Shown: positions 1-64,000 of the stretch, piece by piece | How the letters are laid out: each line of letters opens with the position of its first letter | Position numbering within the stretch: the first letter of the stretch is position 1 | Assembly (NCBI RefSeq): GCF_020193655.1 | Contig: NZ_JADYVE010000001.1 | Location: 558,001 to 622,000 of the forward strand | Origin: Ensifer sp. IC3342 | GTDB taxonomy: Bacteria > Pseudomonadota > Alphaproteobacteria > Rhizobiales > Rhizobiaceae | Direction of reading: 5' to 3' | Length of the DNA: 64,000 bases | Notes under the pieces: generated by a model | What the model was told of the DNA's origin: nothing | The model's input: the letters and a program-made list of their open reading frames with translations, nothing else | Databases searched by the model: none | Program-made: the position numbers and the translations under genes

Positions 1-151
1 CTATGCTGAAGTGGTGCTTGAGGACGAGCTCCTGAAGACCTTCCGCGCCGGCGCGACCGCGACGTTCATCGTCTTCCAGTCGCCGGAGGAAGGCATCGGC
101 ATCCCGGTCGATCTCAAGGGTTTCGGCGAGGGCTACGACGCCCTCCCCTGA
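1..151 (+). CDS. Invasion-associated locus B (IalB) family protein, C-terminal end only
   Basis: The window opens inside a gene. The frame ending in TGA at 149-151 gives 49 residues finishing with a hydrophobic strand (TATFIVFQSPEEG), then IPVDLKGFGEGYDALP. A closing run of the form GIxxPVxLKGFxxGxxAL is typical of the C terminus of IalB-like periplasmic proteins of Rhizobiales. No start or signal peptide is visible, so this rests on the tail alone. A strong terminator follows 22 bases later. Confidence 0.6.
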   Translation, partial: YAEVVLEDELLKTFRAGATATFIVFQSPEEGIGIPVDLKGFGEGYDALP

Positions 152-172
152 TTTCGCGACCGTGCTGGATCT

Positions 173-202
173 AAAAAGCCGCGCTCCGGGCGCGGCTTTT
201 TT
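173..202 (+). terminator. Rho-independent terminator after the IalB-like gene
   Basis: An A-run precedes a GC-rich stem, AGCCGCGCTCCGGGCGCGGCT, followed by TTTTTT. A-tract, stem and T-tract together make it a good bidirectional terminator between the plus-strand IalB-like gene and the end of ribBA on the minus strand. Confidence 0.85.
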
Positions 203-226
203 CTTGCGGTACACAAAGACCGCTGC

Positions 227-1327
227 TTACAGAATCTCGGTGGCGGCAATCTTGATGCCGAAACCTTCAAGGCCGACATAGTGGCGCTCGCGCGAGGAAA
301 TGAGGCGGATCGACGTAATGCCGAGGTCCTTGAGGATCTGCGCGCCGAGACCGATTTCCAGCCATTCGCTTTCGCGGGCCCGGGCTTCCGAATGGGCCTC
401 GCGGTCATGCTTGCCCTTGCGCGCCGTTTGTGAGACGCCGACGCCGACGGAGCCCTCGCGCAGATAGACGATGACGCCCCTGCCCTCTCCGGCAATACGT
501 TTCATGATCGCGTCGATCTGACGGTCCCCGCCGAAGACATCCGAACCGACGTTCTCAAGGTGCAGACGAACGGGGATGTCGACACCGTCGCGAATATCGC
601 CGAAGACGACGGCAAGATGCTGCATCGGATCCCACGGGAGCGAATAGGCGTGACCCTTCGCCTTGCCGTAAGGCGTTTCGATCTCGAAGCAATTGCCCTG
701 CTCGATCAGCGTTTCCTTGCGCTGGCGATAGGCGATCAGATCCGCCACCGAGACCTGCTTCAAGCCATGGGTCTCGGCGAAGCTTTCGACCTGCGGGCCA
801 CGCATCACTGTGCCGTCGTCGTTGACGAGCTCGCAGATGACTCCGACCGGCGGGAGGCTCGCGAGCCTGCAGAGGTCCACGGCCGCTTCGGTATGTCCCG
901 AACGCATCAGCACACCGCCCTCGCGCGCCACTAGCGGAAAGATATGGCCCGGGCGGACGAAATCGGCGGGTCCGATGTTCGGATTGGCAAGGTTGCGAAC
1001 GGTCAACGTCCGGTCGTCGGCCGAGATACCGGTGGTGGTTCCGTGCCTGAAATCGACCGAAACGGTGAATGCGGTCGTATGGGCGGAATCGTTCTCCGCC
1101 ACCATCGCATTCAGATTGAGGCGCTTCGCCTCCTCGCGCGGCATCGGCGCACAGACGATGCCGGAGGTGTGGCGGACGATGAAGGCCATCTTTTCAGGCG
1201 TGCAATGCACGGCTGCGACGATCAGGTCCCCCTCGTTCTCGCGGCCGCCGTCATCGGTGACGACGACGATCTCGCCGGCCTCGAAGGCGCGAATGGCGTC
1301 TACGACGCGCTTCTGGTCATACGACAT
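227..1327 (-). CDS. ribBA: RibBA: 3,4-dihydroxy-2-butanone 4-phosphate synthase with a degenerate GTP cyclohydrolase II-like domain
   Basis: A 366-residue protein. The N-terminal ~205 residues are a DHBP synthase domain, which makes the four-carbon riboflavin precursor from ribulose 5-phosphate; the acidic loop DDGGRENEGDL and the RSGHTEAAVDL segment are both present. The C-terminal part has the GTP cyclohydrolase II fold, but the three zinc-binding cysteines are absent: the positions read LENVGSDVFGGDRQID where active enzymes have a Cys and a CxC pair. The C-terminal domain is therefore unlikely to open GTP. The ATG at 1327 has GGGAG upstream; a longer frame would run into aroC. It lies 17 bases behind aroC on the same strand, so the two are probably co-transcribed. 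Confidence 0.9.
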   Translation of the reverse strand: MSYDQKRVVDAIRAFEAGEIVVVTDDGGRENEGDLIVAAVHCTPEKMAFIVRHTSGIVCAPMPREEAKRLNLNAMVAENDSAHTTAFTVSVDFRHGTTTGISADDRTLTVRNLANPNIGPADFVRPGHIFPLVAREGGVLMRSGHTEAAVDLCRLASLPPVGVICELVNDDGTVMRGPQVESFAETHGLKQVSVADLIAYRQRKETLIEQGNCFEIETPYGKAKGHAYSLPWDPMQHLAVVFGDIRDGVDIPVRLHLENVGSDVFGGDRQIDAIMKRIAGEGRGVIVYLREGSVGVGVSQTARKGKHDREAHSEARARESEWLEIGLGAQILKDLGITSIRLISSRERHYVGLEGFGIKIAATEIL

Positions 1328-1344
1328 CAAGATTCTCCCGCAAA

Positions 1345-2442
1345 CTACTTCAGCCGCCCGGTCTGGCCCCGGTCGCGCAGGTAATGATCGGCAATCGTGC
1401 AAGCGACCATTGCCTCGCCGATCGGCACGGCCCGGATTCCGACGCAAGGATCGTGGCGGCCTTTGGTGCGCACATCCACCTCGTTGCCATCGCTGTCGAT
1501 CGATCGCCGTTCTGTCAGGATGGACGACGTCGGCTTGATCGCGAAGCGTGCAACGACAGGCTGACCGGTTGCGATGCCGCCCAAGATGCCGCCCGCATTG
1601 TTGGAAAGGAAAACCGGCTCGCCGCCGGGTCCGATGCGCATCTCATCGGCGTTCTCCTCGCCACTGATCTCGGCCGCGCCGAAACCGTTACCGATCTCCA
1701 CGCCCTTGACCGCGTTGATCGACATCAGGTTCGAGGCAATGTCCTGATCGAGCTTGCCATAGATCGGCGCGCCGATACCCGCGGGCACACCCTCGGCAAC
1801 CACTTCGACGACTGCGCCGATCGATGAACCGGCCTTGCGGATGCCATCGAGATATTCCTCCCAAACGGGAACGATGGCCGGGTCCGGAGCGAAGAACGGG
1901 TTGTTGCTCACCTCGGCCCAGTCCCAGTTGGCCCGATTAATCCTGTGCTTGCCGATCTGGACGAGCGCCCCGCGCACGATCAGGCCGGGCACCACTTTGC
2001 GAGCAATGCCGCCGGCTGCAACGCGGGCCGCCGTTTCGCGCGCCGAAGAGCGTCCGCCGCCGCGATAATCGCGAATGCCGTATTTGACGTCGTAGGTGTA
2101 ATCCGCGTGGCCGGGGCGGTAACGCTTGGCGATCTCGGAATAGTCCTTCGAGCGCTGGTCGGTGTTCTCGATCATCATCGAGATCGGAGTACCGGTCGAG
2201 ATCATCGTCTCGCCGTCATCGTCGAACATCACGCCGGACAGGATCTTGACCAGATCGTCCTCGCGGCGCTGGGTCACGAAGCGGGATTGCCCGGGCTTGC
2301 GCTTGTCGAGCCAGGCCTGGATCTCGGCGAGCGTGAAGCGAATGCCGGGCGGGCACCCATCGACAACGCAGCCAAGCGCCGGCCCATGGCTTTCGCCCCA
2401 GGTGGTGACGCGGAAGAGGTGACCGAAGCTATTGTGCGACAT
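1345..2442 (-). CDS. aroC: Chorismate synthase
   Basis: A 365-residue cytoplasmic enzyme, the usual length. It converts 5-enolpyruvylshikimate 3-phosphate to chorismate using reduced FMN, the last common step to aromatic amino acids and folate. The start [20 protein letters not shown] is the classical family signature 1, and further conserved blocks follow ([22 protein letters not shown]). The minus-strand ATG at 2442 is preceded by only a weak ribosome binding site. It is probably the first gene of an aroC-ribBA operon. Confidence 0.97.
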
Positions 2443-2559
2443 GACGACAACCGAACGCTGACAACCGCGCGCAAAAACAGACGCGCGCCCTCTCTTAGTG
2501 GAAAGCCGTCAAAGGGAAAAGACTTTCTGCAGCACCAGCGGGCTTTGTCGATAAATCGA

Positions 2560-5274
2560 TCAGGAAGCGAGGCGGAATCCGCGATCCGTGGCGAACGCGA
2601 GGAAGCTTTCGCTGCTCAACGGCTTCGAAAAGGCGTAACCCTGCAGAAGGTCGCAACCGAGAATGCCGAGCATTTCCGCATGCGCCATGGTTTCCACGCC
2701 TTCGGCGACGGTTTCGATGCCAAGAGAGCGGCCGATGTCGATGATCGAGCGCACGAGTGCCTGCTCGGTTCGGGCGCCGAGCACCGGCGCCACCAACTGG
2801 CGATCGATCTTCAGGCGTTTCGGCTTGATCTTCAAGAGACTGACGATCGAAGTGTGCCCGGTACCGAAATCGTCGATCTCGATGTCGATGCCGAGCTTCT
2901 TGATCCCGTCGATATTAGCTGTAACGATGTCGTCGCTCTCATCGAGGAAGATGGACTCCACCAGTTCGAACGAAATCTGGCCGGGCACGATGCTCAGCCC
3001 CTCGAGCGAGGCGAGCAGATCCCTTTCCTGCAGGCGCTTGGCAGAGACGTTGACAGAAATCTTCGGCACCCGGAGACCGACCGCGGCCCAGCGCATACCG
3101 TCGGCAAGAGCCTTTTGCAGGACCAGCCGATCGAGCGTCGCTGTCACGTTCAGTTCTTCTGCAATCCTCAGGAACCGGTCCGGGGTCAGGATTCCCTCAC
3201 GCGGATGCTGCCAACGGATCAGCGCCTCGACTCCGGATAGCGCGAGCGTCGAGGCGTCGAACTGCGGCTGGTACCAAGGCACGAACTCGTCGCGTTCGAT
3301 CCCTTCCAGGATTTCATCGGCGATACGCTTGTTGGTCACCACTTCGGCCTGCAGCGCCTCGGTAAAGAACTGATAACGGTTGCGTCCACTTTCCTTGGCT
3401 CGATAAAGGGCGATGTCGGCGTTGACCAGCAGCTTGCGTGCGTCCTCCGTGGAACGATGGGCCACCGCAACGCCGATGCTGACGCCGAAGCGGCAAGGAA
3501 ACCCGTCATAGTCCACCGGCTGACGCATCTGCGCGATGATGTGGTCGCATAACGCGACCAAGGCTTTATCGTCCGGCGCTCCAGAGACCACCACGACGAA
3601 TTCGTCTCCGCCGATGCGGGCGACGATGTCATCCGCCGAGATGCTCGAGCGCAGAATTTCGGAAGCATGGACAAGCATGGCGTCGCCGGCGGCGTGCCCG
3701 AGCGTATCGTTGATCTGTTTGAAGCGATCGAGATCGATGTGCAGAATCGCGATGCTCTCGGACTTTTCGACGCTCGCCGCGAAGAGCCGATCCAGCGCCT
3801 TGTCGAGCATCCGCCGGTTGCCCAGCCCCGTCAGCGGATCATGCAGGGCATTGTGCTCGATGCGGTCCTTCGCATCGGCGAGCTCGGCATTCTTCATATC
3901 AGCGATCGCCTTGGCCGCCCTAAGCTGCTCGGTCATCAATACGTCGTCGGTGACGTCCCAGCTGATACCGGTGATTTTCGCCCGGCCGTCAGGTCCCTCG
4001 TGGGCTGAGCCCACATGGCGGACGTGACGGATGGAGCTGTCCGCCATCACGCGATATTGCGAGCGATGTTCAAGCCCTTCGTCCAGACTGCGGAACAAGG
4101 CGATGGAGGCAGCGGCGATATCGTCAGGATGCACCGTCGCGCGCCACTCCTCGTGAGTTGGATTGGACCCCGTGCACGCGAGCCCATGCAGATGGAACAT
4201 CCGATCATCCCAGGACCGCGCTTGCGTGGCAATGTCGATTTCCCAGATTCCGATCTTCGAAGCATCCAGGGCCAGGTTGAGACGATGGGACAAGGCCATC
4301 ACCTCGCCTTCACGCGCCCTCAGCTTGGCTATGTTGCGCTGCCGCTCATTGACAAGACCACCGGCGAGAAGGATTGGCACAACGACGACCACGACAGCGG
4401 CGATGGTCGCAAGCCTGATGTCACCACTGTCCTCCGGTTCCTGCGCCCAGCCGGCGACGGGAGTAGCGGCCAACTCCCACACGCCGCCGGGCAGAGACAG
4501 TTCGAGGATGACCGGCGAGTTCAGAAACACCCCGGTTTCGTCGAGAAACGGCTCCAGGATGTTGTCGCTGACCGAAACGTCGCGAATGGCAAGGTGAATA
4601 GGCACATGCCGATGGTCGCGGCTGGCCGTCTCGCGCATCTCCATGCTTTCCCCGTTGAGGCGCGCCGACCGATAGAGCGCCTCCTCATCGAGGATGGCCT
4701 CAACGAAGCCCCAGAATGCGGTTCGTCCCCCAGCATTGGAGGAGACCGGCACAAAGATCTCGAAGCCATTGCGGCCACTTGGCAGGCGCACCGGTCCAAC
4801 GACCACCGGCCTTGTCGTCGAAGCGGCACGGTCCAGCGCCACCCGCACTGCTCGGAATCTGCCAAGATCTGTGCCGACAAAAGATTGTTGACGCTCTCGC
4901 GAAAAAGTCATCGTGACGATGCCCGCCGGTGCCGCGGAAATGCGAACCAGCTGAGGATTTTGCAGGAGCAGCTTCGCCGCCAGTTTGCTGAACTCGCTCG
5001 CCGTCGTCTCCTGCTGAACGGCGATCCCGTTGGCCAGCCCGTAGAGCGCAGCAATATTGGTATTGAATTCCGCGCGGAAACGGCCCGCAATCAGGTTCAA
5101 TTCGTTTTCGACATCGATCTTGAGGTCCTTGCGAAAGTTCTCGCGATGCTGGCGTTCATAGATATTGCCGCCGATGAAGACCACGGCGCCCGCGATCACA
5201 GCCGGAATGAGTGACGGCTTCGCAAAATTGGCAATCGCACGAATGCGGCGACGCAGAGCGACGATGATCTTCAA
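2560..5274 (-). CDS. Membrane CHASE-PAS-GGDEF-EAL protein (cyclic di-GMP turnover)
   Basis: A 904-residue inner-membrane sensor that probably makes and/or degrades cyclic di-GMP. Order: TM helix ~21-37; periplasmic CHASE-like domain ~60-280, with the family pattern of a conserved FEIFVPV strand; second TM helix ~288-306; PAS domain ~332-445; GGDEF domain with intact GGDEF at 555-559; EAL domain with EAL at 683-685 and DDFGTGHTS downstream. Both catalytic motifs are intact, so either activity is possible. The start is inferred as TTG at 5274, because GGGGA lies six bases before it and it places the first helix correctly. The open frame continues upstream, but into the promoter region of the divergent DUF1344 gene. 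The external ligand is unknown. Confidence 0.88.
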   Translation of the reverse strand: MKIIVALRRRIRAIANFAKPSLIPAVIAGAVVFIGGNIYERQHRENFRKDLKIDVENELNLIAGRFRAEFNTNIAALYGLANGIAVQQETTASEFSKLAAKLLLQNPQLVRISAAPAGIVTMTFSRERQQSFVGTDLGRFRAVRVALDRAASTTRPVVVGPVRLPSGRNGFEIFVPVSSNAGGRTAFWGFVEAILDEEALYRSARLNGESMEMRETASRDHRHVPIHLAIRDVSVSDNILEPFLDETGVFLNSPVILELSLPGGVWELAATPVAGWAQEPEDSGDIRLATIAAVVVVVVPILLAGGLVNERQRNIAKLRAREGEVMALSHRLNLALDASKIGIWEIDIATQARSWDDRMFHLHGLACTGSNPTHEEWRATVHPDDIAAASIALFRSLDEGLEHRSQYRVMADSSIRHVRHVGSAHEGPDGRAKITGISWDVTDDVLMTEQLRAAKAIADMKNAELADAKDRIEHNALHDPLTGLGNRRMLDKALDRLFAASVEKSESIAILHIDLDRFKQINDTLGHAAGDAMLVHASEILRSSISADDIVARIGGDEFVVVVSGAPDDKALVALCDHIIAQMRQPVDYDGFPCRFGVSIGVAVAHRSTEDARKLLVNADIALYRAKESGRNRYQFFTEALQAEVVTNKRIADEILEGIERDEFVPWYQPQFDASTLALSGVEALIRWQHPREGILTPDRFLRIAEELNVTATLDRLVLQKALADGMRWAAVGLRVPKISVNVSAKRLQERDLLASLEGLSIVPGQISFELVESIFLDESDDIVTANIDGIKKLGIDIEIDDFGTGHTSIVSLLKIKPKRLKIDRQLVAPVLGARTEQALVRSIIDIGRSLGIETVAEGVETMAHAEMLGILGCDLLQGYAFSKPLSSESFLAFATDRGFRLAS

Positions 5275-5561
5275 TTGTTTTCCCCAATCCCCCGGCGCAC
5301 GGTAGCCATGGAGTCTTAAAATTGGCTTTCGCAAAATTTCTTTGGAAAACGTCGTGACAACGGCCGTCCGCCGGGCAACCGAACAACCTCGCTGGCTTGA
5401 AATTCCCCGCGACGACGTCCACTCTCCGATCGCCGGCCGCGCTGTCCCAAACCCAGCCGACAGTTGCGCTAAAGCAACGGTATAAGGCAACTTTTGCCAC
5501 AATCGGGGATCAAATGGTGATGACAAGAGTATTCGCAGAATCATTGAGGAGGGCAAAAAAG

Positions 5562-5822
5562 ATGCGATTTGTCATTGCCGCACTCATGGCCACTGCAGGT
5601 TTGCTTTCGCCGCTTTCCGCGCATGCCGAAAGCGCCGACGTGGAGGCGGTGATCACCAGCGTGGACACCGACCGCCTGAGCCTCTCGCTCGATGACGGCA
5701 AGAGCTACCAGGCTCCCGAGGAGTTCAACTTCGAGGGCCTCGAGGCAGGCGTCAAGGTTCTCGTCTTCTACACCGAAATCGATGGCAAACGCGTCATCAA
5801 CGACCTGGAAATCGTCCAGTAG
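5562..5822 (+). CDS. Small exported DUF1344 family protein
   Basis: An 86-residue protein with a clear signal peptide (MRFVIAALMATAGLLSPLSAHA, cleavage near residue 22). The mature ~64-residue beta-rich domain resembles the rhizobial DUF1344 family (roughly: VEAVITSVDTDRLSLSLDDG). The function is unknown; the protein is probably periplasmic. The ATG at 5562 is chosen because AGGAGGG sits eight bases before it; in-frame upstream codons lack a ribosome binding site. It is divergent from the CHASE-GGDEF-EAL gene across 287 bases. Confidence 0.75.
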   Translation: MRFVIAALMATAGLLSPLSAHAESADVEAVITSVDTDRLSLSLDDGKSYQAPEEFNFEGLEAGVKVLVFYTEIDGKRVINDLEIVQ

Positions 5823-5843
5823 CCGTGATCACGCCCGCCCTCA

Positions 5844-5991
5844 CACGCCGCGCGTCTTAGCCAGACGCGGAAAGGACGCTGCAGTACCTTCGCCATGCGC
5901 TTCGCATTTTGCTTTGATGCCGGCGGTCTGTTGCCGGAATGAGTTAAAGCGGGATGCGGGCGGAAAACCGCACACTTTCCTCATCCCGATC
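5844..5991. repeat. Partial RIME-type rhizobial intergenic mosaic repeat (two modules)
   Basis: Module 1 (5844-5887) is the dyad CGCGCGTCTTAGCCAGACGCGG followed by AAAGGACGCTG. Module 2 (5949-5991) is a palindrome starting GCGGGATGCGGGCGGAAAAC and ending CTCATCCCG. The same two modules recur at 36304-36445, and module 1 alone recurs at 14740, 30950, 50153 and 59013. Module 2 ends at the stop codon of the histidine phosphatase gene. Confidence 0.8.
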
Positions 5992-6575
5992 TAGACCCAG
6001 CCGATCGTCCCGTCAGCTATTCGTAGCAGCCGGTCCTGCGGAATGGCGGAAGCCGCCGCCTCGTCAGCGCTCATTTCTCCGAGAAGCTTAAACAGCACGC
6101 GAATGACGCCGCCATGCGTGACGCAGACGGTCGGCCGCGTCACGCTCTTCAGCCAGGCGCCCACCCGCCATGAGAGGATCTCGTAGCTTTCCGCATCTTG
6201 GCCGGGCGGGATGAAATCCCATTTGGCAACGCGTCTTTCGGCGATGCGCTCAGGTACCTGGCGCTTCAATTCGGGCAGGGTATAGCCTTCCCAGTCGCCG
6301 AAGGAGACTTCCTTCAGCCTGTCGTCGGTGCGGTAGGAAAGCGGATCGAGCCCCATGGCGTATCTGAGGCGCTCCATGGTCTCGCGTGTGCGGCCGAGCG
6401 GGCTGGCTACGAAATCGAAGTTGTCAGCTTCGCGCCCAAGGGTCTCCGCCAGGGCAACGCCGTTTCCGGTCGCCTGACGGCGACCGGTTTCGTTGAGAGG
6501 AATGTCCTTTTGTCCTTGAAGACGGCTTTCGGCATTCCAATCGGTTTGTCCATGCCGAACCATGTAGACGAGCAC
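5991..6575 (-). CDS. Histidine phosphatase family protein (phosphoglycerate mutase-like)
   Basis: About 194 residues of the branch-1 histidine phosphatase superfamily. The phospho-histidine motif is VRHGQTDWN near the N terminus; SPLGRTRET supplies the conserved arginine, and VTHGGVIR the second catalytic histidine. Members include cofactor-dependent phosphoglycerate mutases and small-molecule phosphatases; the substrate cannot be read from sequence. I favour GTG at 6575 because GGAG lies eight bases upstream. GTG at 6584 and ATG at 6563 are alternatives that change only the first few residues. It is 51 bases downstream of fabI on the same strand. Confidence 0.85.
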   Translation of the reverse strand: MLVYMVRHGQTDWNAESRLQGQKDIPLNETGRRQATGNGVALAETLGREADNFDFVASPLGRTRETMERLRYAMGLDPLSYRTDDRLKEVSFGDWEGYTLPELKRQVPERIAERRVAKWDFIPPGQDAESYEILSWRVGAWLKSVTRPTVCVTHGGVIRVLFKLLGEMSADEAAASAIPQDRLLRIADGTIGWV

Positions 6576-6626
6576 AGCGTTCACTCCGGGCGAGCTGTCA
6601 CCACCGCCGTCACATCAAAAAGGAAA

Positions 6627-7445
6627 TCAGTCCTTCAGCACGGAAATGTCCGGTGCATCGACAGCCTTCATGCCGACAGTATGATAACCGGAATCGACGT
6701 GGTGAACTTCGCCTGTGACACCGCTCGACAGATCGGAGAGCAGATAGAGCGCCGAATTGCCGACTTCCTCGATCGAGACTGTGCGCTTCAGCGGTGCATT
6801 GTACTCGTTCCACTTGAGGATATAGCGGAAGTCGCCGATGCCGGACGCGGCAAGCGTCTTGATCGGGCCGGCCGAGATTGCGTTGACGCGGATACCGCGG
6901 TTGCCCACATCGACGGCAAGGTAGCGCACGCTCGCCTCGAGCGCCGCCTTGGCAACGCCCATGACATTGTAATGCGGCATCACCTTCTCAGCGCCGTAAT
7001 AGGTGAGCGTCAGCATCGAACCGCCGTCGTTCATGATGCGCTCGGCACGCGCGGCGACGGCCGTGAACGAGTAGACGGAAATATCCATCGTACGCGCGAA
7101 GTTGTCGCGGCTCGTATCGAGGTAGCGCCCGGTCAGTTCATCCTTGTCTGAGAAGGCGATGGCATGCACGACGAAGTCGATCTTGCCCCACTTCTCTTCG
7201 AGCGTTGAGAAAACGGCGTCGATCGTTGCAAGGTCGGTCACATCGCAATGGCCCGCCATGAAGGCGCCAAGTTCCTGCGCTAGCGGTTCGACACGCTTCT
7301 TTAGTGCGTCGCCCTGCCATGTCAGTGCGATTTCCGCACCCGCTTCCGAGCAAGCCTTTGCGATGCCCCATGCAATCGAGCGGTTGTTTGCGACGCCCAT
7401 GATGACGCCGCGCTTGCCATTCATCAGACCCGATGCCTGAGCCAT
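6627..7445 (-). CDS. fabI: Enoyl-[acyl-carrier-protein] reductase (NADH)
   Basis: A 272-residue short-chain dehydrogenase/reductase of the FabI type, performing the last reduction in each round of type II fatty acid elongation. Visible are the FabI-specific N-terminal nucleotide-binding segment GVANNRSIAWGIA, the LTYYGAEKVMPHYN region and the Tyr-x6-Lys catalytic pair within YNVMGVAK. Length is normal. It is the target class of triclosan and diazaborines. The organism may carry a second fabI elsewhere, as S. meliloti does; this cannot be seen here. Confidence 0.95.
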   Translation of the reverse strand: MAQASGLMNGKRGVIMGVANNRSIAWGIAKACSEAGAEIALTWQGDALKKRVEPLAQELGAFMAGHCDVTDLATIDAVFSTLEEKWGKIDFVVHAIAFSDKDELTGRYLDTSRDNFARTMDISVYSFTAVAARAERIMNDGGSMLTLTYYGAEKVMPHYNVMGVAKAALEASVRYLAVDVGNRGIRVNAISAGPIKTLAASGIGDFRYILKWNEYNAPLKRTVSIEEVGNSALYLLSDLSSGVTGEVHHVDSGYHTVGMKAVDAPDISVLKD

Positions 7446-7645
7446 GGAATGTCCCCAATACTGTCTGCCTGCACCGGCCGCCGCCGGTGCGAGAGTTCAC
7501 GAATGTCAACGCCGCCGCACAGCATCTGTGCGGTGCGGCAAATTGTCGAGCATTGCCTATGGCATAGCCGTTAAAACGGTTCAAGCGCGGCGCAGATCAG
7601 GAACTGTTAGTCCCCGTAATATTGGTTCAGCTTGTCAGAAAACCG

Positions 7646-8704
7646 TCACAGATAAAGGCCATGGCGCAAGGATCGCATCAGGTCCGTTACCTTGTCGTCC
7701 GGGTTTTCGCGAAGCATCAGTCGCAGTTCGACAAGCAGATCTCCGGCTTCTCCATCCGCGCTGCGCAACCCCGCACCGGCAATTCGGATCACCTTATCCG
7801 ATCCGGACCAGGCGGGAACGGTCACCGTAACCGGCCCGTTTGGCGTTTCTACGACAGAATCACAGCCGAGCACGGCGTCTTCAAGGTCGAGCGGCAGTGT
7901 GGTCACCAGGTCGAGACCTTGCGTTCGGAACGGCCCTTCCTGGTTGATCCGCAACGTCGCCAGAACGTCGCCGCGCGCCATGCCCGTCATCCGGTAACCC
8001 TGTTCCTTGAGCCGGATGGCCTGGCCGTCGGTTGCGCCGGGCGGGATCGAGAGCTTCACAGTTTCTCCCTCCGGGAGCTCGATGGATACCCGGGCGCGAT
8101 TAACGACTTGCTCGATGCTCACATTCACGTCGACCGCCAGATCCGGCACTTTCTCGGCGGTTTTCGCGACGCGCCCACGAATTCGCCGGACGATCGCCGC
8201 AACTAGATCCGCCGCCGGTGCGGCGGAGCGCCGGACGACCGTCGCGTCGAACCTGGAAGCGTCCTCTCGTTTCGAATCCGCGGTCGCCTGCGGCCTCGTA
8301 TCCGTCGGCGGTTCGCCCTTCTCAACCGGCCGCGCAGACGCCGCTCTTGGCTTCGAGGGAGATGGAGCAGCCTGCGGTTCAACACCGAAAATGCGCGAGA
8401 TTGCCTCTTCCGCAGTTTCGGCGTCGACCGGCTCCTCGGCAGGCTCCGGTCCACGCATTTTCTGCTTCATAGCTTCCATGCGGCGCAGTTCGGCTTCACG
8501 CCGAACGCGATCGTAACGGCTTCTCAGCACCGGATCGCGCAACAGCTCGTAAGCCTTTCCCGCCTCGGCAAAGCGCTGTGTCGCCAAGGGATCGTCCTGG
8601 TTGTGGTCCGGGTGCACGGCCTTGGCTACGGATCGCCAAGCGGCTTTGATCTCATCTTGCCCGGCATTGCGGCGTACACCGAGAATTGCGTAGGGATCAC
8701 GCAT
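7646..8704 (-). CDS. DnaJ domain-containing chaperone (CbpA-like)
   Basis: A 352-residue protein. The N-terminal J domain (1-70) carries the HPD tripeptide at 31-33, needed to stimulate the DnaK ATPase. A charged and Pro/Ala-rich linker (~80-180) follows, then a C-terminal substrate-binding region (~185-345) of the DnaJ type (RVSIELPEGETVKLSIPPGA). There is no zinc-finger domain, so this is a type B (CbpA-like) co-chaperone and not the main DnaJ. It lies upstream of fabI, separated by 200 bases that contain the fabI promoter region. Confidence 0.88.
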   Translation of the reverse strand: MRDPYAILGVRRNAGQDEIKAAWRSVAKAVHPDHNQDDPLATQRFAEAGKAYELLRDPVLRSRYDRVRREAELRRMEAMKQKMRGPEPAEEPVDAETAEEAISRIFGVEPQAAPSPSKPRAASARPVEKGEPPTDTRPQATADSKREDASRFDATVVRRSAAPAADLVAAIVRRIRGRVAKTAEKVPDLAVDVNVSIEQVVNRARVSIELPEGETVKLSIPPGATDGQAIRLKEQGYRMTGMARGDVLATLRINQEGPFRTQGLDLVTTLPLDLEDAVLGCDSVVETPNGPVTVTVPAWSGSDKVIRIAGAGLRSADGEAGDLLVELRLMLRENPDDKVTDLMRSLRHGLYL

Positions 8705-8920
8705 GGTTTGTCACCATTTTCTCCGACCGGCGGCCTCTCCCTGATGCTCGCCTTGTACCTCACCATTTTGGAAGAAAGCCCGGCTTGCCGCCTTCTTCTC
8801 TCGGCGATGATCTGGAGAAGTTGCTAAATATCGGTTAGTCGGCGGCTATCGGACCGGCGCGAAAGGACCGGTGCCGATGCTTTTCCGCTGCTTTGAAACA
8901 ATGTGGTTAATCGAGGATTT

Positions 8921-9373
8921 TCAGCCCTGCGGGCCGAAGCTCGTCAGGTACCATTCGCCGTTGCCGAGCTGGCAGGCACTACCATCAAACTTCGCTATGC
9001 CTTCGTAAGAGTGACGGGTCGTGGTGAAGCGCCGGCAGAGCATACCGCTTGCACGGTCTTCCTGGATGGCACTGATCACGCCTGCACTGCCGGACGTCGC
9101 GTTTGCCCACGGGATCGGATTATCGCCACCCTGACTGATATCGGCGGAGGAAACGGCATTGCGCACCGCGACGGCGTCCGAGAGACCGTCCGAGGTTTTC
9201 GCCACCGGCACGGTTCCCGTCGACACGCGATCGACACTTGGACCGCCAAAGAGATCAAGGCCCGCGCCCATGCACCCCGGCAGAGCGAGGACTGCCATAC
9301 AAAGCATCCCGCTGCGCAGCAAGGCGAAGGAAAAACCCTTCTTGCCATCGATCGACTTTGCTATGTCTTGCAC
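8921..9373 (-). CDS. Predicted surface lipoprotein, RT0821/Lpp0805-like
   Basis: About 150 residues. The N terminus is basic, then hydrophobic (MLCMAVLALPGC), ending in a lipobox-like cysteine, so an outer- or inner-membrane lipoprotein is likely. The mature part ends GNGEWYLTSFGPQG and contains a Cys near MLCRRF, a pattern seen in rhizobial surface-antigen-like proteins; I am only moderately sure of the family. GTG at 9373 is chosen because AGGA lies just upstream; a longer frame would reach past 9450 toward pdxH. It is divergent from pdxH. Confidence 0.65.
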   Translation of the reverse strand: MQDIAKSIDGKKGFSFALLRSGMLCMAVLALPGCMGAGLDLFGGPSVDRVSTGTVPVAKTSDGLSDAVAVRNAVSSADISQGGDNPIPWANATSGSAGVISAIQEDRASGMLCRRFTTTRHSYEGIAKFDGSACQLGNGEWYLTSFGPQG

Positions 9374-9514
9374 GGCAATCCTGTCAGACTCGCAAGAGCT
9401 GCACGTTTTCCGAGGAAGTCCACAGGCAGGCTCTGACACTTTTCGATGCGGAAACACCGATCGGGCTCATCCCGAGGCGTTCCCGCGCCAGATATCACGG
9501 CATTGGAAGGCACT

Positions 9515-10135
9515 ATGACCGCGAATGAGTTAATATCAGGTGACTTCACCGAAGCAAACGAACCCTTTTCCCTGTTTGGCACATGGTTGAAGGATGCCGA
9601 GGAGAACGAGATCAACGATCCGAACGCCGTGGCGCTTGCGACCGTCGATTCGGATGGGCTGCCCAATGTCCGCATGGTGCTGCTCAAGGGATTCGATGAA
9701 CGCGGTTTCGTCTTCTACACGAATTTCGAGAGCCAGAAAGGCCGTGAAATTCTTTCCGCCCGCAAGGCCGCCATGTGCTTCCACTGGAAATCGCTGCGCC
9801 GGCAGGTGCGAATCCGGGGTCCGGTCGAAATCGTCTCCGACGAAGAAGCGGACGAATATTTCAGAAGCCGGCCGCGCGGCAGCCGCATCGGAGCTTGGGC
9901 CTCGAAGCAATCGCGTCCGCTCGAAAGCCGTTTCGCTCTGGAAAAGGCGGTTGCCGAATACACGGCACGCCACGCCATCGGCGAGATCCCGCGCCCGGAA
10001 TACTGGTCCGGCTTTCGCATCCTTCCCACCTCGATCGAATTCTGGCACGACCGGCCCTTCCGGCTGCATGACCGCGTGGAGTTCCGTCGCCAAACACCGG
10101 AGGGGGGCTGGGCAAAGGTTCGGATGTATCCGTGA
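9515..10135 (+). CDS. pdxH: Pyridoxamine/pyridoxine 5'-phosphate oxidase
   Basis: A 206-residue FMN flavoprotein that oxidises PNP/PMP to pyridoxal 5'-phosphate. Diagnostic segments are [27 protein letters not shown], the [10 protein letters not shown] strand and the C-terminal [13 protein letters not shown] with the phosphate- and PLP-binding arginines. The ATG at 9515 has GGAAGG five bases ahead; an upstream in-frame extension to 9446 looks non-coding. It converges on the polysaccharide deacetylase gene with a 12-base gap. Confidence 0.96.
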
Positions 10136-10147
10136 TAGGCCGATGGA

Positions 10148-11203
10148 TTATCCCGCCATCAGCCGAAAGGGAATTCCGGAGGCAAGCGCCGTGACGTGGC
10201 GGCGGTTCTGGAAATGGCCGTTGAGGGAAATTCGCGGCAGCGCGTGGAAATTTGAAACGGTGCCGGCTGAAAGCGTGCCGGGTTGTGTCGTCACCGCCAC
10301 CGCGAAGCCCATTCGTTCAGCCAGACGGTGGTCGCGTTCCGAAACGGCATGCCTGTCCCCATAGGGGTAGGCGAATGTCGCCGGCCAGCGGCCGGCGACG
10401 GCCTCGACGCGCGCGGCAGACTCTGACATCTCCCGTTGCACCTCAGCGTCATTCAGCCGCGCCAACGCGCGATGGCTGATCGTATGCGCGCCGAGGCTTG
10501 CCAGCGGGCTTTGCAGCAAGGAACGCAAGCCGGCGGCGTCGAGCGTCAAACGCGAGGTAATAGCAAGGGGATCGATGCCCTGGGCACGCGCCAGCTCATT
10601 CAGCTTGCCGACGGCGCCTGCTTCGTCGTGACGTCGAACGTAAGTGGAGACGCGGTCGAAGACGGCCTGCTTTTCGGCGGAGTTCGCGGCTCTCATGGTC
10701 TCCGTTCCGGAGCCGAAGTCGAAGCGGAAGTCGCTTGCGACCGACAGCATGTCGGCAAGCGTTTCCCACCAGAGCGTGTGGGTGCGGTCAACATAGCCGC
10801 CCGTGACGAAGACGGTGAACGGCACGCCGTGTTGCTCGAAAACCGGTAACGCGTGATCGAGGTTGTTGCGGTAGCCGTCATCGAGCGTGAAGCAAGCGAT
10901 GGGCCGTGCATCGGCGAGTACCAGGCTTTCCGGCAGATCCTGCAACGCGACGAAGCGATAACCCTCGTGCTTCAGCGCCAGGATCGCTTCCTCGAGAAAC
11001 TTGGGCGTAATTTCCAGGTGGGCGTTCGGGTCAAAGACGCGCGGAACCCTGGGGCGAACATGATGCAGGGTGAAGATCGCACCACATCCACGCGCCCCTG
11101 TCATCAATCCGGAGCGCGCCAGCAGTTGCGCGATTTCGAGCCCGCCGCCAATGGCGACGCGCCTCACTCGGTTTCTGACCACCCGCGCGATGCCCTGCTT
11201 CAT
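10148..11203 (-). CDS. Polysaccharide deacetylase (NodB homology domain)
   Basis: A 351-residue protein of carbohydrate esterase family 4. TLDDGYRNN contains the metal/catalytic Asp-Asp pair, and GAHTISH supplies the two metal-binding histidines. AYPYGDRHAVS is the conserved motif 3 region. There is no clear signal peptide. The family removes N-acetyl groups from chitin-like or cell-wall glycans; the substrate is not readable here, and nothing nearby links it to nodulation genes. It is divergent from the D,D-carboxypeptidase gene across 201 bases. Confidence 0.85.
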   Translation of the reverse strand: MKQGIARVVRNRVRRVAIGGGLEIAQLLARSGLMTGARGCGAIFTLHHVRPRVPRVFDPNAHLEITPKFLEEAILALKHEGYRFVALQDLPESLVLADARPIACFTLDDGYRNNLDHALPVFEQHGVPFTVFVTGGYVDRTHTLWWETLADMLSVASDFRFDFGSGTETMRAANSAEKQAVFDRVSTYVRRHDEAGAVGKLNELARAQGIDPLAITSRLTLDAAGLRSLLQSPLASLGAHTISHRALARLNDAEVQREMSESAARVEAVAGRWPATFAYPYGDRHAVSERDHRLAERMGFAVAVTTQPGTLSAGTVSNFHALPRISLNGHFQNRRHVTALASGIPFRLMAG

Positions 11204-11404
11204 ACGGTTACCCTGCCTGCGAGCGGAGAAGCTAGCGCCGGCCGGTTAAGTCTTACTGAATCTGGCTGACTTCGCGCGGCATCGCCACCAATGCTCCGCT
11301 TTTTGAAAGGCGGTTATGGGCCTCGATATTGCAACAAAGCGGCTACCCTGTCACAAAGCGAAACACCGTTCCTAACGAGCGTGCTTTTGGAGAGGGGAAA
11401 TCCG

Positions 11405-12661
11405 ATGAAGAGCTTCCGATTTGCCCTGGCGGCGATTGCCGCCTTCGTGTTCGGCGCCACGCATTCGGTGGCAGGTAGCGCGTCCCTCGTTCTTGATGCG
11501 CGGACAGGCAGGATTCTTGCTGCCGAGAACGCCGACACACTCAACCACCCGGCGTCGCTGACGAAGATGATGACGCTCTACTTGACCTTCGAGGCGCTGC
11601 ATCGGGGCAAGATCGGCTGGAGCACCCCGTTGGTGATGTCGCCGACGGCCGCGCGCAAACCGCCGACCAAGCTCGGCGTCAAGCCCGGCGATACGATCAC
11701 AGTTCAGGAGGCCGTCTACGGCATGATCGTCCGCTCCGCCAATGACGCGGCCGCCGCGGTCGCCGAGGCCCTCGGGGGGTCGGAGGCCGGCTTTGCGCAG
11801 ATGATGAACGCAAAAGCGCGTCGCCTAGGCATGACCCGCACGTACTTCGTCAACGCGTCCGGTCTGCCCGCCCGCGAACAGGTAACGACAGCGCACGACA
11901 TGGCGCGGCTTGCAATTGCACTCATGAGGGATTTTCCGGGCGAGTACCGCATGTTCGCGGCCCAGGGCTTTACCTTTCGCGGCCGCACGATCCGCGGCCA
12001 TAACAATCTGATGTATCGGTACGCGGGCATGGACGGCATCAAGACCGGCTACACCAACGCATCCGGCTACAACATTGTCAGCGCCGTCAGGGATGGCAAT
12101 CGCCGCATCATCGGCGTGGTGCTCGGCGGCCGGTCGGCGAAGGGCCGGGATGACAAGATGGCTTCCCTGCTCGACCAGCATTTGGGCAGGGCGGCAGCGC
12201 CCGCCGGCGGCCGGCTGGTCGCCGCGGCGAGTTCGCAGGGCGCCGTTGAAGTGGCTGGGCTGCCGGGCGTCCGGCTATCCTATACCGATACCGCTCGGGG
12301 GAGCGAAAGCGGCCTCGCGCCGGCCATTGCGGCATCCACCGCACCAGTGATGCCATCCGAACGCCCTACGGCCGTCGGTGACAACGCAGGCGTAACAACA
12401 ACCACCAACGGCCACTGGCAGATTCAGATTTCCACGGCTCCGACGGCGGAAGACGCCAGGAAGATTCTGGTCGAAGCGCAGTCGGCCGGTGGCGCAGTCC
12501 TGCTCGGCGCCTCCCCTCATACGGAAGTGTCCGGCACCGGCAGCGCCAAGCAATATCAAGCGCGCTTCATCGGCTTCGCCAGCCGCGAAGCGGCCGATTC
12601 CGCCTGCGCCGTCCTGAGGAAGCGATCCTACGATTGCACGCTGCTGCCTGGCCGCGGTTAG
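11405..12661 (+). CDS. D-alanyl-D-alanine carboxypeptidase with C-terminal SPOR domain
   Basis: A 418-residue exported peptidase of the PBP5/6 (S11) type that trims the terminal D-Ala of peptidoglycan stems. The signal peptide spans residues 1-23. All three active-site motifs are present: SLTK at 51-54, SAN at 111-113 and KTG at 213-215. A low-complexity linker (~255-335) leads to a C-terminal SPOR-like repeat (HWQIQIS...FASREAADSACAVLRKR), which binds denuded septal glycan and suggests recruitment to the division site. The ATG at 11405 is preceded by GGAGAGGGGAAATCCG. Confidence 0.93.
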   Translation: MKSFRFALAAIAAFVFGATHSVAGSASLVLDARTGRILAAENADTLNHPASLTKMMTLYLTFEALHRGKIGWSTPLVMSPTAARKPPTKLGVKPGDTITVQEAVYGMIVRSANDAAAAVAEALGGSEAGFAQMMNAKARRLGMTRTYFVNASGLPAREQVTTAHDMARLAIALMRDFPGEYRMFAAQGFTFRGRTIRGHNNLMYRYAGMDGIKTGYTNASGYNIVSAVRDGNRRIIGVVLGGRSAKGRDDKMASLLDQHLGRAAAPAGGRLVAAASSQGAVEVAGLPGVRLSYTDTARGSESGLAPAIAASTAPVMPSERPTAVGDNAGVTTTTNGHWQIQISTAPTAEDARKILVEAQSAGGAVLLGASPHTEVSGTGSAKQYQARFIGFASREAADSACAVLRKRSYDCTLLPGRG

Positions 12662-12690
12662 CTGCCGAAAGAGATCTTGCGCGCCGCAAA

Positions 12691-13206
12691 CTATGCGGCG
12701 GGCGCGAGTCGGCGAACGTAGAATTTCGTATCCACGCTCATGACGGGAAAGCCAACCGGCAGATCATCCTTCGCTATCTCGGCAAACCCGTTCTTTTCAT
12801 AGAAACGATGCGCGGCGAGGAACTTGTCCGTCGTGCCGAGAAAGAGGGCTGCGATCTTCCGGTGCTCTGCGTGGGCAAGCAGGCTTTCGATCAGGCGTGC
12901 TGCCACGCCATGGTTGCGGCCACGAAAATGGGGAGCGACGAACATCTTGCGTATTGCCGCTTGAGAGCCGCCGATATCCTTGAGTCCAAGGGTACCGACG
13001 ATCCGATCGCCCACGGCGGCAACCCAGAAATCGCCGGTCCCGCTCTGATAGAAGTCGGCGATCGAGCGCAGATCCGGTTGATCGTCGATGGTAATTGCAA
13101 TGCCGAATTCTTCACGCTGGATCGGCAGAATGACGTCGATGACGCCCTGTTCGTCCACCGCGGCAAAGCGCCGGATTTCCACCTCTCCACCTGCCTCATC
13201 GGTCAT
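12691..13206 (-). CDS. GNAT family N-acetyltransferase
   Basis: About 171 residues with the acetyl-CoA binding core of the GNAT fold: the segment KMFVAPHFRGRNHGVAARL matches motif A (R/Q-x-x-G-x-G/A), followed by a C-terminal FYEKNGF motif. The acceptor is unknown. The start at 13206 (MTDEAGG) is preceded by GAGGGG. It ends 29 bases from the stop of the convergent carboxypeptidase gene and starts 25 bases after tldD on the same strand, so co-transcription with tldD is likely. Confidence 0.85.
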   Translation of the reverse strand: MTDEAGGEVEIRRFAAVDEQGVIDVILPIQREEFGIAITIDDQPDLRSIADFYQSGTGDFWVAAVGDRIVGTLGLKDIGGSQAAIRKMFVAPHFRGRNHGVAARLIESLLAHAEHRKIAALFLGTTDKFLAAHRFYEKNGFAEIAKDDLPVGFPVMSVDTKFYVRRLAPAA

Positions 13207-13231
13207 GGCGTCGCCCCTCATCTCCCACCGC

Positions 13232-14647
13232 TCACGCCTGCGTGCCGCCGACAGTGATCTGATCCATCCTGAGATGCGGCTGGCCGACACCGACGGGCAC
13301 CCATTGGCCGGCCTTGCCGCAATTGCCGATGCCGGTGTCGAGCTTCGTGTCGTTGCCGACCATCGTCACCCGCTTCATCGCATCCGGCCCATTGCCGATC
13401 AGCATCGCCCCCTTGACGGGCGCGCCGACCTTGCCGTTCTCGATCAAATACGCCTCGGTGCAGCCGAACACGAACTTGCCGGAGGTGATGTCCACCTGAC
13501 CGCCGCCGAAGGAGACGGCATAGATGCCCTTCTTGACCGAGGCGATGATTTCCTCGGGCGTGCGATCGCCGGAAAGCATGTAAGTGTTTGTCATACGGGG
13601 CATCGGCACATGCGCATAACCCTGCCGACGGCCGTTACCGGTGGGCTTCATGCCCATCAACCGTGCATTCTGCCGGTCCTGCATATACCCGACAAGTTTC
13701 CCGTCCTCGATCAGGACGTTGTAGCCTGACGGGGTGCCCTCATCATCGACCGAGATCGAGCCGCGCCGCGCCTCGATCGTGCCGTCGTCGACAACGGTGA
13801 CCCCCTTGGCCGCGACCTGCTCGCCCAGGAGGCCGGCAAAAGCGGACGTCTTCTTGCGATTGAAATCGCCCTCGAGCCCGTGGCCAACCGCTTCATGCAG
13901 CATGACGCCGGGCCAGCCGGAGGCGAGCACCACGTCCATCGTGCCCGCCGGGGCATCGATGGCTTCGAGGTTGACGAGCGCCTGCCGCAACGCTTCGTCG
14001 GCACCGAGCTTCCAGTTCTCTTCCGTGACAAAGTCACCGAAGCCACGGCGCCCGCCGGTGCCGAACGACCCCGTTTCCTGCCGATCGCCGTCGCCGACGA
14101 CGACCGAGATGTTGATGCGGGTCATCGGCCTTACATCGTGGACGCGGTGACCGTCGGCCCGCAAAATATCGACCACCTGCCAACTGGCGGAGATCGAAGC
14201 GGTCACCTGCCTGACCTTCGGGTCCTTGGCGCGCAAATAGGCGTCAACCTCCTGAAGCAAGGCGACCTTGGACTCGAAGCTCGGTTCGCCGATCGGATTT
14301 TCGTCACCATAGAGTTTCTTGTTGGTGCGCTGTGGGGCTGCGGCATAGGAACCGGCATAGCCGCGCGTCACTTGGCCAACGGCATCTGCCGCCCTGTGCA
14401 GGGCGGCAAGCGACAATTCGCCGGCATGCGCGTAACCGACCGATTCACCGGCGACAGCGCGTAAGCCGAAACCCTGGTCGGTGTTGAAGCTGCCACCCTT
14501 GAGGCGTCCGTTGTCGAAGGAGAGGACCTCGGCTTGCGCGTGCTCCAGGAAGAGCTCGCCGTCGTCTGCGCCTGATAGCGTCTCGGACAGAACCTTGCGG
14601 ACCGTAGGCTCGTCCGCATCGAAGAGGCCTATCAGATCGGTGTTCAT
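13232..14647 (-). CDS. tldD: Metalloprotease TldD
   Basis: A 471-residue member of the PmbA/TldD family. The zinc site HEAVGHGLE (HExxxH) is visible, followed by the family's glycine-rich C-terminal half (GVGQPHLRMDQITVGGT). TldD acts with TldE/PmbA in degrading and maturing small peptides such as modified peptide antibiotics; the partner is not in this window. The start at ATG 14647 has GCGGACGA upstream; the open frame continues back through a RIME repeat and is not coding there. Confidence 0.95.
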   Translation of the reverse strand: MNTDLIGLFDADEPTVRKVLSETLSGADDGELFLEHAQAEVLSFDNGRLKGGSFNTDQGFGLRAVAGESVGYAHAGELSLAALHRAADAVGQVTRGYAGSYAAAPQRTNKKLYGDENPIGEPSFESKVALLQEVDAYLRAKDPKVRQVTASISASWQVVDILRADGHRVHDVRPMTRINISVVVGDGDRQETGSFGTGGRRGFGDFVTEENWKLGADEALRQALVNLEAIDAPAGTMDVVLASGWPGVMLHEAVGHGLEGDFNRKKTSAFAGLLGEQVAAKGVTVVDDGTIEARRGSISVDDEGTPSGYNVLIEDGKLVGYMQDRQNARLMGMKPTGNGRRQGYAHVPMPRMTNTYMLSGDRTPEEIIASVKKGIYAVSFGGGQVDITSGKFVFGCTEAYLIENGKVGAPVKGAMLIGNGPDAMKRVTMVGNDTKLDTGIGNCGKAGQWVPVGVGQPHLRMDQITVGGTQA

Positions 14648-14680
14648 AGTCGTCCGCTCCCGCTGGTTCGAGGTCCCACT

Positions 14681-14781
14681 GCATGTTTCCTTAAATCGTA
14701 GCCGATTTAAGGATAAAAACATGCAGCAATTCAAAGTGCTACAGCGTCCTTCGCGCGTCTGATAAGACGCGCGGCGCTGTA
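14681..14781. repeat. RIME-type mosaic repeat, complete copy
   Basis: Two palindromes make up the element. The first (14682-14723) is CATGTTTCCTTAAATC, a short loop, then GATTTAAGGATAAAAACATG. The second (14740-14781) begins TACAGCGTCC and has a core CGCGCGTCTGATAAGACGCG ending GGCGCTGTA. The same arrangement is seen at 30914-30991 and 50097-50197 and, inverted, at 59013-59114. It lies between tldD and the YcaQ-like gene. Confidence 0.85.
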
Positions 14782-14825
14782 TGCCCTCCATTTAGGAAGC
14801 AGGGGGCCACAAGCCAAGGAAAATC

Positions 14826-16025
14826 TCAGGAAAAGGATGCGTTCCAGCCGTCGAGAAGGTTGACCTCTTCGACGCCGGTGAAACGGGCGATGCGGTCGAG
14901 CTCGGCTGCGAGCTTCTCCATGCGGCCGGACGAGGCCCTGACACCCGGCTCCAGCCAGAGGCGTCGGACATCGAGGCGCCCGAGCTTTCGGTCTGCTTTC
15001 ATGTCGATGCGGCCTATCAAACGGTCGCCTTCGATTAACGGAAAGACATAATAGCCGTATTCCCGCTTCGGCTCCGGCACAAAAACCTCGATACGATAGA
15101 AGAAGCCGAAAAGGCGCTCCGTTCGATTGCGATCGCGCAGCAACGGATCGAACGGGCTGAGCACGCGGATGCGTCCCGGCGGCTCGCCAATGTCGCCGAG
15201 GTTGTCTGGGAACCCGGAAAACGCATAGGATAGGCGCGGCTTGCCGCCGTTGGCGGATTCGATGAGGACGTCTGAAAGCTCGTCCCGATGCGCGGCGACC
15301 CAGGCTTTCGCCTCATCCGGCGACACCAGATCCCAGAAGGCGGCGATTTCTCCATGGGTGGCGAAGCCCAGCCGGTCGAGGGCACTGCGGCAGGCCCAGT
15401 CGACGAACTCCGCGTGGCTCACCTCTCCCTCGTAGTGGTGTGGAGGAATAACGCGCTCGGTAAGATCGTAGACCTTCTGGAAGTTCTCCCGTCGGGCGAT
15501 CGCGAGCCTGCCCTGGCGCCATAAGACTTCGAGCGCGGTCTTCGACGGATGCCAGTTCCACCAGCCGCCGGATGCGTGGCCGTCCACCTTGAGATCGCGA
15601 GCCATCACCGCACCGTCGCTTACGATGCGTTCGTAGGTTTCCTCGCAACCGTCGTCGAACCCCTCACCCCGCCATTTGACCCAGCGCTCGCGCAGCGTCT
15701 CACTTTCCCATTTGAAGCGATGTTTCCAATAGATGAAAAAGGCGCTCGGAATGATCGAGGCGTCATGGGTCCAGTGTTCGAAGAGCTCGCGGTCCTTTTC
15801 CAGCAATTCAGTCAGGTGTTCGCGACGATAAGTCTGGTTGCGGGAAAAGAGGATCTGGTGATGGGCCCGCTCGACCGTCTGGATGCTGTCGACCTGGATG
15901 AAACCGAGGTCGCGGATGAGTTTCAACAGCCCGTCCTTGCCGAGCGCGCGCTGCGGCGCGGCGGTGAGGCCCTGTTTTGCAAGGAAGATGCGCCGGGCAT
16001 CGCGATTGGAGAGGCGAATCGTCAT
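14826..16025 (-). CDS. YcaQ/AlkZ-like winged-helix DNA glycosylase
   Basis: A 399-residue protein of the HTH_42 (YcaQ/AlkZ/AlkX) family, DNA glycosylases that excise bulky or cross-linked alkyl-purines. The N-terminal LGFIQVDSIQTVERAHHQ includes the QxD motif that positions the catalytic water in YcaQ. The middle has the FxHWTHDASIIP-type block, and the C terminus contains RIRVLSPFDPLLRDRNR, also conserved in the family. The start is ATG at 16025. It is divergent from bioM across 120 bases. Confidence 0.87.
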   Translation of the reverse strand: MTIRLSNRDARRIFLAKQGLTAAPQRALGKDGLLKLIRDLGFIQVDSIQTVERAHHQILFSRNQTYRREHLTELLEKDRELFEHWTHDASIIPSAFFIYWKHRFKWESETLRERWVKWRGEGFDDGCEETYERIVSDGAVMARDLKVDGHASGGWWNWHPSKTALEVLWRQGRLAIARRENFQKVYDLTERVIPPHHYEGEVSHAEFVDWACRSALDRLGFATHGEIAAFWDLVSPDEAKAWVAAHRDELSDVLIESANGGKPRLSYAFSGFPDNLGDIGEPPGRIRVLSPFDPLLRDRNRTERLFGFFYRIEVFVPEPKREYGYYVFPLIEGDRLIGRIDMKADRKLGRLDVRRLWLEPGVRASSGRMEKLAAELDRIARFTGVEEVNLLDGWNASFS

Positions 16026-16145
16026 GGTTTGAAAGAGTAGGCTTTTATTCCCATTTTTGAAATGCGTGATGCAAAGGCTTGGCCGCATTGCCCTTCCTGA
16101 TCGACTTGCCTATAGAGCCACCACGCAAACTGCGAGGAACAAGGC

Positions 16146-16826
16146 TTGGATATTCGCTTTACCGATTGCTCGGTCAGCTTCGGCGAACGGGTTGCGCTCC
16201 ATCCCCTGACACTCGCCCTTGACGAACGCCGCATCGGCATCATTGGCCTCAACGGCTCCGGCAAGACGACCTTCGCGCGGCTGATCAACGGGCTCGTCAA
16301 GCCGACCAGCGGCGGCGTGACGGTCAACGGCCTCGATACGGTTAAGGACGACAAGGCCGTTCTCGCCGAGGCCGGCTTCATCTTCCAGAACCCGCAGCAC
16401 CAGTTGATCATGCCGATCGTCTCCGACGATATCGCATTCGGACTGAAGAATCGCGGCTTGCCTCAGCACGAAATCGCCGCACGCACCGAGGCGGCGCTGA
16501 GGCGTTTCGGCGTGACCCATCTTGCCCGGCGTCGCGTGCACGAGCTTTCAGGTGGAGAAACGCAGCTCGTCGCCATGGCGAGCGTCGTCGTCACCGGGCC
16601 GAAGATCCTCATTCTCGACGAGCCGACCAACCAGCTCGACCTCCGCAACCGTCGCATGGTCGCCAACACGATCGATGCGCTCGACGAAGACACCATCGTC
16701 ATCACCCATGACCTTGCGCTCGTCGAAGGCGTCGAACGGCTGTTGCTCTTCCACGAGGGCCGGCTGCTCGCCGATGGGAAACCCGCCGAAACGATCCGGC
16801 GCTATCACGAGGTCGCCGGATGCTGA
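16146..16826 (+). CDS. bioM: Biotin ECF transporter ATPase BioM
   Basis: A 226-residue ABC ATPase. Walker A is GLNGSGKT, the signature LSGGETQ, Walker B ILILDEPTN and the switch histidine ITHD. Followed directly by an EcfT protein and BioY, it is the energising subunit of the BioMNY biotin importer. The start is a TTG at 16146 with GAGG eight bases upstream; this gives MDIRFTDCS and the expected N-terminal strand. It overlaps bioN by seven bases, implying translational coupling. Confidence 0.93.
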   Translation: MDIRFTDCSVSFGERVALHPLTLALDERRIGIIGLNGSGKTTFARLINGLVKPTSGGVTVNGLDTVKDDKAVLAEAGFIFQNPQHQLIMPIVSDDIAFGLKNRGLPQHEIAARTEAALRRFGVTHLARRRVHELSGGETQLVAMASVVVTGPKILILDEPTNQLDLRNRRMVANTIDALDEDTIVITHDLALVEGVERLLLFHEGRLLADGKPAETIRRYHEVAGC

Positions 16827-17425
16827 CAAGCCTCTACGTGGAGGGCAATAGCTGGTTTCACCGCCTGCCGGTGCGCGCGAAACTCATTGCCCTCCTGCTT
16901 CTCAGCCTCTCGCTCTTCACGACGCAATCGCTCTATCTGCTTGCGCCCGCCTTCCTGCTCGCTGGATGGCTCTACTTCTCCCTCGGCCTGACGCTGCGCC
17001 AGGCGCTAGCGCGCGTCGGTTTCGTTTTTTTCACCATCCTCGTTCTCGCTGCAGTCAACTTCTTCCTTCTTCCCCTCCCCGAAGTCGCCGCGCTGGTGCT
17101 GCGGCTGATGGCCCTAGTGTTCTTCGCCGCCGCAGTTACAGCGACGACGACAATCAGCGCCTTCATGGACGAGATCACGGTCCTCCTGAAGCCGCTCGAG
17201 CGCGTGGGCCTGCTCAATGCCGCCGACGTCAGCTTGGCGCTCGGCCTCGTGCTGCGTTTCGTTCCCGACATTTTCGCGCGCTATGAGGCGATCCGCGAGG
17301 CGCATCGCGCGCGGGGCCTGCCGATACGGCCGCTGACGATCATCGGGCCGCTTATCATCCTTACGCTCAAAGATGCGGATACCATTGCCGCAGCCATTGA
17401 CGCTCGCGGATTTCGACGGCAATAA
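16820..17425 (+). CDS. bioN: Biotin ECF transporter transmembrane protein BioN (EcfT)
   Basis: A 201-residue integral membrane protein with about five hydrophobic helices. It carries the two Ala-Arg-Gly coupling motifs of EcfT proteins, in REAHRARGLP and AAIDARGFRR, which dock on the ATPase. It begins with ATG inside the end of bioM and is followed 32 bases later by bioY. Role: scaffold linking BioM to BioY in the inner membrane. Confidence 0.93.
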   Translation: MLTSLYVEGNSWFHRLPVRAKLIALLLLSLSLFTTQSLYLLAPAFLLAGWLYFSLGLTLRQALARVGFVFFTILVLAAVNFFLLPLPEVAALVLRLMALVFFAAAVTATTTISAFMDEITVLLKPLERVGLLNAADVSLALGLVLRFVPDIFARYEAIREAHRARGLPIRPLTIIGPLIILTLKDADTIAAAIDARGFRRQ

Positions 17426-17457
17426 ATTCGCGCTTTCTAATAGAAGGGTAGGACCAC

Positions 17458-18021
17458 ATGAACACCAGAGATCTCGTCCTGATCGCGCTTTTTGCCGCGA
17501 TCGTCGTCGTACTTGGGCTTATCCCGCCGATCACGCTCGGCTTCATCCCGGTTCCGATCACAGCGCAGTCGATGGGCGTGATGCTCGCCGGCTGCATCAT
17601 CGGCGCAAAACGCGGGGCGCTCGCCTTCCTGCTGTTCGTCCTCCTAGTCGCCATCGGCCTGCCCGTGCTTTCCGGCGGACGCGGCGGGCTCGCTGTTCTG
17701 GCTGGACCTTCAGGCGGCTTCATCCTTGGCTGGGCCGTCGCCGCCTACGTCACGGGCATCATTGCCGAACGCTTCATTCATGAGGGCCAGCCGGAGAGCC
17801 ATCAGTTCGGCGGGTTCTTCCTTGCCTCGGTCGTCGGCGGCATCGTCGTGCTCTACGGGATCGGCGTGCCATGGCTGTCCGCCGTCACCGGCACGCCGCT
17901 GCTCGCGGCCGCGACCGGCTCGCTCGCCTTCATCCCCGGCGATCTTTTGAAGGCGGCGATTGCAACGCTTGCCGCCCGCGCCGTCTACGCCGGCTATCCG
18001 CTGCTGCCGGTCCGCGCCTGA
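17458..18021 (+). CDS. bioY: Biotin-binding S component BioY
   Basis: A 187-residue, six-helix membrane protein. The segments IPVPITAQSMGVML and LAGPSGGFILGWAVAAY match the conserved BioY core that forms the biotin pocket. BioY captures biotin and, with BioM and BioN, imports it using ATP. The ATG follows GAAGGGTAGGACCAC. The next gene, an acyl-CoA ligase, starts four bases after the stop, so the operon continues. Confidence 0.95.
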   Translation: MNTRDLVLIALFAAIVVVLGLIPPITLGFIPVPITAQSMGVMLAGCIIGAKRGALAFLLFVLLVAIGLPVLSGGRGGLAVLAGPSGGFILGWAVAAYVTGIIAERFIHEGQPESHQFGGFFLASVVGGIVVLYGIGVPWLSAVTGTPLLAAATGSLAFIPGDLLKAAIATLAARAVYAGYPLLPVRA

Positions 18022-18025
18022 ACCA

Positions 18026-19528
18026 ATGCCGCTCGCCGAAGCAATCATGCGTCATGCGGGTGAACGCCCGCATGAGCCGGCCTTCCTCATCGAGGACAGG
18101 GTCTTCTCCTTTGGAGAGCTTGCCGCCAACGCGAGCCGCATCCTGCACAAGATCGAACAATCGGTGCCAGCTGGTACCGGTGGCGGTGTTCTTTCAGGCC
18201 GCGCGCGGCTGATCGCGCTCCAGACAGGCAATCACCCGCTCTTTGCGGCTGCCTTCATCGCCGTGACCGCCGGCGGCAATTGCGCCGCGCTCATCGATCC
18301 GCATCTACCAGAGCCGACGCGCCGGCGGATGATCGAGCAGCTGCAGCCCGACATCGTCGTCCATCCGGAGGGCGATGCACTGCGGCTCGAACAGCCGGCG
18401 ACGGGCGAAACCGCTCTCATCGACACCGCCCCCGATGGCATCGGTCCGATTTCTGTCGGCGAGGGCGACGAACCTTTCCTCATCGTCTTCACGTCCGGCA
18501 CGACAGGAGAACCGAAGGCAATCATTCGCGATCGCCGGTCCTGGCGTCTCAGCCTCGAAGCCGGCGAGAGCTTTTTCGGGATCGGGGCCGAAACGACAAC
18601 CTATGCTCCGGGGCCGCTCGCCCACGGCCTAACGCTCTACGCGCTTGCCGAAAGCTTGAAGGCGGGCGCCGAATTCATCGGCGCCCGCCATTTCGACCCC
18701 CGGCAAGCCGTGGCGACGATCGCGGCGAGAAAGGTCAAGCGGCTCGTCCTGGTGCCGACGATGCTGCGGCGCCTCTGCGAACACGTGCGAGGCTCCACCA
18801 CCCTGCCCTCGGTCGAAGCAATCACCGTCGCCGGCGCCAAGCTCACGCCCGCGGACCGGAAGGCCGCGCGCCTCGCCTTCCCGGAGGCTCGCGTCATCGA
18901 GTATTACGGCGCATCCGAGCTCGGCTTCATTACGGTCGCCGATGAAGCGGACAATCACACGCCAACGGCCGTCGGCGGGGCGTTCCCCGGCGTCCGACTC
19001 CAGATCCTCGACGAGGCGGGAAGCGGCCTCCCCACAGGCGAGACCGGTACGATCTTCGTCGAAAGCGCGCTCATATCCGATGGCTATGTTACAGGCGGCG
19101 ATGGCGCAGGGTTTCGCCGGCACGGCGATCTCGCAACAGTCGGCGATCTCGGCTTCCTCGACCCCGACGGCACGCTGCATCTGATCGGCCGCTCCGGAGG
19201 GATGGTGCTCTCCGGCGGTAACAATATTTATCCTTCCGAGGTCGAGGCCGTTATCATGGCTGCCGACAATGTGGGCGCCGTCCAGGTTCTGGGCCTCGAC
19301 CACCCCGACCTCGGCAGCGAGCTCGCGGCCATCATCGAGCCGCGCGGCGAGGCATTCGACCCTCTTGCACTCGAACGTCATCTTGCTGCCGCCCTGCCGC
19401 GCTACAAGCATCCGCGCAAGATCTGGCTCTGCCGTGCAATGCCGATGACGGCCTCCGGCAAGATCGCCACCAAGGAGCTCCGGCAATGGATCGCGGAGGG
19501 AAACGGTGCCCTTGAACGCCTCGCCTGA
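18026..19528 (+). CDS. AMP-forming acyl-CoA ligase in the bioMNY operon
   Basis: A 500-residue member of the ANL superfamily. It has the ATP/AMP-binding loop IVFTSGTTGEPKA, the YGASELGF motif and the hinge region GRSGGMVLSGGNNIYPSEVE; the catalytic lysine lies in the C-terminal PMTASGKIATKEL. It should activate a carboxylic acid to its CoA thioester. It starts four bases after bioY and overlaps the following thiolase gene, so it belongs to the biotin-transport operon. The substrate is unknown; biotin, a biotin breakdown product, pimelate or a fatty acid are all conceivable. Confidence 0.85.
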   Translation: MPLAEAIMRHAGERPHEPAFLIEDRVFSFGELAANASRILHKIEQSVPAGTGGGVLSGRARLIALQTGNHPLFAAAFIAVTAGGNCAALIDPHLPEPTRRRMIEQLQPDIVVHPEGDALRLEQPATGETALIDTAPDGIGPISVGEGDEPFLIVFTSGTTGEPKAIIRDRRSWRLSLEAGESFFGIGAETTTYAPGPLAHGLTLYALAESLKAGAEFIGARHFDPRQAVATIAARKVKRLVLVPTMLRRLCEHVRGSTTLPSVEAITVAGAKLTPADRKAARLAFPEARVIEYYGASELGFITVADEADNHTPTAVGGAFPGVRLQILDEAGSGLPTGETGTIFVESALISDGYVTGGDGAGFRRHGDLATVGDLGFLDPDGTLHLIGRSGGMVLSGGNNIYPSEVEAVIMAADNVGAVQVLGLDHPDLGSELAAIIEPRGEAFDPLALERHLAAALPRYKHPRKIWLCRAMPMTASGKIATKELRQWIAEGNGALERLA

Positions 19529-20705
19529 CCCGGCACGCACACCCGTCATCATCGCCGCATTGCGCACCCCGATCGGCCGCGTGAACGGCAGTCTGGCCAA
19601 GATCGAACCGGCGACGCTCGCCGCCCCGTTGATTGTCCGGATCATCGGCGACATCGGCATCGACCGCGATGAAATCGACGACGTGCTGCTCGGCAATGCC
19701 GCCAACAGCGCCGGAAACTTAGCGCGGCTTGCGGCGCTCGAAGCCGGCCTGCCTGTCGCGATCCCCGGCGTCACCATCGACCGGCAATGCGGCTCGGGTC
19801 TCGAAGCCATCATACTTGCGGCGCGGCAAATCCAGGCCGGTGCTGGACGGTTCTATCTTGCCGGCGGCAGCGAAAGCGCCAGCCGCGCCCACATCCGGCT
19901 TAGGCCACCGCTTGAGCGCGACGAGGAACTTCAGCCGGTCAGGCGCGCGCGAATGGCACCCGATGCGATTGGCGATCCGGACATGGGCGTTGCCGCCGAG
20001 AACGTCGCCGTTGCCTGCGGCATTTCCCGGGAACGGCAGGACCAGTTCGCCCTGGGAAGCCACCGCCGCGCCGTTGCGGCCGCGGCGGCCAGCAGATTCC
20101 AGCGCGAGATCGTGCCGGTTTCGACGCCAACGGGTCTTGTCGCCAGCGATGAATGCCCTCGGGCAAACGCGGCGGCCGAGACGCTTGCCCGGCTTAAACC
20201 GGTTTTTGTGAAGGACGGCACCGTGACAGCCGGCAATGCCTGTCCGATCAATGACGGAGCCGCCATGGTGCTGGTGACGAGCCTCACGGAGGCGCGCCGG
20301 CTCGGTGTTCCCTTTGCTCTGGAATTCGTCGACGCGGCGACGGCGGGCGTCGATCCGAACCTGCTCGGGCTCGGTCCGGTCCCGGCGATGGCGAAACTTC
20401 GCGCACGCAATCCGGCGCTCGACGCCGCTGCGGTCGATTTCATCGAATTCAACGAGGCTTTCGCTTCACAGGTTCTCGGCAGCCTCGACCAGCTCGACAT
20501 CGCCCCGGCCCGCGTCAATCTCGACGGCGGGGCAATTGCGCTCGGCCATCCCTACGGCGCGTCGGGGACAATTCTCGTCGTCAGGCTGTTTTCGCAAATG
20601 CTTGCGGCTGCATCCGATACGGAGGGCCTGGCGATGATGGGGATCGGCGGCGGCATGGGCGTGGTCGCCCACTTCCGCAGCCTTCGGCCCAATCACGCGA
20701 GATAG
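19506..20705 (+). CDS. Thiolase family protein lacking the C-terminal catalytic cysteine
   Basis: A 399-residue thiolase fold. The nucleophile is Cys95 in DRQCGSGLEA; Asn316 in NEAF and His348 in GHP are present. The third conserved site, normally Cys in the CxGGG loop, is Gly379 (GIGGGMG), so the acid/base cysteine needed for classical thiolysis or Claisen condensation is missing. The start is GTG at 19506, preceded by GGAGGG, overlapping the ligase end by 23 bases. It could act as a modified thiolase, a KAS-like condensing enzyme or an acyl carrier; the reaction is unknown. Confidence 0.85.
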   Translation: MPLNASPDPARTPVIIAALRTPIGRVNGSLAKIEPATLAAPLIVRIIGDIGIDRDEIDDVLLGNAANSAGNLARLAALEAGLPVAIPGVTIDRQCGSGLEAIILAARQIQAGAGRFYLAGGSESASRAHIRLRPPLERDEELQPVRRARMAPDAIGDPDMGVAAENVAVACGISRERQDQFALGSHRRAVAAAAASRFQREIVPVSTPTGLVASDECPRANAAAETLARLKPVFVKDGTVTAGNACPINDGAAMVLVTSLTEARRLGVPFALEFVDAATAGVDPNLLGLGPVPAMAKLRARNPALDAAAVDFIEFNEAFASQVLGSLDQLDIAPARVNLDGGAIALGHPYGASGTILVVRLFSQMLAAASDTEGLAMMGIGGGMGVVAHFRSLRPNHAR

Positions 20706-21094
20706 TTGGTCAGCCACTCGCGGGTGGCGACCGGCAGCGGTACCGGGGCATGGCGAACGGGATCGACCGCCACCCAGACAATCTCGACCTCGGCGACAAG
20801 CTGGCCGCCGGCCTCCACGCGCACCGCAAAGCTCACCGAACTGCCGCCGATCTTCGAGACGTTGACGATGAAACGGGCCGGCTCGTCGTAGCGCAGACCG
20901 CGATGGAAGACGCAGGCCGATCGGCGCACGAGATAGGTCGGCTCGTTCCTCACCGTCGGCCTGTGGCGCCAGAGGCCGGACAAGGCGGCCTCGGCATGGG
21001 CGTAGTAGGCCGCATTGTGCATATGGCCGTGCATGTCTATATCGCGAAATGGAATGCGGATTTCCGTAACGTTTTCCCGTTGCGTGCCGTCCAT
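20693..21094 (-). CDS. Acyl-CoA thioesterase, 4HBT hotdog family
   Basis: A 133-residue single hotdog domain. The RDIDMHGHMHNAAY segment is the 4-hydroxybenzoyl-CoA thioesterase/YbgC active-site helix region, with Asp and the His-x-Asn pattern. Such enzymes hydrolyse acyl-CoA or acyl-ACP thioesters; the substrate is unknown. Its stop overlaps the end of the convergent thiolase gene by 13 bases, and its start is only 14 bases from the divergent reductase gene. Confidence 0.85.
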   Translation of the reverse strand: MDGTQRENVTEIRIPFRDIDMHGHMHNAAYYAHAEAALSGLWRHRPTVRNEPTYLVRRSACVFHRGLRYDEPARFIVNVSKIGGSSVSFAVRVEAGGQLVAEVEIVWVAVDPVRHAPVPLPVATREWLTNYLA

Positions 21095-21108
21095 GCGAGG
21101 CCCTCACG

Positions 21109-22077
21109 ATGCGCTCTTCTCTGGTTAGACAGTTTGGCGATCCCGGACAAGTGATCGAACTCGTCGATATCGATCGCGCCACGCCGGGAGCCGGAGAAGT
21201 CGAGATCTCCATCTCGCTTTCGGCCATCAATCCGTCGGACCTGATCCCCGTCGCGGGCGCCTACAGTGCACGTACCGTGCTGCCCTTCGTTCCCGGTTTC
21301 GAGGGCGTCGGGGTTGTCACCCGGATCGGGGCGGGCGTAAAGGATCTGAAGCCCGGAGATCGGGTGATCCCGATCGGGGCTAGCGGCATGTGGCAGCAGT
21401 TCCTCGTTCGCCCGGCCGAATGGTGTTTTACCGTTCCGGACGACATCGATGACCAGCAGGCTGCCACGAGTTACGTCAACCCCCTGACCGCATTGAGGCT
21501 CGTCGAGCAACTGCGGGAGCATTTCGGGTCGCTCAAAGGCCGCAGCATCGGCGTGACCGCGGCCGGCTCCGCTATCGGCGGCATGCTCCTGCGCCTGCTT
21601 GCTCTGGAGGACGTGGAAACGACTGCAATCGTTCGAAGCGAAAAGAGCATGAGCCGCCTTGGCGATGCGGACCGGATCATGGTCGCTGATGGCGATAATC
21701 CTCGGCCACGGCTTGCTTTCGACTCCGTGCTCGATGCCGTCGGCGGGAAATTGGCCGGCGAGTTGATTGCACGCTCCGTTCAGCCTAGTGGGATCTTCAT
21801 CCAGTACGGCGCCTTGAGCGGTGTGCCAGTGCCGCAGGCGGCAATCAGCGGCCGGCCCGATGTGCGTTTCGCCTTCCTTTGGCTTAGGACCTGGGTGCAT
21901 TCGGCCGGCCGCAATGCGCTCGAAGCCGCCTTCGAGCGAAGCTTTGCGGGTCTGCGGGACGGACTGTTTGCAAGTCCGATCGCAGCCATTTATCCGTTGA
22001 GCCGTCTCGCCGAAGCCCTGGCGCATCAGGAGGACCCGCGCCGCGATGGCAAGATCCTGCTCGATTCGCGCTGTTGA
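21109..22077 (+). CDS. MDR-family quinone/enoyl reductase
   Basis: A 322-residue medium-chain dehydrogenase/reductase without the structural-zinc cysteine cluster, so of the quinone oxidoreductase or 2-enoyl thioester reductase (MECR/ETR) type. Visible are NPSDLIPVAGAY, the PFVPGFEGVGVV block and a degenerate nucleotide-binding turn TAAGSAIGGMLL. An enoyl-thioester reductase role would fit the neighbouring CoA enzymes, but that is inference. Start ATG at 21109. Confidence 0.8.
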   Translation: MRSSLVRQFGDPGQVIELVDIDRATPGAGEVEISISLSAINPSDLIPVAGAYSARTVLPFVPGFEGVGVVTRIGAGVKDLKPGDRVIPIGASGMWQQFLVRPAEWCFTVPDDIDDQQAATSYVNPLTALRLVEQLREHFGSLKGRSIGVTAAGSAIGGMLLRLLALEDVETTAIVRSEKSMSRLGDADRIMVADGDNPRPRLAFDSVLDAVGGKLAGELIARSVQPSGIFIQYGALSGVPVPQAAISGRPDVRFAFLWLRTWVHSAGRNALEAAFERSFAGLRDGLFASPIAAIYPLSRLAEALAHQEDPRRDGKILLDSRC

Positions 22078-22139
22078 AAATCGGCACTTTCACCGCGTGC
22101 ACCATGGACCTCCGGCGGTCCGCGCACTAGTTTTCCGCC

Positions 22140-23069
22140 ATGGCTACGTTCCTCTACGAAAATCCAGTCTTCCTGGAGCACAAGGTTCCCGAGGGGCATC
22201 CCGAGCGGCCGGACCGGCTGAGGGCGCTGAATCTGGCGCTGGAACATCCGAATTTTGCCGAGCTCAGACGGATCAGGGCGCCAAGGGGAAGCGAGGATCT
22301 GGTTCTGCTCGCCCATCCGGAAGAACACCTGAGATCGATCGTCCGGCAGATTCCCGACGAAGACATAAACCAGTTCGAGGCGGATACCTGTGCCAGCCCG
22401 CAGAGCCTTGTTGCGGCGCTGACGGCTATCGGCGGCGCCGTCGCGGCGGTGGACGCCGTCTTCGCCGGAAAAGCGAACAACGCCTTCGTCGCCGCCCGGC
22501 CGCCGGGACACCACGCCGAAAAGATGAAGGCGATGGGTTTCTGTTTCTTCAATACGATTGCGATCGCCGCGCGCCATGCACAAAAGGCGCACGGGGCCGA
22601 GCGCGTCGCAATTGTCGACTGGGACGTCCACCACGGCAACGGCACGCAGGACATTTTCTGGGACGACCCGTCGGTGCTCTTCTGCTCGACTCATCAGATG
22701 CCGCTCTATCCCGGCACCGGCGCCAAGGACGAGACGGGTGTCGATGACAACATCGTCAACGCCCCGCTCTCGCCGAACAGCGGCAGCGAGCATTTCCGCG
22801 ACGCTTTCCGCACGCGGGTGCTCAGCGCACTCGATGATTTCCGACCCGATTTCGTCCTGATCTCCGCCGGCTTCGACGCCCATCACCGCGATCCGCTGGC
22901 GCAGATCAATCTCGTGGCCGAGGATTTCGACTGGGCAACGGGCCGCCTCATGGAAGTTGCCGGCAGGACCGCCGGCAACCGTATCGTCAGCCTGCTCGAG
23001 GGCGGCTATGACCTGCAGGGACTCGCCGAATCGGCTGGCATGCATATTCTGAGATTGATGAGAGGGTAA
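22140..23069 (+). CDS. Histone deacetylase-like amidohydrolase
   Basis: A 309-residue member of the arginase/deacetylase superfamily (HDAC-like; acetoin utilisation and acetylpolyamine amidohydrolases). Motifs: RPPGHHAEKMKAMGFCFFN with the paired catalytic histidines, VDWDVHHGNGTQ with zinc-binding Asp and His, and SAGFDAHHRDPL with the second zinc Asp. The bacterial substrate could be an acetylpolyamine or protein acetyl-lysine. Its stop is three bases before the xseB start, so the two form an operon. Confidence 0.88.
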   Translation: MATFLYENPVFLEHKVPEGHPERPDRLRALNLALEHPNFAELRRIRAPRGSEDLVLLAHPEEHLRSIVRQIPDEDINQFEADTCASPQSLVAALTAIGGAVAAVDAVFAGKANNAFVAARPPGHHAEKMKAMGFCFFNTIAIAARHAQKAHGAERVAIVDWDVHHGNGTQDIFWDDPSVLFCSTHQMPLYPGTGAKDETGVDDNIVNAPLSPNSGSEHFRDAFRTRVLSALDDFRPDFVLISAGFDAHHRDPLAQINLVAEDFDWATGRLMEVAGRTAGNRIVSLLEGGYDLQGLAESAGMHILRLMRG

Positions 23070-23072
23070 TTG

Positions 23073-23327
23073 ATGAACACCACCGCGCAACAGGACGTTT
23101 CCGCCCTCTCCTTCGAGCAGGCCGTCGAAGAATTGGAGCGCATCGTCTCGGCGCTCGAACGCGGCGACGTCGCGCTCGACAAGTCGATCGAAATCTACGA
23201 GCGCGGTGAGGCGCTGAAGAAGCATTGCGAGATGCTTCTGAAGGCCGCCGAGGACCGCATCGAAAAGATCCGGCTCGACCGCGCCGGCAAGCCGCAGGGC
23301 GTGGATCCGCTCGACGCAGATCAGTGA
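23073..23327 (+). CDS. xseB: Exodeoxyribonuclease VII small subunit
   Basis: An 84-residue helical protein with the XseB signature: [18 protein letters not shown], then a segment around the [19 protein letters not shown] helix. It binds the XseA large subunit to form exonuclease VII, which degrades single-stranded DNA. The ATG at 23073 has AGAGGG upstream; a TTG directly before it is the alternative. xseB upstream of dxs is a common proteobacterial arrangement. Confidence 0.94.
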
Positions 23328-23345
23328 CCAAGCGTTGGATGTGCC

Positions 23346-23525
23346 GAGTTTGGCCCCTCATCCGGCCTGCCGGCCACCTTTTCCCCGCTAGCGGGGCGAA
23401 GGGGACGAACTGCGCCCGCTCATTCCTTCCGATAGGTGGGCTAGCGGGATCCGCTAAGGGCTGGCGGAACATTCCCAGTCCCTCTCCCCGCTTGCGGGGA
23501 GAGGGCTAGGGTGAGGGGCCAGACT
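23346..23525. repeat. MITE-like intergenic element with inverted termini
   Basis: The ends are inverted repeats, GTTTGGCCCCTCA on the left and TGAGGGGCCAGAC on the right (12 of 13 match). Inside are two perfect or near-perfect hairpins, CCCCGCTAGCGGGG and CCTCTCCCCGCTTGCGGGGAGAGG. It has no coding potential and lies between xseB and the pirin gene. The sequence style is that of abundant rhizobial palindromic repeats. Confidence 0.7.
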
Positions 23526-23670
23526 CGCGTTCGGTGTTTTTCTGTCTATGCGAATGACCGCGATCGTTGACGCGGAACGAGAAACACAGCGTCTTCTGGC
23601 GCCCGCTACCGGATCGACGGGATTGGCGCTACTCTCCCCGCGAGGAAGCACACCAACCGGAGTGATTGCC

Positions 23671-24594
23671 ATGTCGTTCTTTCCTGGTCCCGATCCGCTC
23701 GCCGGCAACAAGCCGGCCTGCGACGCCATCGAGCATCTCATCATTCCACGCACCAGCGACATCGGCGGTCTTCAGGTGCGTCGGGCGCTACCGACCGCAA
23801 GGCGCCGCCTCGTCGGTCCCTTCATTTTCTTCGACCGGATGGGGCCGGCACTGCTTCGGGCCGGCCAGGCGATCGACGTTCGCCCGCATCCGCATATCGG
23901 CCTTTCGACCGTAACCTATCTCTTCGACGGCGAGATCAAGCACCGCGACAGCCTCGGCACCGAGATGGTGATCCGCCCCGGAGACGTGAACCTGATGACC
24001 GCCGGCCGCGGCATTGTGCATTCGGAACGCTCGCCAGAGAACCAGCGCGGCCATGAACGTTCGCTCTCCGGGCTGCAAACCTGGCTGGCACTCCCCGACG
24101 ACAAGGAAGAGATCGACCCGATCTTCACGCACACCGAAGAACGCTTGCTGCCGCACCTTGCCGACGGCGGCCTACGCGCACGCGTGGTCCTCGGCCGTTT
24201 CGAGGGCGCGGCGTCACCCGTCTCCACCTTTACCGATACGATTTACGTCGACCTGATGATCGAACCGGGCAAGAGCGCTCCCTTTGCGGCCAATTGGGAA
24301 GAACGGGCGCTCTATATCCTTTCCGGTGAAGCGATCATCGCCGGTGATCACTTTGCCGACAACCAGCTGCTCGTCTTCCGCCCGGGCGATGAAATCACGG
24401 TGACCGCTGGCCCCGCTGGCTGTCACGTCATGTTGTTCGGCGGCGCCGCGCTCGGCTCGCCACGCCACATCTGGTGGAATTTCGTTTCCTCGTCCAAGGA
24501 ACGGATCGACAAGGCAAAGGAAGAATGGCGAACCGGGCGCTTCGACATCGTGCCGGGGGACGAGGAAGAGTTCATACCATTGCCCGAAAGCTAA
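23671..24594 (+). CDS. Pirin family protein
   Basis: A 307-residue bicupin. The N-terminal cupin has RPHPHIGLSTVTYLFDGEI and a downstream HSE segment (TAGRGIVHSERS), giving the His/His/His/Glu iron-binding set of pirins. The C-terminal pirin domain contains WEERALYILSGE. Family members range from quercetinase-like dioxygenases to redox regulators; the role here is unknown. ATG at 23671 is chosen because upstream in-frame codons run into the repeat element. Confidence 0.88.
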   Translation: MSFFPGPDPLAGNKPACDAIEHLIIPRTSDIGGLQVRRALPTARRRLVGPFIFFDRMGPALLRAGQAIDVRPHPHIGLSTVTYLFDGEIKHRDSLGTEMVIRPGDVNLMTAGRGIVHSERSPENQRGHERSLSGLQTWLALPDDKEEIDPIFTHTEERLLPHLADGGLRARVVLGRFEGAASPVSTFTDTIYVDLMIEPGKSAPFAANWEERALYILSGEAIIAGDHFADNQLLVFRPGDEITVTAGPAGCHVMLFGGAALGSPRHIWWNFVSSSKERIDKAKEEWRTGRFDIVPGDEEEFIPLPES

Positions 24595-24728
24595 ATTTCG
24601 CTAAGCTCTTCGTTGAAGTCGCAGGAAAGCCTAATTTTGCATTCAACGGCGATTACGTCTAAAGAGCCGTTCCGACGAACATCATCAACAGTTCGCGCGC
24701 CTTCCCAGGCGTGCATGAGGCATGCAGC

Positions 24729-26666
24729 GTGACACAACTGCCAACCAATCCTATGCCGGCGACGCCCTTGCTTGATCAGGTTAGGTTCCCCGACGATCTC
24801 AAGAAGATCGACGACAGGGATCTGCCGCAGCTTGCAAGTGAGTTGCGCGCGGAAATGATCGATGCAGTGTCGCGCACCGGCGGCCATCTCGGCGCCGGCC
24901 TTGGCGTCGTCGAACTGACGATTGCGATTCACAAGATTTTCGACACGCCGCATGACCGGCTGATCTTCGACGTTGGCCATCAGTGCTATCCGCACAAGAT
25001 CCTGACGGGGCGGCGTGACCGCATCCGCACCCTGCGCCAGGAAGGCGGTCTTTCCGGCTTCACACGGCGCGCCGAAAGCGAATACGACCCCTTCGGCGCC
25101 GCGCATTCCTCGACTTCGATCTCCGCCGGCCTTGGCATGGCGGTTGCCGCCGATCTCGACGGCAAGACCCGCAACGTGATCGCCGTCATCGGCGACGGCG
25201 CGCTCTCGGCCGGCATGGCCTATGAAGCACTGAATAATGCCGGGGCGCTCGACGCACGTCTCATCGTCATCCTCAACGACAATGACATGTCGATCGCGCC
25301 GCCGACGGGTGCGATGAGCGCCTATCTCGCGCGGCTTGCCTCCGGACGCACCTATATGGGCATTCGCGAGGTCGGCAAGAAGCTGACGGCCTATCTCGGC
25401 AAAAGTGTCGACCGCGCGATCACCCGCGCCGTCGAGCATGCGCGCGGCTATGTCACCGGCGGCACACTCTTCGAGGAAATGGGCTTTTACCACATCGGTC
25501 CGATCGACGGCCATTCCTTCGATCACCTGCTGCCGGTGCTGCGCAATGTCCGGGACAACGCCAAGGGTCCGGTGCTGATCCATGTGGTGACGCAGAAGGG
25601 CAAGGGCTATCCGCCGGCGGAAGCGGCTGCCGACAAGTACCACGGCGTCAACAAGTTCGACGTGATCACCGGTGCCCAGGCGAAGGCGAAGCCCAATGCT
25701 CCGGCCTATACCTCAGTGTTCGCGGAAGCGCTCGTCCAGGAAGCGAGCCTTGACGATAAGATCGTCGCCATTACCGCGGCCATGCCGACCGGCACCGGCC
25801 TCGACAGGTTCGCATCCGTCCATCCCTCGCGTTGCTTCGATGTCGGTATCGCTGAGCAGCACGCCGTGACCTTCGCGGCGGGGCTCGCCGCCGAGGGCTA
25901 TAAGCCATTCGCGGCGCTCTATTCCACGTTCCTGCAGCGCGCCTACGACCAGGTGGTCCATGACGTGGCGATCCAGGGCCTGCCGGTCCGCTTCCCGATC
26001 GATCGCGCCGGCTTCGTCGGCGCCGACGGGCCGACGCATGCCGGGTCCTTCGATACGACCTATCTCGCCACGCTTCCCGGCTTCGTAGTGATGGCCGCCG
26101 CCGATGAGGCGGAACTGAAACATATGGTGCGCACCGCGGCCGCCTATGACGAGGGTCCGATTTCCTTCCGCTATCCGCGCGGCGAGGGGGTGGGCGTCGA
26201 ACTGCCCGAACGCGGGCAGATCCTGCAGATCGGCAAGGGGCGCATTGTCAAGGAAGGCTCGAAAGTCGCGCTGCTTTCGTTCGGCACGCGGCTTGCCGAC
26301 TGTCTAATGGCGGCGGAGGATCTGGATGCCGCCGGTCTCTCGACGACCGTTGCCGACGCGCGTTTCGCAAAGCCCCTCGACCATGATCTCATCCGCCAGC
26401 TTGCCCGTCACCATGAGGTGCTGATCACCATTGAAGAAGGCGCTGTCGGCGGCTTTGGGAGCCATGTGCTGCAGTTCCTTGCAATGGACGGCCTGCTCGA
26501 TGGCGGGCTCAAGGTGCGGCCAATGGTGATGCCGGACATCTGGATGGAACAGGCAAAACCCGAAGCCATGTATGCCGCGGCCGGGCTCGACCGGGTCGGC
26601 ATCGTCTCGACCGTCTTCAAGGCGCTCGGCCAGAAGCACGCGGTCGGTTTCGGGGCGGCGGGCTGA
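24729..26666 (+). CDS. dxs: 1-deoxy-D-xylulose-5-phosphate synthase
   Basis: A 645-residue thiamine-diphosphate enzyme that condenses pyruvate and glyceraldehyde 3-phosphate, the entry step of the MEP isoprenoid pathway and a feeder of thiamine and pyridoxal synthesis. The ThDP motif [15 protein letters not shown], the N-terminal [16 protein letters not shown] and the catalytic glutamate segment [16 protein letters not shown] are intact. GTG at 24729 is chosen because GAGG precedes it by eight bases and it gives the usual MTQLP start; GTG at 24711 is possible. Confidence 0.96.
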
Positions 26667-26685
26667 GGCATTCGCCCTGTCAAGC

Positions 26686-26716
26686 AAAAGCCCGACCGAT
26701 GCGGCCGGGCTTTTTT
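26686..26716 (+). terminator. Rho-independent terminator between dxs and the chemoreceptor gene
   Basis: AAAAGCCCGACCGATGCGGC continues to GGGCTTTTTT: an A-tract, the stem AGCCCG(A)CC/GGCCGGGCT and a T-tract. It lies between converging genes and can serve both directions. Confidence 0.85.
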
Positions 26717-26740
26717 GTTTCTGCGAGGTCAACGGACCGA

Positions 26741-28663
26741 TCAGAACTCGGTCCAATCCTGGCTCTGAACCACGGCCGCAGAGCCGAAGGACCGAGCCAA
26801 TTTCTGCCCCAGTTGCCGAGCGGGGGACGCAACGGGCTTCGCTGCCGACGAAGCAACCGCTACGGCCACCCGGCGGCGATCGCCGAGCTTGAACTGCGCA
26901 ATGAGGCTGTCCAGAGCCGTCGCCTCACGCGCGAGGTTGTGGCTGGCGGCCGTCGATTGCTCGACCATCGCCGCATTCTGCTGCGTGCCCTGATCCATCG
27001 CGTTGACCGCCGTATTGATCTCCTGCAGTCCGGTCGATTGTTCGCGGGCGGCAGTGACGATTGCGCTCACATGCTGGTTGATCTCACGCACCTCGCGGAC
27101 GATCGCTTCAAGGGCCTCGCCCGTCTCGCCGACGAGTTGGACGCCGGCGCGCACCTGGTCGCCGGAGGTCATGATGAGAGCCTTGATTTCCTTGGCCGCG
27201 TTGGCCGAACGCTGCGCAAGCTCGCGGACCTCCTGCGCGACGACGGCAAAGCCCTTGCCCGCCTCGCCGGCGCGAGCGGCCTCAACGCCGGCATTGAGCG
27301 CCAGCAGGTTGGTCTGGAACGCGATGTCGTCGATGACGCCGATGATGTTCGAGATTTCGCCCGACGACTTCTCGATCTCGTGCATGGCGCTGACAGCGCG
27401 GCGTACGACCTCGCCGGACTTTTCGGCTCCTTGGCGTGTACGCTCGACGAGAACCCCTGCATCTTCAGCGCGTTTGGTCGAATCGCGCACCGTCGTCGTG
27501 ATCTCTTCCAGCGCCGCCGCCGTTTCTTCGACGGAAGCGGCCTGCTGTTCGGTGCGTCTTGCGAGATCGCTTGCGGCTTCGCGGATCTCAGCGGCGCCGG
27601 CATTGATGGCGCTTGCATTCTCGCCGACGGCGCAGAGCGTCGCCTGAAGCTTCTCCAGGGACTGGTTGAAGTCCACGCGAAGCGGGTCGAGGCGTTCGGC
27701 AAACGGCACCTGGATGCGATAGGCGACGTTGCCTTCCGCAAGGGCTGCGAGCGCGTTGCCTAGCGCTTCCATCGCGGAGCGGATCTCGGCCGCCTCGCGC
27801 GCCCTGTCTGCGTCCGCCCGTCCCCGTTCCGCTTCCGCCTCGCTCCTCATTCTTTCGGTTTCGCCGGAGAGCCTGAGCTTTTCGACCGCGGCTTCGCGGA
27901 AGACGAGCACCGCGCGTGCCATCTGTCCGACCTCGTCCTCTCGGTCGAGGGCCGGTACCTCGATGTCATGATTGCCGGCGGCGAGGCGGCCCATCGCCCC
28001 GGTCATGCCGACGATCGGGCGTACGATCACGCGCGAGAGCACCCAGGCCATAAGGACCGCCGCCGCGGTCGCGACGACGGCACCCAAACCGAGCGCCGCA
28101 AGCAAAATCGAGGTGGCATTCGCCTGGAGAGCCTCCTGCTCGGCCTCCCAATTGCGCGCCTGCTCCTTGATCTTGGCGGCCGCCTCGCGGAAAGCGTCAA
28201 GCTGGCCCTTGGTGGCATTGCGGCCGATCTCGACGACCTCGAGGATCGGCATTTCCGTCGTGCGGCGTGCCTCAAGCTGCGGCTTGGCGAGTTCGTTGTA
28301 ATAGACGTCCGCGGCCTTCTGCATATTGTCGAGAAGCGTCAGCAGCTGCGCCTCGTCGGAAGCCGCCTGGCGAGCTGCGGCAATGCTCTTCTCCATCCGC
28401 TCGCGATTTGCGAAGACGTCATTATACGTGCTGTCGCTGCGGAAGAGCAGAAAGCCGCGGAGATTGACCGCCTGCTCCAGCATGGCCTGGGAAGCCTCGT
28501 CGATAAGGGTGACGAGCCGTGCAGACTGGCTCTGTCGGATCGATGCCTGCCGCGCGAGTTCGGCTTTCGAGTAGACGACTGCAGACACGGCGAGGAAGAG
28601 CGCAATCAGCCCCGCAAAGGTCAGGCCGAGTTTGCGGCTGAGGGAAATGTTCTTGAGAGACAT
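26741..28663 (-). CDS. Methyl-accepting chemotaxis protein with CheR-docking pentapeptide
   Basis: A 640-residue transmembrane chemoreceptor. TM helices are at ~11-31 and ~186-208, enclosing a ~150-residue helical periplasmic domain (CHASE3/four-helix-bundle-like). A HAMP domain, coiled coils and the signalling tip follow; the tip reads [20 protein letters not shown], and [16 protein letters not shown] comes after it. The last five residues are DWTEF, matching the xWxxF pentapeptide that tethers CheR/CheB. The signalling half is nearly the same as that of McpU at 31 kb, suggesting duplication with exchange of the sensory domain. The ligand is unknown. It sits between dxs and tlyA. Confidence 0.93.
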
Positions 28664-28925
28664 GGGAAGTAGGATCCTGCTTCAGGAATACACGTGGACG
28701 CGCAACCGGTCTCGGTGCCGTGGGAGGCCGGCCGACTCGGCTGGCGCCAAGAAAGATGGGATACGGCAGAGAAACGGAACCGATCATGGTTCGTCGGGAG
28801 GGCTTTGCCAGCCGGGAAGATCCCACGCGTTGATTTAATTTCGCTTAATTCGTCGGCCGCCATCCTGATCTCTTGCATTGCGCCGCGCTACGCGCGATGA
28901 CGGGCCCATGTCCACTGAAGCACAT

Positions 28926-29663
28926 ATGACGATCCGCCTCGACCAGTTGCTCCTGAATAAGGGTCTGGTCGCCAGCCGCGCCCGCGCGCGCGATGCCATC
29001 CAGCGCGGCACCGTCAAGGTCGACGGCCGCACGGTCACCAAGCCCGCCGCGACGTTTGTCGAAGGCGTCGCCATTACCATCGACGATCCGGCCCAGGCCT
29101 ATGTTTCCCGTGCGGCGCTGAAGCTCGTCGCCGCCCTCGATCATTTCGGCCTGGACCCTTCCGGGCAGACCTGCATCGATATCGGCGCCTCGACCGGCGG
29201 CTTCACCGAGGTTCTGCTCACGCGTGGTGCACGCCATGTCGTCGCTGTCGACGTCGGCCATGGGCAGATGCATCCCAGGATCGCGGAAGATCCTCGCGTA
29301 ACCAATATCGAAGGGCTGAACGCCCGGGCTATGACAGTAGAGGACGTCGGCAACCGCGCGATCACCTTCGTCGTCTCCGACGTCTCCTTCATCTCGTTGA
29401 AACTGGCGCTGCCACCCGCGCTCGGCATGGCCGATCCCGGCGCGCGTTCTGTGCTGCTCGTCAAGCCGCAATTCGAAGCAGGGCGCGACGCGATCAGCAA
29501 GGCCGGGCTGCTCAAGGATCCGGAGAGCGCGCCGGCCGTCGCCGCCGAACTCGAGCGATGGCTTGTGCAGGATATGGGCTGGCGAAGCCTCGGTCTTATT
29601 CCCTCCCCCATCGCCGGTGGCGACGGCAATGCAGAATTCCTCCTTGCCGGTGTAAAGCCATGA
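28926..29663 (+). CDS. tlyA: TlyA family rRNA 2'-O-methyltransferase/hemolysin-like protein
   Basis: A 245-residue protein. The N-terminal S4 RNA-binding domain (RLDQLLLNKGLVASRARARD) is followed by an FtsJ-like methyltransferase domain (CIDIGASTGGFTEVLL, the SAM-binding loop; KPQFEAGRD). TlyA methylates rRNA ribose in actinobacteria; it is often annotated as hemolysin. The ATG at 28926 has GAAG five bases ahead; ATG at 28908 would add six residues. It overlaps the next gene by four bases (ATGA). Confidence 0.88.
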   Translation: MTIRLDQLLLNKGLVASRARARDAIQRGTVKVDGRTVTKPAATFVEGVAITIDDPAQAYVSRAALKLVAALDHFGLDPSGQTCIDIGASTGGFTEVLLTRGARHVVAVDVGHGQMHPRIAEDPRVTNIEGLNARAMTVEDVGNRAITFVVSDVSFISLKLALPPALGMADPGARSVLLVKPQFEAGRDAISKAGLLKDPESAPAVAAELERWLVQDMGWRSLGLIPSPIAGGDGNAEFLLAGVKP

Positions 29664-30910
29664 GCACGCAAACCGTCACCATTACCCGGCTTGGCGCACA
29701 AGGCGACGGTATCGCTCAAATCGAAGCGGGTCCCGTCTATGCGCCGTTCACGCTGCCCGGCGAAACTGTCGCGCTTGCCGTCAACAAGGCGCACGGCACG
29801 CTCATCTCGGTGAAGGAGGCTTCTCCCGACCGCGTCGAGCCGAAGTGTCGGCACTTCGGTCCGGACGGGGTTAACGGCACCTGCGGCGGCTGTACGCTCC
29901 AGCACGCATCCGACGATCTCTATCACGCCTTCAAGCGCAATCTCGTCATCGACGCCCTGAAGTCGAAGGGGCTGACGCCGGACGTGGCGCCGCTGGTGAT
30001 CGCCCATCCAGGCGAGCGGCGGCGCGCCGTGTTCACCGCGCGGCGCACCGAAAAGGAATTGCTGCTGGGCTTCAACCAGGCCGAAAGCCATCACATCGTG
30101 GCGATCAGCGAATGTCCCATCACGCGCCCGGGCATCGTTTCCCGGCTGGCGACTATCCGCAAGATCGCGGCGGCGATGGCGTCGAATGCCGAGCCGTTCC
30201 GCATCACGGTGCTTGAAACCAACTCCGGTCTCGACCTTGCCTTTGAAGGCATCAAGATCGCCGACCGGCAGCGTCGCCTGACCGTCGAGGCTGCATTGGG
30301 AGAACGCGGTATTGCCCGCGTCAGTCTCAACGGCGAGATCATCGTCGAACCCGTAAAACCGGCGATCGACTTTGGCAGCGTGACTGTGTCACCGCCACCG
30401 GGGAGCTTCACCCAGGCAACGAGGCCTGCCGAAGAGGCGATGGCAAAGTTCGTCCTTGAGCATGTCGGCAAGGCCAAACACGTCGCCGACCTCTTCTCCG
30501 GCATCGGCACCTTCGCTCTCAGGATCGCGCAAAGGGCGCGTGTGCACGCCGTCGAAGGCGACGACAAGGCATTGAAAGCGCTGGACTTTGCCGCGCGTAA
30601 CACGCAAGGCCTGAAGCCGGTAACGATCGAGAAGCGCGACCTTTTCCGCCGGCCGTTGATGGCACAGGAATTGAAGCCCTACGACGCACTCGTATTCGAC
30701 CCGCCGCGTGCTGGCGCGGAGGCTCAATGCCACGAACTCGCCCGCTCGGGGATCAAGAAGATTGCAGCCGTTTCGTGCAATCCTGTAACGCTTGCCCGCG
30801 ATCTCGCAATTCTCATCGCTGCGGGCTATCGAATCACATCGGTGACGCCGATCGACCAGTTTCTCTGGTCGGCGCATGTGGAAGCGGTCGCGACGCTGGA
30901 AAAGCCCTAG
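29660..30910 (+). CDS. Class I RNA m5U methyltransferase (RlmD/TrmA type)
   Basis: A 416-residue protein. An N-terminal TRAM-like domain (TVTITRLGAQGDGIAQIE) is followed by an iron-sulfur cluster motif (CRHFG...TCGGCTLQH) and a methyltransferase domain with DLFSGIGTFAL. FDPPRAGAEAQC follows, and the catalytic cysteine is in VSCNPVTLARDL. It makes 5-methyluridine in rRNA or tRNA using SAM; the exact target base is not deducible. Translationally coupled to tlyA. Confidence 0.9.
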   Translation: MSTQTVTITRLGAQGDGIAQIEAGPVYAPFTLPGETVALAVNKAHGTLISVKEASPDRVEPKCRHFGPDGVNGTCGGCTLQHASDDLYHAFKRNLVIDALKSKGLTPDVAPLVIAHPGERRRAVFTARRTEKELLLGFNQAESHHIVAISECPITRPGIVSRLATIRKIAAAMASNAEPFRITVLETNSGLDLAFEGIKIADRQRRLTVEAALGERGIARVSLNGEIIVEPVKPAIDFGSVTVSPPPGSFTQATRPAEEAMAKFVLEHVGKAKHVADLFSGIGTFALRIAQRARVHAVEGDDKALKALDFAARNTQGLKPVTIEKRDLFRRPLMAQELKPYDALVFDPPRAGAEAQCHELARSGIKKIAAVSCNPVTLARDLAILIAAGYRITSVTPIDQFLWSAHVEAVATLEKP

Positions 30911-30913
30911 CGC

Positions 30914-30991
30914 ATGTTTCCTTAGAAACATGCAGCACTTCAGAGCGCTACAGCGTCCTTTGCGCGTCTGATGGACGCGCGGCGCTGTAGA
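30914..30991. repeat. RIME-type mosaic repeat, short first palindrome
   Basis: The first palindrome is CATGTTTCCTTAGAAACATG (30914-30933), a shortened version lacking the central ~20 bases of the other copies. The second palindrome runs 30950-30991, from TACAGCGTCC to GGCGCTGTAG. It lies between the converging RNA methyltransferase and mcpU genes. Confidence 0.85.
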
Positions 30992-31000
30992 AATGACGAA

Positions 31001-31023
31001 GGCCCGGCAAGATGCCGGGCCTC
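31001..31023. terminator. Stem-loop between converging genes, possible terminator
   Basis: A perfect stem AGGCCCGGCA/TGCCGGGCCT with a three-base loop lies between the ends of the RNA methyltransferase gene and mcpU. There is no T-tract on the plus side and only a weak one on the minus side, so its activity is uncertain. Confidence 0.5.
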
Positions 31024-31046
31024 CAAATGTTTCCAGTCGCCTCTGA

Positions 31047-33173
31047 TCAGGCCGCGCGGCGCCGGTAGCTCGTCGCGCTCGTAGGGGCCGCCTGCGTCTC
31101 GCCGAGATTGAACTGCGCGAGCAGCGCGTTGAGCGCGGCCGCTTCCTGGGCGAGGCCGTGGCTTGCCGCCGTCTGTTCCTCGACCATCGCCGCGTTCTGC
31201 TGGGTACCCTGGTCCATGGTGTTGACGGCGGTATTGATCTCCTGAAGACCCGTCGACTGCTCGCGCGTCGCGGTCACGATCGCGCTGACATGCTTGTTGA
31301 TCTCCTGCACCTCGGCGACGATCGCCTCCAGCGCGCGGCCGGTGTCGCCGACGAGCGTCACGCCGGAACGCACCTGGTCGCCTGATGTCGTGATCAGCGC
31401 CTTGATCTCCTTGGCAGCATTGGCCGAACGCTGGGCAAGCTCGCGCACTTCCTGGGCGACCACGGCAAAGCCCTTGCCGGCCTCGCCCGCACGGGCCGCC
31501 TCGACGCCGGCGTTGAGCGCCAGGAGGTTGGTCTGGAAGGCTATGTCGTCGATGACGCCGATGATGTTGGAGATCTCACCGGACGATTTCTCGATCGCAT
31601 GCATCGCCTGCACGGCGTTCTGGACGACTTCACCCGACTTCTCGGCGCCGGCGCGGGTGCGGGCGACGAGTGCTCCTACCTCTTCCGCACGGTGCGCGGA
31701 GTCCTTCACCGTCGTGGTGATCTCCTCGAGCGCAGCGGCCGTTTCCTCGACTGAAGCTGCCTGCTGCTCCGTGCGACGGGCAAGATCGTCGGCGGCCGAA
31801 CGGATCTCGCTGGCGCCGGCATCGATAGCGCGGGCGTTGACTCCAACCGCACGGAGCGTGTCGTGCAGCTTCGCGACCGAGTTGTTGAAATCGGCCCTCA
31901 AGCGATCGAGGCGATCGGCAAAGGGAGTTTCGATGCGGAAGGCGAGATCGCCGTTGGCCAGCCGGCCAAGGCCGGCCGCGAGCGCGTCAACGGCGTGCTG
32001 TACTTCCGCCGCGTCGCGCGCCTTCTGGGCCTCGCGGTCCAGACGCTCGCGCTCGGAGAGCGAACGGTTGGCGTCCGCTTCGTCCTCGAGCCGTGCACGC
32101 TCGACGGCATTGGCGCGGAAGACGGCAACGGCTGCGGCCATCGACCCGATCTGATCACGACGACCCTCGCAGGGAATTTCGACCTCGATATTGCCGGCGG
32201 CGAGCTTTTCCATCGTGCCGGTCATTTCGGTGATCGGCCGGATGACCAGGCGGCTGAGCAGCGTTGCGAGGAAAGCGATCATGACACCGACGGCCAGGAT
32301 CGTCGCAACGGTAGCGGCGACGCGAAACTCGCTGATCGTCGAATAGGCGATGTCCGCGTCCACGACAAAACCGACATACCACTCGACCGAGGGAAGCCCC
32401 TGGACCGGCACAAAGCTGACCAGCATCGGCCTGCCGTTGAGTTCGGTGTTGACGATGCCGCCACCAATCTTCGGCGTATCGACCGGAAAGGCGTCGGCGA
32501 GCGTTTTCGTCACCAGCTTGGCATTCGGATGAACAAGAATCTGGCCGTCCTTGCTGGCAAGGAACGCGAAACCTTCGCCGCCGACGTCGATCGCCTTGAC
32601 CATGGAGATCAGGGTCTTCAGCGAGAAGTCGCTGCCTGCCACGCCATAGAGCTTGCCATCATGCTTGACCGGCACGGCTGCGCTGATGATCAGATCGCCG
32701 CTGGAGGCGTCGATGTAGGGCTCGGTCAGCACGCGAGCATCGGCCTTGACGGCCTGCTGATACCAAGGGCGCTGCCGGGGATCATAGCCTTCCGGCATCG
32801 GCATCTCAGGCCAGGTGATAAACTTGCCGCTTTCGTTGCCGACATAGGTGGAGATGAATTCGGCCGTGAGAACGTCGTTCTTCAGAACCGGCTGGACACC
32901 GGCGTCGTCTCCGACACGGCCGACGGCGTCGGCAACCATGGCCGTCAGCGTCACGCGGCCGTTCAGCCAGTTGGCGACGCTTGTCGCCGCCTGGTTCCCG
33001 GACGAGGCGATATTCTCCTCGACCGCCTTTGTAGTCGCAGCATTCTGGAGCGTATCGATATAGACGGAAAAGCCGGCAAAGGCGCCGACGACAACGCAGG
33101 ACGCCGCAACGAGAATGCGCGTCATGAGATTCGAGCGTTTGGACAAGTGAGGCTCCTCTGAAATGGCCGACAT
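31047..33173 (-). CDS. mcpU: Chemoreceptor McpU-like, periplasmic Cache domain (amino-acid sensor)
   Basis: A 708-residue chemoreceptor: TM1 ~20-39, a periplasmic Cache region ~45-300 ([30 protein letters not shown]), TM2 ~310-332, HAMP, then a signalling tip closely matching that of the neighbouring chemoreceptor. Counting from ATG 33173, the aspartates in YIDA and GSDF are residues 155 and 182. I recall D155 and D182 as the proline-binding residues of S. meliloti McpU, and the position after tlyA and the methyltransferase also fits. There is no C-terminal pentapeptide. A TTG at 33146 has a better ribosome site (GAGGAG, six bases), so the true start may be nine residues shorter. Confidence 0.87.
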
Positions 33174-33575
33174 TCTTCGCCGGACATGAGCTCGTGAGAT
33201 TTCCCCGCGCGCAACGGATCGGCCGCGGCAAGCGACGAATGACCTTGCGGGGAAGATGGTTGGACATGCCGCGAAGGCAAAACCGGCCATGCCTCATGCG
33301 ACCGGGGCCGCCCGCACGACAGGCGCCCGCCTGTTCTCAAAGGGACGCCCGGCGCTCTTCTTCGGAACATCCTGTCCGCTTTTTCGTGTTTCCACTTTGA
33401 AGGCGGGATGCTCCAGGGGGAGGCCTGCTGAGGCCGCACGCTAGCGACTGCTATTTAAGAACCGATTAAAATTGACATATGCAAGTTCAGGATATCCGCG
33501 GCAGCGCGATCGCCATACGCGGAACACCCGGATTGGCTGCTGCCCACCCGAAACTGGCTCGAAATCGTCACGGAA
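33174..33575. other. 402-base gap upstream of mcpU
   Basis: No convincing gene on either strand. It should contain the minus-strand mcpU promoter. The only compositionally distinct patch is AT-rich, ~33450-33482 (TTTAAGAACCGATTAAAATT). A weak dyad around 33500-33525 follows the end of the enoyl-CoA hydratase gene. I could not assign boxes with confidence. Confidence 0.4.
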
Positions 33576-34328
33576 CTAGCGACGCATGAAGGCTTCGAAG
33601 GCCGCCCGCGCTTCCGCACTCTTCAACTGCGCAGCAAAGTGCTGGGCCTCCTCGTCGATGCGGGAGAGCACGTCGCTTCGATCCCCACGAATGAGGTCAC
33701 GGGCGATGCGCAGAGCCTCCGGCGGCTTCCTGGCGAGGCGCGCAGCGACAGAGAGCGTCTCTTCCTCCACCGCATCCTGGCCGACAACCTTCCAGATCAG
33801 CCCGGCCTGCAAGGCATCGGCGGCCTCCAGCGGTTCTCCAGCGGCGAGAAGCGCGAAGGCGCGCTGGTGGCCCATGATGCGAGGCGCGATCAGGCTGGAC
33901 GCGGCCTCAGGCACCAGAGCGAGGTCGACGAAGGGCGTCTTGAAGACCGAGCGTGCTGAAGCGACCGTCAGGTCGCAATGGAGATGGATGGTCGTGCCGA
34001 TGCCGATCGCCAGGCCGTCGACGCCAGATACAACCGGCTTTCTCGCGCCCGCGAGCGCCCGCAGGAAATCGAGCACCTCGGTTCCCACCGTTCCGCCCAC
34101 GGCAAAGGCGAGAAAATCGGCCATGTCGTTTCCGGCGGAGAAGCATCCTTCCGTACCGAGGAAGGCGGTGACGCGCACAGCCGGATCCGTTCCGGCCACC
34201 GTCAGCGCCTTGGTCATCTTCGCGTACATCTCGCGCGTGATGGCGTTCTTCTTTTCCGGCCGGTTGAGGCGGATGACCTGGACGCCGGGGAAGGCCTCCG
34301 GGCGTTCTATAAGCACATGATCGGTCAT
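33576..34328 (-). CDS. Enoyl-CoA hydratase/isomerase family protein
   Basis: A 250-residue crotonase-fold protein. The oxyanion-hole segments FLGTEGCFSAGNDMADF and GVDGLAIGIGTTI are present. The site where hydratases carry the second catalytic Glu reads DLALVPEAASS, a form common in delta3,delta2-enoyl-CoA isomerases and uncharacterised hydratases. It lies 18 bases after the acyl-CoA dehydrogenase gene, so the two act together in a fatty-acid or branched-chain beta-oxidation step. Confidence 0.87.
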   Translation of the reverse strand: MTDHVLIERPEAFPGVQVIRLNRPEKKNAITREMYAKMTKALTVAGTDPAVRVTAFLGTEGCFSAGNDMADFLAFAVGGTVGTEVLDFLRALAGARKPVVSGVDGLAIGIGTTIHLHCDLTVASARSVFKTPFVDLALVPEAASSLIAPRIMGHQRAFALLAAGEPLEAADALQAGLIWKVVGQDAVEEETLSVAARLARKPPEALRIARDLIRGDRSDVLSRIDEEAQHFAAQLKSAEARAAFEAFMRR

Positions 34329-34346
34329 GAGTTCACCCTTTCCACC

Positions 34347-36128
34347 TCAATCGAGAGCGACGCGCGCGGCCGCAAGGCTTTCCGCACCGCTGACGACGCG
34401 ATCCTTGAGCGCGCCTGTTTCTGCGAGCAGGTTCTCCGCCGTAAAACGGCAAAGCGCGATGCGTGCATCTTCTTTTCCGTCGCCGGCGTCCGCCATCCCA
34501 CCCTTGGCGAGATAGGCGCCTGTCAGCACCAAGCCGAAGAGCCGCTGATAGGCGGTGGCACCGGCCAGCGCGTCGGTAAGCCTTCCGCCGCCCAGCGCAG
34601 CCAGCAGCCATTCGGTCGCGTCGGAGAGATCGGCGATCACAGCATCGAGCCGCGCCGCCGTCTCGCCGAACCCCTTCCGGTTCGTGGTCCTGACAGCGGC
34701 GGCGATCTCGCTCAGCTCGGCCATGAAGCCGCGCACATGGGCGCCATCGGACAAAGGCAGTTTGCGGGTGACGAGATCGATCGCCTGGATACCGTTGGTG
34801 CCTTCGTAGATCGGCGCGATGCGCGCGTCGCGCAGGTATCGGGCGGCCCCGGTTTCCTCGATGAACCCCATGCCGCCATGGACCTGCACGCCCAGAGACG
34901 CGACATCGACGCCGGCATCGGTGGCGAAGGACTTTGCGATCGGTGTCAGCAGGCTCGATCGCTCCTGCCAGTGGCGGGCCTCGTCGCCCTCGAATGCATG
35001 CGCCATGTCGACCGCGTGGGCGCAGGCGTAGGCGATAGCACGCGACCCCTGTGTCAGCGCCTTCATCGTCAGAAGCATCCGGGCGACATCCGGATGCTCA
35101 ATGATCGGGCTCATGCCTTGGCCGCGCCAGCCGGGCGCCCGGCCCTGCGTGCGTTCCTTGGCATAGGCAACCGCTTTCTGGGTTGCCGCCTCGGCGATCG
35201 CGACGCCCTGCATGCCGACGGCGAGGCGCGCGTTGTTCATCATCGTGAACATGCAGGCGAGGCCTCGGTTCTCCTCGCCGACCAGATAGCCGATCGCACC
35301 TTTTTCGTCGCCGAACTTGCCGTCACCGTAGATCATCGTGCAGGTGGGCGAGCCGTGGATACCGAGCTTGTGCTCGAGCGAATGGCAGAAAAGATCGTTG
35401 CGTGCCCCGAGAGAGCCGTCGGCGTTGACAAGGAACTTCGGCACGAGAAACAGCGAGATGCCTTTCGTGCCGGAGGGAGCGTCCGGCAACCGCGCCAGCA
35501 CGAGGTGGACGATATTGTCGGTAAAGTCGTGCTCGCCCCAGGTGATGAAAATCTTCTGGCCGAAGATGCGATAACTGCCGTCGTCGCGACGTTCGGCCCG
35601 GGTCTTGAGCACGCCGAGATCGGAGCCGGCATGCGGCTCCGTCAGGTTCATGGTGGCGGTCCACTCGCCGGAAACCATTTTGGCGAGATACGTCGCCTTC
35701 AGCGCCTCGGAGCCGTGCTTCTCCAGGGCTTCGATGGCGCCCATGGTCAAGGTCGGGCCAAGCGAGAAAGCCATCGAACCGGCATTCCACATCTCCATCG
35801 CGGCGACATGCAGCATGTGCGGCAGATTTTGCCCGCCGAAGGCCTCGGGCGCAGTCAGTCCGTTCCAACCGCCGCCGATCCAGTTGTGATAGAGATCGCG
35901 CCACCCTTCCGGCGTCTTCACCGCACCGTCGACGAGCCGCGCGCCCTGCCGGTCACCGACATCGCCGAGGGGAGCCACCTCTTCCGTCGCAAAACGCCCG
36001 GCTTCCGCGAGGATTGCATCGACCAGATCCTCACCGAGCTCACCGAAAACACCGGCGTCCAGGGCCTCGGCCATGCCAGCCACGTGCTTCAGCGTGAATG
36101 CGATCTCGTCGACCGGTGCTTTGTACAT
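34347..36128 (-). CDS. Acyl-CoA dehydrogenase, long FadE-like form with C-terminal extension
   Basis: A 593-residue FAD enzyme, first step of acyl-CoA beta-oxidation. Conserved segments are MNLTEPHAGSDLG in the FAD/substrate region, IFGQKIFITWGEHD and MGFIEETGAARYLRD. IYEGTNGIQAIDLV contains the C-terminal FAD-binding motif. The extra C-terminal ~120 residues match the acyl-CoA dehydrogenase C-terminal domain family. ATG 36128 is preceded by GGGGAGG. It leads a two-gene operon with the hydratase and sits downstream of a MerR-type operator. Confidence 0.92.
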   Translation of the reverse strand: MYKAPVDEIAFTLKHVAGMAEALDAGVFGELGEDLVDAILAEAGRFATEEVAPLGDVGDRQGARLVDGAVKTPEGWRDLYHNWIGGGWNGLTAPEAFGGQNLPHMLHVAAMEMWNAGSMAFSLGPTLTMGAIEALEKHGSEALKATYLAKMVSGEWTATMNLTEPHAGSDLGVLKTRAERRDDGSYRIFGQKIFITWGEHDFTDNIVHLVLARLPDAPSGTKGISLFLVPKFLVNADGSLGARNDLFCHSLEHKLGIHGSPTCTMIYGDGKFGDEKGAIGYLVGEENRGLACMFTMMNNARLAVGMQGVAIAEAATQKAVAYAKERTQGRAPGWRGQGMSPIIEHPDVARMLLTMKALTQGSRAIAYACAHAVDMAHAFEGDEARHWQERSSLLTPIAKSFATDAGVDVASLGVQVHGGMGFIEETGAARYLRDARIAPIYEGTNGIQAIDLVTRKLPLSDGAHVRGFMAELSEIAAAVRTTNRKGFGETAARLDAVIADLSDATEWLLAALGGGRLTDALAGATAYQRLFGLVLTGAYLAKGGMADAGDGKEDARIALCRFTAENLLAETGALKDRVVSGAESLAAARVALD

Positions 36129-36202
36129 GATAATCCTCCCCGTGCAGCCATTTGCCATTGTCGACCACGCTGCGCGTCCTTGTTCGAACCGACACTATTG
36201 AT

Positions 36203-36228
36203 TTTTACGTAGACGTCAACGTCAATTG
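36203..36228 (-). promoter_or_regulatory. Putative MerR-type operator (LiuR-like) ahead of the acyl-CoA dehydrogenase operon
   Basis: On the plus strand the site reads TTTACGTAGACGTCAACGTC followed by AATTG, with ACGT cores at 36207, 36213 and 36219, six bases apart. On the minus strand TTGACG could act as a -35 box, with the ACGT cores inside a spacer of ~19 bases before CAATAG, the long spacing used by MerR-family activators. LiuR, a MerR regulator of branched-chain amino acid and fatty acid breakdown, uses a TTTACGT-type half site; this assignment is from memory. The regulator gene is not in the window. Confidence 0.5.
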
Positions 36229-36303
36229 CGGCTGGTCCGAGTTGCGGATTATTGTAACAAAACCGTCACCGAGGGCGATTAGAAGCCTTGTCCGGATTGC
36301 ACC

Positions 36304-36445
36304 TACAGCGTCGCGCGTCTTAGTCGGACGCGCAAAGGACCCTGTAGCACTTTCGGGCCGAATCGACCCAAATCAGAAACGTGATCGATTCTAATAATTC
36401 GAGCGGATGCGGGCCGAAAATCGTCCACACTTCCCTCATCCCGCC
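36304..36445. repeat. RIME-type mosaic repeat with second module
   Basis: Module 1 (36304-36347) contains CGCGCGTCTTAGTCGGACGCGC and AAAGGACCCTGTAG. Module 2 (36401-36445) starts GAGCGGATGCGGGCCGAAAA and ends CTCATCCCG. Between them a shared linker (AATCGACCCAAATCAGAAAC) is present. This is the fuller version of the element seen at 5844-5991. It ends 11 bases before the CorA start codon. Confidence 0.8.
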
Positions 36446-36456
36446 AAGGCGCTGCG

Positions 36457-37446
36457 ATGAACCTGATTTCTCCCGAGATACCGGGCCTTGTCTGGGCCCA
36501 CCGCTTCCTACCGGGAGAAAGCCGATGCCAGCGCATCGCCGCCGACGCCTCGGTGGAGAGCCTCTCGGCAGGCGACGGCTGGGTCTGGCTGCACCTGGCG
36601 CTTAGTGACGCGCGCACACCCGCGCTGATCGAGCGCATCAGCAACCTGCCGCAGGCCGCGATTGCCACGCTGACCAGTCACGATACGCAGGCGGCGATCA
36701 CCGTTTCAGAGGATGTCGTCCATGGAACGCTGGTCGATTTCGAGCGCACGTTCGACGAGGTCACCAAAACGATCGGCTGGCTGCATTTCGCGGTCAGCGA
36801 CAAGATCATCATCACGACGCGGCTGCATCCGCTGCGTAGCCTCGACCGGGTGAAGGCGGCTGTCGAAAAAAGCGCCAAATGCAGCCGGCCAATCGACCTC
36901 TTCGAAATGCTGGTTGTCGAGTTCCAGAGAACGTTGATCACGCTCGTCCTGGAACTGACCGAAGAGTTGAATGTTATCGAGGATCATGTCTACGGAGAGG
37001 CTGGCCACAGGCAGCAGCCAGGGCTCGCGCCGCTGCGCAGGACCGTAGTGCGACTGCATCGGCATCTGCGGACCATTCTCGCCCTCTTGCGGCGCGCCGG
37101 GGCATCGGAGGAGGACGAGGTGCCCCTGGGTTTCATCGACGCGGCCGAGCGACTCTCCGATCGGCTGGAGGCGGTAGACCGGGATGTCTTCGCGCTCCAG
37201 GAACGCGCAAGGCTTCTCCACGAGGAAATCGACAGCAAGATTTCCTCGGAGACCAACCGGCATCTCTATATTCTGTCGCTGATGACAGCATTCCTTCTGC
37301 CGCCGACGCTGGTCACGGGTTTCTTCGGCATGAATACGGGAGCCCTGCCCTTCGCCGATGGCAGCGGCACGCTCTACGCGGCGTTGTTCATCGCCTCCTC
37401 CATAGGCCTTGCCTGGCTCATTCTCCGCCGCATCGGCATTCTGTAG
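36457..37446 (+). CDS. CorA/ZntB family divalent metal transporter
   Basis: A 329-residue protein. A large cytoplasmic N-terminal domain is followed by two C-terminal TM helices (~270-290 and ~305-325). The family signature GMN lies in FFGMNTGALPF at the end of the first helix. The N-terminal opening and GMNTG variant resemble ZntB (zinc) more than CorA (magnesium), but specificity cannot be settled. The ATG at 36457 directly follows a RIME repeat. Confidence 0.87.
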   Translation: MNLISPEIPGLVWAHRFLPGESRCQRIAADASVESLSAGDGWVWLHLALSDARTPALIERISNLPQAAIATLTSHDTQAAITVSEDVVHGTLVDFERTFDEVTKTIGWLHFAVSDKIIITTRLHPLRSLDRVKAAVEKSAKCSRPIDLFEMLVVEFQRTLITLVLELTEELNVIEDHVYGEAGHRQQPGLAPLRRTVVRLHRHLRTILALLRRAGASEEDEVPLGFIDAAERLSDRLEAVDRDVFALQERARLLHEEIDSKISSETNRHLYILSLMTAFLLPPTLVTGFFGMNTGALPFADGSGTLYAALFIASSIGLAWLILRRIGIL

Positions 37447-37528
37447 CACGCTGTTGCGAGCGGACCGGTCTTCCGCCTGCATAGGCCGGGCTTACTTCCG
37501 ACCCCGCCTTTCGGCCTGCAAGCCGATT

Positions 37529-37954
37529 TTAGCTGTAGGGCGAATAGCACTGCCGCCGCGGGCCGCCATAGGGCTGATAGGTATTGTCATAGGCCCTGTA
37601 GGAGCGATAACGGGCGTAGCACCATTCGACGTGCCTATTGCCGTAACGAACAACCGGCGGACGGGCGATCGGCCCGCCGATAATCACACCAGCGCTGAAG
37701 GCTCCCCTTGGATACCACCAGCCATCGTAATAGCGATAGCCGGGGCGATAATAACGATATCCGCGATAGCCGTTGTAATAGTAGCGGTCGCCGTATCGAT
37801 AGTATCCGCGCGGCCGATATTGGGCATCGGTGACATTGCTCCCAGCTTCGATCCTTGGAGGCGTGGGTGTAAAGGCCTGCGACGGTGCAGCGGACGTCGC
37901 CAGCAACAGGGCGGCGAACGCCGCCGAGAGCCACTTGCCAGTCATTGTCTTCAT
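37529..37954 (-). CDS. BA14K family secreted protein
   Basis: A 141-residue protein with a signal peptide of ~27 residues, a Tyr/Arg/Gly-rich middle (YYRYGDRYYYNGYRGYRYYR) and a C-terminal BA14K motif, VEWCYARYRSYRAYDNTYQP with a second Cys near the end (RRQCYSPY). BA14K was described as an immunoreactive, lectin-like Brucella protein; homologues abound in Rhizobiales. ATG 37954 has GGAGG seven bases upstream; the open frame beyond it is not needed. Confidence 0.87.
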   Translation of the reverse strand: MKTMTGKWLSAAFAALLLATSAAPSQAFTPTPPRIEAGSNVTDAQYRPRGYYRYGDRYYYNGYRGYRYYRPGYRYYDGWWYPRGAFSAGVIIGGPIARPPVVRYGNRHVEWCYARYRSYRAYDNTYQPYGGPRRQCYSPYS

Positions 37955-38260
37955 GGTTTCCTCCAGGACGGAAAGCCGGAAATTAACGGCGGGGGGATGC
38001 ATAAATACCGGGTTTTGTTGCCTCTTTTCGGAACATGCAGCCGGCGATTGCACATGCGCCATCATAACACTTAGTGCACGGATGGCGGGATGAAACCGCC
38101 TCGGCAACGATTTTGCCCGTCAGATCGGCCACAATCCAAAGCCGAACTTGCGCATGACGCTTCTGCTGGAGGTCTGTGTACAGGAGCGATCGTCTCGCGC
38201 AGGATCGACACGGGGCTGAGATTTACGACCTTTTAACGCTAATGTCGGCAATCTCAGTGA
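37955..38260. other. 306-base divergent promoter region
   Basis: It lies between the BA14K gene (minus) and the muramidase gene (plus). No small gene, repeat or obvious hairpin was recognised. It should carry both promoters, but no clear boxes stand out. Confidence 0.4.
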
Positions 38261-39325
38261 ATGGAAAAGCGGGGACTCTCGATTTCGGGGACGATCTTGC
38301 GCCTGGTGGCCCTTCTGGGTCTGACCTTCGCGGCGGTGAATGTTCACGCGCGTGATCTCGAACCCTGGAAGCAGCGGCAGAACGCCATCATCGTCGATGC
38401 CTATGAGTTGAACAGCATCGACTGGGAAGCGATGCTGAAGGACAAGCGCATCGCCGGCTTCATCGCGAAAGCCTCCGATGGCCTGCCCGAAAGTTTTTCC
38501 TGCACCGGAGACCATGGCGGGGACACGGTCGCCCATTGCAAGACGATGTGGCGCAAGTACGCCGTCAGCCGCGAACTCTACCAGACACGCCGAATGATCG
38601 CCCGCGCGTATGGCCTGCTCTGGGGCGCCTATCATCTGGCCCGGCCCGGCAATCCGGTCGATCAGGCCAACCATTTCCTCGACTATGCGGATCCGCGAGA
38701 CGACGAGGTGATGGTCCTCGATATCGAGGGGATCGATCCGGAAAAATACATGTCGCTGGAAGACGCCGCCATCTTCGCCGGGCATATCAAGGCCCGCACC
38801 GGCCGCTATCCCATCCTCTACACCAACCACATCACCGCGAAACACCTCGCCGCCAACCGCCACAAGCACCGGCTGCTGTCGCGCCTACCGCTCTGGTACG
38901 CCCGTTACAAGCCGGACATCCGCAAGGTCTTCCCGATGGGGAACTGGGACAGCTATGCCCTGTGGCAATTCTCCTCGTCGCACAATTGCGGCAAGCGGCG
39001 TTGCCCCTACCGGGTGCCCGGCACGCTTAACGATATCGACGTGAACGTCGCCGCCATGTCGGCCTCCGCGCTGAAGGCCGTCTGGGCGCAAGGCGCCCTG
39101 CTGCCCGAGAAACCGCCGGTGTTGACCGTTGTCGCCGCGGCGAGGCGCGGGACAGCGCCGGCGGCCGGCGCCAAGGCGGTTGTCTCCCTCGATCGGCCTG
39201 CCTTGCTCGTCAGCCGCGCGACAGCCGCAAGCAAGTCCGGCAGCGGTGTCGACATGACCGTTACCGGCTCGATCGCCGTAAAAGCAGCCGAAGCACACCT
39301 GCCCCACCAGGCGGAACGGCGCTAA
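38261..39325 (+). CDS. Glycoside hydrolase family 25 (lysozyme-like muramidase)
   Basis: A 354-residue exported protein with a signal sequence in the first ~31 residues. The GH25 core covers ~40-260: IIVDAYELNSIDW near the start, GAYHLARPGNPVDQANHF and the catalytic-acid motif VLDIEG (DxE). A WQFSSSHNC segment near the end of the barrel is also typical. The C-terminal ~90 residues are low-complexity Ala-rich. GH25 enzymes cleave the beta-1,4 MurNAc-GlcNAc bond; this could be a cell-wall remodelling enzyme. The ribosome binding site is weak at the chosen ATG. Confidence 0.85.
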   Translation: MEKRGLSISGTILRLVALLGLTFAAVNVHARDLEPWKQRQNAIIVDAYELNSIDWEAMLKDKRIAGFIAKASDGLPESFSCTGDHGGDTVAHCKTMWRKYAVSRELYQTRRMIARAYGLLWGAYHLARPGNPVDQANHFLDYADPRDDEVMVLDIEGIDPEKYMSLEDAAIFAGHIKARTGRYPILYTNHITAKHLAANRHKHRLLSRLPLWYARYKPDIRKVFPMGNWDSYALWQFSSSHNCGKRRCPYRVPGTLNDIDVNVAAMSASALKAVWAQGALLPEKPPVLTVVAAARRGTAPAAGAKAVVSLDRPALLVSRATAASKSGSGVDMTVTGSIAVKAAEAHLPHQAERR

Positions 39326-39350
39326 GGACCCGATCCGGGAAGCCGCGGCC

Positions 39351-40445
39351 TTACGCCTCGATCTGCACGTCGCCGAGCGGCCGCGAGCAGCAGGCAAGGA
39401 TGTAACCTTCCTCGATCTCGTCATCGAGAATGCCGCCATTGTGGTTCATCTCGACATCGCCGGCGACCTTCATTACGCGACACGTGCCGCAGATGCCGCC
39501 CTCGCAGGCGGCGCCGATCCGGACGCCGTTGGCGCGGGCGGCCTGCAGGATGGTTTGACCTGGCACCACCGTCACGTCCCTGCCGCTCATGGTGAAGGTC
39601 ACCCGCGCCGCCTCCGCCGAGGCCCCGGCGCCGGATCCGGCGCGCACGGCAAGCTCCTCGGCCGCCGGTGCGGCGGCGGGCTGGAAGCTCTCTTCGTGAT
39701 AACGCGCCATATCGAAGCCGGCGCCCTTCAGCATCTCCCTGACGCCGCGCATGAAGGGTTCAGGTCCGCAGCAAAACACCGTCCTCTCCAGGTAGTCCGG
39801 CGCGAGCAGAGGCAATTTCGTCGCGTCGATGCGACCGCGCAGCCCGTGCCAGCCGTGGCGCGCCTCATGGCCTTCGACGAGAAAACCGAGATTGAGCCGC
39901 CGCATCTGGCGGGCGAGAACCTCCAGCTCGGAGCGGAACAGGAGGTCCTCCGGCCGGCGCGCGCAGGAAATGAGGGTGACGTCCGTGTCGGGCGTGCAGT
40001 CGGCCATCCACCGCGTCATAGACATCATCGGCGTGACACCGGAACCGGCCGAGACAAACAGGTATTTCTCACCCGGATGGCGAACGAAGCTGAAATCCCC
40101 GAGCGGCCCGAGCGCCTTGAGCCTCATCCCCGGCTTCAGATTGTCGAACATCCAGCGCGTGCCGATGCTGTCCGGCTGCGCCTTGACGGTAACGGCAACC
40201 GAGAGCGGACGTGATGGCGAGGATGACAGCGTGTAGGTGCGCATAACCGGTTCGTCGCCGACGGGCAGTTCCAGCGTGACGAACTGCCCCGGCAGATAGC
40301 GGAACCAGGCAGGTTTGTCCGAGCGGAAAGTAAAGGTCATCACGTCCGTGGTCTCGATCACGGCCGATATGCATTCGAGCAGGTGCTGCCGATCGATCCA
40401 CGGGTGCAACTCATCGAAATGGCGGAAGGAAGAGCCCATTTCCAT
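39351..40445 (-). CDS. gbcB: GbcB-like reductase (FAD, NAD(P)H and 2Fe-2S ferredoxin domains)
   Basis: A 364-residue electron-transfer protein. The FAD domain has RTYTLSSSP, and the NAD domain has VSAGSGVTPMMSM and CGPEPFMRGV. The C-terminal plant-type ferredoxin domain has CEGGICGTC and a last cysteine in LACCSRPLG. It passes electrons from NAD(P)H to the Rieske oxygenase encoded just upstream. Its ATG is one base past the gbcA stop, so the pair is a tight operon. Related reductases serve choline, carnitine and stachydrine demethylases, so the exact substrate pathway rests on GbcA. Confidence 0.85.
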   Translation of the reverse strand: MEMGSSFRHFDELHPWIDRQHLLECISAVIETTDVMTFTFRSDKPAWFRYLPGQFVTLELPVGDEPVMRTYTLSSSPSRPLSVAVTVKAQPDSIGTRWMFDNLKPGMRLKALGPLGDFSFVRHPGEKYLFVSAGSGVTPMMSMTRWMADCTPDTDVTLISCARRPEDLLFRSELEVLARQMRRLNLGFLVEGHEARHGWHGLRGRIDATKLPLLAPDYLERTVFCCGPEPFMRGVREMLKGAGFDMARYHEESFQPAAAPAAEELAVRAGSGAGASAEAARVTFTMSGRDVTVVPGQTILQAARANGVRIGAACEGGICGTCRVMKVAGDVEMNHNGGILDDEIEEGYILACCSRPLGDVQIEA

Positions 40446-40446
40446 G

Positions 40447-41691
40447 TCATGCCACCCGCGAGAGAGGAGCGGCGTCGCCCTGGAGCCGGCTCTGCATGAA
40501 ATTGCAGTACCATTCGACGAACTGCATCACGCCGCCCTCGTGCTCGACCGAATAGGGGCCCGGCTCATAGACCGGCGAGCGGATGCCAAAAGCGTTTTCC
40601 TCGACGATCTGGCGGTCCTGGTCGTTCGTCTCGGTCCAGACGTGAATAAGATCCTCGATGGTGTAGTCGACACCTTCGATGGCATCCTTGCTGACCAGCC
40701 ATTTGGTGGTGACCTGCGTCAGTTCCGGCCCGAGCGGCAGGACCCGGAAGGTGATCGCGTGATCGCCGAGCACATGGTTCCAGGTGGTCGGGTAGTGGAA
40801 GAGCAATAGCGTGCCGATCCCGCGTTCGCTGACGCCCGCCGAAAGCGGTTTGCGGACGGCCGCCTGCCCGGACATGGTGTAGCTCTCGGCACCGTTGATC
40901 AGCGGCATCCTCGTCATCCGGAACTGGCCGGTCGGCGCAATCCTGAAGGCGCTCGGCAGGCCCGCCGCCTCGCACTTTTCCCAATGGGCGCCGATCTCCG
41001 GATCGTTCATCGCACCCTGGACACCCGTCACGGTCGGGGCTTCCGGGTAGGTGCGGCAAAGCTCCGGATGGTTGGCGGCGCAGTGGTAGCACTCGCGGTT
41101 GTTCTCCCAGACAAGCTTCCAATTGCCCTTCTCGACGATCGTGCTCTCATAGGCGACCTTGGTTTCACCAAGGCGATGCGGCGCGAGGTAGGCTGCGACC
41201 GTTTCACGGAACGGTTGGAAGTCCATTGGCTTGTCGGCGAAGCTGATGAAGATGTAGCCGCCAACCATTTCGCAATGGACCGGCTTCAGGCTGTGCTGTG
41301 CCGGGTCGAAGCCTTCGGGCATCTGCCGCGCAAAAAGCAGCTTGCCGTCCAGTTCGTAGGTCCACTGGTGATAGGGACAGACGAGCTTGGCCGATGAGCC
41401 CCTGTGCTGCGTGCAGACGCGCGAGCCGCGGTGGCGGCAGGAATTGTGGAGCGCCCGGATCATCCCCTGCCGGTCGCGGACGACGACGATCGGATAGTCG
41501 CCGACCTGGACGGTGAAGTAGTTCCCGGCTTTCGGAATTTCGCAGTCGTGGCCGATGAAGAGCCAATCCTTGTACCAGATGTGCTCGAGGTCTTGCCGGT
41601 AATAGTCCGGGTCGGTGTAGAAGGCCCGATCGAGGCTATAGCCCTCACGGCGGTTTGTCAGCCGGCGCAGCATGTCGTTCTGAATGTCCAT
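40447..41691 (-). CDS. gbcA: GbcA-like Rieske oxygenase (glycine betaine demethylase type)
   Basis: A 414-residue ring-hydroxylating-type oxygenase alpha subunit. The Rieske 2Fe-2S motif is Cys85-x-His87 then Cys105-x2-His108 (CRHRGS, CPYHQW), with 17 residues between. The mononuclear iron site is NNRECYHCAANHPE (His203, His208). Together with the adjacent reductase it matches GbcAB, which oxidatively demethylates glycine betaine to dimethylglycine plus formaldehyde; stachydrine or carnitine demethylases are the main alternatives. ATG 41691 is preceded by GAGGACAGGAC. A cobalamin riboswitch and a ribosome-site hairpin lie in its leader. Confidence 0.85.
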   Translation of the reverse strand: MDIQNDMLRRLTNRREGYSLDRAFYTDPDYYRQDLEHIWYKDWLFIGHDCEIPKAGNYFTVQVGDYPIVVVRDRQGMIRALHNSCRHRGSRVCTQHRGSSAKLVCPYHQWTYELDGKLLFARQMPEGFDPAQHSLKPVHCEMVGGYIFISFADKPMDFQPFRETVAAYLAPHRLGETKVAYESTIVEKGNWKLVWENNRECYHCAANHPELCRTYPEAPTVTGVQGAMNDPEIGAHWEKCEAAGLPSAFRIAPTGQFRMTRMPLINGAESYTMSGQAAVRKPLSAGVSERGIGTLLLFHYPTTWNHVLGDHAITFRVLPLGPELTQVTTKWLVSKDAIEGVDYTIEDLIHVWTETNDQDRQIVEENAFGIRSPVYEPGPYSVEHEGGVMQFVEWYCNFMQSRLQGDAAPLSRVA

Positions 41692-41692
41692 G

Positions 41693-41731
41693 TCCTGTCC
41701 TCGTTCATCAGTTCGGAGAGGCAGGACAGGA
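41693..41731 (-). promoter_or_regulatory. Hairpin that sequesters the gbcA ribosome binding site
   Basis: On the minus strand TCCTGTCCT (41731-41723) is perfectly complementary to AGGACAGGA (41701-41693), which contains the ribosome binding site and ends one base before the gbcA ATG. The loop is 21 bases. The nine-base stem would block translation initiation, a plausible expression platform for the upstream riboswitch. Confidence 0.65.
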
Positions 41732-41813
41732 ACCAACGCCGACAATGATGCCGGCGCGTCAAAGGCTCCGATCCGGCTGCCCGCCGCAACCAGTTACGGT
41801 CGATTTTTCGTCC

Positions 41814-41986
41814 CAAGGCTGGTTTCCGGGCTCTGGAGCGGCCCCTAGAAGGGACCCGCCCGGCGCCTTCCCGGACACACAGTCCAGTGGCCCTTTGCCG
41901 TGGCTTTCGCTCCACCACCGTTGCGGGGGCAGCGCCGGGATTTGACCGGCTTCCCAATTCTCCGCCCTCCCTGGAGCGGCACCTTG
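41814..41986 (-). promoter_or_regulatory. Cobalamin (B12) riboswitch upstream of gbcA
   Basis: Read on the minus strand, the RNA starts CAAGGTGCCGC and contains GGGAAGCCGGTCAAATCCCG, GCTGCCCCCGCAACGGT and GCCACTGG. GGGAAGGC follows, and the RNA ends with the B12 box GAGCCCGGAAACCAGCC. CAAGG at the 5' end pairs with CCTTG after the B12 box to close helix P1. These elements in this order are the conserved core of adenosylcobalamin riboswitches. It ends 122 bases before gbcA, with no other gene between. Downstream CTGGTT (around 41790) could pair with AACCAG of the B12 box as an alternative fold. Confidence 0.92.
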
Positions 41987-42009
41987 AGTGTCCATATCTA
42001 AGCGCGCGC

Positions 42010-42301
42010 AATGTCTTTTCATTTGCCGATTGACGACATCCGCTTCCGGAAAGACGACACGATATCCGGTCATCAAATCCCGATGTGATGATCGATATTA
42101 TTCATTATAAACAACGTGATAGTAGAAAATGTAAGCAACTGATGATTTTTTCGGCAGCGTCATCCCGGGCACGAAACGTGCTGGCCATTTTGCGACACTC
42201 CCCCTAGGACGTTTGCGATCGACTGAGCGTATTGAAAAATCATCTGTTAACCCTGAAGGGCTAGCATTCGGGGGACGGATCAACTCATTTCGCGGACAAG
42301 G
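42010..42301. other. AT-richer gap between the riboswitch and the next gene
   Basis: About 290 bases, notably AT-richer than its surroundings around 42085-42150 (TATTATTCATTATAAACAAC). It should hold the minus-strand promoter of the riboswitch-gbcAB transcript and the plus-strand promoter of the following gene. A dyad TCATCA/TGATGA sits at ~42071-42092. No gene was recognised. Confidence 0.4.
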
Positions 42302-42916
42302 ATGGCGCCGGCGCCGATGGCAAGACTCAGATACTACGATACCGGCACGAGAGCCTCGATCCCCACACCAAGGGCCACACCCCACGCGGAGTTCCTCCGG
42401 ACCGGACGGATCGACCGCCGACGGCACTGGATAGCCGAGCAGCGGCGCTACCTGACGCATGAGGAGGTCGCGGAACAAACGGGGCGGAAGCTTTCGGCGG
42501 CCGGAGAGACCACCCACAAGCGGATCAACGCGTTCCATTCTTCGATCCAATTTCCGAAGATGATCTTTCATCGCACCCTGCCGAACAGTCCGCATCTCGG
42601 CTACTGCCATGTGACCGCCGCGAAAACGCATCTCGGGCCTTCGCACGACATCACCTGGGCATTCTATTTCGCGAACTTCTTCTCCGATCTCGGTGACGAG
42701 ACGCATTTCTTCGATCGGATACAGCGGGATTATTCGCGAATGTATTTCGCCGTCGCTATCGAGCCCGGCGGCGACGATGGGCAGATGGTCATCAACCGCA
42801 ATGTGCGGGGTAACGGCCTGATCTTCCGGACGCAGGACCCGAAGATAGCGCTGAAGAACGTCCTGATGCTGGGCGCACGGGACGACGCACTACGCAAGAT
42901 CATTCGCAGCCTTTGA
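42302..42916 (+). CDS. Conserved rhizobial protein of unknown function (DUF6656-like)
   Basis: A 204-residue soluble protein. It begins with basic residues, then LRYYDTG, a charged helix (RRYLTHEEVAEQTGRKLSAA), a compact central domain (FPKMIFHRTLPNSPHLGYCH, ITWAFYFANFF) and a basic C terminus (ARDDALRKIIRSL). There is no signal peptide, TM helix or catalytic motif. I associate it, from memory, with the Rhizobiaceae family DUF6656. ATG at 42302 and ATG at 42317 (five residues later) are both possible; neither has a strong ribosome site. Confidence 0.6.
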   Translation: MAPAPMARLRYYDTGTRASIPTPRATPHAEFLRTGRIDRRRHWIAEQRRYLTHEEVAEQTGRKLSAAGETTHKRINAFHSSIQFPKMIFHRTLPNSPHLGYCHVTAAKTHLGPSHDITWAFYFANFFSDLGDETHFFDRIQRDYSRMYFAVAIEPGGDDGQMVINRNVRGNGLIFRTQDPKIALKNVLMLGARDDALRKIIRSL

Positions 42917-42940
42917 CCCAACGCGGTCGGCATTGCTTTT

Positions 42941-43108
42941 ATGCATGTCGCCGTCCCAAATCCGCTGCGCACTTTTGGACGACATGCGCTCCTTGTTTTC
43001 ATGCACGTCGTCGCCCCCAAAACCGCTGCGCACTTTTGGGCGGCATGCGGTTCCTGTTTTAATGCATGCCGTTGTCCCAAAACCGCTGCGCACTTTTGGG
43101 CGGCATGC
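42941..43108. repeat. Three tandem copies of a ~60-base hairpin repeat
   Basis: Copies at 42943-42987, 43003-43048 and 43064-43108 share the design GCATGTCG..CCCAAAACCGCTGCGCACTTTTGGG..CGACATGC with slight changes. Each can fold into a two-part hairpin: outer arms GCATGNCG/CGNCATGC and inner arms CCCAAAA/TTTTGGG. Spacers of 15 bases separate them. The sequence style is a known rhizobial intergenic palindrome; the tandem triple arrangement is unusual. Confidence 0.85.
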
Positions 43109-43182
43109 ATTGACGAAGAAAATCGTTCTGTTTTTCCGGCACGTCCGTTAAGGAAGCGACGGAAAAGGCAAACGGAACCGCC

Positions 43183-44157
43183 ATGGCCGAAATTATCGAT
43201 ACACGCACAGAGCCGGACCGGGCGATCGAGCAAGCCTGTGCCGTTCTTTCCGAGGGCGAGCCGGTCGCGATCCCGACGGAGACGGTTTACGGCCTTGCGG
43301 CGGATGCGACGAACCCCGACGCGATCAGCCGCATTTACGAGATGAAAGGCCGGCCCCGTTTCAATCCGTTGATCTGCCACGTCTCGGATATGGCGATGGC
43401 CGAGGCGCATGTGACGTTCGACCCGATTTCGCGCCAGCTTGCGGAGGCCTTCTGGCCGGGTCCCCTAACACTTATCCTGCCGCAGCGGCCGGAAAGTACA
43501 GTCCATGCACTCGCTTCCGCCGGGCTCAATACGCTTGGCGTCCGCATGCCTGATGGCTTTTCACAGCACGTAATCGCTCGCTTCGGACGCCCGCTTGCAG
43601 CGCCGAGTGCCAACACGTCCGGCAAGATCAGCCCGACCAGCGCAGCTCATGTCGAAGCCGACCTCGGCTCCAAGCTGAAACTCATCCTCGACGCCGGCCC
43701 GGCTGAGATCGGCCTCGAGTCGACGATCATCAAGATTGAAGACGGCACGCTGCGGCTCCTCAGGCCCGGTGGGTTGGACGCCAGCGTGATCGAGAAACTC
43801 ACCGGGCGCGAGGTCGTGCGGCCCGAAAGCGCAGGCGCGACGATTGAGGCGCCGGGCATGCTTGCGTCACACTACGCTCCAGGCGCAACCGTTAGATTGA
43901 ATGCCGAGCACGTGCGAGCGGGAGAAGCATTAATCCGCTTCGGCGGCAGGCCGCTTCCCGGCGAGGGCGAGGCGACGATCGTGCTGGACCTGAGCCCCCG
44001 CGGCAACCTTCGCGAGGCGGCCGCCAACCTCTTCGATTACATGAAACGAGCGGATGCGAGCGGCGCTAGCACGATCGCCTTCGGCCGCGTTCCGGAAGAA
44101 GGCCTCGGGGAAGCAATCATCGATCGCCTGCAGCGGGCAGCGGCGCCCAGAGGCTGA
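43183..44157 (+). CDS. sua5: L-threonylcarbamoyladenylate synthase, Sua5 type
   Basis: A 324-residue enzyme making threonylcarbamoyl-AMP, the first step of t6A37 tRNA modification. The YrdC domain covers ~1-200: PTETVYGLAADAT, KGRPRFNPLICHV and PSANTSGKISPTSA, with the KxR and SxN nucleotide-binding motifs. A C-terminal Sua5 domain follows (GMLASHYAPGATVRL), which distinguishes it from shorter TsaC. It precedes a FAD-linked dehydrogenase by 29 bases, so co-transcription is likely. Confidence 0.93.
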   Translation: MAEIIDTRTEPDRAIEQACAVLSEGEPVAIPTETVYGLAADATNPDAISRIYEMKGRPRFNPLICHVSDMAMAEAHVTFDPISRQLAEAFWPGPLTLILPQRPESTVHALASAGLNTLGVRMPDGFSQHVIARFGRPLAAPSANTSGKISPTSAAHVEADLGSKLKLILDAGPAEIGLESTIIKIEDGTLRLLRPGGLDASVIEKLTGREVVRPESAGATIEAPGMLASHYAPGATVRLNAEHVRAGEALIRFGGRPLPGEGEATIVLDLSPRGNLREAAANLFDYMKRADASGASTIAFGRVPEEGLGEAIIDRLQRAAAPRG

Positions 44158-44186
44158 ACAATTCGCAGGAAAACGAGGGAACGATC

Positions 44187-45623
44187 ATGACGACCATTCT
44201 TTCTCCCGAACTGATCGGCTCTTTCATCGACATCGTCGGCAGCGGCCATGCGCTCAGCAGCCCTGCGGAGACCGCGCCTTATCTCGTCGAGTCACGCGGG
44301 CTCTATCACGGCACCACCCCCCTCGTTCTCAGGCCAGGCTCGGTCGAGGAAGTCTCGCGCATCATGCGCCTGGCAAGCCAAACCCGCACCCCGATCGTCC
44401 CGCAGGGCGGCAACACCGGGCATGTGGCCGGCCAGATTCCGCGCGAGGGAAAAACCGACATGGTTGTTTCGCTCGAGCGGCTGAACCGCATCCGCGACGT
44501 CGATCCCGTCGGAAATGTCATCGTGGCCGATGCCGGCTGCATCCTCGCGGATATACAGAGGGCGGCGGACGATGCCGGACGCCTCTTCCCGCTGTCGCTC
44601 GGCTCTGAAGGTTCCGCCCGGATCGGCGGCAATCTCTCCACCAATGCCGGCGGCACGGCCGTGCTCGCCTACGGCAATATGCGCCAGCTCTGCCTGGGGC
44701 TGGAGGTGGTGCTGCCGACCGGCGAAATCTGGGACGGATTGCGCCGGTTGAAGAAGGACAACACCGGCTACGATCTCCGAGACCTTTTCATCGGCGCGGA
44801 AGGAACGCTCGGAGTCATCACCGGCGCAGTCTTGAAGCTGTTCCCGAAGCCGCTTGGCCATCAGGTCGCATTCGCGGGTCTCAGGAGCGTCGAGGATGCA
44901 CTTCGTCTTTTCGATCGGGCTTCGAGCCTCTGCGGACCGGCGCTCACGGGTTTCGAGCTGATGCCGAGGATCGGCATAGAGTTCACCGCCCGGCATATCC
45001 CGGGCGTGCGCGACCCGATGCCGACAGTCCATCCCTGGTATGCACTGATCGATGTTTCGACGTCAGATTCCGCGGAAAGCGCGGAGCGCATGATACAGAA
45101 TGTGCTCGAAACGGGGGTCAGCGACGGTCTTGTCGAAAATGCGGTCATCGCGGCGAACGAGACGCAACGCAAGGCGCTGTGGCACATGCGCGAAAGCATG
45201 TCGCCGGCTCAGAAGCCGGAAGGCGGGTCGATCAAGCACGATGTGTCGGTGCCCGTATCGAGCATCCCCGCCTTCATGTCCGAGGCCGATGCCGCCGTAA
45301 TGAGAGCCGTGCCCGGCGCCCGTATATGTGCCTTCGGCCACATGGGCGACGGCAACATCCATTACAACATTTCCCAGCCAGTCGGCGCCGACAAACAGGC
45401 GTTCCTCGACCGTTGGCGCGAGATGAACGGCATCGTCCACGGGATTGTGCTGAAATATCGCGGATCGATCTCGGCCGAGCACGGCATCGGTCAGTTGAAG
45501 CGCGATGAGCTCGCGGAAATCCGCCCGGCAATCGAGATCGAACTGATGCAGCGGATCAAGCATGCCTTCGACCCCGCAGGCATCATGAATCCCGATAAGG
45601 TGCTGCGCTCAAGGTCTATGTGA
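44187..45623 (+). CDS. FAD-linked D-2-hydroxyacid dehydrogenase (GlcD/D2HGDH-like)
   Basis: A 478-residue flavoprotein of the FAD-binding oxidase/transferase type 4 family. The PCMH FAD domain shows PQGGNTGHVAGQI and GSARIGGNLSTNAGG. The C-terminal catalytic domain has FGHMGDGNIHYN, with the metal-binding histidines, and SAEHGIGQLKRD. Close relatives oxidise D-lactate, glycolate or D-2-hydroxyglutarate. No specific partner is nearby, so the substrate stays open. Confidence 0.88.
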   Translation: MTTILSPELIGSFIDIVGSGHALSSPAETAPYLVESRGLYHGTTPLVLRPGSVEEVSRIMRLASQTRTPIVPQGGNTGHVAGQIPREGKTDMVVSLERLNRIRDVDPVGNVIVADAGCILADIQRAADDAGRLFPLSLGSEGSARIGGNLSTNAGGTAVLAYGNMRQLCLGLEVVLPTGEIWDGLRRLKKDNTGYDLRDLFIGAEGTLGVITGAVLKLFPKPLGHQVAFAGLRSVEDALRLFDRASSLCGPALTGFELMPRIGIEFTARHIPGVRDPMPTVHPWYALIDVSTSDSAESAERMIQNVLETGVSDGLVENAVIAANETQRKALWHMRESMSPAQKPEGGSIKHDVSVPVSSIPAFMSEADAAVMRAVPGARICAFGHMGDGNIHYNISQPVGADKQAFLDRWREMNGIVHGIVLKYRGSISAEHGIGQLKRDELAEIRPAIEIELMQRIKHAFDPAGIMNPDKVLRSRSM

Positions 45624-45624
45624 T

Positions 45625-47802
45625 CTAGCCGCCCATCCTGAGCTGCGTCAGCTGCATCAGCGTATCGGCGCTGATGCCGAAACCGCCGCTGCCTGACAGG
45701 ATGGTGGCGGCGGGAGAGACATCGGTGTTGTTCTCGACGTCATAAAGAGCGGTGAAACGCTGCAGGAGTTTCTCGAGCTTCTCGGGATCGTGGAGATCCT
45801 CGATATTCATCACACGCTTGATGTATTCGGCTTGAATATCGATGTCGCTGCTCGCCATCTCCTGCGGGATGCTGAAGGCGGTTCGGACGACCTGCATCAA
45901 GGCGCTGTCGGCAAGAAGGTCGTAGGCTGTGTTGACGTCCGGGGCCATACGCTTGAAGTAGAGCGCCAGGCGGACACCGGCATTGTCCTCGCCGGCGTTT
46001 TCTTCCAGGGTCTGGTTTAGGTAAAGATCCATCGTCGCGATGATGCCGCGCCGGGTTTGGATTTGGCCGGCGCCTCCGCGTGCAAGCTTTCCTTCGACGT
46101 CGAAATTGAAAGAAGCGACGATCTCGCGATAGCGGGTATCGCTCACCGTGTTGATCGGGCTTTCCGGATCATCGAGATCGGACGCAAACATCTCCTCGAG
46201 ATAGCTGGTCTCGACGGTCTCAGGATCGATGCCCGCGGCGACAAGGACGAAATCGACCAGGCGCCGATTACCTAGCAAGTCGTCGAGCGTTTCTATCTTC
46301 TGCATCTCGGCACTGTAGTATTTCGCCTCTTCCTGCGCCTTGGCCTTATCGTCGTCGGTGCCAAAGCGGCTCTTTTCGATGACATAGGCCTTCGACGTAT
46401 TGAGGATTTCGGCCTCGGACTGTGCAAGTTTCGGCGCGCCAAGCGAGCCGTCGGGCTCGAAGTTGAACGCCTTCGCAAGTCTCACGTAGCGCTCGTCCTT
46501 AAGAGAGTTGGCATAGCTGTCGGGGTCGCTCAGATCGCTGGTCAGGACTTTTCTCAGCTTGCGCAAGCTGTCCCCCTCCTCCTCGAGACCGAAAGCGCGG
46601 AGCGTAAGCGTCATCATGCTGGGATCGTTGAGCAGATTGTCGACGCTTGCTAGCGTGTTGACCAGCATCTTGAACCGGGAGATCAAGGCCTCGTCCGCAG
46701 CATCGTCCTTGTCGTTGTAGTGGATCATATAGCCATCGGATGTGGTGGCGATCTGCGTTGCCGTCTGCGCGTCGTCGCCGCTGGCGAGCGTGCCGTCGGT
46801 CTGGAAATTGAAGGCGGCAGCCATCGCCTTGTAGGCCTTGTTGTATTCGCCGCCCATCGTGTTGGCATAGCTGTTCGGATCGTCGAGGTCACTGGTCAGG
46901 ATGTTCTCGACGGTCGTCGTCAAGGTGCTCGGCGGCAATCCGAAAGCGGTCACGACGTAATTCAGCAAACGGGTATCGGCCTTCAACTCGGCGACCGTCG
47001 TGATGCTGCCGATCTTTGCCTCATAATAGCTCTTGTTGAGCAGAGCCTCGGCCGAGGTAACGCGATCGCTGGCGTTGAGGATGTAGCTCTCGTTGATGGC
47101 GCTCTTTTGCGCGGCGCTTTGCGGCAGCGTGTTGGCGGGCAGGCTCCCGTCGGTCTGGAAATTGAATGCCTTAGCGAAATTCAGCGCCGAGCTGCTGCCG
47201 AGCTTGTTTACGTAGCTGTTCGGATTGTTGACGTCGCTGGTCAGGATCTGTTTCAAATGGGAATAGGACGTGTATTTGGGATCGAACTCGAAGGCCTTCA
47301 TCGCATAGGTCCTGAGGCGTTCGTTGCCCAGGAACTGGTCGACATCCGTCACCGTATCGATCACCGCGTTGTAGTAACTCGTCTCGGCATTGAGCACATT
47401 CGACTGGTTCGCGATCGTCTCGCTGTAAAGCCCTATGAGGGCATCGGTCTGAGCGTCGGTCTGCGCAACGGCGGTCGACGAACCAAAACTGAACGCTTCG
47501 GCGAAGTTGCGATACCGCTCGTCCGTCAGGCGATTGGCAAAGCTGTTGTCGTCCGCAAGATCGCTCTCGAGAACCTTTCGCATGAAAGCGACCGCATAGG
47601 TCATGTCCTCGAGGCCGTGGGCCTTCATTGCGTAGGAATAGAGCCGGTAATCGTCGAGAAATTCGTCGACCGACGTCACCTTGCCGATATTGGCTTTGTA
47701 GTATTCGGCCTCACGCGCAACCAGCGGCTGGATCGACACGCGATTGAGACTGGCCCTCATGTCGCGGATGATGAGATTGTAGTCGATATAGGTCGAAACC
47801 AT
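45625..47802 (-). CDS. DUF1217 repeat protein
   Basis: A 725-residue acidic, helix-rich protein made of at least five ~140-residue repeats. Each has an 'LTSDLxDPNSYANxLxDERY' element followed by 'AFNFxxDGSL' (around ILTSDVNNPNSYVNKLG, VLTSDLSDPDSYANSLK and MFASDLDDPESPINTVS). Another per-repeat element is of the type YYxAxIxxVxTVDxLLxxxRLxxYxxxAFGL. This matches DUF1217, known in Rhizobiales and sometimes found near flagellar genes; the function is unknown. There is no signal peptide or membrane helix. ATG 47802 follows AAGGCGGCGGC. Confidence 0.8.
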   Translation of the reverse strand: MVSTYIDYNLIIRDMRASLNRVSIQPLVAREAEYYKANIGKVTSVDEFLDDYRLYSYAMKAHGLEDMTYAVAFMRKVLESDLADDNSFANRLTDERYRNFAEAFSFGSSTAVAQTDAQTDALIGLYSETIANQSNVLNAETSYYNAVIDTVTDVDQFLGNERLRTYAMKAFEFDPKYTSYSHLKQILTSDVNNPNSYVNKLGSSSALNFAKAFNFQTDGSLPANTLPQSAAQKSAINESYILNASDRVTSAEALLNKSYYEAKIGSITTVAELKADTRLLNYVVTAFGLPPSTLTTTVENILTSDLDDPNSYANTMGGEYNKAYKAMAAAFNFQTDGTLASGDDAQTATQIATTSDGYMIHYNDKDDAADEALISRFKMLVNTLASVDNLLNDPSMMTLTLRAFGLEEEGDSLRKLRKVLTSDLSDPDSYANSLKDERYVRLAKAFNFEPDGSLGAPKLAQSEAEILNTSKAYVIEKSRFGTDDDKAKAQEEAKYYSAEMQKIETLDDLLGNRRLVDFVLVAAGIDPETVETSYLEEMFASDLDDPESPINTVSDTRYREIVASFNFDVEGKLARGGAGQIQTRRGIIATMDLYLNQTLEENAGEDNAGVRLALYFKRMAPDVNTAYDLLADSALMQVVRTAFSIPQEMASSDIDIQAEYIKRVMNIEDLHDPEKLEKLLQRFTALYDVENNTDVSPAATILSGSGGFGISADTLMQLTQLRMGG

Positions 47803-48103
47803 GCCGCCGCCTTGTCGATTGCCTGCGGGCCGAAGCCCACCAAAACAGAATTCTGACGCCGGAGACTTGTGTGGGGCTTTTTCCGGCGTTCGTTCGCGGT
47901 TCGAAAAATCCTGGCAATTTCGTTGACGAAGAAGAAACCTTGACGGGTCGGCTTTTGCTAACCATCGGGCCACGCAAAGTTTTTTTAACCGCGATTTTTA
48001 AGCCGTCCGGAAGAGCGGCTGCCTATTCTCCCGCCCATAGAGGACGAAAAGTCCCGACGAGAAGACCGGAAACGGCTCTCAAGGAAAAACAAGGGCGATT
48101 GAA
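47803..48103. other. 301-base divergent gap
   Basis: No gene was recognised. Between the minus-strand DUF1217 gene and the plus-strand DUF6101-like gene, it contains a T-rich patch (GTTTTTTTAACCGCGATTTT, ~47979-47998) and a small stem AGCCGTCCGGAAGAGCGGCT. Promoters for both genes are expected here. Confidence 0.4.
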
Positions 48104-48670
48104 ATGCGCAACACACTTTCTCAACCGGCTTGGGTTGAAAACAAACTGAGGCTCGATCCGAAGCGTTTTCCACAGCAGGCGACCTACGCCTTGCGCGGCC
48201 ATGCCGGCAATGTCACCATCAGCCTCGACGAACGTGGCGCTGTTTTGCGCAAGGTGCTACCATCGAGCGGCCTGCCGCTTTCGATCGCGTTGCCTGCGCG
48301 AGCGTTCAAGGGTGTTGCGGCGCGGGCGATCGACCATGGCGACGGGGAGGTTACAGTGACGCTCGAACTCCATCACGACGATCCGGATCTTTGCATCCCG
48401 CTGCTCGTCGCCCACGACCTTTCCGACATTGCCGCCGACTGGCGGGCCTGGGCCGAAGCCTATCGCATCCCGATGCTGATGGTAGAAGCCGATGGTGTCG
48501 CGCGGCCGCTGGAAGAGCACCTCGGCGATGTCCGCACGGCTCCGGCGAAACCGCGTCGCCGCCACTCCTTTTTCGCCGAGCGCCGTCCGCGCTTTCTCGT
48601 GCGTCGCTCGACCGGGGCACTTGGCGTTCACATGAAAATCGACGGGCGCGAAATTATCGCCCGGACCTGA
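48104..48670 (+). CDS. DUF6101-like protein of unknown function
   Basis: A 188-residue basic protein. A beta-rich N-terminal part includes HAGNVTISLDERGAVLRK, and LELHHDDPDLCIPLLVAHD lies in the middle. The C terminus is very basic (PRRRHSFFAERRPRFLVRRS), perhaps nucleic-acid or membrane-surface binding. I associate it with the rhizobial DUF6101 family from memory. There is no signal peptide. A strong stem-loop follows. Confidence 0.65.
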   Translation: MRNTLSQPAWVENKLRLDPKRFPQQATYALRGHAGNVTISLDERGAVLRKVLPSSGLPLSIALPARAFKGVAARAIDHGDGEVTVTLELHHDDPDLCIPLLVAHDLSDIAADWRAWAEAYRIPMLMVEADGVARPLEEHLGDVRTAPAKPRRRHSFFAERRPRFLVRRSTGALGVHMKIDGREIIART

Positions 48671-48696
48671 TTTCCTCTCCCATCGACTTCCAGTGC

Positions 48697-48727
48697 GAGG
48701 ACCGGCCGAACCCTGCGGCCGGTCCTC
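48697..48727 (+). terminator. Stem-loop terminator after the DUF6101-like gene
   Basis: A perfect 12-base stem GAGGACCGGCCG/CGGCCGGTCCTC with a seven-base loop begins 26 bases after the stop. It is followed by GTCATTT, so the T-tract is weak, but the stem is very stable. Confidence 0.65.
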
Positions 48728-48881
48728 GTCATTTGGCGCTTGCGATGCCACGCACGCGGGTAAATTCTGCCTGGGAGGTTTTCCACATGTTGCGGGCAAA
48801 TGTTACCGCAGAAACAGTGGCTTCGCCTTCATCATGCCATATGCGCTCCATAGCCAATGGCACGAATGAAGGAGATATCGC

Positions 48882-48986
48882 ATGCGCAAGCAACTGCTCG
48901 CCATCCTCACTGCTATCCGGGCCGCTTTCCGTGCGCGTACTCCCGTCAAGCCGCGCAAGCCCGATGGCGGGCCGAGCTGGGCGTAA
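48882..48986 (+). CDS. Small basic protein, 34 residues
   Basis: The sequence begins MRKQLLAILTAIRAAF and ends KPRKPDGGPSWA. A near-consensus ribosome site AAGGAGAT lies six bases before the ATG, and a Rho-independent terminator follows 57 bases after the stop. The first half is an amphipathic or membrane-tending helix; the tail is Pro/Lys/Gly-rich. Coding signals (ribosome site, terminator, codon usage) are good, but the function is unknown and no family was recognised. Confidence 0.6.
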   Translation: MRKQLLAILTAIRAAFRARTPVKPRKPDGGPSWA

Positions 48987-49043
48987 GAGGCATCACGAAT
49001 GGATGGGACTGACCGAAATGCCGGTCGAACTGAAGCCCACACG

Positions 49044-49071
49044 TCCTCCGGATCCAGCCGGAGGATTTTTT
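49044..49071 (+). terminator. Rho-independent terminator of the 34-residue gene
   Basis: The stem TCCTCCGG/CCGGAGGA with loop ATCCAG is followed by TTTTTT. The T-tract overlaps the end of the convergent ubiA gene. It works in the plus direction; the minus side lacks a T-tract. Confidence 0.8.
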
Positions 49072-50029
49072 ACATAAGACGGACGAGAAGCGTCAGCACA
49101 AGGCCGGCGAAAACAATGAGGCCGACGACGCTGTTGAACTTGAACAAGGCAAGGCACTGCAGCGGGTCATGGATATTCAATACCAGGATCTGATAGCCAA
49201 GCATCACGGCCGCGACCAGAAGAGCCGCATAAGCGAAGAAGCCCGCTCCCGCCGCAACAAAGGCGAGCAGCATCAGCAACACGGCTAATCCGTAGAGCCC
49301 GATCAGCCAAGGTCGAGGATTGTCTCCGAACCGGCGCGCAGTCGAACGGACGCCGATCAGTTCGTCGTCCTCCCTGTCCTGATAGGCGTAGATGGTGTCG
49401 TAGCCGATGGTCCAGGCGATTGCTGCGCCGTAGAGGATGACGCAGGCAAGGGACAATTCGCCGAACTCCGCCGACCAGCCCATTATGGCGCCCCACGAGA
49501 AAGCAAGGCCGAGGAAGAATTGCGGCCAGTCCGTGAAGCGCTTGGCAAAGGGATAGATCGCCACCAGCGCCAGCGAGAGAATGCCTAGGAAAACGGTGAA
49601 GCCGTTGAACTGCAGCAGGACGAGAAAACCCACCAGGGCCTGCAGCACCATGAAGGCCTTGGCCTGGAAGCGCGTGACGCGCCCGGAAGGCAGGGGACGC
49701 GACCGCGTACGCGCCACTTCCATATCGATATTGTGGTCGACGATGTCATTGTAGGTGCAGCCGGCGCCACGCATCGCGATCGCGCCGACCGTGAACAGGA
49801 CAACGTGGAACAGGAAGCGACCCACCGAGAAGCTGCCGAGACTTGCCGCTGTCGCGGCAGCCAGCGCGGCCGACCAGAGGCAGGGCCATAGCAAAAGCTG
49901 CCAACCGATCGGCCTGTCCCAGCGGGCAAGCTGCGCATAGGGCCAGACCGCGCGCGGCAAGACACGATAGACCCAGTTGTTGGACGGTGCGTCATGAACG
50001 CGGCCGGAATCTAGAGAGGAAGTGTTCAT
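49070..50029 (-). CDS. ubiA: 4-hydroxybenzoate polyprenyltransferase
   Basis: A 319-residue membrane enzyme with about eight helices that attaches the polyprenyl tail to 4-hydroxybenzoate in ubiquinone synthesis. Both Mg-binding aspartate motifs are present: NDIVDHNID and YAYQDREDDELIG. Length is normal, and ATG 50029 has GAGAGGAAGTG upstream. It stands alone on the minus strand, with a RIME repeat behind its start. Confidence 0.94.
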   Translation of the reverse strand: MNTSSLDSGRVHDAPSNNWVYRVLPRAVWPYAQLARWDRPIGWQLLLWPCLWSAALAAATAASLGSFSVGRFLFHVVLFTVGAIAMRGAGCTYNDIVDHNIDMEVARTRSRPLPSGRVTRFQAKAFMVLQALVGFLVLLQFNGFTVFLGILSLALVAIYPFAKRFTDWPQFFLGLAFSWGAIMGWSAEFGELSLACVILYGAAIAWTIGYDTIYAYQDREDDELIGVRSTARRFGDNPRPWLIGLYGLAVLLMLLAFVAAGAGFFAYAALLVAAVMLGYQILVLNIHDPLQCLALFKFNSVVGLIVFAGLVLTLLVRLM

Positions 50030-50096
50030 CGCTCCTGTTTGGCTCCCCGGGACCGGGCGGTCAAGCGGCGGCGCTCTGTTCCACAGTCGCCACTGA

Positions 50097-50197
50097 ATGT
50101 TTCCTTAAATCCTAGCCGATTTAGGGATAAGAACATGCAGTGATTCAACGGGCGACAGCGGCCTTTGCACGGCCGATTCGACACAGCGGCGCTGTCG
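50097..50197. repeat. RIME-type mosaic repeat
   Basis: The first palindrome (50097-50140) reads ATGTTTCCTTAAATCCTAGC then GATTTAGGGATAAGAACATG. The second module (50153-50197) is diverged: CGACAGCGGCCTTTGCACGG to GGCGCTGTCG. It lies between ubiA and the stop of the MipA gene. Confidence 0.75.
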
Positions 50198-50201
50198 GCC
50201 G

Positions 50202-51005
50202 TCAGGGAAGAGTAAAGTCGAAGCGATAGGTCGCGGAGACCCCGACCAGAAGCTGGTTGCGGCTGCCGCGTTCGCGCACCAGGCTCGAATCGGCGGCGGG
50301 GCCCATCAATCGCTCGTATTCGGCATAGGCGCTGGTCTCCAGCTTCTCGGTCGCCTGCCAGGTAATCGCAGCTCCGAGGCCGACGGAGTTGATGCCGCCG
50401 CCCGGGTCATAGGCGCTCAGGCCAGACGCGGCAGATTCCCTGTTGTTCACACCGTAATAGGTGTCGAAATAATCGCTCGTCGCAGCCGTGAGCCTCGGAC
50501 CGCCGGAAACGCGCACTGTGTCGCTGACATCGACGAAGGCGTCCGCCGCAACGTCCGCGACGACCCCGTGATGGGTGCGGATGCCTTGGCGGACCTCGGC
50601 ACGCAGACGCATCCAATCCGTCGGATAGACTTCGGCGAAGCCGCCGACTTCGCCGCCGAACTTGACCGGATCGAGACCCTTCAGGTCGCTCGACCTATCC
50701 TCGTCGCGCTCGAAGAGCAGCTTGCCCACGACGCCTGCCCGGTACCCGCCCTGATCGAGGAGGGCGTAGGACATGTTGTCGTTACGCGACGAGAAACGCA
50801 CTGTGCTACCGGCTTTGCCGAGCGAGATCAGCGGCGCCGCTTGAAACATCAGATCCGAAGCGCCTTCATATTTCGGACCGATAAAGCCCGTTGCACCGAC
50901 CTTCAGATACCAATCGCCCGACCAAATAAAGCGGCCGTCTTCGGCGGAAGCTGCGCCGGCCAGCAGGAAAAATGTTCCAGAAAGAAAAGCAATACGGATA
51001 CGCAA
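50202..51005 (-). CDS. MipA/OmpV family outer-membrane protein
   Basis: A 267-residue beta-barrel protein with a signal peptide (residues 1-21, ending GAASAED). Alternating polar/hydrophobic strands and aromatic girdles run through it, and it ends in an aromatic-rich strand (YRFDFTLP) as outer-membrane proteins do. It matches MipA/OmpV, scaffold or stress-related outer-membrane proteins. The start is TTG at 51005, with GGAG seven bases upstream. The substrate or role is unknown. Confidence 0.85.
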   Translation of the reverse strand: MRIRIAFLSGTFFLLAGAASAEDGRFIWSGDWYLKVGATGFIGPKYEGASDLMFQAAPLISLGKAGSTVRFSSRNDNMSYALLDQGGYRAGVVGKLLFERDEDRSSDLKGLDPVKFGGEVGGFAEVYPTDWMRLRAEVRQGIRTHHGVVADVAADAFVDVSDTVRVSGGPRLTAATSDYFDTYYGVNNRESAASGLSAYDPGGGINSVGLGAAITWQATEKLETSAYAEYERLMGPAADSSLVRERGSRNQLLVGVSATYRFDFTLP

Positions 51006-51168
51006 TGAACAACTCCGGGTGAATCATTCGCCAGGCGGGTGGATTGTGCCGGGCACGAGCGGGGGGAAGGCTCGGATGTGATAGAAAGCGGCGCTTTATC
51101 TGTGGTGTGTTCCTACGATTCCGTTAACCAGGTCAATTCAGCTTTCGTTTCCCATGGCATTTTATCGG

Positions 51169-51993
51169 TCAACTTGACTGGTCGCGCAGGTAGAGGCTTG
51201 GCGGTGCGCCAAGCATGCGCCGGAACATGGTCGTGAACGCTGCGACATTCTCGTAACCCGCGTCGAGCGCCACGGTGGTGATCGGTTCGCCGTCGGCGAG
51301 GCGCGGCAGCGAACCGAAGATGCAAGCCTGCTGCCGCCAGGTGACGAAGCTGATGCCGGTTTCGTGCCGAAAAAGACGCGTAAAGGAACGGCGGCTGATG
51401 CCCATGCGATCGGCCCACTGGTCTATGGTCGCGGTCGCGGAAGGTGCCTTCAGGAACTGCCGGCACAGCGAGGCAAGCCTCGGGTTCTGCGGGAAAGGCA
51501 AACCCAACGGTCGCTCCGCAAGCCGCGGTATCTCCGCCAGCAACAGATCCATGATCAATTGCTCCCGTCGCTCCGACGACGCCTCGTCCTGCGCAGCGAC
51601 CAACGCTTCAATAAGGCTGCCGATGAGCGCGGTGATCTCCAGCACGAGCGGCCGATCCGAGCGGCCGGCGGCAGCGGAAATGTAGATCGAATGCATCCGG
51701 ACATCGCTCACCATCTCCGCCGAGTGTTCGATGCCGGCGGGTATGAGCAAGGCGTGGCCCGGAGGGATCATCCAGCGCCCGCCTGGCGTATGCACCAGGA
51801 CGACTCCGCAGCGCGCCCACCACAACTGCGTGCGGCTATGGCTGTGCGGCGGGATCCTCAAGCCGGAGGCATAGTCCTTGCCAATCGCGAGGACAGAAAC
51901 GTTCGCTTTCTCAATCCACTCCAGACTTCTGAAGTGGTCCGCATCCGGCAGTTGCGGCAGGTAATTTCTTCTCGATTTCGGCATTTGGCCCAC
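51169..51993 (-). CDS. AraC family transcription regulator
   Basis: A 274-residue protein with an N-terminal cupin-like sensing domain (PPHSHSRTQLWWARCG) and a C-terminal AraC-type double helix-turn-helix (TIDQWADRMGISRRSFTRLF, VALDAGYENVAAFTTMFRR). It is divergent from an MFS exporter gene across ~100 bases, so it most likely controls that gene and itself. GTG at 51993 or ATG at 51984 can start it; the difference is three residues. Confidence 0.85.
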   Translation of the reverse strand: MGQMPKSRRNYLPQLPDADHFRSLEWIEKANVSVLAIGKDYASGLRIPPHSHSRTQLWWARCGVVLVHTPGGRWMIPPGHALLIPAGIEHSAEMVSDVRMHSIYISAAAGRSDRPLVLEITALIGSLIEALVAAQDEASSERREQLIMDLLLAEIPRLAERPLGLPFPQNPRLASLCRQFLKAPSATATIDQWADRMGISRRSFTRLFRHETGISFVTWRQQACIFGSLPRLADGEPITTVALDAGYENVAAFTTMFRRMLGAPPSLYLRDQSS

Positions 51994-52093
51994 TCGCGAA
52001 AGAAATGGACCAAATCACAAAAGCAGGCCAGCAACAAGCCGTCTAGAGATGACCGTCAACTCATCAGGCGAGCCGTTCGCGGGGAAACATCTC

Positions 52094-53290
52094 ATGGCTT
52101 CAGTAACGTCGACAGCAAGCATCAGTCCCGAGAAGACCGCCTTCTCCGTCATTCTTGCTGTCAGCTTCTGCCACATGCTGAACGATGTCATGCAGTCGCT
52201 GCTAACCGCACTGTACCCGTTGCTGAAGGCGAATTACGCACTCGACTTCGTCCAGATCGGCCTCCTGACATTCACGTTTCAATTGACCGCGTCGATGCTG
52301 CAGCCGGCAGTCGGCATCGTCACCGATCGATGGGGCCTGCCCTATTCCCTGCCGGTGGCCATGCTTTCGACCTGCTCGGGGCTCATTCTCCTCGCAAACG
52401 CCGATCACTTCTGGATCCTTCTCGTGGCGGCGAGCCTGATCGGGGTCGGTTCTGCGATCTTTCATCCCGAATCGTCCCGGGTGGCGCGGCTCGCGTCGGG
52501 CGGCCGCCACGGACTGGCGCAATCGCTCTTCCAGGTCGGCGGCAATGCCGGCAGCGCGCTGGGACCGCTGCTTGCGGCCTTCATCGTCATACCGTTCGGC
52601 CAAGGCAGTCTCGCCTGGTTCTCAGTCGTTGCGATCACCGGCTTCTTCATCCTTTCGTGGGTCAGCACGTGGTACGTGCGCCATCGCCGCATGACCATGA
52701 ACCGGCCCGCTCCGAACCGCGCGCTCCCCTTGCCGAAGGCGCGCGTTCTGTGGGCAATCGCGATCCTCGTTCTCTTGACCGCGACGAAGAACGTCTATCT
52801 CGCCAGCATATCCAGCTATTTTACCTTCTTCGTCATCGAGAAGTTTGGCACGAGCGTGCAGCAGGCCCAACTGATGCTGTTCCTGTTCCTCGGCTCGGCG
52901 GCCGCCGGGACCTTCCTCGGCGGTCCGATCGGCGACCGGTATGGCGCGCGCTTCGTCATCTGGTTCTCGATCCTCGGCGTCATTCCGTTCGCACTCATGC
53001 TGCCCTATGCAAACCTGTTCTGGACGGGGGTGCTGAGCGTAGTCATCGGCCTTATCTTTTCGTCCGCCTTCTCCGCCATCGTCGTCTTCGCGCAGGAGCT
53101 CGTTCCCGGCCGTGTGGGGCTGATTGCCGGTGTCTTTTTCGGCTTTGCCTTCGGCTTCGGCGGAATGGGCGCCGCAGTGCTCGGCATCTTCGCCGACCGG
53201 CAGGGCATCGCGTTCGTCTACGAGCTCTGCTCCTACCTGCCGCTGCTCGGTATCCTGACGGTGCTGCTGCCCAAGCTTCCGACGAGATAG
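52094..53290 (+). CDS. MFS exporter, fosmidomycin-resistance (Fsr)-like
   Basis: A 398-residue, 12-helix major facilitator. The opening HMLNDVMQSLLTALYPLLK is typical of the Fsr branch of drug:H+ antiporters, and GGPIGDRYGARFV is the inter-helix 8-9 copy of the MFS loop motif. Fsr proteins export fosmidomycin, an inhibitor of Dxr in the MEP pathway. The true substrate here is unknown. It is divergent from the AraC-type regulator. ATG 52094 follows GGGGAAAC. Confidence 0.83.
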   Translation: MASVTSTASISPEKTAFSVILAVSFCHMLNDVMQSLLTALYPLLKANYALDFVQIGLLTFTFQLTASMLQPAVGIVTDRWGLPYSLPVAMLSTCSGLILLANADHFWILLVAASLIGVGSAIFHPESSRVARLASGGRHGLAQSLFQVGGNAGSALGPLLAAFIVIPFGQGSLAWFSVVAITGFFILSWVSTWYVRHRRMTMNRPAPNRALPLPKARVLWAIAILVLLTATKNVYLASISSYFTFFVIEKFGTSVQQAQLMLFLFLGSAAAGTFLGGPIGDRYGARFVIWFSILGVIPFALMLPYANLFWTGVLSVVIGLIFSSAFSAIVVFAQELVPGRVGLIAGVFFGFAFGFGGMGAAVLGIFADRQGIAFVYELCSYLPLLGILTVLLPKLPTR

Positions 53291-53445
53291 GACGCCGTCC
53301 ATGCAGCCCCTGGATCGCCCGGTGGAGGACATTCGGTCCGGCTACCGGTCGCTCGATATAGGTCCTTGCCGACGCGACCCTCTGTAATCATTCATAAATT
53401 ATTGCGCGTTACCGTTATCGGATGGGGCTTGGGCAGGGGCATAAA

Positions 53446-54486
53446 ATGAGAGGGCGCGCGGTCTTTTCCGTCTTCCTGGCGACGCTGGCATACGCATCCG
53501 TTGCTCGCGCCGAAACGCTCAACCTCCTCATCTGGGAATCCTACATCGACCAGGAAATCATCGACCGCTGGACGGCGAAGACGGGCGTTGCGATCCATCA
53601 GGTCAACTATGACAGCGGCGATGCCCGCGACGAGATCCTGGCGGATCCGGGCAGCAACATAGATATCGTCGTCGTCGGAGAAAACGGTGCGGCGCTTTTC
53701 GGCAGGAAGGGTGTTCTCGAACCGCTCACCGAGGCCAATGTCCCCTCACTTAAGGACTATGCACCCGAATGGCGCAAGCGCTGCGCCGGACACGGACTGC
53801 CCTATCTTTGGGGCACCATGGGCATTCTCTACCGTTCCGATGTCGTGAAGGAGCGCCCGACATCCTGGCAGGATCTGATGCGCCCGAGGCCGGCGTTGAA
53901 AAAGCACATCGCCATGTTCGACGACCACAACGAGGCGTTCGTGGCCCCATTGATGCTACTCGGTGCGTCCATCAACGCCAACGATAACGCGACGCTGAAG
54001 GCCGCCTTCGATCTCATGAAGGAACAGGCACCGTCCGTGCTGACCTACGATTATGTGATCACCTCCATCCAGAACCCGGCGATCGGAGGAAACATTCACA
54101 TGGCGCTCGGCTATAGCGGTGACCAGCATGTGCTCAACGACAAGGTTGGCGTCCCCGGTCTCTGGCACTATTCGGTCCCGAACGAGGGCACGCTTTCTTG
54201 GCTCGATTGCATGGCCGCGACGGCAAGCTCGCCGAACAAGCGGCGGGCGCTGGAGTTTCTCGACTTCGTCGGTGCCGCGGACAGCGCTGCCGCAAACGCG
54301 GTGGCATTGACCATGCCGACAGCGAGCAGCGCCGCGCTCGAGCGCCTGCCCGAAACGATGCGCTCCGACCCGGCGGTCTATCCGCCTGCGGAAATCCTGG
54401 CGAAAAGCCAATATCAGCAAGAACTCTCCGTCCAGTCGGTGCAAGCACGCCGACGCATCATCAGTACTTTGGCGAATTTCCAGTGA
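53446..54486 (+). CDS. nspS: PotD/NspS-like periplasmic polyamine-binding protein
   Basis: A 346-residue secreted protein (signal peptide ~1-22) of the spermidine/putrescine-binding family. Key PotD ligand positions are kept: Trp30/Tyr33 (IWESY) match Trp34/Tyr37, Asp160/Glu163 (FDDHNEAF) match Asp168/Glu171, and Trp252/Asp254 (SWLD) match Trp255/Asp257. Some aromatic contacts are not kept, so specificity may differ. There is no ABC permease or ATPase beside it; instead its stop overlaps the start of a HAMP-GGDEF-EAL gene. That layout is NspS-MbaA, where the binding protein is a sensor partner, not an importer. ATG 53446 follows AGGGGCATAAA. Confidence 0.82.
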   Translation: MRGRAVFSVFLATLAYASVARAETLNLLIWESYIDQEIIDRWTAKTGVAIHQVNYDSGDARDEILADPGSNIDIVVVGENGAALFGRKGVLEPLTEANVPSLKDYAPEWRKRCAGHGLPYLWGTMGILYRSDVVKERPTSWQDLMRPRPALKKHIAMFDDHNEAFVAPLMLLGASINANDNATLKAAFDLMKEQAPSVLTYDYVITSIQNPAIGGNIHMALGYSGDQHVLNDKVGVPGLWHYSVPNEGTLSWLDCMAATASSPNKRRALEFLDFVGAADSAAANAVALTMPTASSAALERLPETMRSDPAVYPPAEILAKSQYQQELSVQSVQARRRIISTLANFQ

Positions 54487-56873
54487 CACTCGGCAAGCGC
54501 GCACTTCTTCTCATCTTCCCTGTGGTGCTTGCGGGCTACCTCCTCGCTGCCTTTTCGGTTCACATCGCCCAGAGCCGCTCGATCCGGGCGCTCGAACACG
54601 CCAAACTGTCGCAAAGACTTGAGCATGCGGCCGCGGTCTTTCAGAACGAAATCCGACGGAGCAAGAGCTTCCTCAACGCTTTGCTGAACAGCAATGCGCT
54701 GCGCCAGTTCGTATCCGAAACGGATAAGACCTATCGCGCCACCGCGCTCGGCGTGCGTCTGCAGGAGAGCGTGAAGTCGCTCTCGGACGACCCAATGGGC
54801 TTCGTGTCGCTGGTCATCCTGACCTCCAAGCTGGAAACGGAATATTACTTCGAAAACAGTTGGGATCCGTTTGCGGAAGTCGACGGGGCACAGGTCGAAC
54901 TGGCCAGGAAACTCATCAAAGGCACCAAGCTTACGGACTGGACCTATCTTCACGACGCCGGCGGACGGCCCAGAATCGTCTACTCCCAGTTCATCGATCC
55001 GATCACCCTTGGCCGCCCGCTGCCCAGCAACAAGGCGAACGCGCTTCTCATGCAGGTGGCGGTGCAGCCGGATCGGTTCCTTGAAATGCAGGCCGCGCTC
55101 AAGAAGGAATATGAGGCCGATATCGTTCTCCAGCCCTGGCCGCTCGCCGTTACCGACGACCTTTCGGCAAGCGCACCTCTCGGACCGACGCTCTATGCGA
55201 CTCTGACCATTTCGGACGCGCATTTCGACAGCCAGATGCTGCGCCAGAAGATGCTGCTTGCTCTTGGTGCAGTAGCGATGAGCCTTTTTTCGATCTGGCT
55301 GATCGTCTTCCTGATCCGGCGCTTCATTACCGGCCCTATCGCCACGCTCGACGCGAATGTCATGGCGGTCATGGTCGGAGCACGCGATGAAATCGTGGAT
55401 CATGACGAGGCGGGCGAAATCGGCCGCCTGACCCAGAACATCCGCGAATTGCACCGCCAGTCGGTCCATTCGCTGGAGCTTGTGCAGAAAAGCTCCTGGA
55501 CGGACGCGCTTACCGGCATCAGCAACCGCGCACATTTCAACACGCTTGCTACCGCTGTCGTTGAGGAAGCCATCTCGCGCGGCGAAAAATGCAGCCTGCT
55601 GTTCATCGACATCGACAATTTCAAATTTGTCAACGACAAGCATGGCCACGAAGTCGGCGACGAACTCCTGAAGACGCTTGCCACGCGACTTGCAGACTGT
55701 GTCGACGCCATTACGCGAAGGCGGGGACAGAAACCAGCGATCTTCGCTCGCCTGTCCGGCGACGAGTTTGCCGTACTTGTGCGCTCAAGACCGGGTGACG
55801 GCACCGTCCGGGAAATCGCGGCTGCAATTCTCTCGCTGTTCGACGACGGCTTCGAGGTGTCCGGCAAGCGCTATCCGGTTACGGCGAGCATCGGCGCGGC
55901 GATCTGTCCGGACGACGCAAGCAATGTCGCCGAACTGATCTCCAATGCCGACGCCGCCATGTATCAGGCCAAGAGCGCTGGCAAGAACCGCTCCACCCGT
56001 TTCTCCCGCGCGCTCCATGACAAACGCACGCGGTTGCGCCAGATACAGGAGGAACTGCGCTCTCTCGATCCGGACGAGCAGTTTCATTTGGTCTACATGC
56101 CGATCGTCGACCCGAAAGGCCGCGTGACTGGCTGCGAGGCCCTGCTGCGCTGGCACTCCCCCGTTCTGGGCAACGTCACTCCGGACGAATTCGTGCCGAT
56201 CGCGGAAAGCTCCGGCCTGTTTTCCAAGATCGACTGGTGGGTCATCAACAAGGCGATGTCCGATTGCCGCCAGTTGAAAGCGCTTTTCGGACCCGATACC
56301 GTGCTGGCGATCAACATTTCTTCCGCCGAACTGCACTCGCGCTCGATCAGTGACTATTTTTCCGATTGTGTCGAACGCCATGGACTTCAGCCGGGCTCGA
56401 TCGATATCGAACTGACGGAAACCTTCGCCGTCAAAGTGAGCGATCAGTTGCGCCGGAACATCGAGGACCTGCGCCAAAAGGGCTTCAGGCTCTCGATCGA
56501 CGATTTTGGCGCCGGGTACACATCGGTACAACAAATCATCGACTATGCGGCAGACACGATCAAACTCGACAGAGCGCTCGTCTCCAACCTGACCGCGTCA
56601 CAGTCCCTGCCGGTCCTCAAAGCCGTCGTCGCCCTCTGCCACGCGAAGGATATGGCCGTGGTCGGCGAAGGCGTGGATACGCCGGAAAAGCTTGCGATGC
56701 TGACCGCAGCCGGCTGCGACCGGTTCCAGGGCTATCTGATCAGCAAGCCGCTTTCGCTCGACGATCTCGGAATCTGGGCACTGACCCGAACGGCGCGACG
56801 CTCGGCCGAATCGGTTGAAGGAAATGCCGAGGAATGGTGGACGGCCGCCCGCTCGACCCCGGTGTCCATTTGA
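54483..56873 (+). CDS. mbaA: MbaA-like membrane HAMP-GGDEF-EAL protein
   Basis: A 796-residue inner-membrane protein: TM1 ~8-27, a periplasmic domain ~28-255 that could contact the binding protein encoded upstream, TM2 ~257-279, HAMP ~280-330 and GGDEF ~335-510. The GGDEF signature is SGDEF at 425-429; the first Gly varies in many active enzymes. The EAL domain follows from ~525, with EAL at 552-554, ELTETF, IDDFGAGYTS and a GEGVDT segment. Both halves look potentially active. GTG at 54483 overlaps the nspS-like stop (GTGA), indicating translational coupling. Confidence 0.85.
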   Translation: MTLGKRALLLIFPVVLAGYLLAAFSVHIAQSRSIRALEHAKLSQRLEHAAAVFQNEIRRSKSFLNALLNSNALRQFVSETDKTYRATALGVRLQESVKSLSDDPMGFVSLVILTSKLETEYYFENSWDPFAEVDGAQVELARKLIKGTKLTDWTYLHDAGGRPRIVYSQFIDPITLGRPLPSNKANALLMQVAVQPDRFLEMQAALKKEYEADIVLQPWPLAVTDDLSASAPLGPTLYATLTISDAHFDSQMLRQKMLLALGAVAMSLFSIWLIVFLIRRFITGPIATLDANVMAVMVGARDEIVDHDEAGEIGRLTQNIRELHRQSVHSLELVQKSSWTDALTGISNRAHFNTLATAVVEEAISRGEKCSLLFIDIDNFKFVNDKHGHEVGDELLKTLATRLADCVDAITRRRGQKPAIFARLSGDEFAVLVRSRPGDGTVREIAAAILSLFDDGFEVSGKRYPVTASIGAAICPDDASNVAELISNADAAMYQAKSAGKNRSTRFSRALHDKRTRLRQIQEELRSLDPDEQFHLVYMPIVDPKGRVTGCEALLRWHSPVLGNVTPDEFVPIAESSGLFSKIDWWVINKAMSDCRQLKALFGPDTVLAINISSAELHSRSISDYFSDCVERHGLQPGSIDIELTETFAVKVSDQLRRNIEDLRQKGFRLSIDDFGAGYTSVQQIIDYAADTIKLDRALVSNLTASQSLPVLKAVVALCHAKDMAVVGEGVDTPEKLAMLTAAGCDRFQGYLISKPLSLDDLGIWALTRTARRSAESVEGNAEEWWTAARSTPVSI

Positions 56874-56961
56874 ATCCACCGCCGATACCGCTTTTCCCTT
56901 GACCTTACCCCGCCTGCCGTCCTAACCGCAGCGCAGCAATTACCTGACGGCGAGGGTGGCA

Positions 56962-58233
56962 ATGAAAGTTCTTCTGATCGGATCGGGCGGACGCGAACAT
57001 GCGCTCGCGTGGAAAATCGCACAATCGCCGAAACTGACCGCGCTTTATGCCGCACCGGGAAATCCCGGTATCGCCGAAGAAGCGACGATCGTCGCCCTTG
57101 ATGTCGACAACCAACAGGCTGTGGTCGATTTCTGCCGGCGGACGGGGATCGATTTCGTCGTCGTCGGCCCAGAGGCGCCACTCGTTGCGGGACTCGCGGA
57201 CACGCTCCGCGCCGCAGGCATTGCGGTCTTCGGTCCGTCTGCTGCCGCTGCTCAGCTCGAGGGCTCCAAAGGCTTTACCAAGGATCTCTGCGCGAAATAC
57301 GGCATTCCGACCGGCGCCTACAAACGGTTCGCCGAGGCGGAAGCGGCCAAGGCCTATGTGCGGGAGCAAGGTGCTCCGATCGTGATCAAGGCCGACGGGC
57401 TCGCCGCGGGTAAGGGTGTGACCGTCGCGATGACGCTTGACGAGGCTCTCTCCGCCGTCGACGAGTGCTTTGCCGGCGCCTTCGGGTCCGCGGGTGCGGA
57501 AGTTGTCGTCGAGGCCTATCTCGACGGCGAGGAAGCGAGCTTCTTCTGTCTCTCCGACGGCAAGAACGCTTTGCCGCTCGCCTCGGCACAGGACCACAAG
57601 CGCGTCGGCGACGGCGACACGGGGCCAAATACCGGCGGCATGGGCGCCTATTCGCCGGCGCCGGTAATGACGGCCGAAATGGTCGATCGCACGATGAAGG
57701 AGATTATCGAACCGACGATGCGCGGCATGGCCGAAAGCGGACATCCCTTCACCGGCGTCTTTTTCGCCGGGCTGATGATCACCAAAAAAGGCCCGGAACT
57801 CATCGAATACAATGTCCGCTTCGGCGACCCCGAGTGCCAGGTGCTGATGATGCGCATGAAGAGCGATCTGTTGCCGCTGCTCTACGCGGCTGCGACCGGA
57901 ACGCTTGGCGAAATGAGCGCTGACTGGCGCGACGAGGCGGCGCTGACAGTCGTCATGGCCTCGCGGGGGTATCCAGGCGCCTACGAAAAGAACACGCCGA
58001 TCGCTGCCCTGCCAGGCGAATCCGCGGCGACCAAGGTGTTTCATGCCGGCACAGGGATGAAGGACGATCAGTTGGTCGCGACCGGCGGTCGCGTACTCAA
58101 CGTCACGGCGATGGGCGAAACCGTCAGCAAGGCGAAAGACGCCGCCTACGCGGCCCTACGCGGCGTCTCATGGGAAAACGGATTCTATCGTCACGACATC
58201 GGCTGGCGCGCGGTCGCGCGGGAAACCGCCTGA
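56962..58233 (+). CDS. purD: Phosphoribosylamine-glycine ligase
   Basis: A 423-residue ATP-grasp enzyme, step 2 of purine synthesis (GAR synthetase). It begins [20 protein letters not shown], followed by [26 protein letters not shown] and [14 protein letters not shown]. The signature [14 protein letters not shown] is present. ATG 56962 is preferred, with GAGGG five bases upstream; GTG 56956 would add two residues. It stands alone, 88 bases after the GGDEF-EAL gene. Confidence 0.97.
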
Positions 58234-58333
58234 CGGAAAAAGGGGCGGCATCATTCAATTTTTACCAATCCCCCTGACGGGAAGGTAAGGGAAAACGCAT
58301 ATCGTCATCCTCGATAATTTCGAGGAGAATCCA

Positions 58334-58852
58334 ATGCGTTCCCTGCTTATCTCGGCCGCTTTCGCACTTCTCGCCGGTGCGGCGGCCGCATCGTCGATCG
58401 AGAACGTCGTCTCCGGCAAGGCGGTCAACTCAAGTGTGGCTACGGTTTCCTGCACGGACTGCCCGCCGTTGCAGCCGAAGAAGAAGTCCTCCTATGTCGT
58501 CCCCGAGATCGCTCCTGGCACCGACAAGGTCGAACTCAAGGAAGTGGGCGGCGAGGTGAAGCTGGTGCGCACCGAAGCCTGGCTCGGCGGATCACCGGTC
58601 GTCTTCGTCAGCAAGGCACCCGAGGAAGTCGTGAGAGCCGCGGCGATGAAAATCGAACCGGCAACGGCGAATGCCTCCGCAAGCGTGGATCTCAGCCAAC
58701 CCGGCAAAAATGAAGTCGTTTCCGCTGAGATCGATGAGACAGCGAAAACCGCCGCCGTTCATCCAATCTCGCGCGCAACACCAGTTGCGGCCTCGATCGC
58801 GGTTAGCTCACAGGAATTTGATCCGGCCGGATTCGAACTTCGGCTAGACTAA
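58334..58852 (+). CDS. Secreted protein with HPE1-like domain
   Basis: A 172-residue protein with a signal peptide (residues 1-19, ending AAAASS). The mature N-terminal region has a Cys-x2-Cys pair (VSCTDCPPLQ), then KKKSSYVVPEIAPGTDKVEL and KLVRTEAWLGGSPVVFVSK. This pattern fits the HPE1-like family named after a Liberibacter secreted protein; homologues are widespread in Rhizobiaceae. The C terminus is low-complexity. The function is unknown. ATG 58334 has GAGGAGAATCCA upstream. Confidence 0.6.
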   Translation: MRSLLISAAFALLAGAAAASSIENVVSGKAVNSSVATVSCTDCPPLQPKKKSSYVVPEIAPGTDKVELKEVGGEVKLVRTEAWLGGSPVVFVSKAPEEVVRAAAMKIEPATANASASVDLSQPGKNEVVSAEIDETAKTAAVHPISRATPVAASIAVSSQEFDPAGFELRLD

Positions 58853-58931
58853 AACCATATAAATACAGTTCCCTGCCCCGTCCAGCCGACCCCTAATTCA
58901 CGGCTGACGGGCCTTCGCTGCAATGGCGAGA

Positions 58932-58966
58932 GATTGCGCCCCTGAGAGAAGCAGGGGCGTAATCTT
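58932..58966 (+). terminator. Terminator after the HPE1-like gene
   Basis: The stem GATTGCGCCCCTG/CAGGGGCGTAATC (one mismatch) with loop AGAGAAG is followed by TTTT. It lies 80 bases after the stop. Confidence 0.75.
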
Positions 58967-59012
58967 TTGGGGGGGAAAGTACACCGCACCCCGCTCATTC
59001 TTCATCCTGTCC

Positions 59013-59114
59013 TACGGCGCCGCGCGTCTTATCAGACGCGCAAAGGACGCTGTAGCACTTGAACTGCTGCATGTTTACGTCCTTAAATCCGCTACGATTT
59101 AAGGAAACCTACAG
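59013..59114. repeat. RIME-type mosaic repeat, inverted orientation
   Basis: Module 1 (59013-59054) runs TACGGCGCCGCGCGTCTTATC to GGACGCTGTA. Then comes the CATGTTTACGTCCTTAAATC/GATTTAAGGAAAC palindrome (59070-59114). Order and orientation are opposite to the copy at 14681. The last codons of the DUF523 gene lie inside it. Confidence 0.8.
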
Positions 59115-59589
59115 CAGCGACCAGACGATCTATTTCGCTGTCGGAATAAACCTCGATGCCATTCTGCCGCAGCAATGCGGCGGTCACGCCCATGCCCGAA
59201 TGCCGCGCCCCGCTGAAGCTACCGTCATAGATGAAGCCTGACCCGCAGGACGGACTGCCGTCGATCAACAGCGCGAAGCGACAGCCGGTTTCGAGCGCGA
59301 GCGCCAGAGCATTTTCGGCTGCTCGAATAAATTCGTCCGTCGCGTCGCGACCGGTTTTTTCGACCACTCGGGCCTTACCTGACAGCACGTCGGATCCCGC
59401 CTGCCCGCCCGCGATCTCCGCCGGCGGGCGCGGAACCGGCATACTGGCCGACATCTCGGGACAGATCGTCACGAGCCGCCCCTCGTCACGCCAGCGATCG
59501 ATCGCCGGGTGAGAAAGCGGCTTCGATGCGCCGTCATAGCGCACCGCATGGCCCATGAGACAGGCACTGACGAGGATCTTGGCGGTCAT
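59092..59589 (-). CDS. DUF523 (TudS-like) protein
   Basis: A 165-residue protein of the DUF523 family, one member of which (TudS) is a 4Fe-4S thiouracil desulfurase. The three cluster cysteines are visible: VSACLMG, TICPEM and GSPSCGSG. The C-terminal helix (EIDRLVAAVGFLKS) runs into a RIME repeat. ATG is at 59589. It is the last gene of a minus-strand run that includes LysE, cupin and AraC genes. Confidence 0.85.
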   Translation of the reverse strand: MTAKILVSACLMGHAVRYDGASKPLSHPAIDRWRDEGRLVTICPEMSASMPVPRPPAEIAGGQAGSDVLSGKARVVEKTGRDATDEFIRAAENALALALETGCRFALLIDGSPSCGSGFIYDGSFSGARHSGMGVTAALLRQNGIEVYSDSEIDRLVAAVGFLKS

Positions 59590-59620
59590 GCCGCTTCATA
59601 GACGGTCGCGACACGTCCTT

Positions 59621-60220
59621 TCAAGGGCGAATCTCCGGAAGCAAGGGCAAGGCGACGGAGGCCATCAAAAGGAAAGCGAAAACCAAGTTGGCGACACGCG
59701 CCTTTTTCGGGTCATGGAGGATCGCCGCGATAGCGGCACCGAACCAGAGCCAGGTCGTATTTACGGCGATCGCGAGGACGCTGAGAGCGATGACCTTCCA
59801 AATGGCGCCCTCTTCCGCGTCGGTAGTGCTACCCGCGTAGACCGCGCCGATCGCGGCATAGGCTTTGGGATTGGCAATCGCCAGCACCAGGCCGCTTAGA
59901 AAGGAGGGAGCGTCTGAGCCCTGTTCTTGAGCGGCGACAGGCGACGCAGTGGCGATATGCCACGCGAGATAGATCATATAGGCGCCCGCGAAAACCACCA
60001 GCGCCGGCTTCATGCCCGGCAGTTCGAGAACGATGGCGGTTACGCCCGCGGCGATCGCTAGTACGACGGCAATGGTGCCGATATTGACGCCCGCGGCGTA
60101 GTGCGCGCTGAGGCGCATACCGTGGGCGGCGCCCATGCCGGCGAGGCTGAGTGTCGCCGGGCCCGGACTTCCCATCAGCGGCAGCGCCGCAAGAACAAGG
60201 AGTGCAAGATCTCCGGCCAT
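59621..60220 (-). CDS. LysE family exporter
   Basis: A 199-residue membrane protein with about six helices. It begins with the family's N-terminal GSPGPATL motif, and FLSGLVLAIANPKAYAAIGA matches the central conserved region. LysE-type exporters release amino acids or homoserine lactone-like compounds. ATG 60220 is preferred (GGGGA seven bases upstream); GTG 60226 adds two residues. It lies 16 bases after the cupin gene stop on the same strand. Confidence 0.87.
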   Translation of the reverse strand: MAGDLALLVLAALPLMGSPGPATLSLAGMGAAHGMRLSAHYAAGVNIGTIAVVLAIAAGVTAIVLELPGMKPALVVFAGAYMIYLAWHIATASPVAAQEQGSDAPSFLSGLVLAIANPKAYAAIGAVYAGSTTDAEEGAIWKVIALSVLAIAVNTTWLWFGAAIAAILHDPKKARVANLVFAFLLMASVALPLLPEIRP

Positions 60221-60236
60221 GGCCACATCCCCGATG

Positions 60237-60617
60237 TCAGATCCAGACGTCGTTCTCGGCCGTGCGCTCGCCGCCCTCGTGGCCGGTGTTCAGGATGCCG
60301 CGCGGTTCGATGAGCAGCATCTTCACCTCACCATCGGCAAAGGGTTTGTGCTCGATGCCCTTCGGCACCACGTACATCTCGCCCGGGCCCACGGTGACCG
60401 ATCCGTCGCGGAAATCGATCCGAAGCGTGCCGTCCAGCACGATGAAGGCCTCGTCCGTTTCCGGATGATCATGCCAGACGAAATCGCCCTCGATGCGAAC
60501 GATTTTGACCTGATAATCGTTGATTTCCGCGATCACGCGCGGCTGCCACTGGTCGGAAAATCGCGCGAGCTTGTCTTGAAAATTCACCGGCGCATAGGTT
60601 CGCTTCGGCGCATCCAT
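60237..60617 (-). CDS. Cupin domain protein
   Basis: A 126-residue single-cupin protein. The metal-binding motif is WHDHPETDEAFIVLDG (His-x-His, then Glu), with a second motif around PKGIEHKPFADGE. Single cupins can be enzymes or sensors. It lies between the AraC regulator and the LysE exporter in the same direction, so the three probably form a unit. Confidence 0.83.
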   Translation of the reverse strand: MDAPKRTYAPVNFQDKLARFSDQWQPRVIAEINDYQVKIVRIEGDFVWHDHPETDEAFIVLDGTLRIDFRDGSVTVGPGEMYVVPKGIEHKPFADGEVKMLLIEPRGILNTGHEGGERTAENDVWI

Positions 60618-60697
60618 TGTCCCTTCCTCCTGCCATGTCGTGCAAAGTTAACGCTGTCATGGCAGGCGGTATTGAACAATTGTGCGAGGCGCAATGT

Positions 60698-61564
60698 TCA
60701 GCGCCGGGCTGGTTTGCCCGCCATCCGCAGCCAGCGTCCGGGTGAAAGACCGAAGGCCTTCTTGAAATGGCGGTTCATGTGCGCCTGGTCGGCAAAACCG
60801 GCATCCAGCGCGGCCTCCGCGGGCGATGTACCTCGTCGCAGATGGGCTTTCACCGCCTCCAGGCGGCGTTGAATGAGATAACGATAGGGACTTGTGCCGA
60901 ACAGCTGCCGGAAGTCGCGGCTGAGTCCCCAACGATCCCGGCCGCTGATCGCCTCAAGCGTCTCGAGCGTAACGGTACCCTCCGGCAAATCGTGCAGATA
61001 GAGCCGCGCTCGTTCCGCCGCCGTGTAGTCCAGCGCCCGACGGCCGGGCGAAGAGCCGCCAGCAGCGGCCTCGAGCGCATGGGCAAGCTCGAAAAGGCCA
61101 TCGTCGAACTCCAGCGCTTCGATCCGGGCGTCGGTCGCAGGCAGCAGCGCGCGAACCGCTGCAAAGAGCCGCGAATCGGATGAAATGCCGCCGCTGATGA
61201 AGGGCAGCGGACGCCCACCCAGGACGCTTTGGATGGCGGCCGGTTCGATATAGATCATGCGATAGCGGAAACCGTCATCGCTGCCCGCATGGCCGTCATG
61301 CAGTTCGTCGGGATGGAGCACCATCGTCCTGCCGGGGAGACTGAAGCGATCGGCGCCGCGATAGCGGAAGCTCTGGACGCCCGAAAGGGTCTGCCCGATG
61401 GCGTAGGTATCGTGCCGATGCGGCTCGTAGGCTGGTCCGGCGAAAAAGGCTTCGATGCGTTCGAACGGCACCGCATCCTCGGCGACCGCTATCCAGTCGC
61501 CGCGGCGCTCACGGGCCAGCGGTTCGATGATGCCCTCACCGGCACTCGGGTGGTCACTCGTCAT
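60698..61564 (-). CDS. AraC family transcription regulator with cupin-like sensor
   Basis: About 288 residues: an N-terminal AraC-type ligand-binding cupin (EPHRHDTYAIGQTLSG, MVLHPDELHDGH) and a C-terminal AraC HTH (TLETLEAISGRDRWGLSRDF, EAALDAGFADQAHMNRHFKK). ATG 61564 is chosen (MTSDHPSAG); the open frame continues upstream without a good start. It is the first gene before the cupin and LysE genes and likely controls them. Confidence 0.87.
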   Translation of the reverse strand: MTSDHPSAGEGIIEPLARERRGDWIAVAEDAVPFERIEAFFAGPAYEPHRHDTYAIGQTLSGVQSFRYRGADRFSLPGRTMVLHPDELHDGHAGSDDGFRYRMIYIEPAAIQSVLGGRPLPFISGGISSDSRLFAAVRALLPATDARIEALEFDDGLFELAHALEAAAGGSSPGRRALDYTAAERARLYLHDLPEGTVTLETLEAISGRDRWGLSRDFRQLFGTSPYRYLIQRRLEAVKAHLRRGTSPAEAALDAGFADQAHMNRHFKKAFGLSPGRWLRMAGKPARR

Positions 61565-61664
61565 GCCCCTACGAGATAGGGCAATTGCTCCCGGTTGTCG
61601 ATGCGAAGCGACTCCACTGGCCTGCCCCGAGCATATGCCGGCAACCGCACGAGAGCGGCAGGCG

Positions 61665-63830
61665 CTACCCCGCAATCTTCGAGAAATCCGCAACCGCCCC
61701 CGTGGCTGAGCGGATGAGCCCCAGCAATGCCAGACGGTTGGCGCGGATCGCCGCATTCTCGTCATTCACGAGGACATCGTCGAAGAACTGATCGACCGGC
61801 TCACGCAATTTCGACAACGCCGCCATGGCCGAGCGGAAATCTTCTTTCACGATCGCATCGCGGGCATCGCCGGTCGCGACCTTGATCGATGCATGAAGAG
61901 TCCTTTCGGCGTCGAGTTTGAAGAGCCGCTCGTCGACGGAACCGGCGACTTCCGTGCCCTTTTTCTCCTCTGCGGCAAGAATCTGCGTTGCGCGCTTGGT
62001 GCCCGCCAGCAGGTTCTTGCCTTCCTCGGCGGCGATGAAGGCCGTCAGCGCCTCGACACGCCGCGCGATCAGCAGCAGGTCGTCGGCGTCCGGTGCCAGC
62101 ACTGCATCGATCAGATCGTAGCGTGCTCCAAGATCACGCAGATAAACCTTCAGCCGGTCGTGAAAAAAGGCGAGAAGATCGGCAGCAATATCGCCCGCGA
62201 CCTCGGGCCTCTGCTGCTTCAGCCCCGCGAGCGCGACGTCGAAAATCGGCCGGAGCGGCAGGCGCGCCTTGCCTTCCAGAATGAGCCGGATCACGCCGAG
62301 CGCGGCGCGGCGCAGTGCATAGGGATCCTTCGAGCCCGTCGGCTTTTCGTCGATCGCCCAGAAGCCGACAAGGGTATCGAGCTTGTCGGCAAGCGCGACA
62401 GTCACGGCAACGGGATCGGCCGGCACGCGGTCGGACGGCCCCTGGGGCTTGTAGTGATCCTCGATTGCATTGGCGACAGCGGACGTTTCGCCCTGCAGCA
62501 CCGCATATTTGTGACCCATGATGCCCTGAAGCTCGGGGAACTCCCCGACGGCCTCGGTCCGCAAATCCGCCTTCGCCAAGACGGCAGCGCGGTCGACCTC
62601 AGCAACGTCCGCGCCTGTCACCTTGGCGAGTTCTGCGGCCAGCGAGCGGATGCGGGCGACGCGTTCGCCCTGCGTCCCGAGCTTCGCGTGGAACGTCACG
62701 TTCAACGCATCGAGCTTTGCCATGCGCTGGTCGAGCGGCTTCCGGAGGTCGAGCCCGAATTTCTTTGCGGACGCCTCGAGCGTTTCGAGATCCGGCAGGT
62801 TGCCCTGGTCCCGCTTCCAGAAATGCGCCGCGTCCGAGAGGCGCGCGCGCACGACCTTGCCGTTGCCGTGGACGATTTCCTTGCCGCCGTCCCTGGCCTC
62901 GATATTCGACACGAGGATGAATTTGTTCGACAGCGTCTCGGCGCCCGGCTTGCGCGTGACGAAGCATTTCTGGTTGGTCTTGATCGTCAGGCGGATGATT
63001 TCCGACGGGATTTCGAGATAGCTCTCCTCAAAACTTCCCATCAGCACCTGCGGCCACTCGACGAGGCCCGATACTTCTTCGATCAGTCCCTCGTCCTCGA
63101 CAAGTTCGAGGCCGCTCGCGAAGGCGACATTGTGGGCGTCGGCCGAGATGATCTGCTTGCGGCGCTCGGCATCGATCACGACATTCGCCCTCTCGAGCTT
63201 CTCGGCATAATCGGCAAACCGACGAACGGTGATCGCCTCGGGCGCATGGAAACGGTGGCCGTAGGTCACGTTGGAGGCGACGATGCCGTCGACCTCGAAC
63301 GGAATGACCCTGGTCTCCTCCGTCTCCGAACCGAAGGTGCAGACGATCGACTGGAGCGGGCGTACCCAGCGCAGGCTTCCGGGCCTCGCGGAGGCGGCAC
63401 CGGAACGCATGGATTTGGGCCAGGGGAAATTGCGGATGATCCCCGGCATTACCTCGGCGATGATCTCCTCGGCGGCCCGGCCCGGCTTGAGGATATGGGC
63501 GACGTAAAAATCCCCCTTCTTCGGATCGCTGTGGACATGGGCCTCGCTGATCGAGGATAGGCCGGCGCCGCGCAGGAAGCCTTCGATCGCCTTCTCGTTC
63601 GCGTCGGTGCGCGGTCCCTTGCGCTCCTCGCGAATATCGGCAGAGCGCGCATTCAGGCCGCGGATATCGAGCGTCAGCCGGCGCGGCGTCCAATATTCAC
63701 GGGCGCCTTCATAGGTCAGACCTGCCTCGACCAGCGCGTCCGTCACGAGCTTCTTGAGGTCGCCCGCCGCCTTGCGCTGCATGCGGGCGGGGATTTCTTC
63801 GGAGCGCAGTTCGATAAGAAGATCAGGCAT
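61665..63830 (-). CDS. glyS: Glycine-tRNA ligase beta subunit
   Basis: A 721-residue subunit of the bacterial alpha2beta2 glycyl-tRNA synthetase. It begins [20 protein letters not shown] and contains [22 protein letters not shown]-terminal anticodon-binding DALR-like region follows. The alpha subunit (glyQ) is expected upstream, beyond the window's right end, after at least one gene. ATG 63830 is the only sensible start. Confidence 0.97.
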
Positions 63831-63934
63831 GGGACTCTGGACTTTGTTCTGTTCCGGACGGTTGCGGCGGACTTAGCAAGCTCCGATGAAAAAGTCACCA
63901 AGCCCGGCAAGGAAATTGGCCTGTTGCGGCGGCA

Positions 63935-64000
63935 CTACCAGCCGCCACCGCCACCACCGCCGCCGCCACCGCCGGAAAAGCCGCCACCAGTGGAAAAGCC
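63935..64000 (-). CDS. Glycine-rich C terminus of a membrane protein (DUF2207-like), partial
   Basis: The minus-strand frame entering at 64000 reads GFSTGGGFSGGGG, continues as glycine to a final Trp and stops with TAG at 63935. A tail of the form GGFSGGGGGGGG-W is typical of DUF2207 (and TPM) membrane proteins, and such a gene often lies upstream of glyS in rhizobia. Only 21 codons are visible, so the family call is tentative. Confidence 0.5.
   Translation of the reverse strand, partial: GFSTGGGFSGGGGGGGGGGGW

Follow-up and report, generated by a model that had tools for sequence, protein, structure and literature searches.

The gbcAB-like operon of Ensifer sp. IC3342 is preceded by a leader element that was confirmed as a real, conserved cobalamin riboswitch of a GbcAB-type operon. 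This riboswitch probably acts as an isozyme switch, which would hold gbcAB off at ample B12, when betaine is demethylated by MtgB/MtgC, and would allow GbcAB to be made when B12 is short. The original prediction, made on the same stretch of 64,000 nucleotides (the window), had held that cobalamin riboswitches normally control, among other targets, B12-independent isozymes and not Rieske oxygenases; the data suggest that this Rieske oxygenase is such an isozyme.

Riboswitch, expression platform and operon

The whole window was scanned with cmscan, and a single Rfam match lay above gathering: RF00174 (Cobalamin) at 42001-41800 on the minus strand, with 109.9 bits (E 1.2e-26) against a gathering score of 31.5 and with model positions 1-189 of 189 matched. 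A cobalamin riboswitch had been predicted in the gbcA leader with its 5' limit at 41986; the covariance search on the minus strand upheld the element and placed its limit 15 bases further out. The predicted B12 box was located as GCCACTG at 41891-41885, by sequence and covariance-model alignment, and the L5 loop core GCTGCCCCCGCAAC lies at 41933-41920 on the same strand, with the same or a near copy in the regex-positive relatives described below. From the 3' end of the aptamer to the gbcA ATG there are 108 nt, and the layout of open reading frames agrees with the prediction that no other gene lies between.

Between aptamer and ATG, on the minus strand, a hairpin at 41793-41773 carries the loop GCGGCGGGC, which is complementary to the L5 loop. 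The L5-L13 kissing loop is a known contact in cobalamin riboswitches, and the hairpin is a candidate for the L13 partner of L5. A strict pattern for an L13-type hairpin was found in 103 of 145 riboswitch-bearing leaders (42 were missed by it) and in none of 61 riboswitch-less ones, where the counts are of leaders rather than of independent genomes, as they come from overlapping genome sets. Pair types of the stem varied in 67 tabulated cases, which were chosen for having at least 5 pairs. Closer to the gene, a second minus-strand hairpin (41731-41693; leader fold, z -2.73) was predicted, in which the Shine-Dalgarno sequence AGGACAGGA (41701-41693) pairs with TCCTGTCCT (41731-41723). The median paired probability of the Shine-Dalgarno was 0.69 in 90 riboswitch leaders and 0.64 in 36 others (p 0.058), a difference so weak that sequestration was dropped as a family-wide proof. 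As the pairing is barely stronger with the riboswitch, we only infer translational control, by way of the L5-L13 contact and of pairing at the Shine-Dalgarno sequence.

The operon consists of two minus-strand genes separated by 1 nt and is followed downstream by a gene of opposite orientation. The first (40447-41691, 414 aa) encodes a gbcA-like Rieske oxygenase subunit with the Pfam domains Rieske and Ring_hydroxyl_A and a Rieske motif starting at C85; the second (39351-40445, 364 aa) encodes a gbcB-like flavin/ferredoxin reductase subunit with FAD_binding_6, NAD_binding_1 and Fer2. The start of gbcA was taken at ATG 41691 rather than at the upstream TTG 41745 of the open reading frame list, since the best 80 gbcA relatives all match from its first residue. 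For both subunits the best NCBIfam match was the corresponding equivalog model, although below its curated cut-off: NF058607 (GbcA) with 510.1 bits against 670 and NF058606 (GbcB) with 397 bits against 500.

Cobalamin regulon and candidate corrinoid partner

In the genome (7.42 Mb, 115 contigs), seven cobalamin-riboswitch matches were found, six of them over the cut-off. They precede a B12-type ABC transporter, metE, nrdIEF, gbcAB, a bluB-like gene, a cbtAB-like gene and, weakly, a cob operon. The gene names were read from the open reading frames, and those of the binding protein, MetE and NrdE were checked with Pfam. Among these targets, MetE and NrdEF belong to the classical isozymes that work without B12.

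The genome also has a B12-dependent candidate, in the form of MttB-family and MtgC-like genes. Four MttB-family genes are present, one of them 57 kb from gbcAB and adjoining an NADH:flavin oxidoreductase. Another lies on contig C49 together with a standalone B12-binding protein, a DUF1638 gene and a betaine-homocysteine-methyltransferase-like (MtgE/Bmt-like) gene with 579 bits against a cut-off of 338, about 6-16 kb from cob genes. The B12-binding protein reached 212.4 and 178.8 bits with the MtgC models NF047996 and NF047995, under their cut-offs of 370 and 310; its designation as MtgC-like follows the S. meliloti locus described in PMC12478193. MtgB-, MtgC- and MtgE-like genes were thus recognised, and MtgD was not among them. 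According to excerpts of PMC12478193, Ruegeria pomeroyi requires mtgC both to demethylate betaine and to make methionine, and in S. meliloti MtgBCDE and the cobalamin operon lie together, an arrangement that the C49 locus resembles. An additional route of betaine demethylation, which Barra et al. 2006 are reported there to have inferred for S. meliloti, is assigned by the same paper to MtgBCD.

The MtgB/MtgC-like system is therefore put forward as the probable B12-dependent counterpart of GbcAB. In a B12-replete cell, the corrinoid system would demethylate glycine betaine or another quaternary amine close to it and the riboswitch would keep gbcAB off, an OFF direction that we infer. In B12 shortage, the cell would make GbcAB, whose requirements are O2 and NAD(P)H but not B12. 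GbcAB and MtgBCD would then form a further B12-independent and B12-dependent pair beside MetE/MetH and the ribonucleotide reductases, in a catabolic osmolyte pathway, and the two routes would be functionally redundant. The original prediction had offered as one option a B12-sensitive methyl-group economy, which pointed in the right direction and named MetH in place of the MtgBCD route.

Co-occurrence of riboswitch and corrinoid genes in relatives

A sample of the order gave a close gbcA orthologue in 10 of 150 genomes, that of the window included, and a family sample was therefore used, in which 120 of 297 genomes had a close gbcA (119 excluding the window's own). The arrangement of the window, for which a survey of relatives had been proposed, was recovered in 84 of these 119, which places the riboswitch before this gene beyond chance; conservation of the aptamer before gbcA extends over several families of the order. 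Riboswitch and MttB were both present in 80 of the 119 relatives and both absent in 33, with four genomes having the riboswitch without MttB and two having MttB without the riboswitch, where at most four MttB candidates per genome were scored and single genes could be missed. All four riboswitches without MttB belong to one genus and are degenerate (56-61 bits, no GCCACTG box), so that the 37 MttB-less genomes with gbcA comprise 33 without a riboswitch and four with a degenerate one. The two genomes with MttB alone (L179, L190) are likewise of a single genus. One riboswitch accompanied by MttB (L151) differs in its L5 core and lacks the GCCACTG box. Among the 84 riboswitch-positive leaders 52 were run through cmscan and all were confirmed, the other 32 resting on the regex; two (L128, L151) were missed by the regex and counted from cmscan. 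All 33 leaders of the both-absent class and those of L179 and L190 were also scanned with cmscan. Six leaders from outside the family, five with and one without a riboswitch, stand outside the MttB counts.

By genus (n=48), 44 were uniform and concordant (34 with both, 10 with neither), two were uniform and discordant (one with the riboswitch only, one with MttB only), and in the two mixed genera all six species were concordant, MttB being a superfamily whose counts do not tell which member uses betaine. In our own four-state likelihood test on the gbcA tree, which was built by a quick method and is not a species tree, dependent evolution was favoured over independent evolution (LR 47.6, df 4, p ~1e-9), and the rate of riboswitch loss was 17.8 without MttB and 0.1 with it, about 170 times faster. 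On the same tree, 5.7 of 6 independent pairs differing in MttB and 5.9 of 7 differing in the riboswitch changed in the same direction and none in the opposite one (starred branches; sign test p 0.031-0.0625). The tree of the named genomes alone, with 3 independent pairs, offered too few contrasts.

The named genomes are those of the best 80 gbcA relatives, a set that overlaps with the family sample and so is not independent of it. Riboswitch motifs were sought by regex within 600 bp upstream and were found in 55 of the 80. In the leaders of the other 25, cmscan gave no RF00174 match above gathering, and one of the positives (L039) proved to carry a degenerate riboswitch of 57.9 bits; the remaining 54 positives were called by regex alone. 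An MttB-family gene was present in all 52 riboswitch-bearing genomes that were searched (24 and 28, with L043 and L054 outside the count), in 1 of the 25 riboswitch-less ones and not in the degenerate case. MtgC at 84-99% identity was distributed in the same manner (24/24 riboswitch-bearing genomes searched, 1/25 and 0/1). Both genes are thus absent from 24 of the 25 riboswitch-less genomes among the best 80, the exception being Ciceribacter lividus (L046), which has MttB and MtgC and lacks the gbcA riboswitch.

Six riboswitch-less loci were laid out, and by eye the upstream neighbours were those of the window in five (L034, L046, L053, L062, L064; not L097), which indicates that the same locus is being compared. 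An adjacent gbcB is missing at 15 of the 25 riboswitch-less loci and at 2 of the 55 riboswitch-bearing ones among the best 80, and an altered role of gbcA at the former could therefore add to the signal.

Substrate, competing readings and known systems

By its Rieske and catalytic domains, the window oxygenase belongs to the Rieske quaternary-amine N-demethylases and is closest to GbcA and Stc2. The nearest solved structures are 3n0q, 3vca and 4qup, the last two of which we take to be Stc2, and the reference for the latter was a protein encoded on pSymA of S. meliloti, whose 395 residues all agree with PDB 3vca and which goes by the name of Stc2. The window enzyme was ruled out as the stachydrine demethylase Stc2 by the tree, in which a 100/99 branch parts its clade from the Stc2 group. 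A second copy in the same genome (the C71 paralogue) groups with Stc2, so that a separate Stc2 orthologue exists here. The GbcA model NF058607 gave 495 bits for the Stc2 protein, 487 for the C71 paralogue, 495-502 for the Stc2 group and 501-535 for members of the window clade, all under the cut-off; its score was dropped as proof of substrate, since the Stc2 group is not separated.

Gene context was considered as well. A plasmid orthologue of P. versutus (69%) has as neighbours a GlxA-type regulator, EtfAB, folD, an FAD oxidoreductase, fdhA and a BCCT transporter, and that on pAt1D1609a adjoins fdhA and a glycine-betaine ABC transporter. Both fall inside the window clade, and both the L5 core and CCACTG are absent from the 600 nt upstream of each. 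In the window itself, the operon has no betaine gene as a neighbour. Comparable surroundings recur in the Stc2 group, where the Salipiger homologue lies next to a GlxA-type regulator, an FAD oxidoreductase, EtfAB and folD and that of Phaeobacter is close to a betaine-binding protein, which weakened gene context as proof of glycine betaine.

Glycine betaine remains the favoured, if unproven, substrate. These similar neighbours raise the chance that another quaternary amine is used (proline-betaine, a carnitine-like compound or another betaine) and slightly lower that of the betaine switch. The same isozyme logic would then apply with another member of the MttB family, an account that overlaps with ours and agrees with the failure of the GbcA model to set the window enzyme apart from the Stc2 group and with the several MttB paralogues of many genomes. 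The genes around the orthologues of P. versutus and pAt1D1609a and the separate Stc2 orthologue of this genome speak against it, and we consider it rather unlikely, with roughly a quarter of the weight.

It is more doubtful that the riboswitch serves methionine and one-carbon balance, low B12 stalling MetH and the split MtgCDE synthase and GbcAB supplying formaldehyde-derived one-carbon units instead of replacing a demethylation. An MtgE/Bmt-like gene is present and metE is likewise under a cobalamin riboswitch, and excerpts of PMC12478193 give MtgC and MtgD of R. pomeroyi a double role, in making methionine and in demethylating betaine. Nevertheless, the MtgC query matched MetH-sized frames in all 25 riboswitch-less genomes among the best 80, where the one-carbon pressure would persist, and yet the riboswitch is absent where MttB and MtgC are.

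The original prediction had preferred a corrin-precursor loop, in which betaine is a source of glycine, 5-aminolevulinate and hence corrin, so that its breakdown would be repressed by B12, and had adduced a rise of B12 yield by betaine in industrial Ensifer; cob genes are indeed present in the genome. Such a loop predicts the riboswitch wherever corrin is made and should equally serve riboswitch-less genomes that have CobQ. As a control, CobQ, one marker of corrin synthesis, was found in 25 of 25 riboswitch-less genomes among the best 80 (11 of 29 matches had one stop inside the matched stretch, and open frames were of at least 486 residues). In the same 25 genomes, further cobalamin-riboswitch matches remain elsewhere, at least 2-7 per genome at E 0.001 or lower; these counts are lower bounds, with 58-59 candidates scored per genome and some matches under the cut-off. 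B12 regulation at large and, by this marker, corrin synthesis were therefore not lost, the joint absence with MttB and MtgC is not predicted by the loop, and the loop was rejected as the main reason, its probability being very small. Slimmest of all is the chance of a passenger riboswitch bypassed by a promoter in the 108 nt before the ATG, as the aptamer has been conserved across several families yet is missing or degenerate where MttB is absent, and the L13-type hairpin was found in 103 of the 145 riboswitch leaders and in none of the 61 others.

The element itself had been listed before. According to excerpts of PMC2245857 (2007), Rfam cites a cobalamin riboswitch ahead of smc00982 of S. 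meliloti, and those of PMC2573895 (2008) list the same one in a 637-nt intergenic region (SMc00983< riboswitch> SMc00982>); in further excerpts, SMc00982 is 'likely encoding a dioxygenase' and lowered in an hfq mutant (PMC2848018), and SMc00981 is a putative ferredoxin protein (PMC12542648). In S. meliloti Ak57, the region before gbcA is 637 nt, of the same length and orientation as SMc00983/SMc00982, with the leader motifs seen by eye. SMc00982 is thus by arrangement the orthologue of the window gbcA and its riboswitch the same element, which PMC2245857 and PMC2573895, in the parts at hand, list without a function or partner enzyme. Among the matches listed from the open-licence PMC literature, outside which most subscription journals lie, no paper was found that ties a cobalamin riboswitch to GbcAB or to a choice between GbcAB and MtgBCD. 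The aptamer is of a known family, and the target and the proposed enzyme pairing are a new variation on it.

A riboswitch that was listed and left unexplained most likely makes GbcAB a B12-independent isozyme of MtgBCD. We also think it likely, with slightly less assurance than for the switch as such, that it chooses between chemically unrelated osmolyte routes, MtgBCD and the O2-dependent GbcAB, that this choice is widespread in rhizobia and relatives, and that loss of the corrinoid route is followed by decay of the RNA sensor; this could explain why a GbcAB of S. meliloti went unnoticed in B12-replete laboratory cells. If so, a catabolic isozyme pair would join the cobalamin riboswitch regulon, B12 status would bear on what happens to a major osmolyte of plants and soil, and GbcAB would be an additional, conditional betaine-demethylating route in S. 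meliloti beside MtgBCD. In genome sequences, the gbcA riboswitch might also mark the use of an MttB/MtgC route alongside GbcAB.

The window pair is like the GbcAB glycine betaine mono-oxygenase of Pseudomonas and Chromohalobacter in its Rieske oxygenase and flavin-ferredoxin reductase subunits and differs in scoring below both curated cut-offs and in the cobalamin riboswitch of its leader; Pseudomonas gbc genes respond to GbdR. The cobalamin-dependent betaine demethylase and methionine synthase MtgBCDE (PMC12478193) is the proposed B12-dependent partner; the only 'riboswitch' in that paper stands in a reference title on SAR11 glycine riboswitches, and its parts at hand do not tie GbcAB to MtgBCDE by regulation. 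With the cobalamin riboswitches of metE and nrd, both of which occur in this genome, the gbcA element shares the aptamer family and the logic of sparing a B12-free enzyme, although its target is a Rieske mono-oxygenase of what is probably osmolyte catabolism and not a biosynthetic enzyme. The ole1 fatty-acid desaturase under a cobalamin riboswitch, described in excerpts of PMC2211319, is a precedent for arguing from a riboswitch to an unknown isozyme pair; the B12-dependent partner is hypothetical there, whereas here a candidate co-occurs with the riboswitch across genomes.

Degenerate riboswitches and the MttB rule

Degenerate cobalamin riboswitches of one genus precede gbcA at four loci of the family sample (L142, L144, L145 and L147) and at one of the named loci (L039), all with the core GCTGCGCCCGC. 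The GCCACTG box was not found in the four family leaders, an L13-type hairpin was not found by pattern search in any of the five, and no MttB was detected in the genomes bearing them. This element looks like a riboswitch in the midst of decay.

The riboswitch of L151, another family locus, scored 68.8 bits; its L5 core is altered and it lacks the GCCACTG box. MttB is present in that genome, and this combination does not fit the simple rule linking the gbcA riboswitch to the MttB/MtgB family.

Gene and riboswitch arrangements

Among the best 80 gbcA relatives, gbcA was present and an adjacent gbcB absent at 15 of the 25 riboswitch-less loci; these 15 are of Rhizobium type (L058, L062-L064, L070, L071, L073-L077, L080, L082, L084 and L086). 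Adjacent gbcB was likewise absent at L100 and L101, where the riboswitch is present.

Two cobalamin riboswitches lie back-to-back at L119, at 317-113 (-) and 474-675 (+), the second (136 bits) oriented away from gbcA, towards a target gene outside the stretch covered here. On a 92-kb contig, the genome stretch L022 (G000:C24:60000-79000) is a cluster of B12-independent isozymes, metE and nrdIEF, each preceded by one cobalamin riboswitch, with about 3.5 kb between the two riboswitches.

Within the window, the Sua5-like gene at 43183 has a tandem repeat (42937-43108; period 61, 2.9 copies) just upstream.

Hfq and the S. meliloti gene

PMC2848018 reports a reduced level of the transcript of SMc00982, the likely gbcA orthologue of S. 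meliloti, when hfq is mutated, and a second, additional layer of RNA-level control of this gene is therefore possible.
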